Assembly: GCA_944990035.1 (NCBI GenBank)
Contig: CALYLX010000039.1
Coordinates: forward strand, 53,235-117,234
DNA: 64,000 nucleotides
Origin: Clitopilus passeckerianus
Lineage: Eukaryota; Basidiomycota; Agaricomycetes; Agaricales; Entolomataceae
Reading direction: 5' to 3'
Part shown: positions 1-64,000 of the stretch, in pieces
How the letters are laid out: each line of letters opens with the position of its first letter
Numbering within the stretch: the stretch's first letter is position 1
Made by a program: the position numbers and the translations under genes
The notes under the pieces: model-generated
The model's input: only the letters and a program-made list of their open reading frames with translations
The model's database searches: none
Told to the model about the DNA's origin: nothing

Positions 1-1884
1 TACAGCCTTGTCAGAACATATCAAGCAGAGGCGAGTATGATATCACACCTCGTATGGCTGAAGTCCACTCCAACATCATGAAGATCGAGTGTCCCGAAAT
101 TAGTTGAATGATATACCAGGAGTAGCAAATTCGCCAAGGAATAGAGGTCGACACATAGAGTCGATTTACTGCGACAATATTCAGGCTAACATGACAGATG
201 AGCGACTTTTCCGACGATCGCGAGCTGACTGCTTACATCTGCCCGAGAAGTCCGATATAGCGACTCCATAAGTACTGCCATTTGACTTTGCAAGAGTGTT
301 TGCTGTTGAGACGTGAGCCGGGTGTTCCTGCAAGCTCAGACAGAATGTGTAACGCACGTCCAGATATGCTCCCTCTCGTACTGCAGAGTAGAGGCCCAGT
401 CGAGTATGCTGAAGGACAGGAAGCAATCTGGAAGTTGAACCTCGAACAGTGAGCATGCAAGGAAGAGAGAAGGTAGTTGCATATCACTCACAAGACACAG
501 TTTTCGTGGCTATTACTACTGAGTTTAACATGGCCTCCCTTGCCATCCTCGAACCGCTCATGAGTTCAGCCATGTCAGTGACGGTTGTAGATTAAGCGAT
601 AGTGGGACTCTGGGACACCATATGGAAGGAGGCTTAAGAAGACCGAGGATATTGACACCAATCTTGTTCGCTCAATGGTAACATGGGAACTTATCGAAGT
701 TATCGAATAGACTTCCTCACGTAACGGACGAAAAAAATGCGGGCGACCCTGCAGCCCCTGAGGCCTGAGGACTCAATTGGATGATATCGATCAAACCTTT
801 GGTTTGTCTGGGGTTTTCGGTGTCCGCACTTTGAGTGTGAGGGGCCTCGAAGATCATGTCTCCTGATTTCCTTTGCTTTTATAGTGATCGGCGAAGGTTC
901 CTCTGCAGGAATGATTTGTGGAGAGAATCCGAGTCTCACGGATAGAATATTGCATTGAATTCTGAGTTGAAGTAACTTCCATGGGAGGGTCGGCGTAGTT
1001 AAGAACAAGTCAAGAAGGTACTGCCAGAGGAAATCAGACAAGCTTTCAGTCTAAGGCAAATGGTCGAATCTGAGCGCTTCTGAATCTGATGCCGTAAGCG
1101 TGTTATTAATGGGGACGCGGCAACGCCAGCCAAAGCCGAAGCTATTTGCATAAGTTTGTTCCCCCTTATGGGAGAATCCAAAGTACACTTTCTGAATCGC
1201 TCACTCATTTTCAGCCAAAGTGCTTGCAGTAAGAATTGTTGCTAAGGAGGAAAAGAAGCGTTCTATCCTAACCGAATTTTGCTAACTATCTTCAATCCTA
1301 AGATCCCTTCCGGTGTTTACTGAGTTTCGAAGGGATCTCAATGATTAAACATGTTATAAGAAATCTGTTAGGATAGAAAGCTTGATTTATTTGCCTAGAT
1401 GAAGTCTCTCAGCGAACACTAAGCCTCAAAGTGATGTGGCGAGGGGGTACGTGCACCACAAGTTTGGCCCATGTGCCCGCATCTTGGCCGCGGCACAGTG
1501 GTGACTTCACTGTGGGAATGTACCATTTCAGCTCAAAAACTGGGTCTGGAGCATTTTTTGAGGCAGCTTATCAAAGTATGGCTGTTTAAAACCGGTTCTA
1601 CATACATTTATATTTATACTGAGCACAATCCAAGCAGTTTTGCACGGCTGAGCTCGTTGAATGGCCAGGAAAGTGTCCAGGACAACTTTTGGTGGCTGTA
1701 CACTTATTAAGCAGCACACGTCCTTGGAATTGCTGCGTCCCATTATGAATATTGTATCACATGACTACAATCAAACGCGACCCATAACGCTGTGACCTTG
1801 TGGTCCCGTGTCACACGCTTTGCTGCCAAAGTCTGGCACTGAGCTTCACGCTAAGGGAGGCCTTCCACTCTTCACGTCTTGAGG
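1..1884. other. Left-edge region without a confident gene
   Basis: No reading frame here joins into a recognisable protein across plausible splice sites. Several short frames of 60-113 codons occur on both strands. One minus-strand frame at about 999-1208 starts with ATG and could be an exon of an unrecognised gene, but I cannot connect it to neighbours. The stretch from about 1750 to 1884 is the likely promoter and 5' leader of the Mrc1 gene that follows. Confidence 0.4.
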
Positions 1885-4800
1885 ATGCCGATTCACAATG
1901 ATTCCTCGATCATACCAGACTCAACCACCTCCTCGTCCCCCATAATGACCCCTGCTATCAAGAGGGCTACGCGTACTTATGGCCGTTCACGACCAGCAGC
2001 GGAGTCTCCCGGAGAGACTGACCTTTCCTTCTCGTCAAACACGGGTAATTCTGGTTCACAGTCAAGCCTTTATAGGACAGGGATAGCATTCAGCCAAGAA
2101 GAAGTCCCTCCAAGCTCTGAGGCAGAACTCTCATTCAATTCGGTCAATCAGGATGAAGAAGAGAGTGGCAACGAAAACGACGCGTCGAGCTCCTTCGCAT
2201 GGAATTGGAGAAAGAAGCTCAAGGAGATAGATGAGCAAGATGACTTCGATTTTGCATCGCCAAAGGGAAACCAGGGTAGAGACGCGTCTGTTCCGCGCCC
2301 TACGTCTAAAAAGCCCTCTTTGTCTCCTCAAAGGGAGAAACTTGACCAAATCCAGGAAGCATCAAATTCGCCCATAACGAAAGCGAGTGGGCCTTTCGAA
2401 GAAGGTGTTCCGGCAACCGTACCTTCTGTCTCCGACGAAAGTGACTCTGACCAGAGTCCCATCCGCCGTACCGTCAAGCGAAGAACTTTGAAACGTGTTG
2501 ACTCTGAAGGCGAAGCAGAGCCACCCAAATCTACCCCTCAATCAGAAGATCCTTCTTTTGCTTTCACACCTCCGACTAAGGATCGAAACTCCCCAACACC
2601 ACCTACCTCGGATGAAGACGAGATGCCGTCGCGCATTTTACCAAAGAGCCAGAACAAAGGCAAGGGGAAGGCTCTCGAAAGGCCGGGAGTAGTGCCGCTG
2701 GAGCTCACGGAAAATCTGGCCGACTCAAGTTTCAAAGCTCCTGGAAAGAAATTGCGCACAAAGGTAAGCACAACAAATTTTTCTCTAGTTCTGGAACTCA
2801 GCGATAGAGACTTTTCCAGCGACCGACCAAGCAAGATCTCATTGAAACCGTGAAAGCACGCACAAGACTCCTCGCAGATCAAAACCCATCAATACCAAGG
2901 AACGAACCTACAGTTGACTACTCAGTTACCAATTTAATGGCAATGCTTATAGGGTGTGTTGTCCATTGTCTTTTTGCATCACTGCTCGGCTAACGTAATT
3001 CATAGTGACTCGGGGGCTCAAACTATGCCATCCTCTCAGCCTTCCGACAACGATACCATCAAAGACTTCTCTTCGGACGTTATACAGCCATCCCCTCAGA
3101 TTGAGCCCTGGCAGTCCGTCGCTGATTTAGGCGAGGGCCCCTCTTCTGTTCGCCCTGTGCGTAAGCTTAGGGTCGCCTCTCCGAGCCCACTGTCGAAGAA
3201 ACAACCCCCCAGGAACCTTGACCTAGACTCCGATGAGGAACTCCCAGACGTTTCAACTCTTTCTAAGGAGGCTCTGAAGCCTGATATGGCCAAGCTTGCG
3301 GAAACAAAGAGGAGGCTCGCCGAACAAATGGTCGTTCGTCGTATGGAGGTGGACGAAGACAGTGATGATGATCTACAGATTGTCGGTGCTCTCGACATGC
3401 AGACAGCCTTCAAGATGGAGGGGAAAGAGCGCAAGGCCGGGCGGAGGAAATCAATGCCCGAAAGTCGCAAGCGTCAATTGCAACTTGCTGCCCAGAGCAA
3501 GAAAGCTTTAGGCGGCACCCAGGATGGCAAGAAGCGAGGTGCCGTCATCGAGGGGTTCAAGAGCAAGCAGGATCTGAACGCATCCTTGTTCCAAAGTATC
3601 CAGCAAGCGAACCGTCGAGTCATTGAGGACAAGGAGGCGAGGTGGACTCAGCTAGGTGGCGCGTTGAAGAGGAACCCAGACGCGACAAATGCTACAGCCG
3701 AGGAGGTCGCGAAGAAATATGCAGAGCAAGCCCTGAAGGGCAAAATCAAGCACGAGGAAGGGACAGCCGACATGGAGGATGAGGATGAGGAGGATGCGAG
3801 TGATCTTGACTGGGAAGAGGCGGAGGCTGATCGTGGTTCTGCCACACCTTCTCCTTCAAAGCCAAACCCAGGCTTTGAGCAAGACGAGGAAAGTAAAAAC
3901 GTTGGAGTATCGACACCTCCTGCAGCCAAAGATGGTGATCAGGAGATGAGCCCAGTATATCCCAAAGCTGGGCGCGGGAAAGCCCGTGCTATCGTCGACT
4001 CTGACGAGGAGGACGAGAATCGACCGCCTTTGAAACCCTCCACCTCTCCCAGCTTCTCTGCGACTCAACTTGGTGCTAGCCCTCTGCCACCTCCGGCAGT
4101 AATGGGCCATCGTGGGCCTCTTTCATCGCTGGATGATCGTACCGAGGACGACGGCGACAAGGAAAATGATAATTCACGTATTTGGGACCGGAGCGAAGAC
4201 AAGGAGAATAAGGCTGTTGCACGGCATCTGACAAGTCCTCGCTCACCTTTCGGAGAGCGGAAGCCCACAATTAGCCGTATGGGCAGCCTCGCCGGGAGCT
4301 TCACCTGGTCTCCAGGCATATCTCCCTCTGGAAGAAGCGACAAGGCTGAGGATCGACGAAAGCCTTTCCAGGACTTGATGGATGCTGATGATCCATTCTC
4401 CTCGCCAGCTCGCTCTGCTAGACCCTCATCTTTCCTCGCCAAACTACATGAGAGTTCCCCTGCTGCCAAAGGTCGCCTATCCCCTGAGGACGAAAACTCC
4501 AATGTCGCGAGCTCGTCAAGGGCTGCAGCCTTAGAACCTAGCTTCTCCGACATGTTCGAGTCAGGTACTGCCAAGCAGCCTGTGAAGAGCTTCTTCAAGA
4601 GTCCCGGCGGTCCCCTGTCAGGTCTGGCGGCTGCGTTCTCAGACGATGTGAGGTTGTTTTAAATCCTCATTGTTGAGTACTAATGTCGTTTTGATAGGAG
4701 GATACAAGCCCTTTCGGAGGTCCTCGCATTGATGATGAACTAGGTCTGACACAAGACGTTGCGCTAGAGCCCGCATTCCATCTTGGAACGCAATCCCAGC

Positions 4801-6542
4801 GAAGAGCGGACCAGATCTTCGAGAAGGAGCAAGAGTATCTTATCGAGGCTGCTGCTGCCCAGATGCTCCAAAAAGAGCCAACACTATATGTGGACGAAAT
4901 CGGGTAGGTCTCTTCCCAGACTCTGAACATCATCTTGTCTGATGAAACACTGCCAGTTTCTTGACCCAGACCAAGCCTAACACCTCCAGCCCGGAGGTTT
5001 ACCGCCAACCGCCTACTCCTAGCCAATCCATGCCGTTTGTACAATCTCAGAGCTCTGCAAGGAAACCCCTCCGAACACTGGCATTCACTGCTTCGAGTCC
5101 CGTACACTCAGAATCTCCAGGACAGTTGATGAGGCTCCGCAAACGAAGTAAATCCCCCACCTCGCCTTCTACACACCTCTCAAGATCCGTCACGGCATTC
5201 GAGCGCCCTCCAAAGAATGCATTCGATGCATTGAAAGAGGGTGCTATCAGGAAGGAGAAGCGCGACCGGAAGAGATTGGAGAAATCTGAGTTCATTGAAG
5301 GGGAGGCACAGGAGTCGGATGATGACGAAATGGTTGGGTTTGGTTTGGTCAAGAAGAAGGACGACGATGAGGAGGATGGAGAAGATCTCGACCAGGATTT
5401 GCCCACCCTTGTGGATAACCACAAGATGGACGAGAATGAGGAAAATGCCGAGCTTGTCCTGAAGAAATTCCAGTAAGTTTTGTAACGAATAGGTTGGAAG
5501 AAAGTGACTGACCACGGGCAACTTACAGGGAGCAGGCGGAGCAAGATGATGCAGAGCTTGAAAAGTACCATCAGAAAGCTGTTCAAGGAGAGTTTAGGAA
5601 GAAGAAACGAGGGCAAGGGCTTGGACTCGACGACAGCGATGACAGTGACTTGGAGGACGATGCAGCGAGGCTTCGTCGCAGGATGCACAAGCGGCCAAGA
5701 ATCGACAGGGAGGATATCAATGAGCTTGGTAAGATGCGGCAGTAAGCTTGCATTGCTAGACAATAACTAAAACTTCTATCTCAGGGAAACATTCAGAAAC
5801 GGCGGCATTTTACAATATCTATCATCAAGATTTGACCGCCATGGAGGGAGACTTTGATCATCTGGCAAACTCTCAGCCTCCAGACGTCATGATGGCCGAC
5901 GAAGAAGACGACCGTGAGCTTGCTTCGGATGGAGAGGAAGGAGATGAAAATACCCCGCCGAGAGAGAGGGAGACAATCTCTGCCCATCAAGTCCAGCAGG
6001 TGTTGAGGGAAAGAGCGCAGTTGATAAAGGTAAGGTTTGAACCCCTGGTGGCTGAATTGAGTTTTGACCCCTGGCTTATAGGAAACTGATTTCGACGCTT
6101 CAAACCTCGATTGGATGGAGGAAGATGAAGACGAAGAAGAGCTGGTCGTTAAAACCATTACTGCACCTCGCCTACAGGCGAGAGGTGCAGTTGATGGTGA
6201 AGCAAGTGGTCTTCCTGTTCGTTACACCTCTATCACGTTGACACACCAAAGCTGACGATAACTCTCATCTAGACGCCGCCATCGACCCTCGTGTCCGAGC
6301 GAAGCGTCATGTGGGCAAAACAAGAAGGTAGATCCCGAACTGCAGGCACTACTGGTCGATCAGTGGGAGGCGCAGCGGTCACGGGACACAGGGCGAAGTC
6401 TGGAGGAGGCTCTGTACGGGGATCGCGTTCGTCAGCGAGCGCTAGCTCGGTAAGCAAGGCCGAGCAACAGCGTAAGCCCCTGAAGGCGCAGAAGAGTGTA
6501 CTTGGAACTGTTGCAGCTGAGAGAAGTGCAAGGTTCAAGTAA
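1885..6542 (+). CDS. MRC1: Mrc1/Claspin-like replication checkpoint mediator
   Basis: Adaptor that links stalled replication forks to the checkpoint kinase and also supports normal fork speed; nuclear. I predict nine exons: 1885-2763, 2820-2953, 3006-4647, 4698-4903, 4957-5472, 5529-5728, 5785-6029, 6082-6216 and 6273-6542, about 1,409 residues. All introns are 50-57 nt and keep one frame. The N-terminal half is acidic, serine-rich and disordered, with several SQ/TQ sites of the kind phosphorylated by ATR-type kinases. The C-terminal half carries the MRC1-like domain: the FDALKEGAIRKEKRDRKRLE block, the MVGFGLV block, and LEKYHQKAVQGEFRKKKRGQ followed by a very acidic tract. The C-terminal exon (GTTGRSVGGAAVTGH) also fits the family. 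ATG at 1885 was chosen; the frame opens slightly earlier without an ATG. The intron at 6217 uses a GTTCGT donor, the least certain junction. Confidence 0.9.
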
Positions 6543-6974
6543 AAGTAAAGTTGAGGAGGGAAACCTCGAAGACTGGACACTGTAACATGTATACATCATG
6601 GTTGACGTCGATCCTCAAATGCCTGGGTATGGTATATGGTATTTTTATTGCTATCGTTTCCTGTTATGTTCGTTATCTATTATGTAGTTTTTGTATTAGG
6701 CCCTACTAGCCCTTTTAAGTAAAAAGAAGCAACTAGACGTGTCGATTGAGCGAGCAACTACAAGCAAGCACAAAACTCGTCGAAAGCACCAGAAATAACA
6801 ACTAAGTAATGTTAACGAATAAAAGTAATAGTACAAGTTCCTTCGGTTATTGGATATGAGTAATTTTTGAACAGGGTATAATAGATGGAAGCAAGAGCCG
6901 GTATCAAGAAAACCGCGCAGTCCAGAAAGTGTACGTGGGGCGTCACAGAGGAGAGGTAAGGGTAAAAGGTGTCT
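6543..6974. other. Convergent intergenic region
   Basis: AT-rich spacer between the Mrc1 stop codon and the 3' end of the minus-strand small membrane protein gene. It presumably holds both 3' UTRs and polyadenylation signals. I see no further gene. Confidence 0.5.
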
Positions 6975-7431
6975 CTAGTGGTATGCTTTGCCTCCAAGTG
7001 GTCGGCCGAGGTGTATCCATGATGCTTTTGGTCGTGGTGGTGGAGAGGTTATACGCGGTGCTTGACGCGTTCGCGAAGAGCTGCGTCGCTTCCTATTGCT
7101 TGTCTGTATCTGCGCCCAAGTATTAGTCGGGCGGTCATCAACCAGGGGTGTTGAACACATACCTTATGACGAAGCAAGATAAGCTTGGCCATGTTGGCTG
7201 GAGGCCCACTCTCCCGGAAGGGATTGCCTGATAACACAAAAAAGAAAGTGGTTCGATGAGTGCGCAGCGGGGGTATATATAAGCGAACGTACGTGAGGCG
7301 ACATATGCAAGACCAGCTTCATGTGCGTCGAGAGGTTCGTCAACGGCCATGAGCGAAGCCCATAGAGCGGGCATAAATACATAGACGAAGACCAAGGCCG
7401 CTATTGAGCTTAGAAACATGAGGGCCAACAT
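6975..7431 (-). CDS. Small single-pass membrane protein, unknown function
   Basis: Exon 1 starts with ATG at 7431 and encodes a strongly hydrophobic N-terminal segment (residues about 2-30, LSSIAALVFVYVFMPALWA), either a signal anchor or one membrane helix. An intron with a GTACGT donor follows, then an exon encoding GPPANMAKLILLRHK, then a GTATGT donor. The last exon is unclear. In phase with the predicted acceptor it reads a basic tail to a stop at 6975. Another frame over the same bases reads QAIGSDAALRERVKHRV and stop, which looks more protein-like but needs a different junction. I do not recognise the family. It is divergent from the tafazzin gene with about 240 bp between the starts. 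Confidence 0.5.
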
Positions 7432-7668
7432 TGTGACTCGCGCCTATGGGAACGCGCGGGCAAGCCACCTCGAACAGTGAGGGGAAGGGGATGAACAGCG
7501 TACAGAGAGACCCCAATGGGAAATCCGCCAGTTTTTGTTGGGGGACCAACCGTCGAAACGAACGACAATTGGCTTACGTAACTAAACTTTGATGACGGTT
7601 GTCCCCTTTCGTGATTTCTGGTATGAAGCGGAAATTCAAGTTGCCGATGTCCCCACTTACAATTCCTT

Positions 7669-8878
7669 ATGGCTGCCTCTTTCCTGTCCACCGCGACGAT
7701 CACATCGGTGGGTCTCGTATGCAAGGCTGTGTTCAATCTCGGAATAGCCTCAGTTACAGTCAATGGACTACATAACCTCAGAACTGCTCTCGAGAGCAAC
7801 AGAAGGACTAATGGCCATGGCGTCGTAACTGGTAAGAACATCAAAATGGAACATCTGCCCTGAATTCACAAATTTTAGTGTCAAATCACATCTCAACGTG
7901 AGGGAAAAAGCTTTCGCATCGTTCCTGTTCTTCATGCTGTTTCCAGGCTAGACGACCCACTTACATGGGGTGTACTCCCAGCAAGATACTATCTCAGTTC
8001 TCGAACTACTCGCTGGGCTCTAGGGGCTTCTGACATCATGTTCACCAACCCGTGAGTCTGCTCTCCGCCACCTGCAAATCCACAGAGGGAGCCAACTTGT
8101 CCGCCACTGCAAGCTAGTGTGTTCTCGACCTTCTTTAGGCTAGGGCAAACTATCGAAACTTTCCGGGGTAAAGGCGTCAACCAACCCGCGGTTGATCTCG
8201 CCATCGAGAAGCTGGACCAGGGAGGTTGGGTACGTCAACGAAATTCCTTGTCGGAATGCGGTCACACCACCTAACACATCAACAAATCCTATTCATTAGG
8301 TGCACCTCTATGGGGAAGGTAAAGTCAACCAGTCCAACCAGCTGCCCAGAGACGAACATGGGGTAGCCCACCTTCCTCGATTCAAGTGGGGCGTGTAAGT
8401 TCTTGGACTGAATACTAATATCCCCACTTCGGACTCATTTCTCAATTGCGACAGCGGCCGAATACTGATGGAAACGGCCAAACCACCAACTGTGATTCCA
8501 ATATGGCTCACCGGCTTCGACACACTCATGCCTGAAGGACGCAAGTTTCCGTTCAAGTACTTCCCCCGACCTGGTGCTCAACTCAGCGTTACATTCGGCG
8601 ATCCGATACCTGCAGACCTCATACACGCCGCACTATCGAAGCTTGGGGCTGGGTTCCCCCCTCTAGAAGATGACACCCAGCTCCCGTCTTCCAAGGGCTG
8701 GATGGGGGGCGAAGTAACGTCAACACTGGAGAAGACCCTTCCTCCGAGTGATGTTGACCAACGGACACTGGAAATACTCGAGATACGTTCAGAAGTCACT
8801 ACCATAATTCACGACAGCGTAGAGGCTCTTGGTAGATCTATTTGTGGTGATACCCTCACTCGGACAAAGGATAATTAG
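7669..8878 (+). CDS. TAZ1: Tafazzin, mitochondrial cardiolipin transacylase
   Basis: Acyl-CoA-independent phospholipid-lysophospholipid transacylase that remodels cardiolipin on mitochondrial membranes facing the intermembrane space. Predicted exons are 7669-7831, 7879-7897, 7947-8051, 8118-8229, 8300-8394 and 8455-8878. Exon 2 is only 19 nt and encodes most of the acyltransferase HX4D motif, completed in exon 3 as NHISTLDD. The second block, LYGEGKVNQSNQLPRDE, contains the family's G-E-G signature. PFKYFPRPGAQLSVTFGDPI is the typical C-terminal half. The N-terminus is hydrophobic, as expected for a membrane-anchored tafazzin. The gene converges on the exchanger gene downstream, leaving only 58 bp between stop codons. 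Confidence 0.92.
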
Positions 8879-8936
8879 AAGTGTCAGCATTCGTCAATTG
8901 CATTTAATATAATGTTAGACATAGAGCTATCTATTT

Positions 8937-11384
8937 TTAATATAGACCTTGTTCCTCCAGCTCAACTGGAATATTATATCGTTCCAGAATATGCTGCAAC
9001 CTCTCGGACATCTGGTCTGGGGTTCCCTTCCTCGCCTGGTGCGTGCCGGTGGCATGTCCCTCGGGTTCATTTATGGTGTTCATCTGGGTGCCCGTACTAT
9101 TGAGTGCCGCAGTTTGGTGGAGAGCGGCATACTGTCGGTGTTCTCGGGCAATGGCAAACTCGACAGTCGAACAAGTCCCCAGATGACGGATGTCTGTTTG
9201 GCCTGGGTAGAAGAACGCTGTAACGGCCTGCGGAAACATCAAACATTGAATGACGCCTCTAACTGACATGCAAGAGGACGAAAAACGTACAATCATGACA
9301 TAGAACACAACCATCATCATTCCTTCAGCCCAGTTCGTCTTCGCGTCGGCCGTAACGTAGTTGACCAAGAAGCAAGCGCCGAGAAGGACCCCAACCTCAA
9401 ACAAGTTGAACACGAGTGTAAGAGGTTTCTGTGCACACCACGCGACGATAACGGTGAATGGCAACCAGAAGATGAAGAACTGGATGGCTAAGTCGATGGA
9501 GAGGCCCTTGGCTAGGGTGGAGATTGGCGATGGTGCGCCGACGTAGCGAGTGAAGTTGGCCCGGATGAAATGTGCAGTTGAAAGGATTCCATCCGCAGAG
9601 TAGGAGACGAATGGTAGCACGATCAGGCCGAAGTACCTATGGGAATTGAGTAAATAGATACCACAATAGGTAGAAACCAGCTTACTGGGGTTTCAACCCT
9701 AGCCTCTGCTCAACAGGGTGAATGTCGGTCACCAACTAAACATAGACTATCAGGTTTTTGAACCCCAAAAGAAGAAGTAGACGTCTTACAAATTCAGCAG
9801 TAACAGCAGTCATCGCAACCACAACGATGAGCATAACAATACAAATCCAAGAATCAATTTCGGGTTCCTCCTCTTCTAGACTTGCAATATCGGCTTTGAA
9901 TGAATCAGGCGCTTCTTCGTCCATCGTGCTTGTTTCCCCAGGTGGGTTGTGAAGATAGAAACGGGAACAGATGTAACTATGGATGGAAGCATCAGTATCA
10001 AGCCTGGTACGACAGCCCGATGGTGGAAGGACCTACACAATCAACAGGAAGATAGCCAAAGCCCGACTGAGCTTTAACAAGTCACCACGAACAGCGTCGG
10101 TCAAATCGGCCTCGGCACGTTCCGTTTGAGTGGACACGAGGCGGTCAAGAGACTCGAAGAACGCAAGCGGTAGGAGCAGCGTCAAGGCACTGGAGAATTA
10201 ACAAAAGAAATGAGTTAAAGGACAACAATTAGGATCCTGATTCACTTACCCCATGGTAAGGAGGGAATGATTGAGGTGCACAAAGTGTGGGTGAAGTTCT
10301 TGGGACATGACGCGGGCACCACCAGTGATGAAGGCGGTCCCTGGAACTAATAGCAGGCGCAGAAGTACAACGCCTACGACGGTGGATTGCAAAAGTCGAA
10401 GCCTGATTGATAGCGGATAGCGTGAGCATTTAGGCATGGGTGAGAGGAATAAATTATATTCTTACTCGCACTTGGTCAAGAGCACCAATGCTAGAGAAGC
10501 TTCCACGGCGCTTGAGGTAGGTCAGGAATACTGTCAGAAGATGGTAAAGGTAGGCGCTCACTTGTTCAACGAGATGATGATCAAGTCCCCTACAGCTCTG
10601 CCACAGTAAAGCGCGAGCTGTTCGCCTCCATAGTCCAGGAGTTTGCTCAGAGGGATGATAGCAAGGAAGTTGACTGATGAAACATGAGATAGAGCATATA
10701 TTAAATTCTTGTCGACTCACGGATGAACTTGGCTATGTGCGAAACCTTGGAGAAATGGACTCCCCATGCGATAGGAATAAAGATGAGGAGGACATTCAGA
10801 TCTATTCATCGCAAAAGTCAGCGAAAGAAGAAAGTAGTTGCAAGCCAGTTCTTACATGTGAAGGTAGCCAGTTTCTTCAGGCTAGCCTTCCATCCAACAC
10901 GAGTTCTTCCCTTGCCTTGAACCCTCTCCCATATCGTGTGTTCCCTCTTTAACCTCTTGAACAGCTGCGAGAACCGTGTTATTCTTCCGACTCTACGGTC
11001 GCGGTCTTCCGTCAATGTTGATGCCTGACTCTCTTCGTCGGATTCTCGTGGGCGGGAAGGGGTCCATGGTGCATGCAACGGTGTATCTGGTGCTGCAGCG
11101 AAGTAGGGAATGGGCAAAGCGGACCTAGGACGGGCGCTTGGGACTCCTGGGCTGAGTTCAACAGGATTGAACCGTGAATCAATGCCTCCTTCTATCGTAA
11201 TATGCCTTGTATTGCCGTCGTCACTCCAAATACTATGCCCCAAAAGCTCTCTCGAGTGGGGGTTGGGCAACCTGAAGGATGATCGTGATGCTGCAGCCGG
11301 TGCAGGTCGAGTGCTCAGATTCGTTGAATGGCGGGTCAGGGTGTCCCATGCGCGTTGACGATGTTGACTGCGATCACCTTCCAT
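8937..11384 (-). CDS. CAX-like cation/proton exchanger, copy A
   Basis: Predicted multi-pass exchanger of the Ca2+/H+ antiporter (CAX/VCX) superfamily, probably vacuolar, about 655 residues in roughly ten exons, all frame-compatible. The N-terminal 170 residues are polar and disordered. The core begins LNVLLIFIPIAWGVHFS. The first repeat reads GDLIIISLNNAVEASLALVL, keeping the NAVE signature with its acidic residue. The second repeat reads FGLIVLPFVSYSADG, where the usual GNAAEH is replaced and Asp stands in for Glu. NYVTADAKTNWAEG near the end matches the family's conserved loop. The hydrophilic tail runs to the stop at 8937. The intron inside the first repeat needs an AAG acceptor. Its neighbour on the same strand is a paralogue with the same exon layout, so a tandem duplication is likely. 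The transported ion cannot be read from the sequence. Confidence 0.85.
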
Positions 11385-12282
11385 AGCGAGAATACCTCAA
11401 AATTTTAGAACGAGACCAGCTCGAACTCGATGGTGAAGGTGGGAAGAGAACCAGCTCTGCTTAATTTTAGACTCAACAGCGCGCGCTGCGTCTATACACA
11501 GACCTCAGTAGCAAGGGGCTACGTGATTTCTCCGTTTCATGCACTGCCCATCGTTCATCAAATGGTAACCAACCCCCCGACACTTCGAGTGGTCAGCTAT
11601 GGACATACGACCAGAGCTGGGGTTATTACTTGCAGGATCTCACGCGCCAACGCATCAAACTTATTGCCATACACCTACCATCCACCTTTGCAGCAACATA
11701 TAATGTCCCTGTTCTCCGCTTTGAATGGGCTGAGTTGTAGAGGTCGGTCTTACCAAGCCTTAAACATCATTCTCAAGTTCCCAGCCACCTTCTGGGACGA
11801 CGAAATCCACAACTATTTCAGACGCCCCACGTTCCAACGTTCATCAATAATCGTCCCTCGCAGGCAAGCAATTTCACTTGTTAAGTATGTCTTGAGGCAC
11901 CTTCGTTACCCGACTCGACAACCGGATGCGTCTCTGTAAACGTGCTTGTACCCCAGACCCTGTCGCCCGTCCCCGGCACTACGAGCGAAAGCTTGAGTGG
12001 AGCCGGTTACCTTCCGGCATTGGCTCAGTGAGGGATGGGGCATGGCATTCCGCGAGCCTGTTTGCAATGATAGCCTCGCATCCGTGTTGCAATACGTCTA
12101 TGGTTGGTGTGAGCAGCAGTTTCCCCTTCATTTCCGGACTGTGTGGACTCAGAAGCATAGGTGATGTTTAATATCACCCCCTCGTGCAAGTAGAGAGCCA
12201 TCGTGGAATATCTTGACGACGGAAAATACTGCAGCGTGGTTATCTAACATCGAGCAACTCGGCTACTAGCAAGGATATTAAC
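11385..12282. other. Spacer between tandem exchanger genes, holding one repeat copy
   Basis: About 900 bp between the start of exchanger A and the stop of exchanger B. A 169-codon open frame exists on the plus strand (11430-11939), but it has no recognisable motif. It runs into the dispersed inverted-end repeat at about 11830-12093, so I do not call it a gene. The part next to 11385 should be the promoter of copy A. Confidence 0.5.
11830..12093 (-). repeat. MITE-like dispersed repeat, copy 4 (reverse)
   Basis: The reverse complement aligns with the other three copies along its whole length. It shares the opening TATTGCAACAC block, the ACGTTTACAGAGACGCAT block and the GGTTGTCGAGTCGGGT block. 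The last of these is nearly identical to the copy at 42990-43246. Ends are estimated by alignment by eye. Confidence 0.7.
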
Positions 12283-14673
12283 TTAATGGTGTCCTTCCGC
12301 TGCATCAGACATGAGCTTCTCAATGTTGTGTTCCACAGAACCACATCCCAATAGGATCCCGACCTCTGGTTGGCCTTGGTAGAACCAGACCGATAAACCC
12401 TGAAAGCTCGGTTAGGGGGGGCTGGTTATCTACACGGAACGGAGAGCTTACTATCATCAAATAAAGCGCTATCATCGCCAATCCTTCAACCCAATTAGTC
12501 TTCGCATCTGCCGTCACATAATTTACCACGAAGCAAGCCCCTAGAAGGACTGCAATCTCGAAAGAATCTATAACAAATCAGTTTGCGGTTCCTGAATGTC
12601 CATCCGTATGGTACAACATACCGAAAAGAAGTGTCATCGGTTTGTTGATAATCCAGCCCAATAAGACGAGGAAGGGCATCCAGAACAGAATGAATTGCAC
12701 ACTCGTCTCGATTGCTTTCGCTTCAGCCAGTTCGACAGGAGGTGCAGGTTCCTTGAAGAAATGGCGAAGGATATACCGCCCAAAGTAAAGTATAGCCACG
12801 AATGCATTTGCAGCAAAGGAGACAAGTGGGAGAAGGACCGTCCCAAAGAACCTAGCATTGGATTTAGCAAAACCTCTACCACATTCAAGCAGAACTCACT
12901 CTGTGCTTATATCGGTTTGTTCCCTGACGGTCTCAATGTCATGGACTAGCTGATGGATTACAATCAATTCACGGGACCAATAATTCGGCAAGAGATTTTG
13001 ACTCACAAATTGGGTGGTGGGGGCCATAATGCCTATACAAATCAGGAGCACGACAATCAGGACATATGGGTTAGTCTTTGGTGGGTTTTGACTCAGGCGG
13101 ATCTCTTCCTCAACAAGAGCGAGTGGCGCTGATGACTCTCGATGAAGCGCCTTTTCGGGACCTGGCGGGTTGTGGAGGTAAATGCGGGAGGCAATATATC
13201 TGTCAGTTGAGGTCAATCAGTAACTCAGACTAACGGCAGGTGCAGGTTGGCGTACACGGCCAGAAGTATAAAAGAAAAGCCACGGCTCATCGCCAGAAAT
13301 TTGTGTCGCGTCGCGTCTGTGACGATGTTTCCAACAGTTGTATGCTCGTCCAATTTTTTCTCCACACCGTGGTCAAGGGCATTGAAGAAGGCCGCCGGGA
13401 ATAACAAGCTCAAAACCCTATGCAGGTCCATGTCAGAGAGGCCAGGACCACCCGAGTGAGTTGTACATACCCCATGATAAGGAGGGTTTGATTCAATTGA
13501 GTCGTGTGAGCATGCAAATCTTGATACATAATCCTCGCGCCTCCAGTCGCCCATGTAGCCCCAGGTATGAGTAGCAGGTGAAGCACAATCACCCCTAAGT
13601 GATGCGATTAGCCAATGTCAGGAAGAAATAACAATAGCGGCTCACCGACAATCGTCGATTGCAACAGTTTCAGTCTGAGAGGGTGCACCTATCAGCGTCA
13701 GGTAAACAGTGTACATGACAATGAACTTACTCGCAGTTGATCAGTAGCACAATTGCCAGGGTAGCCTCGATGCAGCTGTGGGACCCCGTCCGTCAGTACC
13801 GCTGGTTTAGAGTATTCTCCATGCAGTCTTACTTATTTAGAGTAACGGTGATCAGATCGCCTAGCTGCTTCCCGCAATAAAGGGATAACTGCTTTCCACC
13901 CCACTCGAAGAGACTTTCCAGGGGCACTAACGCAAAGAAACACACTATTATCGGGTTAGAGTAGCCCTGGAAACCACCAAGGCGGGAAAGACTCGCACAA
14001 ATAAAGGTAACAAGTCCCCATTCCATAAAGTGTGCCAGCCAAGCAAATGGAATGAAGATTACAAAAAGATTGAGCCCTTTAGGGAGTGTTGTGAGTCGTA
14101 CTGAAGACGAGTCGAAGAACTCGAACCAAGCTTACATGAAGAGAAGGCTATAGCTTGCAAGCTTTGTAGCACTCCGATTCTATTCTGTCCTCTTCTCCTG
14201 AACCTGTCCCGAAAGCTGAGGTCCGGTTGACTGGCCAACAATTCTTCCTTCTGTATTATTCTTGCTAATGTTGGACTTGAGCTTCTCCCTGCCTGGTGCA
14301 TCCCAAATGGGCTGCCCAACGACCCTTGACGTGAATGACCCGGCAAAGAGGCATAAGAAGGACCCCTAGAATGAGTGGGGCGTGCTCCATGATCGCGGTA
14401 TGGGTCGTACAATTCATACTCTTCTGCTCCGGCGCGTGCCAAGTTTGAGCTGCTATATGTGTGGTAGAGTTGGTTAGGCGTTCGTCGCGTCGTAACATCG
14501 ATCGAGCTCGAACTTCGGGACTTCAAAGGTGGCCGGCCACGTTCGTCATCTGAAGAGGCTGGGTCGTCATTGGGATGCCCTTTCACGCCACTGCCCGCGT
14601 GTTGGGCTGGCACCAGAGTAGTGGCGGACTCATTTCGTGTATGTCGAATTCCTTGGCCAAGAGAAGTGGACAT
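12283..14673 (-). CDS. CAX-like cation/proton exchanger, copy B
   Basis: Paralogue of the downstream exchanger, with the same order of blocks: a disordered N-terminus of about 180 residues, LNLFVIFIPFAWLAHFMEW, then WGGKQLSLYCGKQLGDLITV, then the first repeat LNNCIEATLAIVLL, which keeps the acidic residue but changes NAVE to NCIE. LHLLLIPGATWATGGARIM follows. The second repeat reads FFGTVLLPLVSFAANAF: the position of the catalytic acid is Asn. NYVTADAKTNWVEG is intact. All exons join in frame to a TAA at 12283-12285. The start is the ATG at 14673. The intron after FICA uses a weak GTCTTT donor. The loss of the acid suggests altered or lost transport, although the frame is fully open and under apparent constraint. 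Confidence 0.82.
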
Positions 14674-15113
14674 CACGGAGAACAGGAGCCCAGAGTTGCT
14701 GTGAGGCCTGGTGGAGTATTGTGGGACGGCAAGGCGCGGGGAAGCTTCATTAAGAGTGTTTTGAGAACCATATCACAAGAAGCATGCTAAACCGAACAGA
14801 GGAGGTGTTGAAACTGCGACAACTTCAAGTATCGGGCAGGAGAAGCCACCGGCGCTCTGTCCCCGCGTTTCCGAGCCTTGCAACACTTAAAAGTACTCGT
14901 TGATCAGGGTTTATATAAATCGTTGAAATGCAATGGAAAAGTGGGGCCAACCGAGGCCTGTTACGACAACGTGTATCGGTTATGGGCTGTACCAGAGATG
15001 ATAACTCACAAAAATCTTACTTGACTACCAAATTGTACACCACGCCCAACTTCAATCCATATAATACTAATAAGTCAATATCTTACATACGGCAGTGACT
15101 CTTATTTAGATAT
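14674..15113. other. Promoter side of exchanger B and 3' flank of the glycosidase
   Basis: About 440 bp upstream of exchanger B on the minus strand, reaching the 3' end of the next minus-strand gene. A TATA-like TATATAA lies near 14912. No further gene is visible. Confidence 0.4.
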
Positions 15114-16639
15114 CTAGGGGTGGGAGCCCTTTCCGACCGCTGGCCGTTTTGAATCTGACAAGTGCTTCTGCCAATCCCTGTGTGCTGCGTGAAGCAATAA
15201 GACAAACGCCTGGCTCTCTGGGCTGTGTTCTCCCTCTTTGAGGGGAACATTGAATGCGATAGGATCAACGGAACCCTGTACCCAGCCATCTTTGTCGATG
15301 TGGGCCTTGACGAAGGCTAATGCCTTGTCGGCCGCAAGTACGGGCTTTGAAACAGCGGAGGTGGCGTTGAAAGTAGCCATGCGGTACGTGACAGAGGCAA
15401 GGAGAGCAGTGGAGGCAGTATCAGCGAAAGACAAGGGTTCGTCAATCACGTTAAGAATACTTCCATCCGTTTCCTGTGCAACGAGGTCAGTTATTTTTAT
15501 CATTGCCAGAAAACGAGACTAGCCAAACCTGTCTAGCCCATGCCGCGTCAGTGATTTCGCCGATCCATTGGGTAAGGTTAGCCTGGTGTCCAGCAAATCG
15601 ATGTCCTTGCGAGGAATGATTGAATGTTTGAAGAACTCGAAGCATTCCTGCTGCCGCCCAAGCATTACCTAAGGGGAGGAGATATCAGTACGGTATTAAT
15701 CGGCCCGGCAAAGTGTGGTGCACCAGTAGCCCAGTGAGTGTTATCCTGATAATTGCCCAAGGCTATATGTCTCCAGAGGCCGGAATCGTCCTTCAGTGCA
15801 TCGCGATAGAGCCGGCATTGATCATAGGCTGTTTGCATTAGGTCACGTCCATATTGGCCGCCTTGTAATGCGCCGTAGTATGCGATGTACGGGGGCACCA
15901 TGTACACGAAGTCAGCCCTGTGGGAATCTCGAGTCAGAACACGTCCTTTTTACAGGATCCAAAGTTTTACCAGAGCTGGACCTGATCCTCGCGGTGTGAA
16001 ATAGCCCCTGTATTTGACCGGGGTACTTGAGTTAGAAGGTGGCGAAGTTGACCACTTGCAGCGTCCGCAAAGACGTCCGATTTCTTGTCTTGCCTTGTGT
16101 AGTTGGCTAGAAGAACTGCGACACCAATGCCTGCAAAGTACCAAAGTGACGTCAGCGGCGAACTCAAGCCGGTAGAGACTCCACAGACTGGCAGGATCTG
16201 CAGCGGAACCCTGGTTTGCAATCAAAGGGAGGGAGTCGGCTGGCTTGTTCGATATGGTGCTGACGTGCGGAATTTAGTAGGCACGTTCGTGACAGGAAGG
16301 GTGAAAACATCTTTGCCTACTTTGCAACAATGGTCAAGACATCTGATGCATTGTACGTGGAATTTAGCCGCGACGGCGGAGGAAACGCGGACTGTTGGAA
16401 AACGGATAGGGCTGGCCAGAAAACTTCCGTGAGGGCTTCTGCGGCTGTTCCAAGCTCCCAACTACATACAAAAGGATGAGTACCAAAGAACACCACTATC
16501 TCTTTGATCGAACGCACCTTGCTTTCGCACTCTCTAAAAGCCCTGCTCGCACATTTGCAATCGTCTGGTTTGAAAAGCCAGTTTGAACTGGTGCAAGTGC
16601 TCGCGAGGCGAGTAAAAGGCCTTTAATCCAAGGAGCCAT
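15114..16639 (-). CDS. Six-hairpin glycosidase (GH105/GH88-like), probably secreted
   Basis: The protein starts MAPWIKGLLLASRALAPVQT, a plausible signal peptide. The blocks ASDVL near residue 85, ADFVYMVPPYIAYYGAL, YDQCRLYRDAL, DDSGLWRHIALG and HWATGNAWAAAGMLRVLQTF are those of fungal six-hairpin glycosidases. These are related to unsaturated glucuronyl/rhamnogalacturonyl hydrolases that finish degradation of pectin-like fragments. FADTASTALLASVTYR near the C-terminus closes the barrel. I predict six coding segments. The final exon starts after a GTTTGG donor/CACAG acceptor and ends in TAG at 15114. Substrate cannot be deduced. ATG at 16639 was chosen because it gives the signal peptide. Confidence 0.82.
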
Positions 16640-17329
16640 ATGGTTTAGAGAAAGAGGGCAGCATGTTTCGAAGCAATGTCAGGGTATTTATGAGGCCCTC
16701 ACCCGGTTTCTCGAAGATAATTTGATGACATGATGAGCATATGGTTGATCTTCGGCCGTGGCGGAATCATCTTGGCAGGACTTGGGTACGTTGGAGTTTG
16801 CTCGAAGTATTTCTTTGCACCCTAAATTCCAGATCGCGGATCCTCTGCCACATGGATCGCAGTGAACTTTTCCTTGGCCACAGCCTCACACAGAGTCACC
16901 AGAGCAGTTGCATTGGTCGCCTGTCCGTATGCTAGCCACTTCACTGCGAACACATCCCATGATGCATGATGTCCACAAGGCGAACCTTCAGGGAGCAAAA
17001 AGGAACATCTGTCTGTAGAATATGACGAAATGAAGGCCAATTTTCCCAAGGTTCCTGGGTTGCCTCGGGCAGCCCCCTGTCAGAGATTTCTCCGTGCGTT
17101 GGAGCGGGCCCAGATAATCATGAGAGTGGTAGCGGAAGCTTTGATCGCGCGTCAGATTCGAACAAGCGAGGAAGACTGTATCAAGGGAAGCTTATGCAAA
17201 ACAGCGCCAAACAGCTTACCACAAGGCCTTGCTGACGGTCTGGTGAAAGCGCGTTAGGCCACGAACAACCTCAATCTTCTCAATTTCTTGCTTACGACTC
17301 TGCACGCATCCAGGTCTGCGCGTTCAAGC
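16640..17329. other. Divergent intergenic region (glycosidase / THO2)
   Basis: About 690 bp between two divergent genes. The minus strand has an open stretch at 16822-17049, and a short ATG frame beginning at 17330 whose residues LDACRVVSKKL recall the start of an F-box. I could not join these into one frame across plausible introns, so they may be a decayed F-box-like gene or chance. It is otherwise promoter sequence. Confidence 0.4.
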
Positions 17330-20300
17330 ATGGATGTAATCAGCAAAGTACGAAGCTTTCTGGAGTCATGGTCGAAAGGAGGAGAGGCAGACTGGTGCGC
17401 TCTCAGTTCATAGTCAAAAGGACCTGCCTGACCTGTGGCGTAGCCGACAATACCTCTTTACTCCCCATTGCAATGCTTTCGATTCCACATCCGCAGATAT
17501 CTTGGCCACAGCATATAATACCATTGTATGCTCAGCGTTGCAGACATGGAGCCATACACCGGTGCTACAACCTCTGGTTGTAGTCGACTTCATTCAATCA
17601 GTCCTTAGTGGACTTCCGTCCTCTTCTGCGACGGCTTCGGGGACAAACGCCGTTACGGTCGCCTTTGGAGAAATTCTTGTTGATATGATATGGTCGATAG
17701 ACGGAGAGCTGGACGAAAACTTAGCCGAGTGCAAGAGCACACTTGCCACCTTGGGAGAGCACAGCGCTTCCGAGAGCATCAAACATAAATTGGAGGCACA
17801 GAAAACCTCTACTGAAAGAGACAAGGAAGGGATTCAACAGATTGTTAGGCGGCTTCTTGTGAGTACTGAATGTTACACACGGTTGTGGCTCCCCTCATGT
17901 TTATCCCAGGAACTTCGCCTCGTTGACCCGGCATTATGCAGGGAGCGTCTCGATGCCGCAACTCTTGCAGGCGTCGGTCTTATACAGGATAAGGCTGCCT
18001 TGGAAAAGAAGGAAATAAGAACAAGAACAGGATTGTTGTGAGTTTCTTACTTCCTTGCATTCACCTGCCCGCTCACAGAAACTTGGCTAGCTATAAGCAA
18101 AACAAGTTCAACTTGCTTAGAGAGCAGTCCGAAGGTTACAGCAAACTGATTGTTGAACTGGAGAGCAATCTTGGCCCGTCTCATTCGCTATCGACTGGCC
18201 GTCCCACGGAGAGCTCCCTGACCATTGAATGTCGAGCTCGGCCTGTTTGGGAGAAAATCATCAGTCTCGTCGGCTACTTCGACCTTGATCCAAATCGTGC
18301 ACTTGACCTCATTTTGGACGCTTTCTCAGTCCATCTTGGGACTCATTGGAGTTTCTTCCTCATGCTCCTCTCCTTCTCTCCCTGGGCGGGCTCATACGAA
18401 CCTCGCGTCGAAGGTGGGATGACTGTCGATCTACCTGTAGGTACCTTCCAGGGTAAATCTTTCGACGAAATTCTTGCTCTTGCAAATGGAGACTCTTCCG
18501 CCTCACCTGCTGCTGGCTTTAATTCGCATGTATTGGCACAAGTCCTTGGTTTCAAGTTCAGTTATTATCAGGTTAGCATCGACCCTTTCTTCTTGGGGAC
18601 TGATAACTAAATCATCTCTAGAATCAAGAAATTCCCGAGCTGGTTCCAAAAAACCTCTATATGACAACAGCAATCTTAATCCGTGAAGGTTTTATCACCT
18701 TGGAGGATATTTATCCGCATGTATGTCCTATTTCTGATTGGATGTTGTGCCTAATTGACAACCTCTTAAAGCTGTATCCTATGGACGAGGACATGGGTAA
18801 AACTCGGGAGGAGTATAATAGCGAGGTCCAATCTCGAATTGTTGGAGCTAAAGTTAGTCAATTAGCCATGGCCGGGCCACTCGAATCTTCTGGCCCTAGC
18901 TCAAAAGCAAAGCCTACTCCCTCTACCCCTGCACCTGAGACTAAGAAAGCCCCGCCACTCAAGGAGCTCAACCAAAAGGCAGGATTACTTGCAAGCCTCC
19001 TCGCTGTCGGGGCGCTCGAGCCTGCCATTGCAATCCTCACTAAATTCCCCTGGCTTGTTGACAGCCACCCCGAAATTGCAGACCTCTTGATCCGGGTACT
19101 CAATCATTCCATCGCCCGTTTGTATGAGCAAATCGTGATGTCTGAGGAAAGGAATCTAGGCTTTTCTCAACCTAGAGCACGATACGGAAAGACAGGCGTC
19201 ATACCCCCTCCAGTTCGGAAGCCCTCATTGACTCTATGCGCCCCGACGCCTCCTAGTACAAGCACTACCGACTTTGTCTTCTTCTTCCCCGATTGGTACA
19301 AGCGAGTGCCAGTTTGTACTGGACTGAACGACTTGATGGACGTTGCAGAGCCTCTCATGAAGTTCATCGGTGTCCACCTCCATCGTGACAACCCCCTGAT
19401 GACTCGCCTTGTTCGGCTTGGAAAGCACCACGTACAGTTCACTGTGAGTGACAAGTCACTTTCGGGAGTTCACTACTGAGATCTATCTAGATGCCTGAGC
19501 AAACGAATAAGACCGCCAATGAACTACCTAATCAAGAGGACCCAGTCCTGGTTTTCTGGCTTAAGATCCTCCGGGCGTATCTCCTTCCGTCGCTCTCCCT
19601 TGTTCGAGGAAATGCCGTATGCCAAGTTGAGATCTGGTACCTCCTCAAGAACTATGAATTGAATACAAGATGGCGCTTATATGGGGAATGGAAAACAGCC
19701 ATGTACAACTCTCACCCGGAACTACGGATTCGTCGAATTCAAGCAGAGCGTGAATCAAAAGGCATTCTGCGACGCCTGTCTCTCCAGACAGTCAACTCCC
19801 TTGCGGGGCAAGCAGGGAAACTGGCACACTCCAACCCCTGCATTTACTTCAGCAACGCAGTTGGCCAGGTCATGGCATATGACAACCTGGCGGAAGTTGT
19901 GATTCTTGGCCTTCGTCATTCTACTCACATGGATCTTGATGTTCTTGTATTCATCTTGTTGGATGCATTGGCAAATCCGAACAAAGATCGTTTGAAGGAG
20001 GATGGGGTGAATATCTCTGATTGGTTGCAAAGTAAGGTTTATGTCAAATCCGTCGGAATGATGCTTACAATGTCTCAGGTCTTGCCTCCTTCACTGGCAT
20101 GCTTTTCAAAAGGTTCCAAACAACCTTAACCCCGCTCTTGACATACATCGTGAACCAGTTGTTTAAAGGACAGACTACCGAGCTCCTTGTTCTCCAACAG
20201 TTGATTTGGAACATGGCTGGCATTGAGCCCCTCCCCACACTCTCTGACGATCAAATCACGGCCATGGCTGGAGGTCCATTACTTCGCATCGAAGCTCTGG

Positions 20301-23300
20301 CTTCCAGTACGCGTGGCGCTCTAGCCGACCTCACCGACAACACTCTTCATACAGCTACTCTCAGGCTTGGCAGGAGCTTGCTTGATTCTGGCTTAGCTTT
20401 GCCTCTGCTCATCCAGGTGGCCCAATTGCGAGAGTCATGTGTATTTACTGCATCTGCGACGCATCTCAAATCTCTGGGTAGTCTCTATGACACGGTGGGT
20501 TTGGCTGCATTTGTGGTTTCTTCTGGGATCGTGCTCTGATACATTCACCTAGACCCATGGCGTTTTACTCCAGTACTTGGAACTACTGAGCTCGTCGCAT
20601 GCTATAACGCCAGAAGATTATGAAATGAAGCTTCTTCCTTCTATAGGAGAATTGGGTGAAGTCTATGGGATCTCCGCCCCAATCTGCATGCAGGTACTTC
20701 GGCCTGTACTTCATCATAAGCTTCTTGTAGGTTTCTTAATTCTTTCTGACTCCCTCGCTTTTATGTATGAGCCGCCAATCAACAGAAGTTAGCGCTAGAG
20801 CAGCATGCCAGAGAAAGGATTGCAGGCGAGGAAGCCGAAAAGCGACTCAAAGCGGCACTTACAGCTAAGAGAGAGCCCGTTACGCCCCGGACAGCATCCC
20901 CATCATCGAACAACGCTACTACTGACACATCATCTGAATCCAAACTTCAAGCTGAAGATTCAAGCGGACAGAAAGACGAGGTTATGGCGGATGCCGAACA
21001 AGCTCTGTCGTCCACGCCGCCAGTGCTGGAGGTATGAAAGATGGAGTCTGGATACATATTCTTGTAGACTCAGTCCGATTGCAGAGCCCTTGGATTCCAG
21101 ACCTTGCTGCCCTTTTTGATGACGTGAGGAAGATTGCTCCAGGCAACAGTTTCGATATTATTGGGTTTGTCGCATCTCCAGTATGCCCAGAACATTCACT
21201 GACATTTACCTTAGACCCGGTTTCTACACCACTTTCTGGCAGCTTTCGACTTACGACCTGTCCCCGCCGTCTACGAGATACGATCAACATATCAACGCCC
21301 TCATGCAGCAAAGCAAAGCAGCAGACGCCGCATTCGCCGAAGCAGATCGCTCAAGAGATCGAAGCCAACGAGCTGGTGCCCAAGCACATCGCAATCGCAG
21401 AGATCACTTCAATAAAGTCTCCTCCAACCTGACGCGAGAATTCCGAGAGCAAACCTGTTCTCGAGCATTCACCTTGAAACGACTCACACGAGAGAAACCC
21501 CATTGGTTTGCACATGGTAAGTTACCCCCACGCTCAACAACTACCTCTACTTACTCTATCCTCAGCACCGAAAGCACTACCGCTTGTCAACGCAGTCATC
21601 GAATATTGCCTACAACCTCGATGCGTCATATCCCCCATGGATGCGGACTTTTGTGCCCAGTTCATAAAAGTACTGCACACTCAAGGAACCCCAGGTTTCC
21701 ATACGTTGATGTGCTATGACAGGGTCAGTCGCCTATGATTGACTAATCCTCAAATACTGATTATCTTTCTTCAGCTGCTTGGTGATCATGTTAAGGTCGT
21801 GTTGTTCTCCTGCAGTGAATATGAGGCACACAATTATGGTAAATGCAGCCCCTGGCCGAGTTTGATGACCGCTAACATCATCCCTAGGACGGTTCCTTCT
21901 TGGTATCCTCCAGGACTTGCACAAGTGGCATAAGGATGAAGCACTATATCTTGCTGACAATCGAACGAAAATTGGGGGCAAACCTTCATACAATCCTGGG
22001 ATGCAACGATCCTGGTCTAATAAGGCGGTGACTCTGGATAGCCTTCTAAACTGGGGCGATTTCCAGAAGGTTTTACGCAAGTGGCACAAAAAACTTGCAA
22101 AGGTGTGATTAATTCCGACTTCAGCGCGAACGTATTATGAATCATCTCAAACCCAGTGCTTCCTCGATTGCCTGCAAACCGGGGAATATATGCATGTGTA
22201 CAACACAATCATAGTACTGAAGGAACTTTTGCCCGTGCTCCCACTCTCCGCCGTCGCTCTCACCGGTTCAGACATAGATTCTGCTATTGAGAGTCTAATA
22301 AAGACGGAGACCCGTGGTGATATCAAGACCCTGGCTGCAGCGTAAGCCTGGCTATTTCCTCTTTGAAGAAACCAGCGTTCAAAGCGATTTTAGCTATCAT
22401 GCAGGTCTTAAGCAGAGACGTTCGGATTGGGTGACACCGAAGACCAAAGTATGCTACTTGCCTTTCACTTCATGCTTTCCTCCTGACGCCAGTTAATAGA
22501 CGATAGCTTCTTCACAACCCCTATCGATGTCCAGACCTGCAGATAGGTCCCGTGCATCAGCTGCACCGCCCACTGGCCCTAGTGCCCAGTTGGCTTCGGA
22601 AGCAAGGCGCTCCACTGGGGCACCTACTTCGGCACCATCGGGACCAAGAGCACTCCTCACTGGTAGTGGCTCAGAAAGGCAACTTACAAATGGTGTAACG
22701 TCAACGAAGATGAGCATAGACAGGTTGGTGGCGAATTGGAATCGTTCACTCACCCACTTAATCTTCTACATAGCATCCCACGCCCTGAAGTCATCAAACG
22801 CATTCGACCAGATGGCAAGAGTTCTTCTCCCAACCCCCCCGGAGATGCCACCAACCCTATGCCAGAATCTTCACGCCCACCTGTACCCCAACAAGTCAGC
22901 GAGCTCAGGAAGGAAGAATCATCGCAGCCATCGCGTCAGAGCAGTCCCACTCAAGGACGAAACTCGCCTATACCCCAATCAGTGTCCAGCGGGCTTGCTA
23001 AAGTTTCCCAGTCTCCGAATGCTCACTCAGCTGAAGTCCGACCGGATCCTTCGGGTGACATGCCTCCACCCTCTGTTCCCAGTCAGACACTTTCTGCTCA
23101 GGAACTGAGGGAAACCGCAAAGTTGACAACCAACCGGAACGAACGTCCCGACAGCGGCCGTGGCGGCGGCGGTTCAGGTGCACCTTCTCCCCGAATTCGC
23201 TCCCCATCTCCTGCAGGAAGTCGGCCCGGAACTCGGAATGCCAGTGCCGACAGCCGTCATAGTGGTGGTCGGTCGCGCTCAGACCGGGATGCAGAACGCA

Positions 23301-24539
23301 GCGATGACCGCCGAGGAGACCGAGACGATAATAGAAATCTGGCCCGACGCGACAGCCTGACCCATACTCGCGATAAACGTGACCGAACTCGAGACAACGA
23401 AAAGGACGACAGAGACCGAGATCGGGACCGTGGTCGGGAGCGTCACGGGGATAAGGAACGCGATAGAGATTCGCATTCGGAGAGAGGGAAAGATCGTGAA
23501 CGAGACCGGGATAGAGAAAGAGATCGGGATAAAGATAGGCATCGCAGAGGCGACGACAAAGACCGCGACAGAGATTCAAGGAAAGACCGCGAGGCAGGGT
23601 CAGCGTTGGAAGGGCTTCCGCCACGACCTGACACGAGTGCCCGACACAGAACTCAGAGCGGAGAAGATGGGCTCGGCAAGCGGCGCAGAGGTGAAGACGA
23701 GGTAAATCACTGAAAGCATATTGGAGTCACCTAGAGAGATCACTGATTTTCCTCACAGACCGAGAGAAGTTCCAAGCGAGGGTCGCGACATCGCGAAGAC
23801 CGTGGAAGGAGGGGCGGCGATAAGGATGGCCACGAAAGAGGTAGAGACTCAGACCGAAGGAGGCGGGATAGAGATGAAGGAGGTGATAGTGAAAATAGAC
23901 CGTCCCATGCTTCTGATAAGGTACGGATGCCTGCTTGACTTGGAAGATGGCTTGTTGTCTTTACACCGTTTACTTCAGAATGACAGGCGCTCTACTGCTG
24001 ATTCTCTAACTCCCTCGTCAGCAAAAGCACCTCCGCCTTCCGCACCTAGAGCCATGTCATCATCAGACCAGCCACCAAGGGGAACCAAATCAGAACCATC
24101 TTCTGGTCGAGACCATCCCCGCGATAGGCATAGTACCAATGGTGCAGCTCCTGCAGGCTCACATACGGATAGTGGCACTCAGTCTTTGCAATCCCGGATA
24201 ACGGCAGCGAGAACGCCCCCTAGCGGCCCCCAGCATTCACACCGAGACGATGATCGTGATCACAGAAAACGGACCGTATCAGGTACGTTGTCACCTAAAC
24301 TTTGGGGGTGTATTTCAAATCTCATATGTACCTTGAAAATAGATCGAGAGCAAGACTCCAGTGGACAATTGGCACCCGTCTCTGGCTTACCAGGTGGGGA
24401 CCTCTTGTCGCAACCTCCCAAGAGGCCTCGCATCGACAATAGGAATCGCTATGGCGGCAAGCAACCACACGGCAATAGCGGTCTTGCTCGAAGGACACTT
24501 CCCTTGGATGAGGACAAAGCCCGGAGCCGGAGGAGCTGA
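17330..24539 (+). CDS. THO2: THO complex subunit 2
   Basis: Scaffold of the nuclear THO/TREX complex, which couples transcription elongation to mRNP packaging and export. I predict about 18-20 exons and roughly 2,080 residues. Exon 1 (17330-17394) encodes MDVISKVRSFLESW and is joined by a 49-nt intron with a CTGAC branch point to 17444, giving GGEADCRQYLF. Family blocks follow in order: ILVDMIWSIDGEL, SYKQNKFNLLREQSEGYSKL, LLAVGALEPAIAIL, SPWIPDLAALFDDVRKIAPG, PGFYTTFWQLSTYDLSPPS, FSCSEYEAHNYGRFLLGIL and QRSWSNKAVTLDSLLNWGDF. The last 500 or so residues are disordered and contain a long RD/RE/RS-rich tract at about 23250-23600, like the charged tails of metazoan THOC2. The stop is the TGA at 24537. 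Confidence 0.92.
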
Positions 24540-24822
24540 GAGGATCGATTAAGTTTAATCTTCCCTTAATTGGCCGACGGACGAGTAGCGTATGTGTAAA
24601 TTAGTAGTAATTGCAGAGATCCTGTTGAATGATCGGTTGGTGAATACAATAGTGGTTGGTAAACCCTTCCTCCCGTTTTCCCTTTGCCCACTAGTGAGTG
24701 GAGCGTGTATTGATACAAGAGCAGTTATAGGATGAATTATAGTACAAATGTGATACTGTAATAGATCAGTAGGCACCGGCGCGAGTGGAATCGCACAGTT
24801 GGAGGTATAGGAAGGGACCCTT

Positions 24823-25964
24823 CTAATGCTTGAGAAGGGTAAGGAACTCTTCGCGAGTTTTCTGTTGTGTGCGGAAGCAGCCAAGCATGCATGATGTCGT
24901 GGTAATCGATCCCGGCTTTTGGACGCCTCGCATCGTCATACAAAGATGGCTGTGGGTCGCAAAAACATGAGGTATGGGTCCAATATGGCAGACACGAGGA
25001 TGGATTTTAACTCACGTTGCTTCCATAACCACAGCCACTCCACGAGGTTTAATCGCCTCCTGAACGGCGATGGCGACCTGTTTAGTTAGACGCTCCTGGA
25101 CCTGAAGACGGCGACTAAAGGTCTCTGCAATCCTGGCCAATTTGGATAAACCCAGGACTAGTTTGTTCGGGATGTAGGCGATGGCAATCTGACAGAACCA
25201 AACAAAAAGCCCCTTGATCAGCACGACGGGGAAAACAGAAGAAGAGGTCAGGAGTGTAACGTACTTTTCCCGTGAAGGGGACCAGATGGTGCTCGCATAG
25301 GCTAGAGATGTCGATGTCCTTTACGAGGACCATTTCATCATGGTCCTCGGCGAATACTGCATCGTTAATGACATCTGTCCGGGGTTGAGCTAAAATGAGC
25401 GGAGGTGTCGAATCGTAAATGAAAAAAGCACTGAACCTGCCAGCCTTTCCTCGTATCCTCGAGTCATCCACATGAGAGCCTGGGCGTAGCGGTCAGGGGT
25501 TTTGAGTAGACCCTCGCGATCTGGATCTTCGCCGATGCAGTCGAGGATAACTCGGACGGCTTCCGACATCTTCTGCTCACGGGCTCGTTTCTCCTCGGGT
25601 GTGGCATTGAGTCGTGAGATAGTCTGTTTTGCTTGTGACGAGACAAGTGGGTCAGGTTTTACCAGAGAGAAAGACAAGGACTCTCTTGCTGACCTGGCCA
25701 GCCGAGACCATGGGGATCGGGCACGATGTTTGAGAGGCTAATTACTGCTGAGATCGGATTGTTCGGGTCTGAGGGTAGATGAGGACTCGATATGCCGGAT
25801 TTCCGAAACCCATAGTCATCTCTTGAATGAGGTGTTGCAGGTGCTGCGGGCGTCAAAGCAGAGTCTGCTGTAGCTGCTGTGCCAGTTTCTTCGTCGTTTC
25901 TGTTAGACTGTATTGCAAGGTTGTGCAACGATTTCGAAAGAGCGGCAGCATGGTCTGAAGACAT
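24823..25964 (-). CDS. FOL2: GTP cyclohydrolase I
   Basis: Converts GTP to 7,8-dihydroneopterin triphosphate, the first step of folate and tetrahydrobiopterin synthesis; cytosolic homodecamer. The N-terminal ~95 residues are variable and disordered. The catalytic domain begins near [20 protein letters not shown] and continues [20 protein letters not shown], then [16 protein letters not shown], which holds a zinc Cys and His, then [36 protein letters not shown] and the last exon [14 protein letters not shown], with the second zinc Cys, complete it. Introns: after GWP (GTCAGC donor, CACAAG acceptor), after RLA, after FTGK, and before HLCM. The intron after FTGK ends at TCTGTCAG, giving the expected K-I-A-I-A join. 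It is divergent from the ABC transporter gene. Confidence 0.95.
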
Positions 25965-26333
25965 TTTTTGAAAATATTTTATCGGACGAGTGAGTTAAAC
26001 AGTGAAATGAAATGTTTTCGAATAATAAATTGATCGCTACCGTAAAAGGAAATAGGCGATGCATCGGGGAGACCAAAGAGTGGGCGGGAGTTGCCTTTTA
26101 TAGCTATCTGAAGGGCTCGTGTTACGTCGCCGACGACTGGGTCGCATCTGCCAAATGCGCATAGTTGGGGCAGTACAGGCCATACTCTCCCCTCACTTTT
26201 TCTCTGGCATAGCATCAACGGCCATGAAGTTCACCCGGATCTCATACGTATATTAAAGTAACCTTCCTAGGTTCTCCACATTCTCCTTGCTGCCCAATTT
26301 TTTCTCTTGCTGCTACCTATAACGCCGACACAA
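25965..26333. promoter_or_regulatory. Shared divergent promoter, FOL2 / ABC transporter
   Basis: A 369-bp spacer between two divergent start codons. I see pyrimidine-rich leader sequence before the transporter start (about 26270-26330) but no motif I can assign to a factor. Confidence 0.4.
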
Positions 26334-29239
26334 ATGGTACTACAGTCTTACTCTGACATGTGCCCGAGACCTTCACATCCTATGTTCTTCTTTTCAAGTC
26401 TTCTGGCGACTCCTCTGGCTTCTCGAGAATCTGTGCCGTCCTCAGCTAGTTCGACAACCTCAGAGGATGACCCACCGGATAAGCTAGAAAGCAAGCAAGA
26501 AACTTCGAAGGAGACTCAGGACAGCTGCCAGCCAGTATACGATGCTTGGCTGGCGTCAAGACGGGTACCGGGGCAAAGTGATGCTCTACTTGTCGCAGGA
26601 GCCCAGCGCGAACTCAGCTACACAAATGCACGTCTCGCATTTAGCACCCCAGTTCAGAAGTGCGCTTTCCGTTTTGTGAGTGCCTTTCTTTAGAGTTTGG
26701 GCGCAGACGCTTTCACGCATCTCGTGACCCGTATCTTTTCTGTGGCTAAAGATTTCCTGGGTGTTTTCTTTGTTTCGTACGTTTAGTTCGGAGCACTTTG
26801 GGCACTCAATCCACTCCGAACGACACTGATGATGACCCTGAACATCGTTCGAAGTCTGTTTCCCGCCTTCCGAGGTTATTCCCAGGTACGTCATTTGATT
26901 ATTGCTACCCTTTCCAGCACTAACACACCAGGTCTCACGTTGTTTCTGGCACTTTAGGCTATGATTATTGATGAGGTTGGTCTCAAATAGCTTTCCTGGA
27001 TTTCTATTCGCGGGGAACTTACGTGGTCCTGTTTTTTTTTTCTTCCCCTTCCGTTTAGCTGCAAGCATTGATCGCTTCAAGGAATTTCACATGGTCTAGA
27101 ATTCTGTGTTTGATCGCCACAGAACTACTGAGGAGAGGGCTTGAGGGTCTACTTGAGTCGTTTGCGTATGTTTCCACCTTTTCACCATTTCTGGGGATCG
27201 TCTCATCGGATGGAACAATAGCTCATCCAATGAACACATCGTGCTCGAGTCAGCGAAATTCTACGTGGAATTTCAGCAATTGGAACAACGAGTTCGACTT
27301 GATGTCCCCACTCTAGCGGACCCACAAGTACGGGACCTGCTTCAGGAATCTGAACTTTTCGCACAATCCCTCAACGGCGGCGGGTTTGGCGTTCTCTCGC
27401 CGCTCGATTTTATACGGATTCTCTCCCTGACCACGGAAATAGTCTCGCACATACTCCTGGTCTTCTCCCTCACTCGCGGCGTTGCCCATCTCGGCGTTCT
27501 CCTGCTTTCCATCATTTCTGCAACCCTCCCGCTTCTCCTCACTTGGTGCAACTTTTCTCAGTACGAACCTGAATTGCAATTCAATGAGCAGGAGGCCCAT
27601 GCGTCCGTGCGACAGGAGCGTATGCGAAGCCTCGCCTATAGCGAGGTCCATCGGCCAGAGATCAAGCTCTTCGGCCTGGGGAACTGGATCCTCGAATCAT
27701 GGTCCAGTGCTCGGAGGATATCGCTCGCCTCGGACAAAGCCCACCTTCTCCGTGACACTTCGCTCATCTCTCAACTCAATCTATCTGACTTTATATTCGC
27801 CCTCCAGAATGTGAGATTTTCAAGCATATTCTTTACCTGACGTCTGATCAAACTTACGTTCGTGTTGGTTGCTATTCTAGATACCTCTCGTCCTTCTTAT
27901 GCAAACCTCGGCAGCTTCCCTGGGTTCTTTGACGCTCTATCGCAGCTCAATTCAGTGTATAATCTTTGCCTGCACGAATCTTGTCACTACGATTCGGATG
28001 GCATTCCAGGGAATTTTCCTTATGGCGGCATTCTGCGCGAGTACAAAATTGAAACCTCGCTTGCAACCGGCCGATGAGGATTTAATTCCTTTTAACGACA
28101 TACCTTCGGGCGTCAAGATTGAAGCCAGGTCAGTCATTTAAAACTACCGCGCCCCGGGAACTGTACTGATTTGCCGCTTGTAGAAACCTGTCATATACTT
28201 ACCCTGGCAGCAATGAGCCAGCTCTCAAAGATGTCAGTTTCGATCTGGCGGCTGGTGAAAGCTTGGCTATAGTGGGGTTTAATGGATCAGGTACCTGTCC
28301 CATGAGCTGTTCGTCTAATGAGTATTACTGACGTATTCCGTGAATTCAGGAAAATCTACTCTTGCCAAGGTCCTCCTCAGAATTGTCGACTTCGGTACAG
28401 GTTCATTGCGGATAAATAACGTTGACATAAGACGTTACCATCCGGACGAGTATCACTCGCATACGACCGCCGTCTTCCAGGGGTTCTCCAAATTCAATGC
28501 ATCCATTAAGGAGAATGTCGGCCTGGGCAGTATTGAGCACTTACAGCATGAGCGCTTGATCCAAAAAGCGATACACCTCGCCGAGGCGGATGCATTGGTG
28601 GAGTCACTACCTAATGGATTACAGACGACCCTAGAACCTCACGGCCTTGAGACAATAACATACCCAGGCATGAGAAATCTGATGCCATCCTCATCCCAAC
28701 GCCACGGTTTGTCGGGTGGCGAGGTGGGCTGATTCATCCTTCCCGTGCTTTGAACACTGGCTGACCCTGTCATCTCCGTAGTGGCAAAGAGTTGCCATCG
28801 CACGAGCATTCATGCGAGCAAGCCGGCCCGATGTCAAATTACTCTTGTTCGATGAACCGGTAAGTAAACTCCCAATGACTGGTGGAAGATAGTCTAATGG
28901 ACCTCTTTTTGTCTGTTTCTTTATGGGTGCTTTTCTCCATTAAGACATCTTCGCTTGATGCCCACGCTCAAAATCAGATTTTCGACACCATTGACAAGAT
29001 TTCTAAGTCTCCATCTGGTGAAAAAATCAAGTCCGTGATCTTCATCACCCATAGGCTCTCGACAGCTCGTCGCGCCGACAAGGTTGCTATGATGGAGAAC
29101 GGGGTAAGTGGACGACATCATGTTACTCATTTTAAAACTCATTTCTACGACTCCCTAGAGCATAACTGAATTTGGGACACATCAAGAATTAATGGCAAGA
29201 AATGGATCATACGCCGCATTATATCGTGCATCCGTTTAG
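26334..29239 (+). CDS. ABC half-transporter, unknown substrate
   Basis: Membrane-embedded ATPase with an N-terminal region containing hydrophobic segments (for example FIRILSLTTEIVSHILLVFS and GVLLLSIISATLPLLL) followed by one nucleotide-binding domain. In order I see the A-loop context ARNLSYTYPGSN, Walker A GFNGSGKST, Q-loop TAVFQGFSKFN, ABC signature LSGGEWQRVAIARAF, Walker B LLLFDEPTSSLD and the H-loop ITHRLSTARR. The signature keeps consensus residues, so the ATPase should be active. The segment between Q-loop and signature carries an extra stretch (about GLETITYPGMRNLMPSSSQRH). There are about ten exons with normal short introns. Start ATG at 26334; the end is TAG at 29237. Similar unnamed half-transporters occur in many mushrooms. 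Location and cargo are unknown. Confidence 0.85.
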
Positions 29240-29376
29240 AAATAATTATCAGCTTAGACAATCCACTAGATATTGCATATTCTAGAAAGTACAACAATCT
29301 CCACTTAATGTATTTGTATCTATTCCGCATCTTACACATTCACCCAGTAGCAATAATTGACTTAGTATGTAGTTCA

Positions 29377-32300
29377 TCATAGCATCTCCTGTATCGAATG
29401 ATCAGTAAATAACAACCGGCTATCTTGCATATATGCATCCACTGGCGTTCCGTCAATGTCTGAATCAGTGACAAGTTTACTCAACATATTCGACTCCCCA
29501 TGAACGCCAACCAGGAGCCCTGCGTTCCTGATCCCGTTAATCAAAGATGGGACCTGCACCTAGAAAACCATGCGTCACAAAACTTTAGAGGATCGCCAAA
29601 TATAGCCTCGTTCCACTCTTACCAGCAGGTCTGCATCGACGAAAACGCCGAGAAGGTTGTTGCTTTTGGCAAATTCAACCGCAGCCCCAACGCTTGACAG
29701 CCGTGGGTCCTTCTGTTCTTCTACGCCTAGGGCCGTTGGTCTGGGGGAGAAGATACCGGATTTTCCGCATCTTGACGCAAAGAAGACCGGATCTGACATG
29801 AAGTTTTGAATTAGTAAAGCTTCCTAACACTGTGCAAGTAGCCACCAACAATTCGGTTGTTTCCAGTTTAGGACCGTGCATACGTCGGGGGAATATGACA
29901 AGAAAATAATCTGTCGCCTTGAGTAATGCCCTCCTGGCAATGTGGAACCGTGGTAGATGTGCCGCAAAACCGAATCAGCAAACACATTCAAATCGATGCG
30001 ACGGCGCAAGGACAGCAGGTTCCTTGTCTGGCTAGATGGATACGCCAATTCAATGCTCAGATTAATGTTCAGGGGCAGTAGCTAGATGGGTTAATCAGCG
30101 GCAGCAGGCATTGTTGAATAGCCGACTCACCTGAAGAAGCTGTGCAAGAGAGATCATTGAATTCGACAAGTATTTGGACCAGTCATCGAGACTCTTTTCA
30201 CCGACCGGTAAGGCGTCCCTTTTTAGCCGGTGCGCCAGTGCTTCAAACTGCTCCAATGTAACGTCCGAGACGCCAATCTCGAAGCCTGATTCCGGAAGTA
30301 GCCAGTCTGGATAGATGACTGGGTGGAAATCCCTCGTGACCTGTACCACCACACCGAAATAGCTCCCTTGCACCGATGATATCGTCAAAACTTGTCCTTC
30401 CGTATTCGTGATCGAGTGGACTGATGGTGACGCCTGGGCTGAGCCTATGAGACTTGATCGATGTGGCCATTGAGGAACGCCGAGCTGGGCAACAGAGGGT
30501 GTTGTTGTTAAAGATTTCCAATATGTCTCCACATCTCCTCCAACTTCTAAAGTAACGCCTTCAAATGAAGTGATCACTTTAACTTCCACATCGACCTGGA
30601 TGAGGTACGTCAGCCATTAATCCAACCAAATTAATGAGCTTCATTTCCGGACTTACCTCTCCAATGACATGGAGCCGTGTATCCAAAATGGGAAGAGTAA
30701 AGGCGCTGCTATGCGGTGTACTCGAAAACATAGATGGCAGGGCGACAGCACGTCCGATGGTCTTTGTGCCGAAATTCGGATATACGGAAAACTCCAGGGA
30801 GAAACTGCTTAGAGACGGGACCTGGAAGGTGAAGGATTCTGCAGTCTTTTGTGGCAGCGAAACTGTGTAAGGGGCTGAATTGACACCTTGGCTTGTAGTC
30901 ATCACCAGTTTTAGAGGCGTGGATGCCACGATATACTCGTCCTCGAGAGCAGGACTGATCAATCGGTGGTGAAGTCGCACACCCGTCTGCTCTCCTGTAT
31001 AGCCAACTGTGACTTGGACTAGGTGGTTTCTATCCAAATAATTGTGCCCGTAGACCCTATGGGGCATGATTGGCGGAGGGAGTGAAAGCGATGGTATGAG
31101 GTCGATGTCGGTCTGTTCTGGCTGAGATATCTTCATCAGAGAGCCTTGAGGGAAGGTCGTAGCCTCTGTTGGCCGCGAACGAGCAGTTGCCTCCAGAATC
31201 ATCTCCAGGCACCCCTGGTGTCCATACCATGCAGCATAGTAGGTTGCAAGATGTCCCAACTCATCGGCACCATCTAATTTGGCCCCAGCGTCCAGTAAAA
31301 CTCGAATACAGTCGTCCTGTCCGTAGCGGGCCGCATGGAATAGTGGAGTCCACTCGTGATATTTGTCGGGGGTGTCCCATCCTTCTTGAGTTATCAAAAC
31401 CTTGCAAACCTCGACACGACCCTCTCGGGCGGCAAGGTGCATAGGATATTCGCCGTTGCTGTTCGTCAAAGAACGAGCTCCGTAATGCAGAAGTAATACA
31501 ACGACTTCGACATGGCCATATTGGCTTGCCACAGCGAGTGGTGAGAGATCTCCAAGCCCCTGAGGAGGCCCTGCCTCAACCTCTCCCTCATCGAGAAGGA
31601 TTCTGACGCAGTCAACACTGCCTTTCAGAGTGGCGTAGATGAGAGGCGTATAGTTGTCTCTGTCCAGAGAGTTTGCTGGAGAGCCGGCCTGCAGCAGACG
31701 CCTGCATATATCCTGATGGCCTTTCATGGAAGCGTAATGTAAGGCGGTACGCCCATATATGTCAGTCTTGTCAACCGGGACGCCTTTTTGAATGCAGAGG
31801 TCGACCAGGGGAAGTGAAACTGACATGGATGCAGTATGCAGGCACGTCCGTTCATTGATATCGTCTATGAACTGGAAGTCGAAGGGTACCGACATGGAAT
31901 TTAGAATGAGGTCTGTGAGGTCTGATGGAGCCTCTAACAGAGCATTCCAGAGGATACGGGCGATGATTGGTTTGCTTCCGGCCTGCTCAGCAAGAATGTC
32001 GGAATACCGTATGCACTCGGAGATGGAAGACTCGTCGCGACTGGCAACTGATTTATGGAGGTTGTTTTCCAAATCTCGGAATGGGCCCACAGGAGATAAT
32101 GATTCTGCCATAATCTGCTGAACAAAGATGTCATTTGCAGCGGGACCTTCAAATTTCAGGCCAGAGGATAAATCGGTGAGATCCAGCAAACATGCAGCGA
32201 CCGTATCTGAAAGCTCTGAGATGAGCTGGAACACTCGTCAGTATGGGGTTTGATAATATACTTGAATGAACCAACCTGACGATTGAACACTGGCTGAACG

Positions 32301-33102
32301 TCTACCTGCCTAGATAGATATAGTTCCTTTGTTGTAGCCTTTGCGCGCTTGTCGAACTTCTTAAGGATTTTGCGGAAGCCAGTAGCATTTACTTCAATGA
32401 ATTGCTGTGAAAGTTGCGTTCATGCATAAGTTGTGAGGAGGCAGTTACGCGGGCGGATACCTGTAATTTTCCCAGATCCCTCTCCAGGAGCCGAAACCCT
32501 TCCTCGACAGCACGCCATTCGACGTGATTCTGAGCAGCGTCTCCACCTGTGTCGGAGAAACCACGCATGGCCGCAGCTCTTCGTTTGGATAGTAGCGTCT
32601 CAAGGCGGAGCTTGAGCTCGGCTTCCTTTTGCAGGTAGAAGGCATTAATCTATCGTGCAACGCGATAAGACTTGTTTTTGTATGAATAGAGTAAACGGGT
32701 CACCTTTTCAAGTTCACGTTCTAGTCTGAAGAAAAAGGCAGCTTTGTGGGCTCGATAATCAGGACCCCGGTCTGCGTCCTCCCCGAAGCCAGTTATGATT
32801 GGGGGACGGCCTAACTCCTCCACAGGATCATTCGGAGGACTGCGTGGACTGGGCGCGGGAGCTGAAGTGGTTGTCGTGTGCCCAAGAATATCAGATGGTC
32901 GAACACCAGAGGCAAGGGCCGCTGCTTCCGAAGCTGGTCGATTTGCAGCGAGTGAAGATATGATCTTCTTCAAAAACTTGTAGTCAAGGTAATAGTTCGC
33001 CCATCCTGGCACTTGTTGAGATTGGATGTGCTTTCCGAACTTTCCAGAAACCGTTAGTTCATTCGCAGAGGACAGGGGCATGAGATGATAGCTTACCTTC
33101 AT
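29377..33102 (-). CDS. PHO81: PHO81/NUC-2-type CDK inhibitor (SPX-ankyrin-GDPD-like)
   Basis: Senses phosphate/inositol pyrophosphate status and inhibits the Pho80-Pho85 cyclin-CDK. Domains in order: SPX (KFGKHIQSQQVPGWANYYLD at the N-terminus, then FFRLERELEKVTRLL, then LQQFIEVNATGFRKILKKFD); about six ankyrin repeats in the large exon at 30579-32234 (for example DIYGRTALHYASMKGHQDIC, GEYPMHLAAREGRVEVCK, HEWTPLFHAARYGQDDC); and a C-terminal glycerophosphodiesterase-like domain (NINLSIELAYPS, RRQIIFLSYSPDVCTVLNWK). I do not see the HRG catalytic motif of real phosphodiesterases, consistent with a regulatory role. The first coding exon is just ATGAAG (33102-33097), then a GTAAGC intron. Length is about 1,090 residues. 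Confidence 0.93.
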
Positions 33103-33428
33103 ACTTGGTGCAAGTTGCTTTAGTTCACGTTAAAATCCGTTTTCAGCACCCAAAAAAGCGTGTATAGTCTCTTGGTAGATAACGTCAAGGCAAAAGATCC
33201 ATGAGGAAACCTTGCGATGACAATGGGAAGTGCTCGGATGAATAGTCGAGGTCGCTTTGGCAGGCCATTGCTACGCACGTGCAAAATAATTGTAAATTTC
33301 GCCAATTCGGAGGCCTACCGGCACGCTTCACGGAGGGAGTCACGGTGAATCGATAACAAATTCATGCAAGGCATTGGTTTAGACTACCCGACAAACGTGC
33401 GTGGAATATATATAGGGATCGACGTGTG
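33103..33428. other. PHO81 promoter / PEX12 3' flank
   Basis: A 326-bp spacer in a head-to-tail pair on the minus strand. It should hold the PHO81 promoter and PEX12 3' UTR. Two CACGTG-like cores are present in weak form (GCACGT near 33273, ACGTGC near 33399). In fungi CACGT cores are the binding site of the Pho4/NUC-1 factor, which would suit feedback control, but the match is too short to claim. Confidence 0.3.
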
Positions 33429-34829
33429 CTACACGAGTATTTTTCTGAGCTGCCAAGCCCTAGCTGGCAATAGAGTAACTGGACATCTCCCGTGTTTATC
33501 CACCTGATCATATACACATCGATAGCAAAATACATATCCGGATGGTAATGCGGTGGCATTATTTATGTTCTTGTGACAGATTGGGCACACCCCATAACTG
33601 TTGCTGTCAAACGGTATCCCCTGTGGATGCGGAGGCAACATCTGAGGTGGAGGTACAGCAGGCCCGAGGGGCGAAGTACTCAGAGATCGGGCAGGTGAGT
33701 TAGGCGAATACCACCACTCCAGGAACTTGAAAGCGAAGATGGCAGTTGGCAGCAGAAGCCGCAGCGAATCGAGGAGAAGGCGTGGTGACCTCGTGAAAAG
33801 CCCTCGTAGCCTGGCCAATATCGAACCTGGCGTTTTCGACGCTTTGCTCTGGGCTGCCAGAGCAGCAGCTCGCTAAACATAATTCATTAGAACCACCAAA
33901 TCATCGTCAACGACAGCTGCCTTACGAAATCTTCGGGACCAAGCCTCCGGAGATCCACACCTATCCAAGCAAGCCAGGGGCGGTAGAAAGGTGTTTGGTC
34001 GAATAAGTATGCAATATTGCATATTAGCAGCCATACTTCGAATCCAGCGTTTAGCCAAGGATATGCCACTTTGTACACCCGGCGGAACCGTGCCTTGTAA
34101 CTCTGACATAGACCAAGTTAACGAGATATTCATTGCGCGCACCAGGTAGACTACCTACATCTTCTGTCAAGGCGGGTAGTTGACGCGTACCGAGCTGGTC
34201 ATCAATGATATCCGAAGGGACACCACCTCCCAATTCCTCGTAATAATCATGAGCTTTCGCTCGTAGGTATGGTACCCCTACCTGGGAAAGAATATTCAGC
34301 CCTGAGTGTCTTGAGTGTCTTCCAAATGGCAATGCAAGCTAACCAGGAAAAGCAGAGAGCGCGAGATTTCTTGGTCTCGGAGTTTCTCCCCCGCTGGTAT
34401 ACCACCCACGGCAGCATTGGTCCTATCCGTCTGAATATAAGGTCGTCGTCTCCTCTTCAGGCCATAGAAGTTCTCTGCGAAGGAAGCATCTGCAAGTATC
34501 CGGAATCAATGCCAGAGAACCTCGGAAGAGGATGGGGCAGTACGGACTATGCTTCCTCAGGTAATATCTCTCCACCAGCAGCATGAGAGCAGCGTAGAAT
34601 TCTTCATGCCGGTTGACAATCCTAAGTAAATATCTTGGATATGATTGTGCAAAGATCTGAACCAGGACAAAGGTTAGTTTTCCTACCCACAAAGAAGCAC
34701 TGAAACTATACGCACGGCGAGAATGTATTTGAGTGCCGGTTGCAGAAGGTCCCTCAACTGCTCCTGGGCAACAAGCTCGAATATTGAAGGTTTCAGAGGG
34801 TCTGAACCAAGATTACTGAAGAATTCCAT
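33429..34829 (-). CDS. PEX12: Peroxin-12, peroxisomal RING E3 ligase subunit
   Basis: Subunit of the Pex2-Pex10-Pex12 ubiquitin ligase that recycles the import receptor Pex5 at the peroxisomal membrane. It starts MEFFSNLGSDPLKPSIFELV (ATG at 34829). Family blocks: QSYPRYLLRIVNRHEEFYAA, ENFYGLKRRRRPYIQTD, VPYLRAKAHDYYEELGGG, then WLNAGFEVWLLICNIAYLFD. The C-terminal half-RING reads CPICHKNINNATALPSGYVF followed by CYRC and GRCPVT, so as usual for Pex12 only part of the zinc ligands is kept. A 62-nt intron (GTTAGC donor) precedes VGVPYLRAK. The stop is at 33429. Confidence 0.93.
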
Positions 34830-35305
34830 GGCCGAGGGAAGGTGAAAGTCGCGGTCGACGTTGCGGGTGCATATTCAATCACACTGAACGGGTCAGAGGT
34901 AGGAACTCGGGGAACCGGATATGTCTAACGCCGATCAACACCGGATATGCCTCCAATCGGACCAATCCCGCCTCTTGTCCTGTATTCTCATGCTTGAGAA
35001 CGCTTATTAGGCCTTGAATGTCTAGTTTCTGAAAAAGTTCTAGTGGACAGTGAGCTCCTGGTTGAAACGTCATTCCGCCGACAACTCGCCTAACAAGACG
35101 CCTTGGCCGCCTAATTTACCTCATTGCAGCCTCCTGGATGATGCCGCGAATTTATTGTGACTGTCGGCCTCGACAGGGTCGCGTGTAAACCTTGCTGCTG
35201 ACCATCTCGTTTTCAGCTTTCTCCCCTCAGCTTCTCTCTCCATACTCCAGTACTTCACATTTCCCAAGTGATTATCTTTTCAGCATCATCTGAGCCAATA
35301 TACTC
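34830..35305. promoter_or_regulatory. Divergent promoter, PEX12 / YBR137W-like
   Basis: A 476-bp spacer between divergent start codons. A pyrimidine-rich leader (about 35205-35275) precedes the plus-strand gene. No specific site was recognised. Confidence 0.35.
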
Positions 35306-36270
35306 ATGTTCTCGGGCTACCAAACTATCACACCAAGTGATGCCGACCTTGCTACTCAAGCATTGAAAGAAGAAGGGACCTATCGATTTGAGAGATTTGA
35401 TGCATCGGAAGCAGTTACATTGGTCAGTGACTGGATTACTTCGCCTTTGCATCGACTGATAGTCGAGTAGGGTTTGTCCATGAGAAAACGTTTCAGGCAG
35501 TCTTCTCGGCACAAGTCAGGAGCAGGCAAAGGCTTGGCCATCTCCATCCAAACAATTGCTGGACATACGTTGTTTGCTTGTACGGTTGGGGACCTTGGCC
35601 ACCCCAGCGGTATCGGCGACATCAGTTTGGACAGCTGGGCATGTATTGAAGGGATGATCAGCGTGGTTAAGAGGACAGGACATTCGAGTTTCTATGTCGA
35701 AAAAGGCATGAGTGCAATGGGAAAGACACCCAAGCAACTTGGTATGGGCTTGCAAGGAGACTTCCGAGTAAATGGAGGAGGTGCGTGCTGCATACTGGTT
35801 TGTTGACAATCTGCTAAGCTTTCAAACAGCCTTTCCGATATGGTTGGAGGTATGGTACCACCAAAAATAATTCCTGCTCCTCTCAAGTTCCGACCAACTG
35901 CCAGAATGCTCCTTGCTGTCCGATTGCAGTTGTTGCCTGCTACTCAGGTTCTTCCCAGGATGACCATCATGTACGTGCTGAACGGCCTTCATTCCAGCAT
36001 CCCTAATCTATTAAAAGCTCGTTGTTACTGCTGTACGCGATTACCTGAACAAGATCAAGCGGAATAGCATGTCGGGACCCCCGCCTTCTATGCCAATCCC
36101 TGAGCCACAAACCCCAAAGGTCAGTGTTCCGTGACCTCTACTTGCTCATGCTTAACACTGCCTCACAGGAATGGCAGCAATCCGAAATACACATGGTGAA
36201 TGGAGGCGGAACTGAGAGCGGTTACCCGAGGCGTCCAGAGACAGAATATGATGACGGCTTCGTTCAGTAA
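35306..36270 (+). CDS. YBR137W-like protein (UPF0303 / heme-degrading-domain fold)
   Basis: Small soluble protein of the widespread DUF336/UPF0303 family. The yeast member YBR137W is linked to the GET tail-anchored-protein pathway, but its biochemical role is unsettled. Blocks seen: LATQALKEEGTYRFERFDA near the N-terminus; after a GTCAGT intron, LSMRKRFRQSS, GKGLAISIQTIAGHTLFACT, DISLDSWACIEGMISVVKRT, SFYVEKGMSAMGKTPKQLG; then AFPIWLE, CCPIAVVACYSGSSQDDHH and LVVTAVRDYLNKIK. It ends in a short tail after the last intron (DGFVQ and stop). Seven short exons all join in frame. Start ATG at 35306. Confidence 0.88.
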
Positions 36271-36407
36271 TTACTCTACCAGTAGGGGTGTATTTAGTTT
36301 GCATTATGTCAAGCTGATTTTTGGGGTCGTCTTAATGAACAATAAGAACCTCGAATTATACAAGAATACTACGAGTAATTACAGGAACCAAAATTGGGGG
36401 TAATAAA

Positions 36408-37088
36408 TCAGTCTGAGAATTCTCCTTGCTCAGTGGGTGAAGGCTTGGGGCGGTCAAGGACTCGGATCATGTCTGTAAGCGCGTGTTAGAACTCTAGAGT
36501 ATTGGCCAGAAACGTAAACAACCGACCGTGCTTGAGGAAGATTTGACGTTGACCCTGGGGTGTAGAGGGGTCGGCACCGGTTTCAGGTTCCCTCAACTCA
36601 AAGCCAGCTTCGACATAAACTCTGGAGCCCTTCTTCAAGTTTTGTAGGTACCGGACTGCATTCTCTGAGAAGGAAAGGACACGGTGGAAAGTTGTCCCAG
36701 CTGGTCTGCGTTCTGAACAGCATTCATTTATGCAAAAGAGAACAGCGCGAGAATTGAAGTCACGTACCACCGTTGGCATCAGGGGGAGGGGGAGGGTAGT
36801 TGGTTGTTGCTACAGTATAGCTGCATACGAGGTCAGAAGCTGGCGTTTCTGAGAAGACTGATAAGCTTACACAACGTATTCTGCATCGGATTTGGTTCTC
36901 CTGACCTCAGGGTCTCTAGTAAGACGGCCGACGAGGGTCAGCTTTGCAAGGTCCTGGTTGCGAGACGCGCTCGTTGAAAAGGACTGTGACACGGATGATA
37001 AGAGCCATTAGCTGGAGCCGAAAGTTGAAGAGACGAAACATACACGAATAGTCGAACGGGAAGATGCAGCGCGAAGAGCAGAGAACAT
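36408..37088 (-). CDS. RIM1: Mitochondrial single-stranded DNA-binding protein
   Basis: Binds single-stranded DNA during mitochondrial genome replication. The N-terminus MFSALRAASSRSTIR is a basic, serine-rich mitochondrial presequence. The OB fold follows: DLAKLTLVGRLTRDPEVRRT, YTVATTNYPPP, TTFHRVLSFSENAVRYLQNL, KKGSRVYVEAGFELREP and QGQRQIFLKHD, ending MIRVLDRPKPSP. The length of about 150 residues suits the family. There are five exons, start ATG at 37088, stop TGA at 36408. It is divergent from HBS1/SKI7 with only 192 bp between start codons. Confidence 0.9.
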
Positions 37089-37280
37089 TTTGGTATCCTG
37101 AGTGGGTGAACGACTGAAAATCAAGAGGTTAGTGTAGACGTAGCCCGTCCTGCGAATTTGGCGACGATATTTGGCTTTGTTGTTCGACGGCTTCTCGCTT
37201 CGAACCCAAATCAGTCACTGACCATGATCTGCTCTGCCATTCGACGCTGGGGTTATTAGTCTCTGTCAAGAATACGAAAC
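37089..37280. promoter_or_regulatory. Short divergent promoter, mtSSB / HBS1-SKI7
   Basis: A 192-bp spacer that must hold both promoters and 5' leaders. No TATA box is evident on either side, typical of bidirectional housekeeping promoters. Confidence 0.4.
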
Positions 37281-39888
37281 ATGTCAAGACATCGCGATAT
37301 TAGAAATATGAATATTGAAGGCATGTTAACTCATTACCGCACCTAGTTTCAATATCTAATCGTGCAGTTTTGCAGACGAGCTGGATGATGATGCTCTTTC
37401 CGATGGTGGAGAAGAGATGACTGACGAGCAATTGGGTACGAAATAAATATTTTACGATGACCTTCATTTGCTTATATAACTCGCAATTATAGCTCAAATG
37501 CATGAAGGCCTCCAAGCAGTGCGAGACATTCTGGGAAGTGCAGAAACCTCTGGAATATCAGATCACGATATCAAAGACACGCTCTGGGAGACATATTTTG
37601 ACCAGGAAAGGACGATTGAGTGGGCTCTAGGTGTGCTAGCTTGGCCCATATATTATTTTCTCCTATTTAACACCCATCATCAAGAGGAACAAGCCAGACG
37701 ACAACAAGCAAAAGAGCGCAAAGGTGAGATGTACTCCAACTCCTCAGCCTGAATTTTCCTTTCCGCTATGTGTGTCCCGTGACGAGCGCGCGCTGTCATT
37801 CCAAGTTGAAATCTCGACGTCGAAGGTGCATGCTGTTTGCTCCCCTCCCCATACACCGCCAACCTTTCACCTTACGCATTCACCATGCTGATACTGTGTT
37901 ATCATAGGTCCAGATATCTCGAAGGAGCTCCCCCCACTCCCTCAAGAGGACCAAGAATACGACTACTCTGGTAGTAACGAACAGTACTATCACCCAGAGC
38001 AATTCGAGCATGACCCTTACCCAACTGCCGGACCCCGTGTGCCGGCGATATTCCTGGCGCAACAACAACAACAACATGCATACGAGGAACCTATGGATGA
38101 ACATTTGGACCCATACGAGTACTCTCGAAGGAGGTCATTTTTGACAACGATTCCAGAAGGGACTGAACGAACGGAGACTACACCACGATGGTCTCCAGCA
38201 GCTCGCTTGCTGCCACCACCCACCCCTCTAACACGCGCTTCAAGTATCACTGAGTCGTATGGAGAACCTATAGGTTCGTTTCGAAGTCTTACTCCCCCCC
38301 AGTGATTTGGTTAGCTAACTAGTTTTCTTCAGAGTCTTCGCAATATAGATACAGTAGCCCCGGACATTTAGACCCGAACCTCATTCCTGTATCTCCCCCA
38401 GCCTCCGCCCTTGGACGACTATCCTTATATGAGCCACCGCCTTCGCAACCCACCTCTGATGCTCGGAGTGATGGGACCGCAACTCCTCGCAAGGCGCCGA
38501 GCGAGGTCGCACCTCCGTCGGAAGTGCTACCTGAGATACCAGATTATGTATCAAAATCAGGTTCAGAAGCCTCTGGAGGAGCTACGCCGACACAGAAAAC
38601 TTCCAAACTTGCACGACTGGCCAGTGCTCGAACCAGTGCTCGTAGCCAACCCAGTGAAGCGGCACAATCCCCCGCACCGTCTCCGGCTCCCACACCCAAG
38701 TCTTCAAAGTTATCCTTGCTTGCCAGCTCGCGTTCAAGTCTACGAAGCGAGAGCTACAGGTCATCCGACTTCACTTCTGATGACTCAGTGAAGACATATC
38801 CTGGTCTTCGCCCCTCCCCTGAATCCCTCGCTTCTCCGCAACCATCCACAGCCTCCGTTGTCTCATCCAATCATGACATTGGGGAGAATGTAGATTTCTA
38901 TAACACAGGGGCTAGACAATCGTCTGCAATGTCGTCAGTTGTCAACCGTGCAATACGGGCGGCCATGGAGCTGGAAGCCATGGACAAAACCTCCGACAAA
39001 CAGGACAAGCCTTCCGCGCTGTCACGGAAAACAAGTTCAAATTCCCCCAAACCCCAGTCACCTGCGAAATCTCTGAGGGAGGAGCTTACTCCCAAGGCAA
39101 ACACACCTCCGCTACCGACTCAAAGCAAGGACTCCGACGCTGCTTCGGCACATTCTTATAAGGAAGTCCAAACCTTCCGTACCTCCGGTGAAAGGCCACG
39201 AGAACCCTCCAAACTGGCGAAACTCGCCATGGCGAAGACCAATGCAAACAAAGCGCCAAAGCTTCCAAAGCCCGTAACAGAGTATCTGACACCCGTTGCA
39301 AATGGTCCCACTGTCACGACCGCAATCACAACGTCGTATCAATCTCTATTCACGCTCACGGACCCAGCCAGATCGCAGATCATTCCTGAGCAGTACGTTG
39401 TGCCGTTGGGCGCTGCACCTCCTCCTCCCGGGCGTTCCAAGCTTGCGATGAAAGGAAAGCGAGGCTATCTCCGCGATGACACGACGGCTACCGAGGAGGA
39501 ACTATCTCCAATATCACCAACTATATTCTCAGCGCCGCTGTCAAATCACGTCCGTGCGTCGCCTTCGGCATTTGCTTCTCTCCTCGTGGATGATGGTCTG
39601 ACTGGTTCGGGTATAAAAGGCAAGGAGAAGAGCAGGCGGCGTAGGGACAAAGAAAAGAGGCGTCATAGGGGGGACGATGGCGAACAATCCGACGTCACAT
39701 TACAGTCCAAGCAAGATTTCCAAAACCAGACGTCAGAGGACCTTGAACCTCTTCCAATTCCAGGATTTTCCCCCACCTCCTCGTTTAGATTTGATGGACC
39801 TAGCCCTGACGATATAATCATGAATGCACGACGCGGGACGTCACTGGGACAGCAGAAAACACACACACGGAAACCTATTTCCACATAA
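37281..39888 (+). CDS. SKI7: SKI7-like isoform of the HBS1/SKI7 gene
   Basis: Predicted alternative product that bridges the exosome and the Ski complex in cytoplasmic mRNA decay. Exons: 37281-37320, 37376-37435, 37493-37630, 37685-37723, 37908-38273, then a long terminal exon 38333-39888, giving 732 residues. The first five exons are shared with HBS1 and encode the HBS1 N-terminal domain ([35 protein letters not shown]). The long exon is serine/proline-rich and disordered, with short constrained-looking blocks such as [12 protein letters not shown] and, near the end, [18 protein letters not shown]. It ends in its own TAA, followed by a T-rich stretch. There is no GTPase domain in this form. 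The first intron is GC-AG. Confidence 0.75.
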
Positions 39889-41928
39889 CCCTCCCTCCCC
39901 CTTTGTGATCCACCCACTTTACTTTTCTTTTTAATTTATTGTTTTTGTATTGATCTTTGTATTTTCATTTAATATAGCTGCAAAGGAACGAGAAAAGGCC
40001 CAGAAAAAGGCTACCGCCTCCACGCCAGCATCGCGAGCCCCATCGGTGCCTAACACACCAACGAAGAAGAAAAGTACTGGACCCCAAGCTAAGGCTAAAC
40101 AAGCTGGGGCGGCGACGCCGTCACGAGCGACCGATCAGAGGCAGCTGGACTTGTCTGCTCTGAACCTTATCGATAATGAACCACGAAACACTGGACTAGA
40201 GGAGGTGCCGAAAATGACATTTGCAAGAGAGAAGCTTTTAGAAGAGGCAAAACGAATCGTTGAAGGGGGCGGGAAGGACCGGAAGAAAGCTGTGAGCCTC
40301 GTGGTCATAGGTATGGTCTATGTATGTCTATAATCCAATTCTCCTGGACTAACCTTTGTCAGGGCACGTCGATGCAGGGAAATCGACTCTAATGGGTCGA
40401 CTCCTATATGAACTTGGACGTATCAGCGACAAGACTCGCGTAGCCAACGAAAGAGGGAGCAACAAAGCCGGCAAAAGTAGCTTCAGCTGGGCTTGGGGTC
40501 TGGATGGGACCACGGAGGAACGCGAAAGGGGAATCACCATGGACATTGCTCTACAGACTCTCGTAACAGCACGTCGACAGATTACCATCCTCGACGCCCC
40601 TGGCCATAAGGATTTCATTCCAAACATGATCTCTGGGGCATCTCAAGCCGATTGTGCTTTGCTTGTCGTGGATGCCGCGAACGGCGAGTTCGAAGCTGGT
40701 TTTAGCAGGGGTGGGCAGACCAGAGAACACTTGCTCCTTGTCAGGAGCTTGGGCGTTTCTCAGATTGTGGTGGCGGTGAACAAATTGGACCAGGTTTGTT
40801 CTCGTTATGAATCTTCGGTCAAAGGTCACAAGTCTGATGTCGAATGGCCAGGTTGAATGGAGCGAGTCTCGATACACCGAGATATGCAATGTCCTGAAAG
40901 AATTCCTTCTACAGTCCGGATTTGCCCCTTCAAAAACGAAGTTTGCACCTGTAGGCGCTATGCAGGGCGTCAACCTTGTTTCGTGCCAAGGACAAGACGC
41001 CGCTCCCCTGAAAACATGGTACAAGGGACCCACCCTCGTTGATCTCTTGGGTGAGTCTAATTCTGCCTACGAAATGGCATCGCCTAGAACTTCTTTGCGA
41101 CGGTAGATGTGCTTGAACCACCGATTCGCGATGTTGAATCCCCGCTTCGAATCCCTATCGCCAACGTATTCAGAAGCCATGGCTCAGGTGCTGCTATCTC
41201 GGGTCGCATTTGTGGTGGTGTTGTTCAAGTGGGTGAGAAGCTACGAGTTCTACCCGGCGACGAGACTGCTATTGTTAAGTGTAAGTAACCTCTAGATTGC
41301 TGTTATTGATACTGACGTTCTGTTTTCAGCTATCGAAGTTGACGAAGACACTGTTCCCTGGGCAGCTACTGGGACCAACGTTACTGTCCTTCTTACCTCA
41401 GTCGACCCAGTCCAGCTTCACATAGGTTCCGTCCTTTGTCCCCTGACGGAGCTCGTCCCTCTATCGACCTCATTCACTGCACGCGTCATTGTATTTGACA
41501 TCGCCGTGCCAATCACGGCAGGAACAAGTGTAGAAATCTTCCATCACTCCAGAGATGTCCCTGCAACAATCAGCAAGCTGGCGGCGACGATTGACAGGGC
41601 TACCGGAAAGGTCGCGAAAACCAACCCGCGAGTTTTGCAGAAGAATACGTCTGCGGACGTGCAAATCACCCTGAGGAGTGTCGCTTCGACAACGTTTACA
41701 ACTGGATCTTCAGAAGGAGGAGCAGCAGCTTCGGCTACCTCATCTACAAACGTGAGGCCGATACCTCTAGAGCCTTTCGCTATCAGTAAAGATATGGGTC
41801 GTGTCCTTGTCAGGAGGGGTGGGGAAACCATTGCTGCCGGTGAGTCATAGCCAGCACCTCGTGGGTCCTTAACGAGAAACTCACGTATCCTTTCAAAACA
41901 AGGCATCATTTTGGCGGTCTTGGAGTAA
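37281..41928 (+). CDS. HBS1: HBS1 translational GTPase isoform (ribosome rescue)
   Basis: With Dom34/Pelota, this eRF3-like GTPase rescues stalled ribosomes in no-go and non-stop decay. The shared exons through 38273 would join at 39978, skipping the long SKI7 exon. The junction codon is G|CT and keeps frame into [13 protein letters not shown]. The GTPase domain shows G1 GHVDAGKST, the switch segment [14 protein letters not shown]3 DAPGHKDF and G4 NKLD. EF-Tu-like domains 2 and 3 follow ([40 protein letters not shown], and [14 protein letters not shown]). The last intron has an AAG acceptor, and the stop is TAA at 41926-41928. Presence of both products must be checked in RNA, but each exon set reads cleanly. 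Confidence 0.88.
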
Positions 41929-42222
41929 GGTCTACTTGACCGACAGCATCCTGTAACGCAGAAGCATGGAAATAGTAACGACTTGAGAAAGTGGCGAGTG
42001 TGCGATTCGAGTATCGCGAACAACTTGTCTATTTGGACGGCCATTTGCGATCGAGAGCGTGTTCATTATTCTTGTATCGTCACCAATGCTATCAGAAATG
42101 TCGACACATGCATTGTCAAGTCAAAGTGCTAGGAATGCCCCGGAGAAGCTAAGAGTCACTCTAGCAAACGCAACTGGCCAGGTCAAAGAAATTAAAAACG
42201 TTACTCACGCCAACCATAGACG

Positions 42223-42491
42223 TGTTGCAACTACGGGTGTGCTATCATTGCAGATCGGTGTGAGCTGGCGTGCGGCATACCAAACCCCATCCTCCCTGTA
42301 GGCCCAGCCATGCCACATGTGCAATCGCCACTAGGCAGCCAAGAATTGCGGACTTTATCTAGTGGGAACCTGACGGGCTCCAGGGTACTGGCACGTTTAC
42401 GGAGACGCATCAGGGTATCCATGAGTCGATGGTGCGGTGACTCAGGACACTCCCCCCTAGTGAAGCTGCCTGCAGAATCAATATTACAACA
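42223..42491 (+). repeat. MITE-like dispersed repeat, copy 1
   Basis: Begins TGTTGCAACTAC and ends ATTACAACA, a short imperfect inverted pair. The inside shares GGTACTGGCACGTTTAC and GGTGACTCAGGACACTC with the reverse copy at 43573-43813. No coding capacity is seen. Confidence 0.7.
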
Positions 42492-42989
42492 TATACGAGG
42501 AGACACGGCCATCGAATTCGATCTGGGATTTCGTCCCCTCCTCGAGCCCGGCTGACTGTAACTTGCTAAGGTCGACTATATATGGAGTGAAATCATGTGG
42601 TTTGACCATCGTGAGTATTTTGACCTCATCCCTGTTCATATACGAGAGCCGCGACGATCGTCGGTAAAGGTGAAATCATTCTGTGGCCTGTAGTTTCGGG
42701 GGCTACGGGTACATGATGGCTTGGAAGACGGCTCCAGAGGCTTCGATCAAAGCTCTGAGTCCCACCTATCAGCATTCCACACTGTTACATACAACTGGCC
42801 GCTGTGTTCCTCGTGAAGGAGAAGCCCAACAAGAGACTTTGACACACTCGGGTGTTCCAAACTAAACACTGGCCCAGTGCCCACTCTCGAAAGTTGAGCC
42901 ATCGACGCTCGCAAGAGAAATTGCTTGCGATCAAATCTCGCCTTGTAGTCAAGTAGCTCAAAAATATCATTCACATGGCCCCTACCCGT

Positions 42990-43246
42990 GTTGCAACTAC
43001 GGACGCGCTATGGTTGCGAATCGACGTGAATAGGCTCGTGGCATGCCATACCTCATCACGCCCCGTAGCCTATACCCCGGAGCAAGGCAAGAGAAACTCA
43101 AGCAAGAATTAGGGCGAACTACAGGATCAGAGGTACAGACGCGTTTATGGAGACGCGTCCGGTTGTCGAGTCGGGTGACGAAGTTGACTCAAGACGTTCT
43201 TCCCAAGTGAAACTGCCTACGAGAAATCGTTGTTAGTAGTGCAACA
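42990..43246 (+). repeat. MITE-like dispersed repeat, copy 2
   Basis: Begins TGTTGCAACTAC and ends GTAGTGCAACA, whose reverse complement is TGTTGCACTAC, so the ends form an 11-12 bp inverted repeat with one gap. The interior aligns with copy 1 (TTGCAACTACGG, GGCATGCCATACC, GGAGACGC) and most closely with the copy near 11830-12093. Confidence 0.75.
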
Positions 43247-43572
43247 TAGCCAACGCGGGCACTGGCTTCGCTCCAGGTTTATGTCTCCTCCCCAAAGGTG
43301 GATGACAAGGTCAGTCAAGAAACTCGCCAGGGATCAGTCTACGCTCAATGCGTATTACCCAGCCCGACGTCCACTCCGTTTAGCGCACAAAATAATCCGC
43401 CTGCCCAATATTGATGGCTTGAGCAGATGCGCCACCTCGTACGTGATCCATTGACGGCTCGGAGTCAATCACGTCGACCAATGACATTCCACCCATTCCT
43501 ACTTGTTTGCCATCTCACCAGATCAGCCAGGACCACGGGTAAATTCAGATGCCCGTGTCCTCTCATATAGAA

Positions 43573-43813
43573 TGTAACATTGATTCTCGTAGGCAGTCAG
43601 TCACCAGGGGCGAGTGTCCTGAGTCACCGCGTCACCGACTCATCGACACTCGGGTATATTTTTGTAAACGTGTCAGTACCCTTCAGCTTGTTAGGTTCCA
43701 ACTAGGCTTAGGTGTCTAGTGGCAATTGATCGCGCGGCAAAGCTGGGCCTTCAGGGAGAGCTTCCTACTCACACTGGTCTGCAACGATAGAGCACTCGTA
43801 GTTAGTTGCAGCA
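43573..43813 (-). repeat. MITE-like dispersed repeat, copy 3 (reverse)
   Basis: Read on the minus strand it begins TGCTGCAACTAACTAC and ends AATGTTACA. It aligns with copy 1 over its full length, including AAGGCCCAGC versus TAGGCCCAGC, TTGCCACTAG and GGTGACTCAGGACACTCG. It forms an inverted pair with copy 2 about 330 bp away. Confidence 0.7.
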
Positions 43814-44283
43814 CGTCTATAGTTGGGGTGGATAGTATTTCCTAACTTTCATCACCCTCGCGCCATGTGCCACACAAGTCTTCAAGTCCATCCTTGCAAA
43901 AATCCAAATCCAATCCGATCCACGCCGTTCAACGAAACAGTATGCATACAAGTTAATCGGGATATCAAAACCAGTGATATACACAAAACATCTCGAGTCG
44001 AGAGTAGTAGCAGGAGGTAGAAGAAAGCATTCCGCAAGTAAAGAAACTATCCAGGGAGTCAAGAGAGTAAAAGAAGGGAAAAACGTAATCCAGGCTACAG
44101 AGAGATACAGAAATCAGGAGAGCGTCTAAAACTAATCAAGAGAAAATCAAGAGTCATAACTTATCATCACCCCCAGACCGGAGGCATGAGGGGGGTTCGT
44201 CTATGCGTGTGTCGTCGGGTCATCATCATCAAAAGGCATCAAGGGGGTCACCATTCCTATCCCTCCTCATCGCCCTTGGCCGT

Positions 44284-46101
44284 TTAAGCCTTGGTCGCCT
44301 CCTTCGCCACCTCCTTCCCATTCCCCTCCACCTTATTCTCCCCGTTCTGGTCCTGATGGTGATGGTGGTGGTCGTGATGATGATGCGGACTAAACACCCT
44401 CTTGATCTTCCCAAATATACTCTCCCTCTTCTTCTTCTTCTTCTTTCCGTCCTTCCCAACGCCGACGCTCGAGCTATCGTCACTCGACGACGAACTGCTC
44501 GTGTCGTCCTTGGAAGCGGCTTTGGACCCCTCCTTCTTCCCCCGAATACTCCCAAATGTCCCGCTCAACGACCCTCTCTTGAAATGCGATCCCGAGCTGC
44601 CCTTTTTGACGCTCAACGGTGTTGAGGGTGCAGAAGCTGTCGGTTCTGGGGCGGATTTTGATGGTGTTGAAGGTGCGGCAGTCGCAGCAGGGGTGGCGGG
44701 GGTGGGTGTTGACGGCCTCTCGGTCTCGGTCTTCTCCTCAACCTTGGTGGCACTTTCCACCGGAGCTGGAGCTGGGATGGCTGCAGGGACGGTCTCCTCC
44801 TGCTTCTGTGCCTCGGGAGGAACGACGGGTCCAGTAGGTGTAGGAACGGCTTTTTCGAGGACTTCCTCCGCGACGGGTGCAGTCTCCTCCTCTTTAGCCA
44901 CTTCGGGTGCGGAAACTACGACACCGGGGACAACTGCCTCGACAGCCTCAGCCTCAGGCAACTTCTCAGCAGCCCCACTCGTCTCCTTATCTGCGACAGG
45001 AAGAACCTCAACACTCGGTACTTCGGGTGCGGCCAGCACTGTCTCTGTCGGTTCCTCGACCTTGAGCTCCTTAACATCACTCGTCGGCTTGATAGGACTA
45101 ACCACAGGCGAATGCGTGTGGTCAGGCTCCTTCGCGTCGCCGTTGGGGATGATGATGGTATTGTTCTCGGCCGAGTTGACGGGGACAATGGCGATGGGGA
45201 CGTTGGGCGCTATCTCCGGCTCGGCCTTCACTTTCTGTGCGTCGGCGGAAGGGGAGGTAGGTGGGATCATGGTGTTGAACGATTGAGCGGTGTTTGGTGT
45301 TGGAATTGCGATCTACACAGAAGTTGAAATAATGTCATTATCAGCTACTCCACTCGCGTCATAAAGGAATGGGGAGCTTGACCGCCCCCGCACAGAGAGA
45401 GACACTCACCTGTCCAGCATTAATCGGGTCCGTGCCGACGATACCACTTATCACCGCTCCAAGACCACTCTTGACGTACTCATACGCACTCGTCGTGCCC
45501 TCCCGCGCAGCGACTGTATTGGCGAAATCGCTCAGTGAGAGTCGAGAACCGGACTTGGTTTCGGAAGTAGAGTCAGTTTTTGGGAAGTATCCGTTGGCTT
45601 TCCCATTCGCTCCGCCATTAGCCGTGGTGGTACCATTGGCAACCTGAGGAGCCTTAGCAGGACTCGCGGCCTCCTTTGAGCTCTCAAACCCGCCGACTAC
45701 AACCGGTGTGGTAGGCGGGGTGACTTTTGTGGGTGGTGGAGGAGCAGGGGCGTTGTAGACATTATTCAGATTTCCGACATTGTCATACTCAGTAGGGTTA
45801 GCCTCGTCGACGAGCCAGGTGCCGTCAACGATGAACTTGTAGGGAGTTTTCTCGCTGTAGGGCAAACGGACACGGGTTTCGAACCCGGTTGGTGTTGGTT
45901 TTAGGTGGATTGATTTTGCCCACTGTTGATCGAGTTAATTCAGTTCATTGGTTTGAAATGAGGACTCACGTCGTCGAATGAACCAGTTACGATGACATCT
46001 TTGGGTTCAGTGTGAGGCCTAGAACATTATGAGTGAAGTTCCTTCTCGGTACCGACGACAACAGACCATCTGAACACGACCTCGTGCAGTTCAAAAGCCA
46101 T
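44284..46101 (-). CDS. CBM48 (AMPK glycogen-binding-like) protein, Crp1/Mdg1 type
   Basis: The N-terminal ~85 residues form a carbohydrate-binding module of the AMPK-beta type: MAFELHEVVFRWPH, DVIVTGSFDDW, SIHLKPTPTGFETRVRLPY and YKFIVDGTWLVDEANPTEYD, with NVYN closing it. In yeast the related Crp1 and Mdg1 bind cruciform DNA or affect pheromone signalling; the role here is unknown. The rest is a long disordered region rich in P, A, E, V and T, then SSSSSSDDSSS, KKKKKRESIFGKIKRVF and a His-rich run (HHHHDHHHHH), ending EVAKEATKA. The small exons at the 5' end join as R-W-P and D-D-W. ATG at 46101; TAA at 44284-44286. Confidence 0.85.
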
Positions 46102-46244
46102 TAGGAGAGAATAGGAAAGGTAAGGAAAAAGAAAAACGTTGACAGGAAGAATGTTTTAAGTGAACGGAAATGAATTAAAACGAGGCTACAACGTGACATT
46201 CTTTGTACATATCTCCATTTAGTCTTTCTATCTTATCTCTCTCA
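46102..46244. promoter_or_regulatory. Very short divergent promoter, CBM48 protein / EFM6-like
   Basis: Only 143 bp separate the two start codons, so promoters and leaders must overlap or share elements. No core motif is evident. Confidence 0.4.
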
Positions 46245-46986
46245 ATGAGTGGAATAGAATTCGACACTCTCGACCTGAATTCCTCAATCATCCCCTCCCA
46301 GATACCAACAACCCACACGACCCAAACAACACTCGCGTTCCCCACTGACATCTCCATCACACTCACCATCGACGCACAACCAGGCTGTGGCGGCATCGCA
46401 TGGCCAGCAGGTCAAGTCCTCTCAACATACCTCACCTCTCTCCCTCCAGGCTCCCTCTCAAAACATGAATCCATCCTCGAACTAGGCTCAGGCACAGGTC
46501 TAGTCGGACTCGTAGCTGGCAAGATCATCCAACGTGAGGATACTACTCGGATTTGGATAACCGATCAAGCGTATGCATTTCTCCTACCTACTATATATGT
46601 ATACTCACCCCCACAACAGCCCCCTCCTCCCAATCATGTCCACCAACACATCCATCAACGCCCTCACCTCACTCGTCGCCCCTCTCGAACTCTCCTGGGG
46701 CACACCTTCCCTCCCATCCGAACTCACCACACTTCCGACCCTCCTCCTCCTAGCAGACTGCGTCTACTTCGAGCCCGCCTTCCCCCTCCTCGTATCCACC
46801 CTCACCCTCCTCTCTACACCCACAACAACCATCCTCTTCTGCTACAAAAAGCGCAGAAAGGCCGACAAACGTTTCTTCACCCTCCTCAAGAAAGAGTTTA
46901 CCTGGTCCGAGATCGTCGACGATCCCTACAAGGATACCTACTCTCGAGAGGCGATATCTCTACTGAGATTGGTCAAGAAGAGTTAG
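46245..46986 (+). CDS. EFM6-like protein-lysine methyltransferase
   Basis: Seven-beta-strand SAM-dependent methyltransferase of the METTL21/EFM group. Yeast Efm6 methylates elongation factor EF1A. Motif I is ESILELGSGTGLVGLVAG, followed by the acidic strand end RIWITDQ. The post-motif LLLLADCVYFEPAFPLLVST is the diagnostic block in which substrate lysine binding occurs, and ILFCYKKRRKADKRFF completes the core. One intron (GTATGC donor, CAACAG acceptor) joins D-Q-A to P-L-L. Start ATG at 46245 gives MSGIEFDTLDL, about 230 residues, the usual size. The exact substrate is inferred only from similarity. Confidence 0.82.
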
Positions 46987-47151
46987 GGAAGAGAGAGTAG
47001 GGATTTCGTTCGTATTATGATTGGGTTCTACTTCTTGGGCAATATTAAAGGGATTCGGTCTATGGTCTATTTTACGGAATAATGATATCGTTCGTCGAAT
47101 AAATCACTCTGGGATCGTCTTGATCTACAACAAGGTATCAGTAAACCATCG

Positions 47152-48980
47152 TCAACGATTCAACGTCCATCCCACCTGCAGGCCATGGATGCCCTCAATC
47201 TCCTCCTTGATCGTCTCTTGCACGAGTTTATGCTGCTGCACGATCGACTTGCCAGCAAACTCTTTTGACGAGATCAGGATTCCGTAAAACGTTCCACAGC
47301 CGCCTAGCAGGAACACGGTCAGTCCATGTCGCGGGAGTCAAGAACGCGAACGAAAGCAAAGAAACTCAGAAGGTATCGTAATGTCTCCATGCTGCAGCTA
47401 GTGCACGCGTTTCAGAAGAACAGAAATACTTGTGTTTATCACAGTGGGAACAAGAACCGAAAGTAGTTGCTTACCTATAGTGGACGAAGCACCAAAGAAA
47501 GGAAGAGAATAGTCAGCAAAGGTTGTCAAAAGAAGAGTAGAACTATTTGGAAAGAATAGACGAAACGAGTGCAAGCGAATCAGAAAAACAAATGTGATAT
47601 TCATGGTCTCCGTCCCCCACTCCCATCCACACGCTCCAAGTAATGATGATAGAAACGGGAGCCCATAGGGGAACCAAAACCAGCAGCTCACCTATTCATC
47701 CAAGTCGTCAACCACCATGGGGAGAAAGATAATCCAGTCAGCAAACGTCATCCAAGCACGAACCAATACCAGAAGAAATTCAGTAGGAACAATTGGAATG
47801 GATATTTGCTTGATTTCATGACCCGTCGTGCGGGCCTCATGTTAACGAGTATAGTCATCACTCGATGCGGGGTGTGGACGGAAGCCTTACCTGTAAGGAG
47901 AGGGGGTTAGTACGGTCTCGAGAGGATGCAATATGTAGGAGATTCAGAATAAAGGTTTTTCACGGCTGATCTGCAAGGGATTCGCTCAAATGTATGCGAT
48001 ATCGTCCATCACACGTCCCTCCTCAGCCAGAACGACAGTCTCAGAGCAGTAGAGAACTAGGAAGGAGTGAAGTACAGAAAGAAAGTATGCTTACCTATTC
48101 AACCGGGTAGACAAGAACAAGGCGCAAAGAAAAAAGAAATTGTCAGCGTCATTCCAGTTACCAAAAGACGTAGAGAGGAGAAAGGAACGGAGGAGTCAGT
48201 AGGAACAATTGGATAAGAGATTTTGTATTTCACGAGTGGACATTTCGTCCCACTTCATATAATACATGCGTTTGTTGGAGTTCATCGTTCAACGTGTCGA
48301 GTTGGATTTGTTTGAAGGACGTTGAGGGATTGAAATGTCGCTTACCTAGAGGAATGAAGGTCAGTTAAGATGTACGAGCATGAAGGAGAAGGAGGGAAGA
48401 GAAGAAGGGCATATAATATCAGTGAGATTCTGACGTGATAATTATTGCAATCAGCCACGGGTAGTTATCCCATGTCATCCATCTCGAGTGGAATGAGAGT
48501 TTGTTCATCATTATATGCCTTCTTCCCTCCCCAAGTAACCCACGAATGGGCGAAGTGAAGACACCGAAACCAACCTGATACATCTTGAACCTTCAACTGC
48601 CCAGGAGCGAACCTCTCCGTCAATTTCTTATAAATCGTCTCCTCCCCTTCCGTGAGGTTCACCTCCAACGGATCAGGGTGTGTCTTCCCCTCGCTCCTCC
48701 GGCTCGAGGTGCTGAACGTTCGTTTAGTCCATACCGACTGGCTCTTCCTTGCATTGCTGCTTGTTAGCCTCCGTGTGGCCGTTGACGACGATGTTGACGT
48801 CGATGGCAAGCCAAATTCAACCGTCGACGTAGCTACCCATACGGTTCTCGATGTCCCCGATGATATTCCAAGTCCAGACGCAGACGAGCCAGAGTAGTAC
48901 CGTGCGATGGCGGCGCGGCGACACTGCTGGGTGAAAGGCAGATGCCTGAAGAGGCTGGTGGATGTGCTGGAGAAAGGCAT
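47152..48980 (-). CDS. BolA-family protein, probably mitochondrial (Bol3-like)
   Basis: BolA proteins act with monothiol glutaredoxins or Nfu1 in delivery of Fe-S clusters. Exon 1 (48980-48575) encodes a long Ser/Thr/Arg-rich leader of about 100 residues (MPFSSTSTSLFRHLPFTQQC), suiting a mitochondrial presequence, then the start of the BolA fold: EGEETIYKKLTERFAPGQLK, VQDVSG. Exon 2 (47303-47152) continues GCGTFYGILISSKEFAGKSI, VQQHKLVQETIKEEIEGIHG and LQ, and ends WTLNR. The codon split across the intron gives the invariant VSGGCG, so the exon join is firm. The Cys and the HKLV histidine expected as cluster ligands are present. The single 1,271-nt intron is about 20 times the usual length here and is described separately. 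Confidence 0.88.
47304..48574 (-). other. Long intron made of six end-to-end intron-like units (recursive splice sites)
   Basis: The intron of the BolA gene contains five places where a 3' splice site touches a 5' splice site, read on the minus strand: CTCTAG|GTAAGC at 48346/48345, GAATAG|GTAAGC at 48095/48094, TTACAG|GTAAGG at 47891/47890, GAATAG|GTGAGC at 47692/47691 and CTATAG|GTAAGC at 47476/47475. They cut it into units of 229, 251, 204, 199, 216 and 172 nt. Every unit has a branch-point match upstream of its end: CTGAC at 48364-48360, 48146-48142, 47517-47513 and 47322-47318, TACTAAC at 47912-47906 and TGCTGAC at 47743-47737, most with a pyrimidine tract. A 17-nt block (CAGTAGGAACAATTGGA) is repeated at 47781 and 48197. 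Confidence 0.7.
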
Positions 48981-50125
48981 GGAAAAGTGAGGAGAGTGGG
49001 GTAATTTATGGGAAACTTGTGAGGTGGTGGTCAGATGAGCGTGTCACTGTGCAGTTCGTTCGGTTTGTCCCGGTTACATCAGCCAGTCTGGGGTGTTCGC
49101 GTGCTGCTTTCGACCAGGCGCCGTGCAATGAGGTTTGCCAAGTAGATAATCTAGTATATCGTTCTTTCTAGCGGCCAGTACAAGAGCCGTTGAATTGTCC
49201 TCCTGAAGCTCATCTATCGCAGCAGTTCTACGTAGCAATTCATGTATTCAACTTATCAATATGCATTCGTTTCCACCTCTCAAACAAAACCTAGTATCTC
49301 ACCTACCCAGCCAAAAAAAAAGGCGTTAACCCATCATGGCTCAGCCAGCCGCCTCAGCGTATAGAATGCGTTATACACGTCTCCGACCGACTCGCCGTTC
49401 CTCCCGGCCCCTTCACAGGTCGCGTCTTCGCGTTACACGTCCCGAGGTCGGCCCTCCTCAAATATCGTATCGCTACGTCACTCAGATATTATCCTGAGAG
49501 GTTTAATCCATATGTACCTGACACTCGCAGCAAGCGTTCCTGATCGTTTCAGAAGCCCAGCTCAGCATTTAGAGGGCGCACCCCAATGAGTCCCACCGCT
49601 GTTTTGGTCTAGAGAGGAAATCGAAAGGAGAGGAAGGAGAGAGAGGCGCTGAAGGCGGGATTGAGTTTGGTTGGGTCGGCGGTGGATTTTTGGTGATGGG
49701 ATTTTCAAAACGGAGAAGTTAGAACGATCAGCTTGGCCAGTTTGATTAATTGGCTTGTTTGGCACGTCGAATTTGTTGGAAGGTTCGAAGTGGCGTATCT
49801 TGGTACATAGGGAGAACATGCAAATTTCTACGACCTTGTTGTTCTGATGAGATCAAGATGAAAGTCCCGCTTTTGAATGACTCGAATACAACCCTCTGGT
49901 TCCAATTGGTGTTCACTGACGTCTCGCCGGTAAAAACCAGGCAGGCGGCGAGATATTGGAGAAAGTATGGGACAAGTTAAGGATGAGTCTTCGTATCGTA
50001 ACTAGTTCATTCTCGCCGCGTTTTACCCAAGCCGCGTCTATCCTACGGCGATCACATTACAGACTCGTCATTTGTCATCGGCTAAAGACCTTCGTTCCTC
50101 CGTCTACCTGGCGAGTGCCCTGTAA
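48981..50125. other. Divergent intergenic region (BolA / COX15)
   Basis: About 1.1 kb without a supported gene. Short frames on both strands lack motifs and plausible splice partners. Promoters of both flanking genes should lie here. Confidence 0.5.
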
Positions 50126-51830
50126 ATGTTCCTCTGCAAGGCCGCAGCCTTCCGGGTTGCTCCTAGAGCAGCCAATTCTACCTACTCGTCAATCAACAGA
50201 GGCATTTTCACCGCAACAAGAGGCTGGAATGCCAGCATCACTAGGCATAGTCTTCTCAATTCGTCAAAAGCCTCCAATACACTCGCAAGCCAGTTGAAGG
50301 ATCGAGTCAAGGCGGCATGGACGCGTTCACTGACGACTTCCACACCTCTATCTGCTACAGTAACCTCTACCCTTCCGCCAAATGCTGTCCCTATTGAAGC
50401 CGTCAACTCAACGACTGGTGATTCTTCTGCTACTTCGGAAGTCCTTCCCACTCTCGCACCAAAGTCAGTCGGCATATGGCTGATGATCACCTCCACTCTT
50501 GTATTTGCCGTCGTTGTTGTTGGAGGTGTGACGCGTCTTACGGAGTCTGGACTCAGCATCACAGAATGGAGGCCTATCACTGGCGTTCTGCCACCGCTTT
50601 CAGAGGCGGAATGGGAGAGGGAATTCGACAAGTACAAGGAAACTCCTGAATTCAGAGTGTATGTTGCCTTCCTTCTCTATACGATGCAACGAACTAACGA
50701 AGAGATTGAATCCAGTCTGAATTCGCAGGCAACCCTCTCCGACTTCAAATTCATCTACTCAATGGAATGGTCTCACCGCCTCCTCGGTCGTCTCATCGGT
50801 CTCGCATTCGTCCTTCCCATTCCCTACTTCTTTGCCAAGAAGCGCATCTCGAAACCCATGGCTCTCCGTTTGACGGGTCTATCCGTCCTTCTGGGAATGC
50901 AAGGCGCACTCGGCTGGTATATGGTGAAGTCTGGATTGGACCAGGCCCTCCTGGATGACACGCCCAGTGGGATCCCCAGAGTCAGCCAATACCGGCTCGC
51001 AGCTCATCTCGGTGCAGCTTTAGCATTCTACCTTGGTGTTTTCGGGACTGGTATGGCAGTACTGAAGGATTGGAGATTTGCAAGGGGGGAAATGTGGAGC
51101 GGTGTCAGCGACCTTGGAAAAGATACGGTTCAGAAAATGTTACGGAATCCCGTTCTGAGGAGCTTCAAGAGGCAGGCTTGGGGCCTTACCGCATCGGTGT
51201 TCTTGACTGCCCTTTCGGGTTCGTTTCGCCCTCATTCAAACTGTTGATCATGCATTGACCGAGAGCTCTTTAGGTGCTTTTGTTGCTGGCTTAGATGCAG
51301 GTCTTCTCTATAACGAGTTCCCCCTCATGGGTGGCCAGCTCGCACCGCCCTCCGACGAACTCTTTGACGCTCGCTACGCCAAATCAGCCGACAAATCCGA
51401 CCTTTGGTGGCGCAACATATTCGAAAACCCCACCACCGTTCAATTTGATCACCGAGTTCTCGCAACGACGACCTACTTCGCCACCGCCGCCCTTTTCTTC
51501 CGTTCGCGTTCCCTCATGGCGAAGCTTCCTGGCACCATACCTCCTGGGGCTGCTAGGGCGATGGCGTTCGCTTTCGGCATGGCAAACATCCAGGTACTGT
51601 TGGGCATTTCGACACTTCTATATCTTGTGCCCGTGCCGCTTGCTGCAGCACACCAGGCTGGAAGTGTATTGCTTCTCAGTGCGATGACCCACGTACTCAT
51701 CACCTTGAGGAGACCCAGCAGGGCTGCAAGAGCTTGGAGGGAGGCATGGGCCAAGGTTAGCACCGGGACAAAAAGTACAAAGCCTGTGATTGAACGGGCC
51801 ACCATGACCTCCGGAACTACCAATGTTTGA
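50126..51830 (+). CDS. COX15: Heme A synthase
   Basis: Inner-mitochondrial-membrane enzyme that oxidises the C8 methyl of heme O to make heme A for cytochrome oxidase. A long Ser/Arg-rich presequence (about 110 residues) precedes the first membrane helix GIWLMITSTLVFAVVVVGGV and the family block TRLTESGLSITEWRPITG. Heme-ligand histidines are in SMEWSHRLLGR, YRLAAHLGAALAFYLG, VQFDHRVLATTTYFATAALF and AAHQAGSVLLLSAMTH. Two introns are predicted. The first (50659-50715, 57 nt) is a multiple of three without a stop, so it is invisible in a plain frame; its removal restores EFRVLNSQATLSDFKF. The second ends just before 51277 and joins ALSG to AFVAGLDAGLLYNEFP. ATG at 50126; TGA at 51828. Confidence 0.92.
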
Positions 51831-52034
51831 GGTTGGGCTGACGCACATAACATATTGTTAATATCTCCGCCCATTTAGAAAGTATCGTCTTAAAATCTAA
51901 TGTTAATAAAGCTACTGAACCCTTGGCCGGCCTGTGACAGCATTCGTTGATTTGATTCTGATTCAAATATTGGATTCACGAGCAGTCGAAAAAAGTACAA
52001 AGATATTAAATTCACAAAGGGAGCAACAATTTGC

Positions 52035-53172
52035 CTATCCTGCCATCTGGACGTCCTCGTCGCCGCCTGGCATACTTGCAGTCCCACTCCCTGAAGCTGC
52101 AGGAGCGGGTGTCTCTTTGGGCACCATGGTCTTCAAGAACACATCGATCTTCTCTCCTTCCAGGATTCTGAATGAACCACCAGCAGATGGTGCCCCAGTT
52201 CCAGACACTGCACCCGCCTTCTCGTGCTCAGAGAAGGGGCCGACTATTCCAATTGAGGTGTTGTTTATTGTGAGTTCCTTGTCTTGCTGAAGGGTTTCTC
52301 GGAGGGCATGAAGGCCATGCGTTATAAGCTCCTCCAGAGATGCTAGATAATTTCCGCCGTTAGTTATCGTGGAATTTTGATGAATATGTATACCTACAAT
52401 CTTCGAAACTCTTATAGTGTTTCTCCAAGTATGTCTTTGCGCTCTGACTTCTTGCGCCAATCGACATAGCGTGGTATTCGTATGAATTTCCAGATGGCGA
52501 GAATTCGTAGAGATGGGGGCCGGTCTGATCATGTCCAATGACAAGGAAGCCGACACCATATGGTCGACGCCCGTACTCTTGGGTATTGACTTGTGCCTCT
52601 AAGGAAGGGCATTAGAGGGTTTGAAATTAAAGGGATTCAGTACATACTGTCGGCAATGGCTGATACCAGTCTGTTAACTGGTACCGGTCGGTTGAAGATC
52701 ATCTTTGAGGACATTGCTTGTTGTCGCATAAAGTTGCTGCAAACGGAGCCATTGTTAGTTAACGAGCGGTACGGATATGCAAGATCAAACGCACCTGAGT
52801 ACACGAGCATCCGAAGTTAGCCCAGCAATTGCAATGCCAACATGATCGTCGATCCTGAACATTTTCTGCTGGTACGAGGCTAATTCACCAGTCGATCTCT
52901 AGATGCGCAAATCAACGATTAGCCTGCTTGAACTATGGTCTTGACGGGAAGTTAATGTAACGAGCCTTCAATGCCAGCAAGATGGCGTGTGTCTTGTTTG
53001 TTAGGCCAACCGCTGCCGAACCCTGTTTTACAGCCTCCAATGCATACTCGACTTGATGCAATCGGCCTTGCGGGGAGAAGACTGTGTTATCTGAGTCGTA
53101 TGTGTTGCGGAACTGTGCAGGCCATTGAGCAACACGTTGATTGTAAAGAATCTAATGAAACACTCATACCAT
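52035..53172 (-). CDS. PRE5: 20S proteasome alpha-ring subunit, PSMA1/Pre5 type
   Basis: Structural alpha subunit of the 20S core. The first coding exon is only the ATG (53172-53170); a 57-nt GTATGA intron follows and exon 2 starts FRNTYDSDN, then the alpha signature [20 protein letters not shown]. After ALLALK a 67-nt intron with a probable GC donor (52965) leads to [20 protein letters not shown]. Further blocks: [70 protein letters not shown] and [20 protein letters not shown]. The C-terminal tail is acidic and ends GDEDVQMAG. No catalytic threonine is expected in alpha subunits. Confidence 0.93.
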
Positions 53173-53451
53173 GGCCTGATGCTGGACGTGAAAACGTAGA
53201 GGAACGTAAGGATTTCAGTCGACAAGTCAAGATCAAGGTGACGCGTCGTGCCAAATGGTATCTCTGCCTCGTGACCAATTCCCATTTTTGGTAATGCCTG
53301 AGGCGCAGTGTTGCGATTTCTTGAGGTTAATTCATTGGTGGTTTTCTCATGGTATATATTCGTGATGGATAATCGACAAACACTAATGCTAATGCAAAGA
53401 TATGTACATATGTCGATGACAAGAAGGTCTGTACTTCGGACTACCACTCAA

Positions 53452-56400
53452 TTACCTGCCTTTCTTCTCGACCCTCCACTCTTTGAAAATACCGTCCAAA
53501 CTCTTGTATATGAGATGGCTCGGCAGACACCTAATGATCTCCCCAACCCTTTCCTCAGCCTCTTTCTTACCCTCCTCAGTTCCCGATGCCTTCTCGGCAT
53601 ACTCTACCGCCATGCGGAACATTGCCAAAACGGCCAATGAAACGTGCGTCTGCTGAGAGCCATGATCTGAGCCTTGCACTGCAGCCAACAGAGGCCCAGA
53701 GACACCCGACATTGGAGCGCTAGGCGTTGACTGATAGGAAGCTGTCGCGCGCTCGCCACGGACAAGACGAAGGAGGACCTCTAGCACATTTTCAATCTCG
53801 GTCATATGCGTCTTGAGGAATCGGTGTCGTTCAGTCGGTGCTCCAGCCGGGGAGTTGTTTGCCCAGCCCTCCAATACAGTCCAGATAGTCGGCGGCTAAT
53901 TGAGGCGTTGATCAGTGATAAGCCCGTTTTTTATCACCTGCAGAGATGACTTACTGGATCAGGATCGACTACTTGAATTTTCTTCTCCCATCCATCCGCT
54001 GCGTCACCTGCTACCCAGAACATCCTTCCAAACATAGTCCTCATCCATTCCTGGATGTCTCCAGTCTTCACCCACTTAGGCTCAGAAAGAGGTTTCTCTT
54101 TATCCAGATAGACTTGAAGCGTTATGGTGGCAGGCAAGGGAACCTTTGAAAATGGCGGCAAGGTAGTGTCCAGACCGGATTGGTCAAGGGCATTTTCCAG
54201 AGGCAAATATGATTTAGTAACGTCGGACAGGTGCTCAAGCTAGCAAGAAAAGTCAGATAATTGGGGAGCAAATGCGACCTAAGATACGCACCAATATGCC
54301 TTTCAGACCATCTTCCTCTTCCTTAGCGATATTCAGGAGAACTTCAATCCTTCCTTGATGTCTATACACCTTCATGCTTTCCACTACCTCTGCGTCAATA
54401 ACCAGCCTTCGACCTCCTCCAGCGAAAGAAATCGAGAGCCGATTGGCAGAAGGCGTCTTGCCTCCAAGCTTCGCCTCGCCCTTAGCCACCGATGCAACCG
54501 GGGAGCCTCCATAGGTTGAGGTCGACGCATTTGACAGGAACGTGTTCGACCCTGGAGGAGACGCCGGGGGCTCTGGCAAGTGATCCATTTCATGCAAGTC
54601 CGTCAGCTGTGTTTGCTCTTGATCGTCCATTTGTTCATGGCCAACGGTGGGCCCATTGGTAACGGTTACGCTCCCATCGTCCGACGGAGCAATCCTAGGA
54701 GACACTGAGCCGTTTTCCTTGATGGGCTGATCAATGTTAAGGAGCGTCGGCTGCGAAGTTCCAAGTAATGATTGGGCCAGACCCATAACTTGAGACCCTT
54801 TAATCGTGATTTGTGATTCAGATATTGCAGTGGCACTTGGGGGTTCGACACTGTTGGAGGAAGCAGAAGAATATGAGGAGTAAGCATCGGAAGAAACATT
54901 TTAGGATACGGACGCAGAAACAGAGGAACGCTCAGAGGAAGCAGCAGAATCAGATGTAGAAGGCGCCTCTGGCGCAGCGGGAGCAATGGAATCCGAAGCA
55001 GTCAATGGAGTTGCAGAATTGGGCTCTTTCGCCTCAGATGATGTATGCCCATCCATGGCGCTATCTGTATCCTTTGCGGGCTCTGAGCGAGGCCCAGAGG
55101 ATACAGAAACCAGCTCAGATGGCTCTTTATCCTCCATCACCACATTCAAATTATTAGTGCCTTTAGAAAGCATATTAGCAGGATGAACACGAGAGTAGCC
55201 TCCGAAGTTGAGGACCACTTTTAAAGAGTAGGGGCTATAGCCAAATCTTAAAGAAACTCACCCTTTTTGTCACTACCTTCAACAGCTATGTCGTTGGCTT
55301 TGGCACCACCTAAGGCTGCTGACTGGGTTAGATCATCATTAATGGGCTCTTCCTGTTCAGTTGGGAATACAAGCTGGCTGACATCCTCCTCTTCTTCTTG
55401 ATCGTGCTCTCCTTGCACTTCGCTGTGTCCGTGGTCGTCTTCTTCATTCTCAGCAATAGCCGCCATAAGCCAGTCACCCTCGCTCGTGGCACTTGGTGCA
55501 ACATCCGACCGATCGTCACTGATGATGCTCTGCGTCTGGCTATGCATCTGTGGCGGAGGAGGCCGGGTCCTCTCCTCCTCAATATCTCCATCGTCATCCT
55601 CCAACTTCTTCCTCTTTCCTTTCCTCGTAGAATCAGAGGTGAGACCAGCCAGCATTGAAGACGAGTGTGGGATAGGTCGAGAATCATCGGCATCGACAGG
55701 TGTGTGGAAATAAATGCGAAGCCTTGCTGGCGGCGGAGCAGCCGTAGTTGTCACAGAAGCCATAGGAGAGAAAATATCTTGAGTCTGCGTCACGGGAACC
55801 GTAGTTGCTTGCGAACCATCAACAACGGTCATCTGCGAATCGCCAACAGGAACCAGTGACTCGTCTATTTGAGTCTGTTGCACGTCAAAATCTGGCTCCT
55901 GGGTTTCATCGTGTGCAGGCGAGAGCTCTCTGCTCTCCGGCAGCGGGGAGTCAGGCTCCTTGCCCTTGTCTTTGGAACCATCTTGTGCAGAGGCATCCTG
56001 AGTATCATAGTCCATCGATTTATCGGCAACCTCATCGACGGGCGCAATGGTCGCAGCAGCAGCTGCGGGTAAGATACCCCAAGTCCATGCCAAATCTTTA
56101 ATTTCAAGACCAATGATCTTGAAATCCGTGAGCGTCCGCCTGTTCTCTTCCTTCTTTCCACCACCGCCACCAAATCCAGCTGAGGTCTGTCCATCTTTTA
56201 CGCCAGCTCCCGAACCATCATGTCGTCCAGCACGACCAGACCCCGAATGTCCTCCTCGACCGCCGCGGAATGAACCACTTTGGTATCCAGACCCCCCTCC
56301 TCCATAACCACCCCTTCGATTTTGATTGCCAAAGTTCGACCGTGAGCCGTGAGCCCTCAATGAACCGGAACTTCCTCCTCTTCCTCCACCCATGCCGCCT

Positions 56401-57281
56401 CCAGCGGAAAAACTCCCTCCTCTACCCCTTCCTCCTGCCATATTGCCCCTGGAACCTGACGCTGACACTCCCCTGCCCCCTCTACCTCCACCTGTACCAC
56501 CTCCTCGGCCGACTTGAGAACTCCCTCTACCTGCGCCCATATGACTCATACCAGCAGCTCCTCCACGTTGGCCTGATCCACCTGTGAACGAAAGATTGAG
56601 GTTTTGTGGTGGTGGCGGAGGCGCTTGGAACTGCGGCTGCAGAGGTGGAGGATGATGCTGCATTCTGTTTTGATTCGGTCCCTCAAACCTTTGGCGTTTT
56701 GCAGGTGGCAGATGTTGTGGAGGCGTATGGTGCATATTATGCCGTTGTTGCTGTTGCTGCTGCTGCATTTGCTGGGGCGGAGGTGGTGGCTGCTGAGGGT
56801 AATAAGGCTGCTGTGCAGGAGGTTTCGGGTGATAAACCGGCGGCATGGATTGAGGTGCAGCTTGGATAGGGGGAAGTGGTGGTGGCGCGTATTGCTGGGG
56901 ATAGCCAGCAGCAGGTTGATATGGGTTATACGATGGCTGAGCTGGAGCAGGAGGATGCGCTACTGGTGGCGGAGGAGGCGTATTATGATACTGCGCCTGC
57001 ATCTGCTGCAACTGTTGTTGCTGCTGTTGTCTTTGCCACTGAGCGCTATAACCATAGTTCGCATATAATGCAGCCTGCTCAGGAGCAGGTCTCGCAGGCA
57101 ACTGTGCAGGTGGAGAAGTCCATGCAGGATTGAACTGCCCAGCCGGTGGCGGCTGGGGAGGTTGGGACCCCCCTGACCAATAGGCAGTGTATTCGGACTG
57201 ACCAGGTTGAGGAGGTGGTGGACCAGGAGGCAGAGGTGGCTGCTGATAACCTTGCGGAGGCACGAAAGGATTCTTATTCAT
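53452..57281 (-). CDS. Large Q/P-rich, RGG-box protein of unknown function
   Basis: The first exon (57281-55248) encodes about 677 residues: a Pro/Gln/Tyr-rich, prion-like N-terminus (ATG at 57281), a glycine-rich tract with many RGG and RGRGG repeats (about residues 235-370), the block RTLTDFKIIGLEIKDLAWTW, then an acidic serine-rich region with LRIYFHTPVDADDS and a basic KGKRKKLEDD patch. A short intron then leads to VVLNFGGYSRVHPANML. Later exons encode SISFAGGGRRLVIDAEVVES, KVYRHQGRIEVLLNI, a block around KWVKTGDIQEWMRTMFGRMF, and a helical C-terminus (TEIENVLEVLLRLVRG, EYAEKASGTEEGKKEAEERV). All joins are in frame to a TAA at 53452-53454. I do not recognise a named family. The composition suggests a nuclear RNA-binding or condensate protein. 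Confidence 0.75.
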
Positions 57282-57648
57282 GATTTTGTCTCTTTCAATT
57301 ACAACGCGTCGTTGGCGTTGGGAGCATAAAACTAAAGATGAATCGATGATATTCTGTTAGATTTAAGTCAAGTTTTTATAGCCAATCTTGTGTAGAAACA
57401 CGAGTTTTCTTACTGTTTTACAGACCGAAAAGTCTTGTTATAGGGTAAAGGCTGAATTTTAGATAAACGATATGCAGAACGTTTGAGCCAGTACCAGCTG
57501 TGAGCCAGCCAGCTATGAGCAAATTTGAGAAACGGTGCGTCAACAGAGTCAAGGGGGGGTTTGAACTCCGACTAAATTCCGGTACCGTCTTATAAACTTT
57601 CTTCGACGCAACCACATCCATATCGACAATAAATCGCCTACAATTGAC
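57282..57648. other. Promoter of the RGG protein / VFA1 3' flank
   Basis: A 367-bp head-to-tail spacer on the minus strand. No distinct element was recognised. Confidence 0.35.
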
Positions 57649-58307
57649 TCAATATTTGTCTTCTACACCGCCCGTAGGCGCACGAGGCAGTTGTGGGGCC
57701 AGGGCTTTTGCTTGGGCAGTTTGTCTGCGCTTTTTGTGTTCCGCTTGCCGCACTGCAAAGGGCATCAGCACCACGTCGGAGCAACTGAATTGTTGTTACT
57801 CACTGGTGAAGAAGTCTCTGTGAAGGGCATATCGTTCATGGGTTGGCTTTGGTGTTACCGGCTGGGGAGGCGAGGCTGGTGTTTTCGGTGTTGAAATCTT
57901 TGATCCCTTAGCATCCTTGTCTTTCTTGTCCTTGTCTTCACCCTTGTCATTTTCGGCCTTTTCCTTAGCCTCTTTCTCCCTCTCCTTCTCCCTCTCGGCT
58001 TTCTTCTTTTTCTCTTCCCACTCCGCCTTGATTTTGGCAATCTCCTCCTCAGAAAGGTTCACTTTCTGTCCAGTTTCTGCGCCATCTGATCCATCGAGCT
58101 TCGTTGCGAATCCATAATCTGTTAGATGCCCAGGACATGTGTAGACAAAGTCTACGGTATCAATCGTTGCCAGTACGGTCGTTGTTGGCTTGTAGCATAC
58201 GTAACATGCTTTTGCTGTCCCTGTTTGCTATTGTCCCCGCGTAAATCATGCTGTATCCATCGTGGCAATCGACTTACACGTTTATAGTACACATTGGTGA
58301 AGGACAT
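57649..58307 (-). CDS. VFA1: Vps4-associated protein 1
   Basis: Small endosomal regulator that binds and stimulates the ESCRT disassembly ATPase Vps4. Exon 1 encodes MSFTNVYYKR. The next exon gives TAKACYVCYKPTTTVLATID and FVYTCPGHLTDYGFA, holding the paired Cys motifs expected to bind zinc. The middle is a highly charged lysine/glutamate coiled coil (EEKKKKAEREKEREKEAKEK), and the end ERYALHRDFFTMRQAEHKKR is the conserved C-terminal block. The first intron needs the donor GTGTAA, one codon step before a better-looking GTAAGT, to keep frame. The final intron joins FFT to MRQAEH. Stop TGA at 57649. About 185 residues. Confidence 0.87.
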
Positions 58308-60584
<2,277 letters not shown>

Positions 60585-60737
60585 TAACATGACGAAAGTT
60601 GAAATCAAATACTTGTTTTGAAGTAAGATAAATGATATATTCCAATCTTTCTCCAATGCACCAAAGAGTAAGATAAGACCGAGTGACCAGATTAGAGTAC
60701 CAAACGCACAATATTACATCACATTGACCACTGAGCG

Positions 60738-62341
60738 CTAGTGGTCCAACAAGCCTTCAGGCCCAACACCCACTATTGCCCTCCAAAGGACGACCAATGC
60801 TTTCTTGACTTCTCTTCTCCTAACACCACTTCTCCTCCAGGCTAGCCTCAGAATACCAACGATGAACACCACAAAGGACATATCCAGACACAGTCTCCTG
60901 ATGACAATGGCTGTTGGACTTCGATGCTCGCTGTGTGCAAAGAACTGCGACAAGTCCTGAAGCCTGCGTACCCCACGCGACAAGGGGTTGAGTAAAACTG
61001 ACCACATCCCAAGGTCATTAAGGTCCCATTCCGCTCGGTTATTGTCGGTTGGACTTCGGCGACCGCGCGGTGAGCCGGTATGGCGCGGTGTTTGAGATCG
61101 AGAGGAGTAGTTCTGCACTTCGAGCGAGTCCATGCGTTCGGTCAGTGCGGCTAGGTGAATCTGAACATTCTCAATGGCGCGTTCCAGTGTCATGACAGAA
61201 GCTGGCCGACCAGGGTATTCCTGTAGAGATCGTGAATGTGGCCGGTATCCAGACCGCTGGATGTGTGTAGGGGTGGCGATACCTGCTCTTGAGGATTCCG
61301 AGAACTGGTGTGCATAGGGGGTATGCGAGTGCAGAGCGGGAGTAGATATAGGTGATGTTTCTGCAAAGGCGGAAGGCGTTTCAAAGGTGGGAAGTGGCTG
61401 TGATAGTGGTAAACTCTGGTGTGAAGGTGGCGGCGACATTGCCAGTGATCCAGCCATAGGTGTCCGATACCTCCGAGAGGACATGGATGAGGGTGGCCGG
61501 TTAGATTGGGAGGTAGTATCGGTCGTCTGAATAATGGGTAGGTCGTTTGCTTCGTCGTGTTCGGCTTCGTCCTCCGGGTCAGAGGTGGGTTCTCTTGGCT
61601 GCAGATTGTGATGCTGTGGGAACGAGGCATGGCTGTATTGGGGCGCCTCCTCATCGGATGCAGTTGACTCGGAAGAGTCGGAACCTGGAGACGAACGGGT
61701 AAAAGTTTCTGGATATTAGAAGCTTCGATTGAGCGGAAGAAATATGGAATAGTAACTTTGCGAGACTTACGACTAGTCACTATGTGAGCAGGATCCCCTC
61801 TGTAAGCCTCCAGTTCCTCCACAAGATCCATTGCAACTGTCTTGTCTGAGTATTTCCGAAGCACCTTAATAGCGTGTTAAGTTAAGAGGTAGAACCGCGT
61901 CAAGGATACTCTTACCTTCATAAGTGCGTCAACATACAGCCACTTAGCTTCGTAAGGGTCTAAATCTCGATGCTTAGCCCATGCATCCCTTTCGTACCAG
62001 TTAGGCACAAGCTAAGAAGTGGAAGGGAGTTCCATACCACTTGGCACGGCCGAGCATGTCCCAGATACCCGGACGAGGAGGCTTCACATTCCCCGTAGTA
62101 GCTAATCAACCAAATCAGTGGAAGTGTTCATGGGGGTAGTCGAGAGCAATGAAACCTTGTTTGTAAAGACTAAAGATAGAGACTTAGTATGCATTCGGTC
62201 AGATTTAGAACTCGGAAAGACGCACCTATACATCGTAAGCTTCTCCTCATAGTCGGTTTGAATTGGACCCGTTTTTGGTAAACTCTGCACTATCTCCACA
62301 GCTCTATCGAACTGAGCATCTATGAGTTCTTTGGAAGTCAT
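60738..62341 (-). CDS. Acyl-CoA-binding protein with C-terminal membrane segment
   Basis: The N-terminal ~100 residues form an acyl-CoA-binding domain: AQFDRAVEIVQSLPKTGPIQ, TDYEEKLTMYSLYKQATTGN, VKPPRPGIWDMLGRAKWDAW and YVDALMKVLRKY. The middle is disordered and rich in S, P and acidic residues. Near the C-terminus comes a coiled coil (LERAIENVQIHLAALTERMD) and one hydrophobic segment, LCLDMSFVVFIVGILRLAW, followed by a basic end. This layout matches tail-anchored ACBD4/5-type proteins that sit on peroxisomes or the ER and bind acyl-CoA on the cytosolic side. A short frame after VTSR is removed as an intron, so the chain reads VTSQTFTRSSPGSDSSES. Start ATG at 62341, the first ATG of a frame that opens with GTG; TAG at 60738. 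Confidence 0.87.
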
Positions 62342-63971
62342 TTCCTCCACTCAGTAAGGAGTTCAAGGATTCCGGAAGTTAACGTTAGCGCTGAATCTCT
62401 CTGAAGAATCCGTCTGGAGAAAGCTGCAGCTGAAAGTCAGAACTCTGTTGAATGCGGGCTCGCGCGAACGGACTGAATGACGCCGGTGCACGTGAAAATG
62501 GGCCTTTTGCTTACCTCAGCAACAATCGAGGACCTCCCCAACGCCAAGGTCGACCAAGGCATCGTTTGCGCCAACCCTGACAGTCACAAGGACTGCCATT
62601 GTCCTCTCAATAGCCCTGAAGCATATATAATTACGATTGAGAAGTGCGAACGCGTTTTAAGCTTGCTTCCCCGTCTCTTGTCGTCCAGGATCCTGAGGGT
62701 TCCCTTGCAGAACTTGAGCGAACACGAAAGTTCCTCAATTCCAGTTAATGTCGCCGTTTCACGCAGAACCATTTGTCAATCTGCCTACTCAGCCCGGACC
62801 TCTGCTCCACGACTCTCACCTTTTGGGCCAATCGCTTTCAATTGCCACTTTCAATGGGGGTTTTACTATGAGCACAATTCGGAAGAGTTGGTCGCCTGCA
62901 TTCGCTCTGAAGAGGTCTCTTCCGCCGGATGGGCAAACAGAGTCTAGCTGCCTTTGGGCCCTATCTCTTCATCCACTAGACCCGAACAAATGCTCATGCG
63001 CCCAAATGTCCGCATTGGTACAAAATACAAGCGCTGCCATCGCTGATAACCTGCTCCAACGCCTAGCTGTTGAAAATACATTACCGGTCGACACCGATAT
63101 GACTGAGTAGGTATTCATCTGTACATGCCAGGCCGTGTCCAGGTCTAGCGGTTCTAACAATGACAACGAGCTTTGATCCTTGCCGCTGCATGTGGTCACA
63201 GTCCTTATCTACGCGTCAGGTGTGCTCAGATCGCTTCCTCATCCCCAGAGAGCTGACATTGCTTTTGATGATAATCGTATTCAGATTCAACAGAATCGAG
63301 TTCGACACTTCGTGATAGTTGCTTCCATCTGTCACCACCATTCTTCCCTGGTCACATGAACCATTCAATGCCTGACTGGATACGGAGTATCAGCAGACCA
63401 GTTTCCCGGTCCTGTTTATGTCCCAGATATCGGTCACTCTCCACATGATAACCTTGGAAAAAGTCTTGGCACACGTACTGCCTTCAACCAAAACCACAGT
63501 TCGTGCAGCGTCGGCAAGTACGCACTCGCGTGGCGATCCCTTCTCTTCTAAGTACTCAAACACTTATCGGTCCGCCGGTTGCTTCCCAATGAACGAAATG
63601 CAGCAGCTATCTCCTTCGAATCTGTCTGGAATCGGAAAAACCTCCTACTTTGAACAGCGATAGGCAACGGAACTTGCAAAAACAACATCCGGCCCCTGGT
63701 CTCCGCATGCTTCTTTACCAATTGACTTGAATGGACGGGACAACAGTCAACGCTTTGAACGGGCGGCTTCGTTTATGTTACAGGATGCACGCGGTGCTAT
63801 CTCTTCTGACCTATCTCTCTGTCAAGAAGGCGAGACGGCATGGTCAAGTGCGATCCTTTCTTGATCTACGCGCATGCGCAACCAACGATCGGTGACGGCA
63901 GGACTGTACGATTCGATGTATAAAAAGGATGAGTTTTTAAGCAACTACTCTTCAAGCTCAAGGCGAAAACA
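62342..63971. other. Right-hand intergenic region without a confident gene
   Basis: About 1.6 kb. Open frames exist on the plus strand (62477-62947, 156 codons, and 62748-63110, 120 codons), but they overlap in different frames, have no motif I recognise and lack clear partner exons. The promoter of the acyl-CoA-binding protein gene should lie at the left end, and that of the next plus-strand gene at the right. Confidence 0.45.
63919..63926 (+). promoter_or_regulatory. TATA box of the right-edge gene
   Basis: TATAAAAA lies 53 bp upstream of the ATG at 63972, a common spacing for strongly expressed fungal genes with short leaders. Confidence 0.55.
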
Positions 63972-64000
63972 ATGGTTCGCTCTATCTTCGTCGCTGCATT
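63972..64000 (+). CDS. Start of a probable secreted or membrane protein (cut by window end)
   Basis: ATG in the context AACAATGG, a good fungal start, followed by MVRSIFVAA, which looks like the beginning of a signal peptide. The window ends after nine codons, so the product cannot be named. Confidence 0.45.

Follow-up and report, generated by a model that had tools for sequence, protein, structure and literature searches.

Introns lying in juxtaposition without intervening exons, with canonical signals in each, have been described in fungal snoRNA clusters (PMC3596301), and the available text of that study gives 61 cases of exon loss, all in groups of Ascomycota. Cluster III (snR41-snR70-snR51) is arranged there as intron-intron-intron in all of the Euascomycetes covered, the cluster hosts are described as having little coding potential, and the Basidiomycota snoRNAs of these clusters are listed as all intronic. 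Forty-two EST products fitted removal in the 5'-to-3' direction and RT-PCR in two yeasts agreed (PMC3596301). In the accessible portion of a second study, recursive splicing with an exon size of zero was reported in cluster II, with the nested pathway predominant by RNA-seq, and recursive splicing is cited for cluster III of Debaryomyces (PMC5033589). On the available text of both reports, juxtaposed snoRNA introns with stepwise splicing, including those of the snR41 cluster, are already known in Ascomycota (PMC3596301, PMC5033589).

A comparable chain was identified in a BolA gene within the window, the whole 64,000-nt stretch of the Clitopilus passeckerianus genome that was analysed (Table 1). 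With a probability of about two in three, the long intron of this gene hosts several box C/D snoRNAs polycistronically, as six complete introns end to end with one snoRNA to each. The features read in the sequence that bear on this are the internal junctions and branch motifs, both of which a second haplotype retains, snoRNA candidates in five of the six units, an snR41-type guide in units 2 and 4 and homology among some units. A literature search in which subscription papers were thinly covered turned up neither a basidiomycete example of such a chain, nor one in a BolA gene, nor one with six units. The novelty apparently lies in the basidiomycete, the protein-coding host, the presence of six units rather than three and growth of the chain partly by duplication.

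Table 1. Positions within the window of the BolA exons, introns, intron units and candidate snoRNAs
Feature	Position	Strand	Details
BolA exon 1	48575..48980	-	406 nt, ATG to GTATCAG; PF01722 found in joined protein
BolA compound intron, six head-to-tail units	47304..48574	-	1271 nt; junction and branch motif scan plus exon join
Unit 1	48346..48574	-	229 nt; donor GTTGGT; branch motif AACTGAC (A 48361); acceptor CCTCTAG
Unit 1 candidate box C/D snoRNA	48419..48511	-	box C ATGATGA, box D CTGA
Unit 2	48095..48345	-	251 nt; donor GTAAGC; branch motif CGCTGAC (A 48143); acceptor TGAATAG
Unit 2 candidate box C/D snoRNA	48196..48288	-	snR41-type guide TCCAATTGTTCCT then CTGA; 3' end uncertain
Unit 3	47891..48094	-	204 nt; donor GTAAGC; branch motif TACTAAC (A 47907); acceptor CTTACAG
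Unit 3 candidate box C/D snoRNA	47944..48012	-	box C GTGATGG, box D CTGA
Unit 4	47692..47890	-	199 nt; donor GTAAGG; branch motif TGCTGAC (A 47738); acceptor TGAATAG
Unit 4 candidate box C/D snoRNA	47780..47861	-	18S guide of unit 2; both ends uncertain
Unit 5	47475..47691	-	217 nt; donor GTGAGC; branch motif TGCTGAC (A 47513); acceptor ACTATAG
Unit 6	47304..47474	-	171 nt; donor GTAAGC; branch motif GACTGAC (A 47319), GACTAAC in other haplotype; acceptor CTGCTAG
Unit 6 candidate box C/D snoRNA	47366..47442	-	box C GTGATAA, box D CTGA as scan picked in other haplotype
BolA exon 2	47176..47303	-	read from sequence
BolA second intron	between exons 2 and 3	-	51 nt
BolA exon 3 to stop codon	47104..47124	-	read from sequence

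The initial annotation had held that the exon join rebuilds the BolA sequence VSGGCG, and this proved correct. The joined protein matched PF01722 (E 2.6e-11), VQDVSGGCG was restored across the join of exons 1 and 2, and VSGGCG was invariant in 11 of 11 aligned proteins, consisting of the BolA query and ten chosen from 104 matches. The ten homologues belong to what we take, from their source names, to be mushroom-forming fungi.

The sense strand of the 1271-nt intron contained YAGGTRAG five times and its antisense strand not at all, and the whole window held ten occurrences on both strands, five of them outside the BolA intron. Among 5000 dinucleotide shuffles of the intron the motif averaged 0.017 occurrences and never exceeded one. 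The junction chain is therefore confirmed as a real feature, and the five AG|GTRAG junctions proposed in the initial annotation stood, with first donor bases at 48345, 48094, 47890 and 47691 as first given and at 47474 for the fifth, which had been placed one base off at 47475. The proposed spacing of about 170-250 nt and the branch motif claimed for every unit also held, as the units measured 171-251 nt and CTRAC was present in all six with its A located 15-48 nt before the unit end. In neither haplotype does the first donor, GTTGGT, conform to the GTRAG pattern of the internal ones.

A search of the 64.8-Mb assembly for AGGTRAG-N185..215-YAGGTRAG returned at least 39 matches and the reversed-pattern control at least 83, both counts being lower bounds. 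Junction pairs as such are background because the pattern matched fewer times than its control, and the spacing of the BolA junctions alone is not unique in the genome. The two BolA alleles accounted for 5 of the 39 matches, no other two of the 39 shared a junction, and BolA was the sole chain of three or more junctions at this spacing among the at least 39 matches. CTRAY was located 12-60 nt before the second AG in five of five BolA units versus one of 25 other pairs, a check covering the 30 of the 39 matches that became loci. Chains of YAGGTRAG do occur elsewhere, with five copies within about 200 nt at locus L035 and four within about 730 nt at L043 and L044, which are copies of one sequence, and these look-alikes lacked CTRAY in the one unit tested. 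The view that the BolA junctions are chance strings in a long intron is hardly credible given the five observed against 0.017 expected and the branch-motif comparison, and plain chance was rejected on these two results together with the retention of junctions and branch motifs in the second haplotype described below. By eye, the L043/L044 sequence looks like the antisense strand of a retroelement, and it is a chance look-alike of a junction chain.

A homologous copy of the BolA intron was found on a second contig (C127), with 84% identity over intron positions 1-1257. Two sampled 1.5-kb pieces of this contig were colinear with window positions 32327-61335, spanning 29 kb, at 93 and 96% identity. 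The simplest account of the copy is that it is the homologous locus of a dikaryon or diploid, and the assembly would seem to include both of two strongly diverged haplotypes. In the other haplotype none of the five junctions was lost and each unit still had a branch motif. Sequence and second copy together give good support to the original proposal of six end-to-end introns with zero-length exons between them. Four of the YAG|GTRAG junctions were identical and one had changed from GTAAG to GTGAG, the branch motifs of units 1-5 were identical and that of unit 6 had changed from CTGAC to CTAAC, and differences affected 15% of the intron positions that belong to neither splice motifs nor snoRNA cores.

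With the alignment gap falling within junction 3, two of 65 junction and branch sites (the junctions and the branch motifs of units 1-5) were changed versus 116 of 777 other non-core sites (p 0.0028). In the same alignment the junctions alone gave p 0.054, and 9% of random placements of five 8-mers in the non-core intron had as few changes. The gap was placed by hand outside the motif because the donor there is GTAAG in both haplotypes, after which one of the 65 sites was changed (A to G, still GTRAG) versus 117 of 777 (Fisher p 4.5e-4). At local rates, taken within 100 nt of each junction between the two haplotypes of this one genome and with sites assumed independent, the probability of keeping all fixed junction sites was 0.002, and 8.6e-5 when the branch sites were included.

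These values bear on the possibility that the 1271 nt leave as a single intron, the snoRNAs being released from one lariat or by endonucleases and the junctions persisting as unused relics of duplication. Units 2 and 4 and units 4 and 5 look like duplicates and duplication would copy the junctions, and endonuclease cutting is described as freeing one snoRNA of a mixed fission yeast precursor in the available text of PMC12508059. Unused junctions should however change like their surroundings, contrary to the local-rate probabilities, and units 1 and 3, which are not clear duplicates of others, carry the same signals. A one-step intron offers no reason for the retention of junctions and branch motifs together, and we consider such removal decidedly unlikely.

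A second possibility is that only the first donor is used and is joined to any of the six acceptors, so that the internal GTRAG sequences are not donors and the snoRNAs are trimmed from larger lariats. This option is named in PMC3596301, whose ESTs and RT-PCR, in the text available, leave room for it, and the exon 1 donor is the sole donor adjoining a coding exon. Against it, GTTGGT fits the usual donor consensus less well than the internal donors do, those donors remain GTRAG in both haplotypes with a single A-to-G change that is within consensus, and alternative acceptors alone would need no internal donors. We therefore regard it as unlikely.

Stepwise, or recursive, removal of the BolA units is likely. 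Removal of any one unit would re-form an AG|GT junction, which would allow the units to leave in succession until exons 1 and 2 are joined, with debranching and trimming of every lariat to its snoRNA. The candidate snoRNAs would guide methylation, the predicted target of the snR41-type guide being an 18S adenosine in GGAACAATTGGA. We infer that the spliceosome uses the internal sites in stepwise fashion and that snoRNAs are made and guide methylation. A more tentative proposal, which we hold to be plausible, is that the BolA mRNA is complete only after six successive splicings through five zero-length exons, each snoRNA having its own intron, and that the chain grows when entire introns are duplicated in tandem and is not readily shortened, for which reason unit 5 would keep its splice sites even in the haplotype where it lacks an snoRNA. 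Unit 5 had the most changes between haplotypes (34 of 205 aligned sites and eight indel events) and its splice signals were kept.

The units look like hosts of box C/D snoRNAs, a content that the initial annotation did not mention. Candidates were identified in five of the six units in this haplotype and in all six in the other, and the C/D scan was above most shuffles for units 1-4 and 6 in both haplotypes (p <1/300 to 0.013 per unit). No snoRNA match in the BolA intron was above an Rfam cut-off and no gathering-mode match was returned for the whole window. The unit 1 candidate featured a perfect box C, a box D, a terminal stem with 8 base pairs here and 7 in the other copy, and a core identical between haplotypes, and the boxes of units 3 and 6 were weaker than those of unit 1. 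Unit 6 had a weak likeness to snoZ159 and Afu_294. Unit 5 yielded no candidate in this haplotype and one in the other, where the scan was above all 300 shuffles and a weak snoR117 match was found. Across the chosen snoRNA core stretches, 17 of 420 sites were changed between haplotypes versus 116 of 777 elsewhere.

Units 2 and 4 both carry CCAATTGTTCCTACTGA, a 17-nt block which is an snR41-type guide plus a CTGA box. The guide of unit 2 (TCCAATTGTTCCT) pairs with 18S AGGAACAATTGGA, and the pairing of the snR41-type guides extends over 13-14 nt. The corresponding site in yeast is the snR41 target A541. All four genome matches to the guide-plus-CTGA pattern were in the BolA alleles. The snR41-type guides had per-box p values of 0.007-0.037 in a guide scoring of 27 CTGA/ATGA boxes per scan, where nothing stands out after that many tests. 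The snR41 family (RF01218) matched unit 4 at 47828-47743, reading the guide-adjacent CTGA as an inner box, at 19.8 bits here and 20.6 in the other haplotype, below the cut-off of 50. A single pattern for the snR70 guide had five genome matches, all of them outside BolA and lacking a C box in the 140 nt upstream, a search that a diverged snR70 could escape, and snR51 was absent from the Rfam scan matches of the BolA intron and of the other haplotype.

The scan chose the branch-motif CTGA as its best box D for units 2 and 4, whichever the haplotype, and for unit 6 of this haplotype. In unit 2 this CTGA is a later one than that after the guide. The snoRNA ends are therefore unsure in these cases. 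The CTGA after the unit 2 guide may be box D or an inner D'. Box C of unit 2 (48282-48288) is ACGATGA here, with one mismatch, versus GTGATGA in the other haplotype, with none, and one haplotype copy of this snoRNA may be impaired. The stretch 48137-48166, which runs from after the 18S guide through the branch motif, was unchanged between haplotypes. From this, the unit 2 snoRNA may extend to a box D overlapping the branch motif. With hand-chosen CTGA boxes, the distance from box D to the branch A was 36-57 nt (mean 46, sd 8), close to the spacing of about 50 nt that is called optimal in vertebrates in the available text of PMC8162545. The spacing was dropped as main evidence, as Rfam reads the unit 4 CTGA as inner and the scan prefers the later CTGA in units 2 and 4.

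A search against the rDNA copies established no rRNA targets for units 1, 3 and 6, because these copies differ by about 7-14% from the reference copy. The divergence of the rDNA copies in the assembly (L010-L019, L023) exceeds what functional rDNA would be expected to show and could reflect assembly error or decay.

Duplication of whole introns, copying the zero-length junction, would account for part of the chain. In both haplotypes the alignment of units 2 and 4 ran up to the acceptor, scoring 41 and 53 where the highest of 300 shuffles reached 27 and 28. For units 4 and 5 a similar alignment was strong in the other haplotype (score 47 against 35 for the best shuffle) and weak in this one (28, p 0.010), and units 2 and 5 were weakly alike (p 0.030 here and 0.37 in the other haplotype). 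High scores involving unit 6 were those of units 2 and 6 here and of units 5 and 6 in the other haplotype, and units 1 and 3 showed at most weak likeness to the remaining units. The shuffles were of single letters, and shared pyrimidine tracts may raise all of these scores. The suggestion that the chain grew by duplication is thus upheld in both haplotypes for the pair 2 and 4 and, mainly on the evidence of the other haplotype, for the pair 4 and 5, but its original sign, the 17-nt block, was rejected as a mere trace of duplication, since units 2 and 4 have the block in common because it is the snoRNA guide and CTGA box. Signs of intron duplication set the BolA chain apart from the ascomycete clusters, for which exon loss is proposed in the text available (PMC3596301).

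The likeness to the Euascomycete cluster III described in the accessible text of PMC3596301 extends to an snR41-type snoRNA, a zero exon between introns and signals in each. Introns in juxtaposition have no exon between them, as at the five zero-length junctions in both haplotypes, and each has a donor, branch point and acceptor, as do the BolA units with a first donor, GTTGGT, that is off consensus. The snR41 18S guide beside CTGA that marks cluster III was found in units 2 and 4, with a family score below cut-off. Cluster III differs in having three introns where BolA has six and in having snR70 alongside snR41 where one guide pattern recognised none in the BolA intron. Hosts of juxtaposed snoRNA introns are described in that text as non-coding, which is not definitional, and the BolA host, with its PF01722 match, does not fit. 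Clusters II and III of Candida and Debaryomyces similarly share an exon size of zero between snoRNA introns, in one pathway, and unlike BolA they are given as non-coding polycistrons of two or three introns in the available text (PMC5033589). Stwintrons, as presented in the accessible text of PMC6616335 and PMC8469720, are likewise compound spliceosomal introns, but there an inner intron interrupts a splice element of the outer one whereas the BolA units lie intact and side by side. The distinction from stwintrons drawn in the first description of the chain was accordingly sound, each unit having its own intact splice elements.

Recursive or ratchet sites are known from the very long introns of flies and vertebrates, where an AG|GT juxtaposition re-forms the donor. 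The comparison made earlier with such sites holds for the AG|GT juxtaposition shared with the BolA junctions but not for intron length, those introns being much longer than 1271 nt, and with a snoRNA candidate in most units the closer precedent is that of the fungal snoRNA introns.

With five junctions in 1.3 kb, a readable coding product and a possible snoRNA in most units, the BolA chain offers a compact natural test of recursive splicing. If the reading is true, zero-length exons would serve a one-snoRNA-per-intron arrangement in a coding gene too, and outside Ascomycota. Zero-length exons as a habit of the species were rejected, as another snoRNA host in the genome seems by eye to have exons that are short but not zero in length. 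At the loci concerned (L024, L025, L026) an snR61-like snoRNA lies on one strand and snR55-like and SNORD27-like snoRNAs, those of the host in question, on the other, the matches in the Rfam scan of L024/L026 all being below cut-offs.
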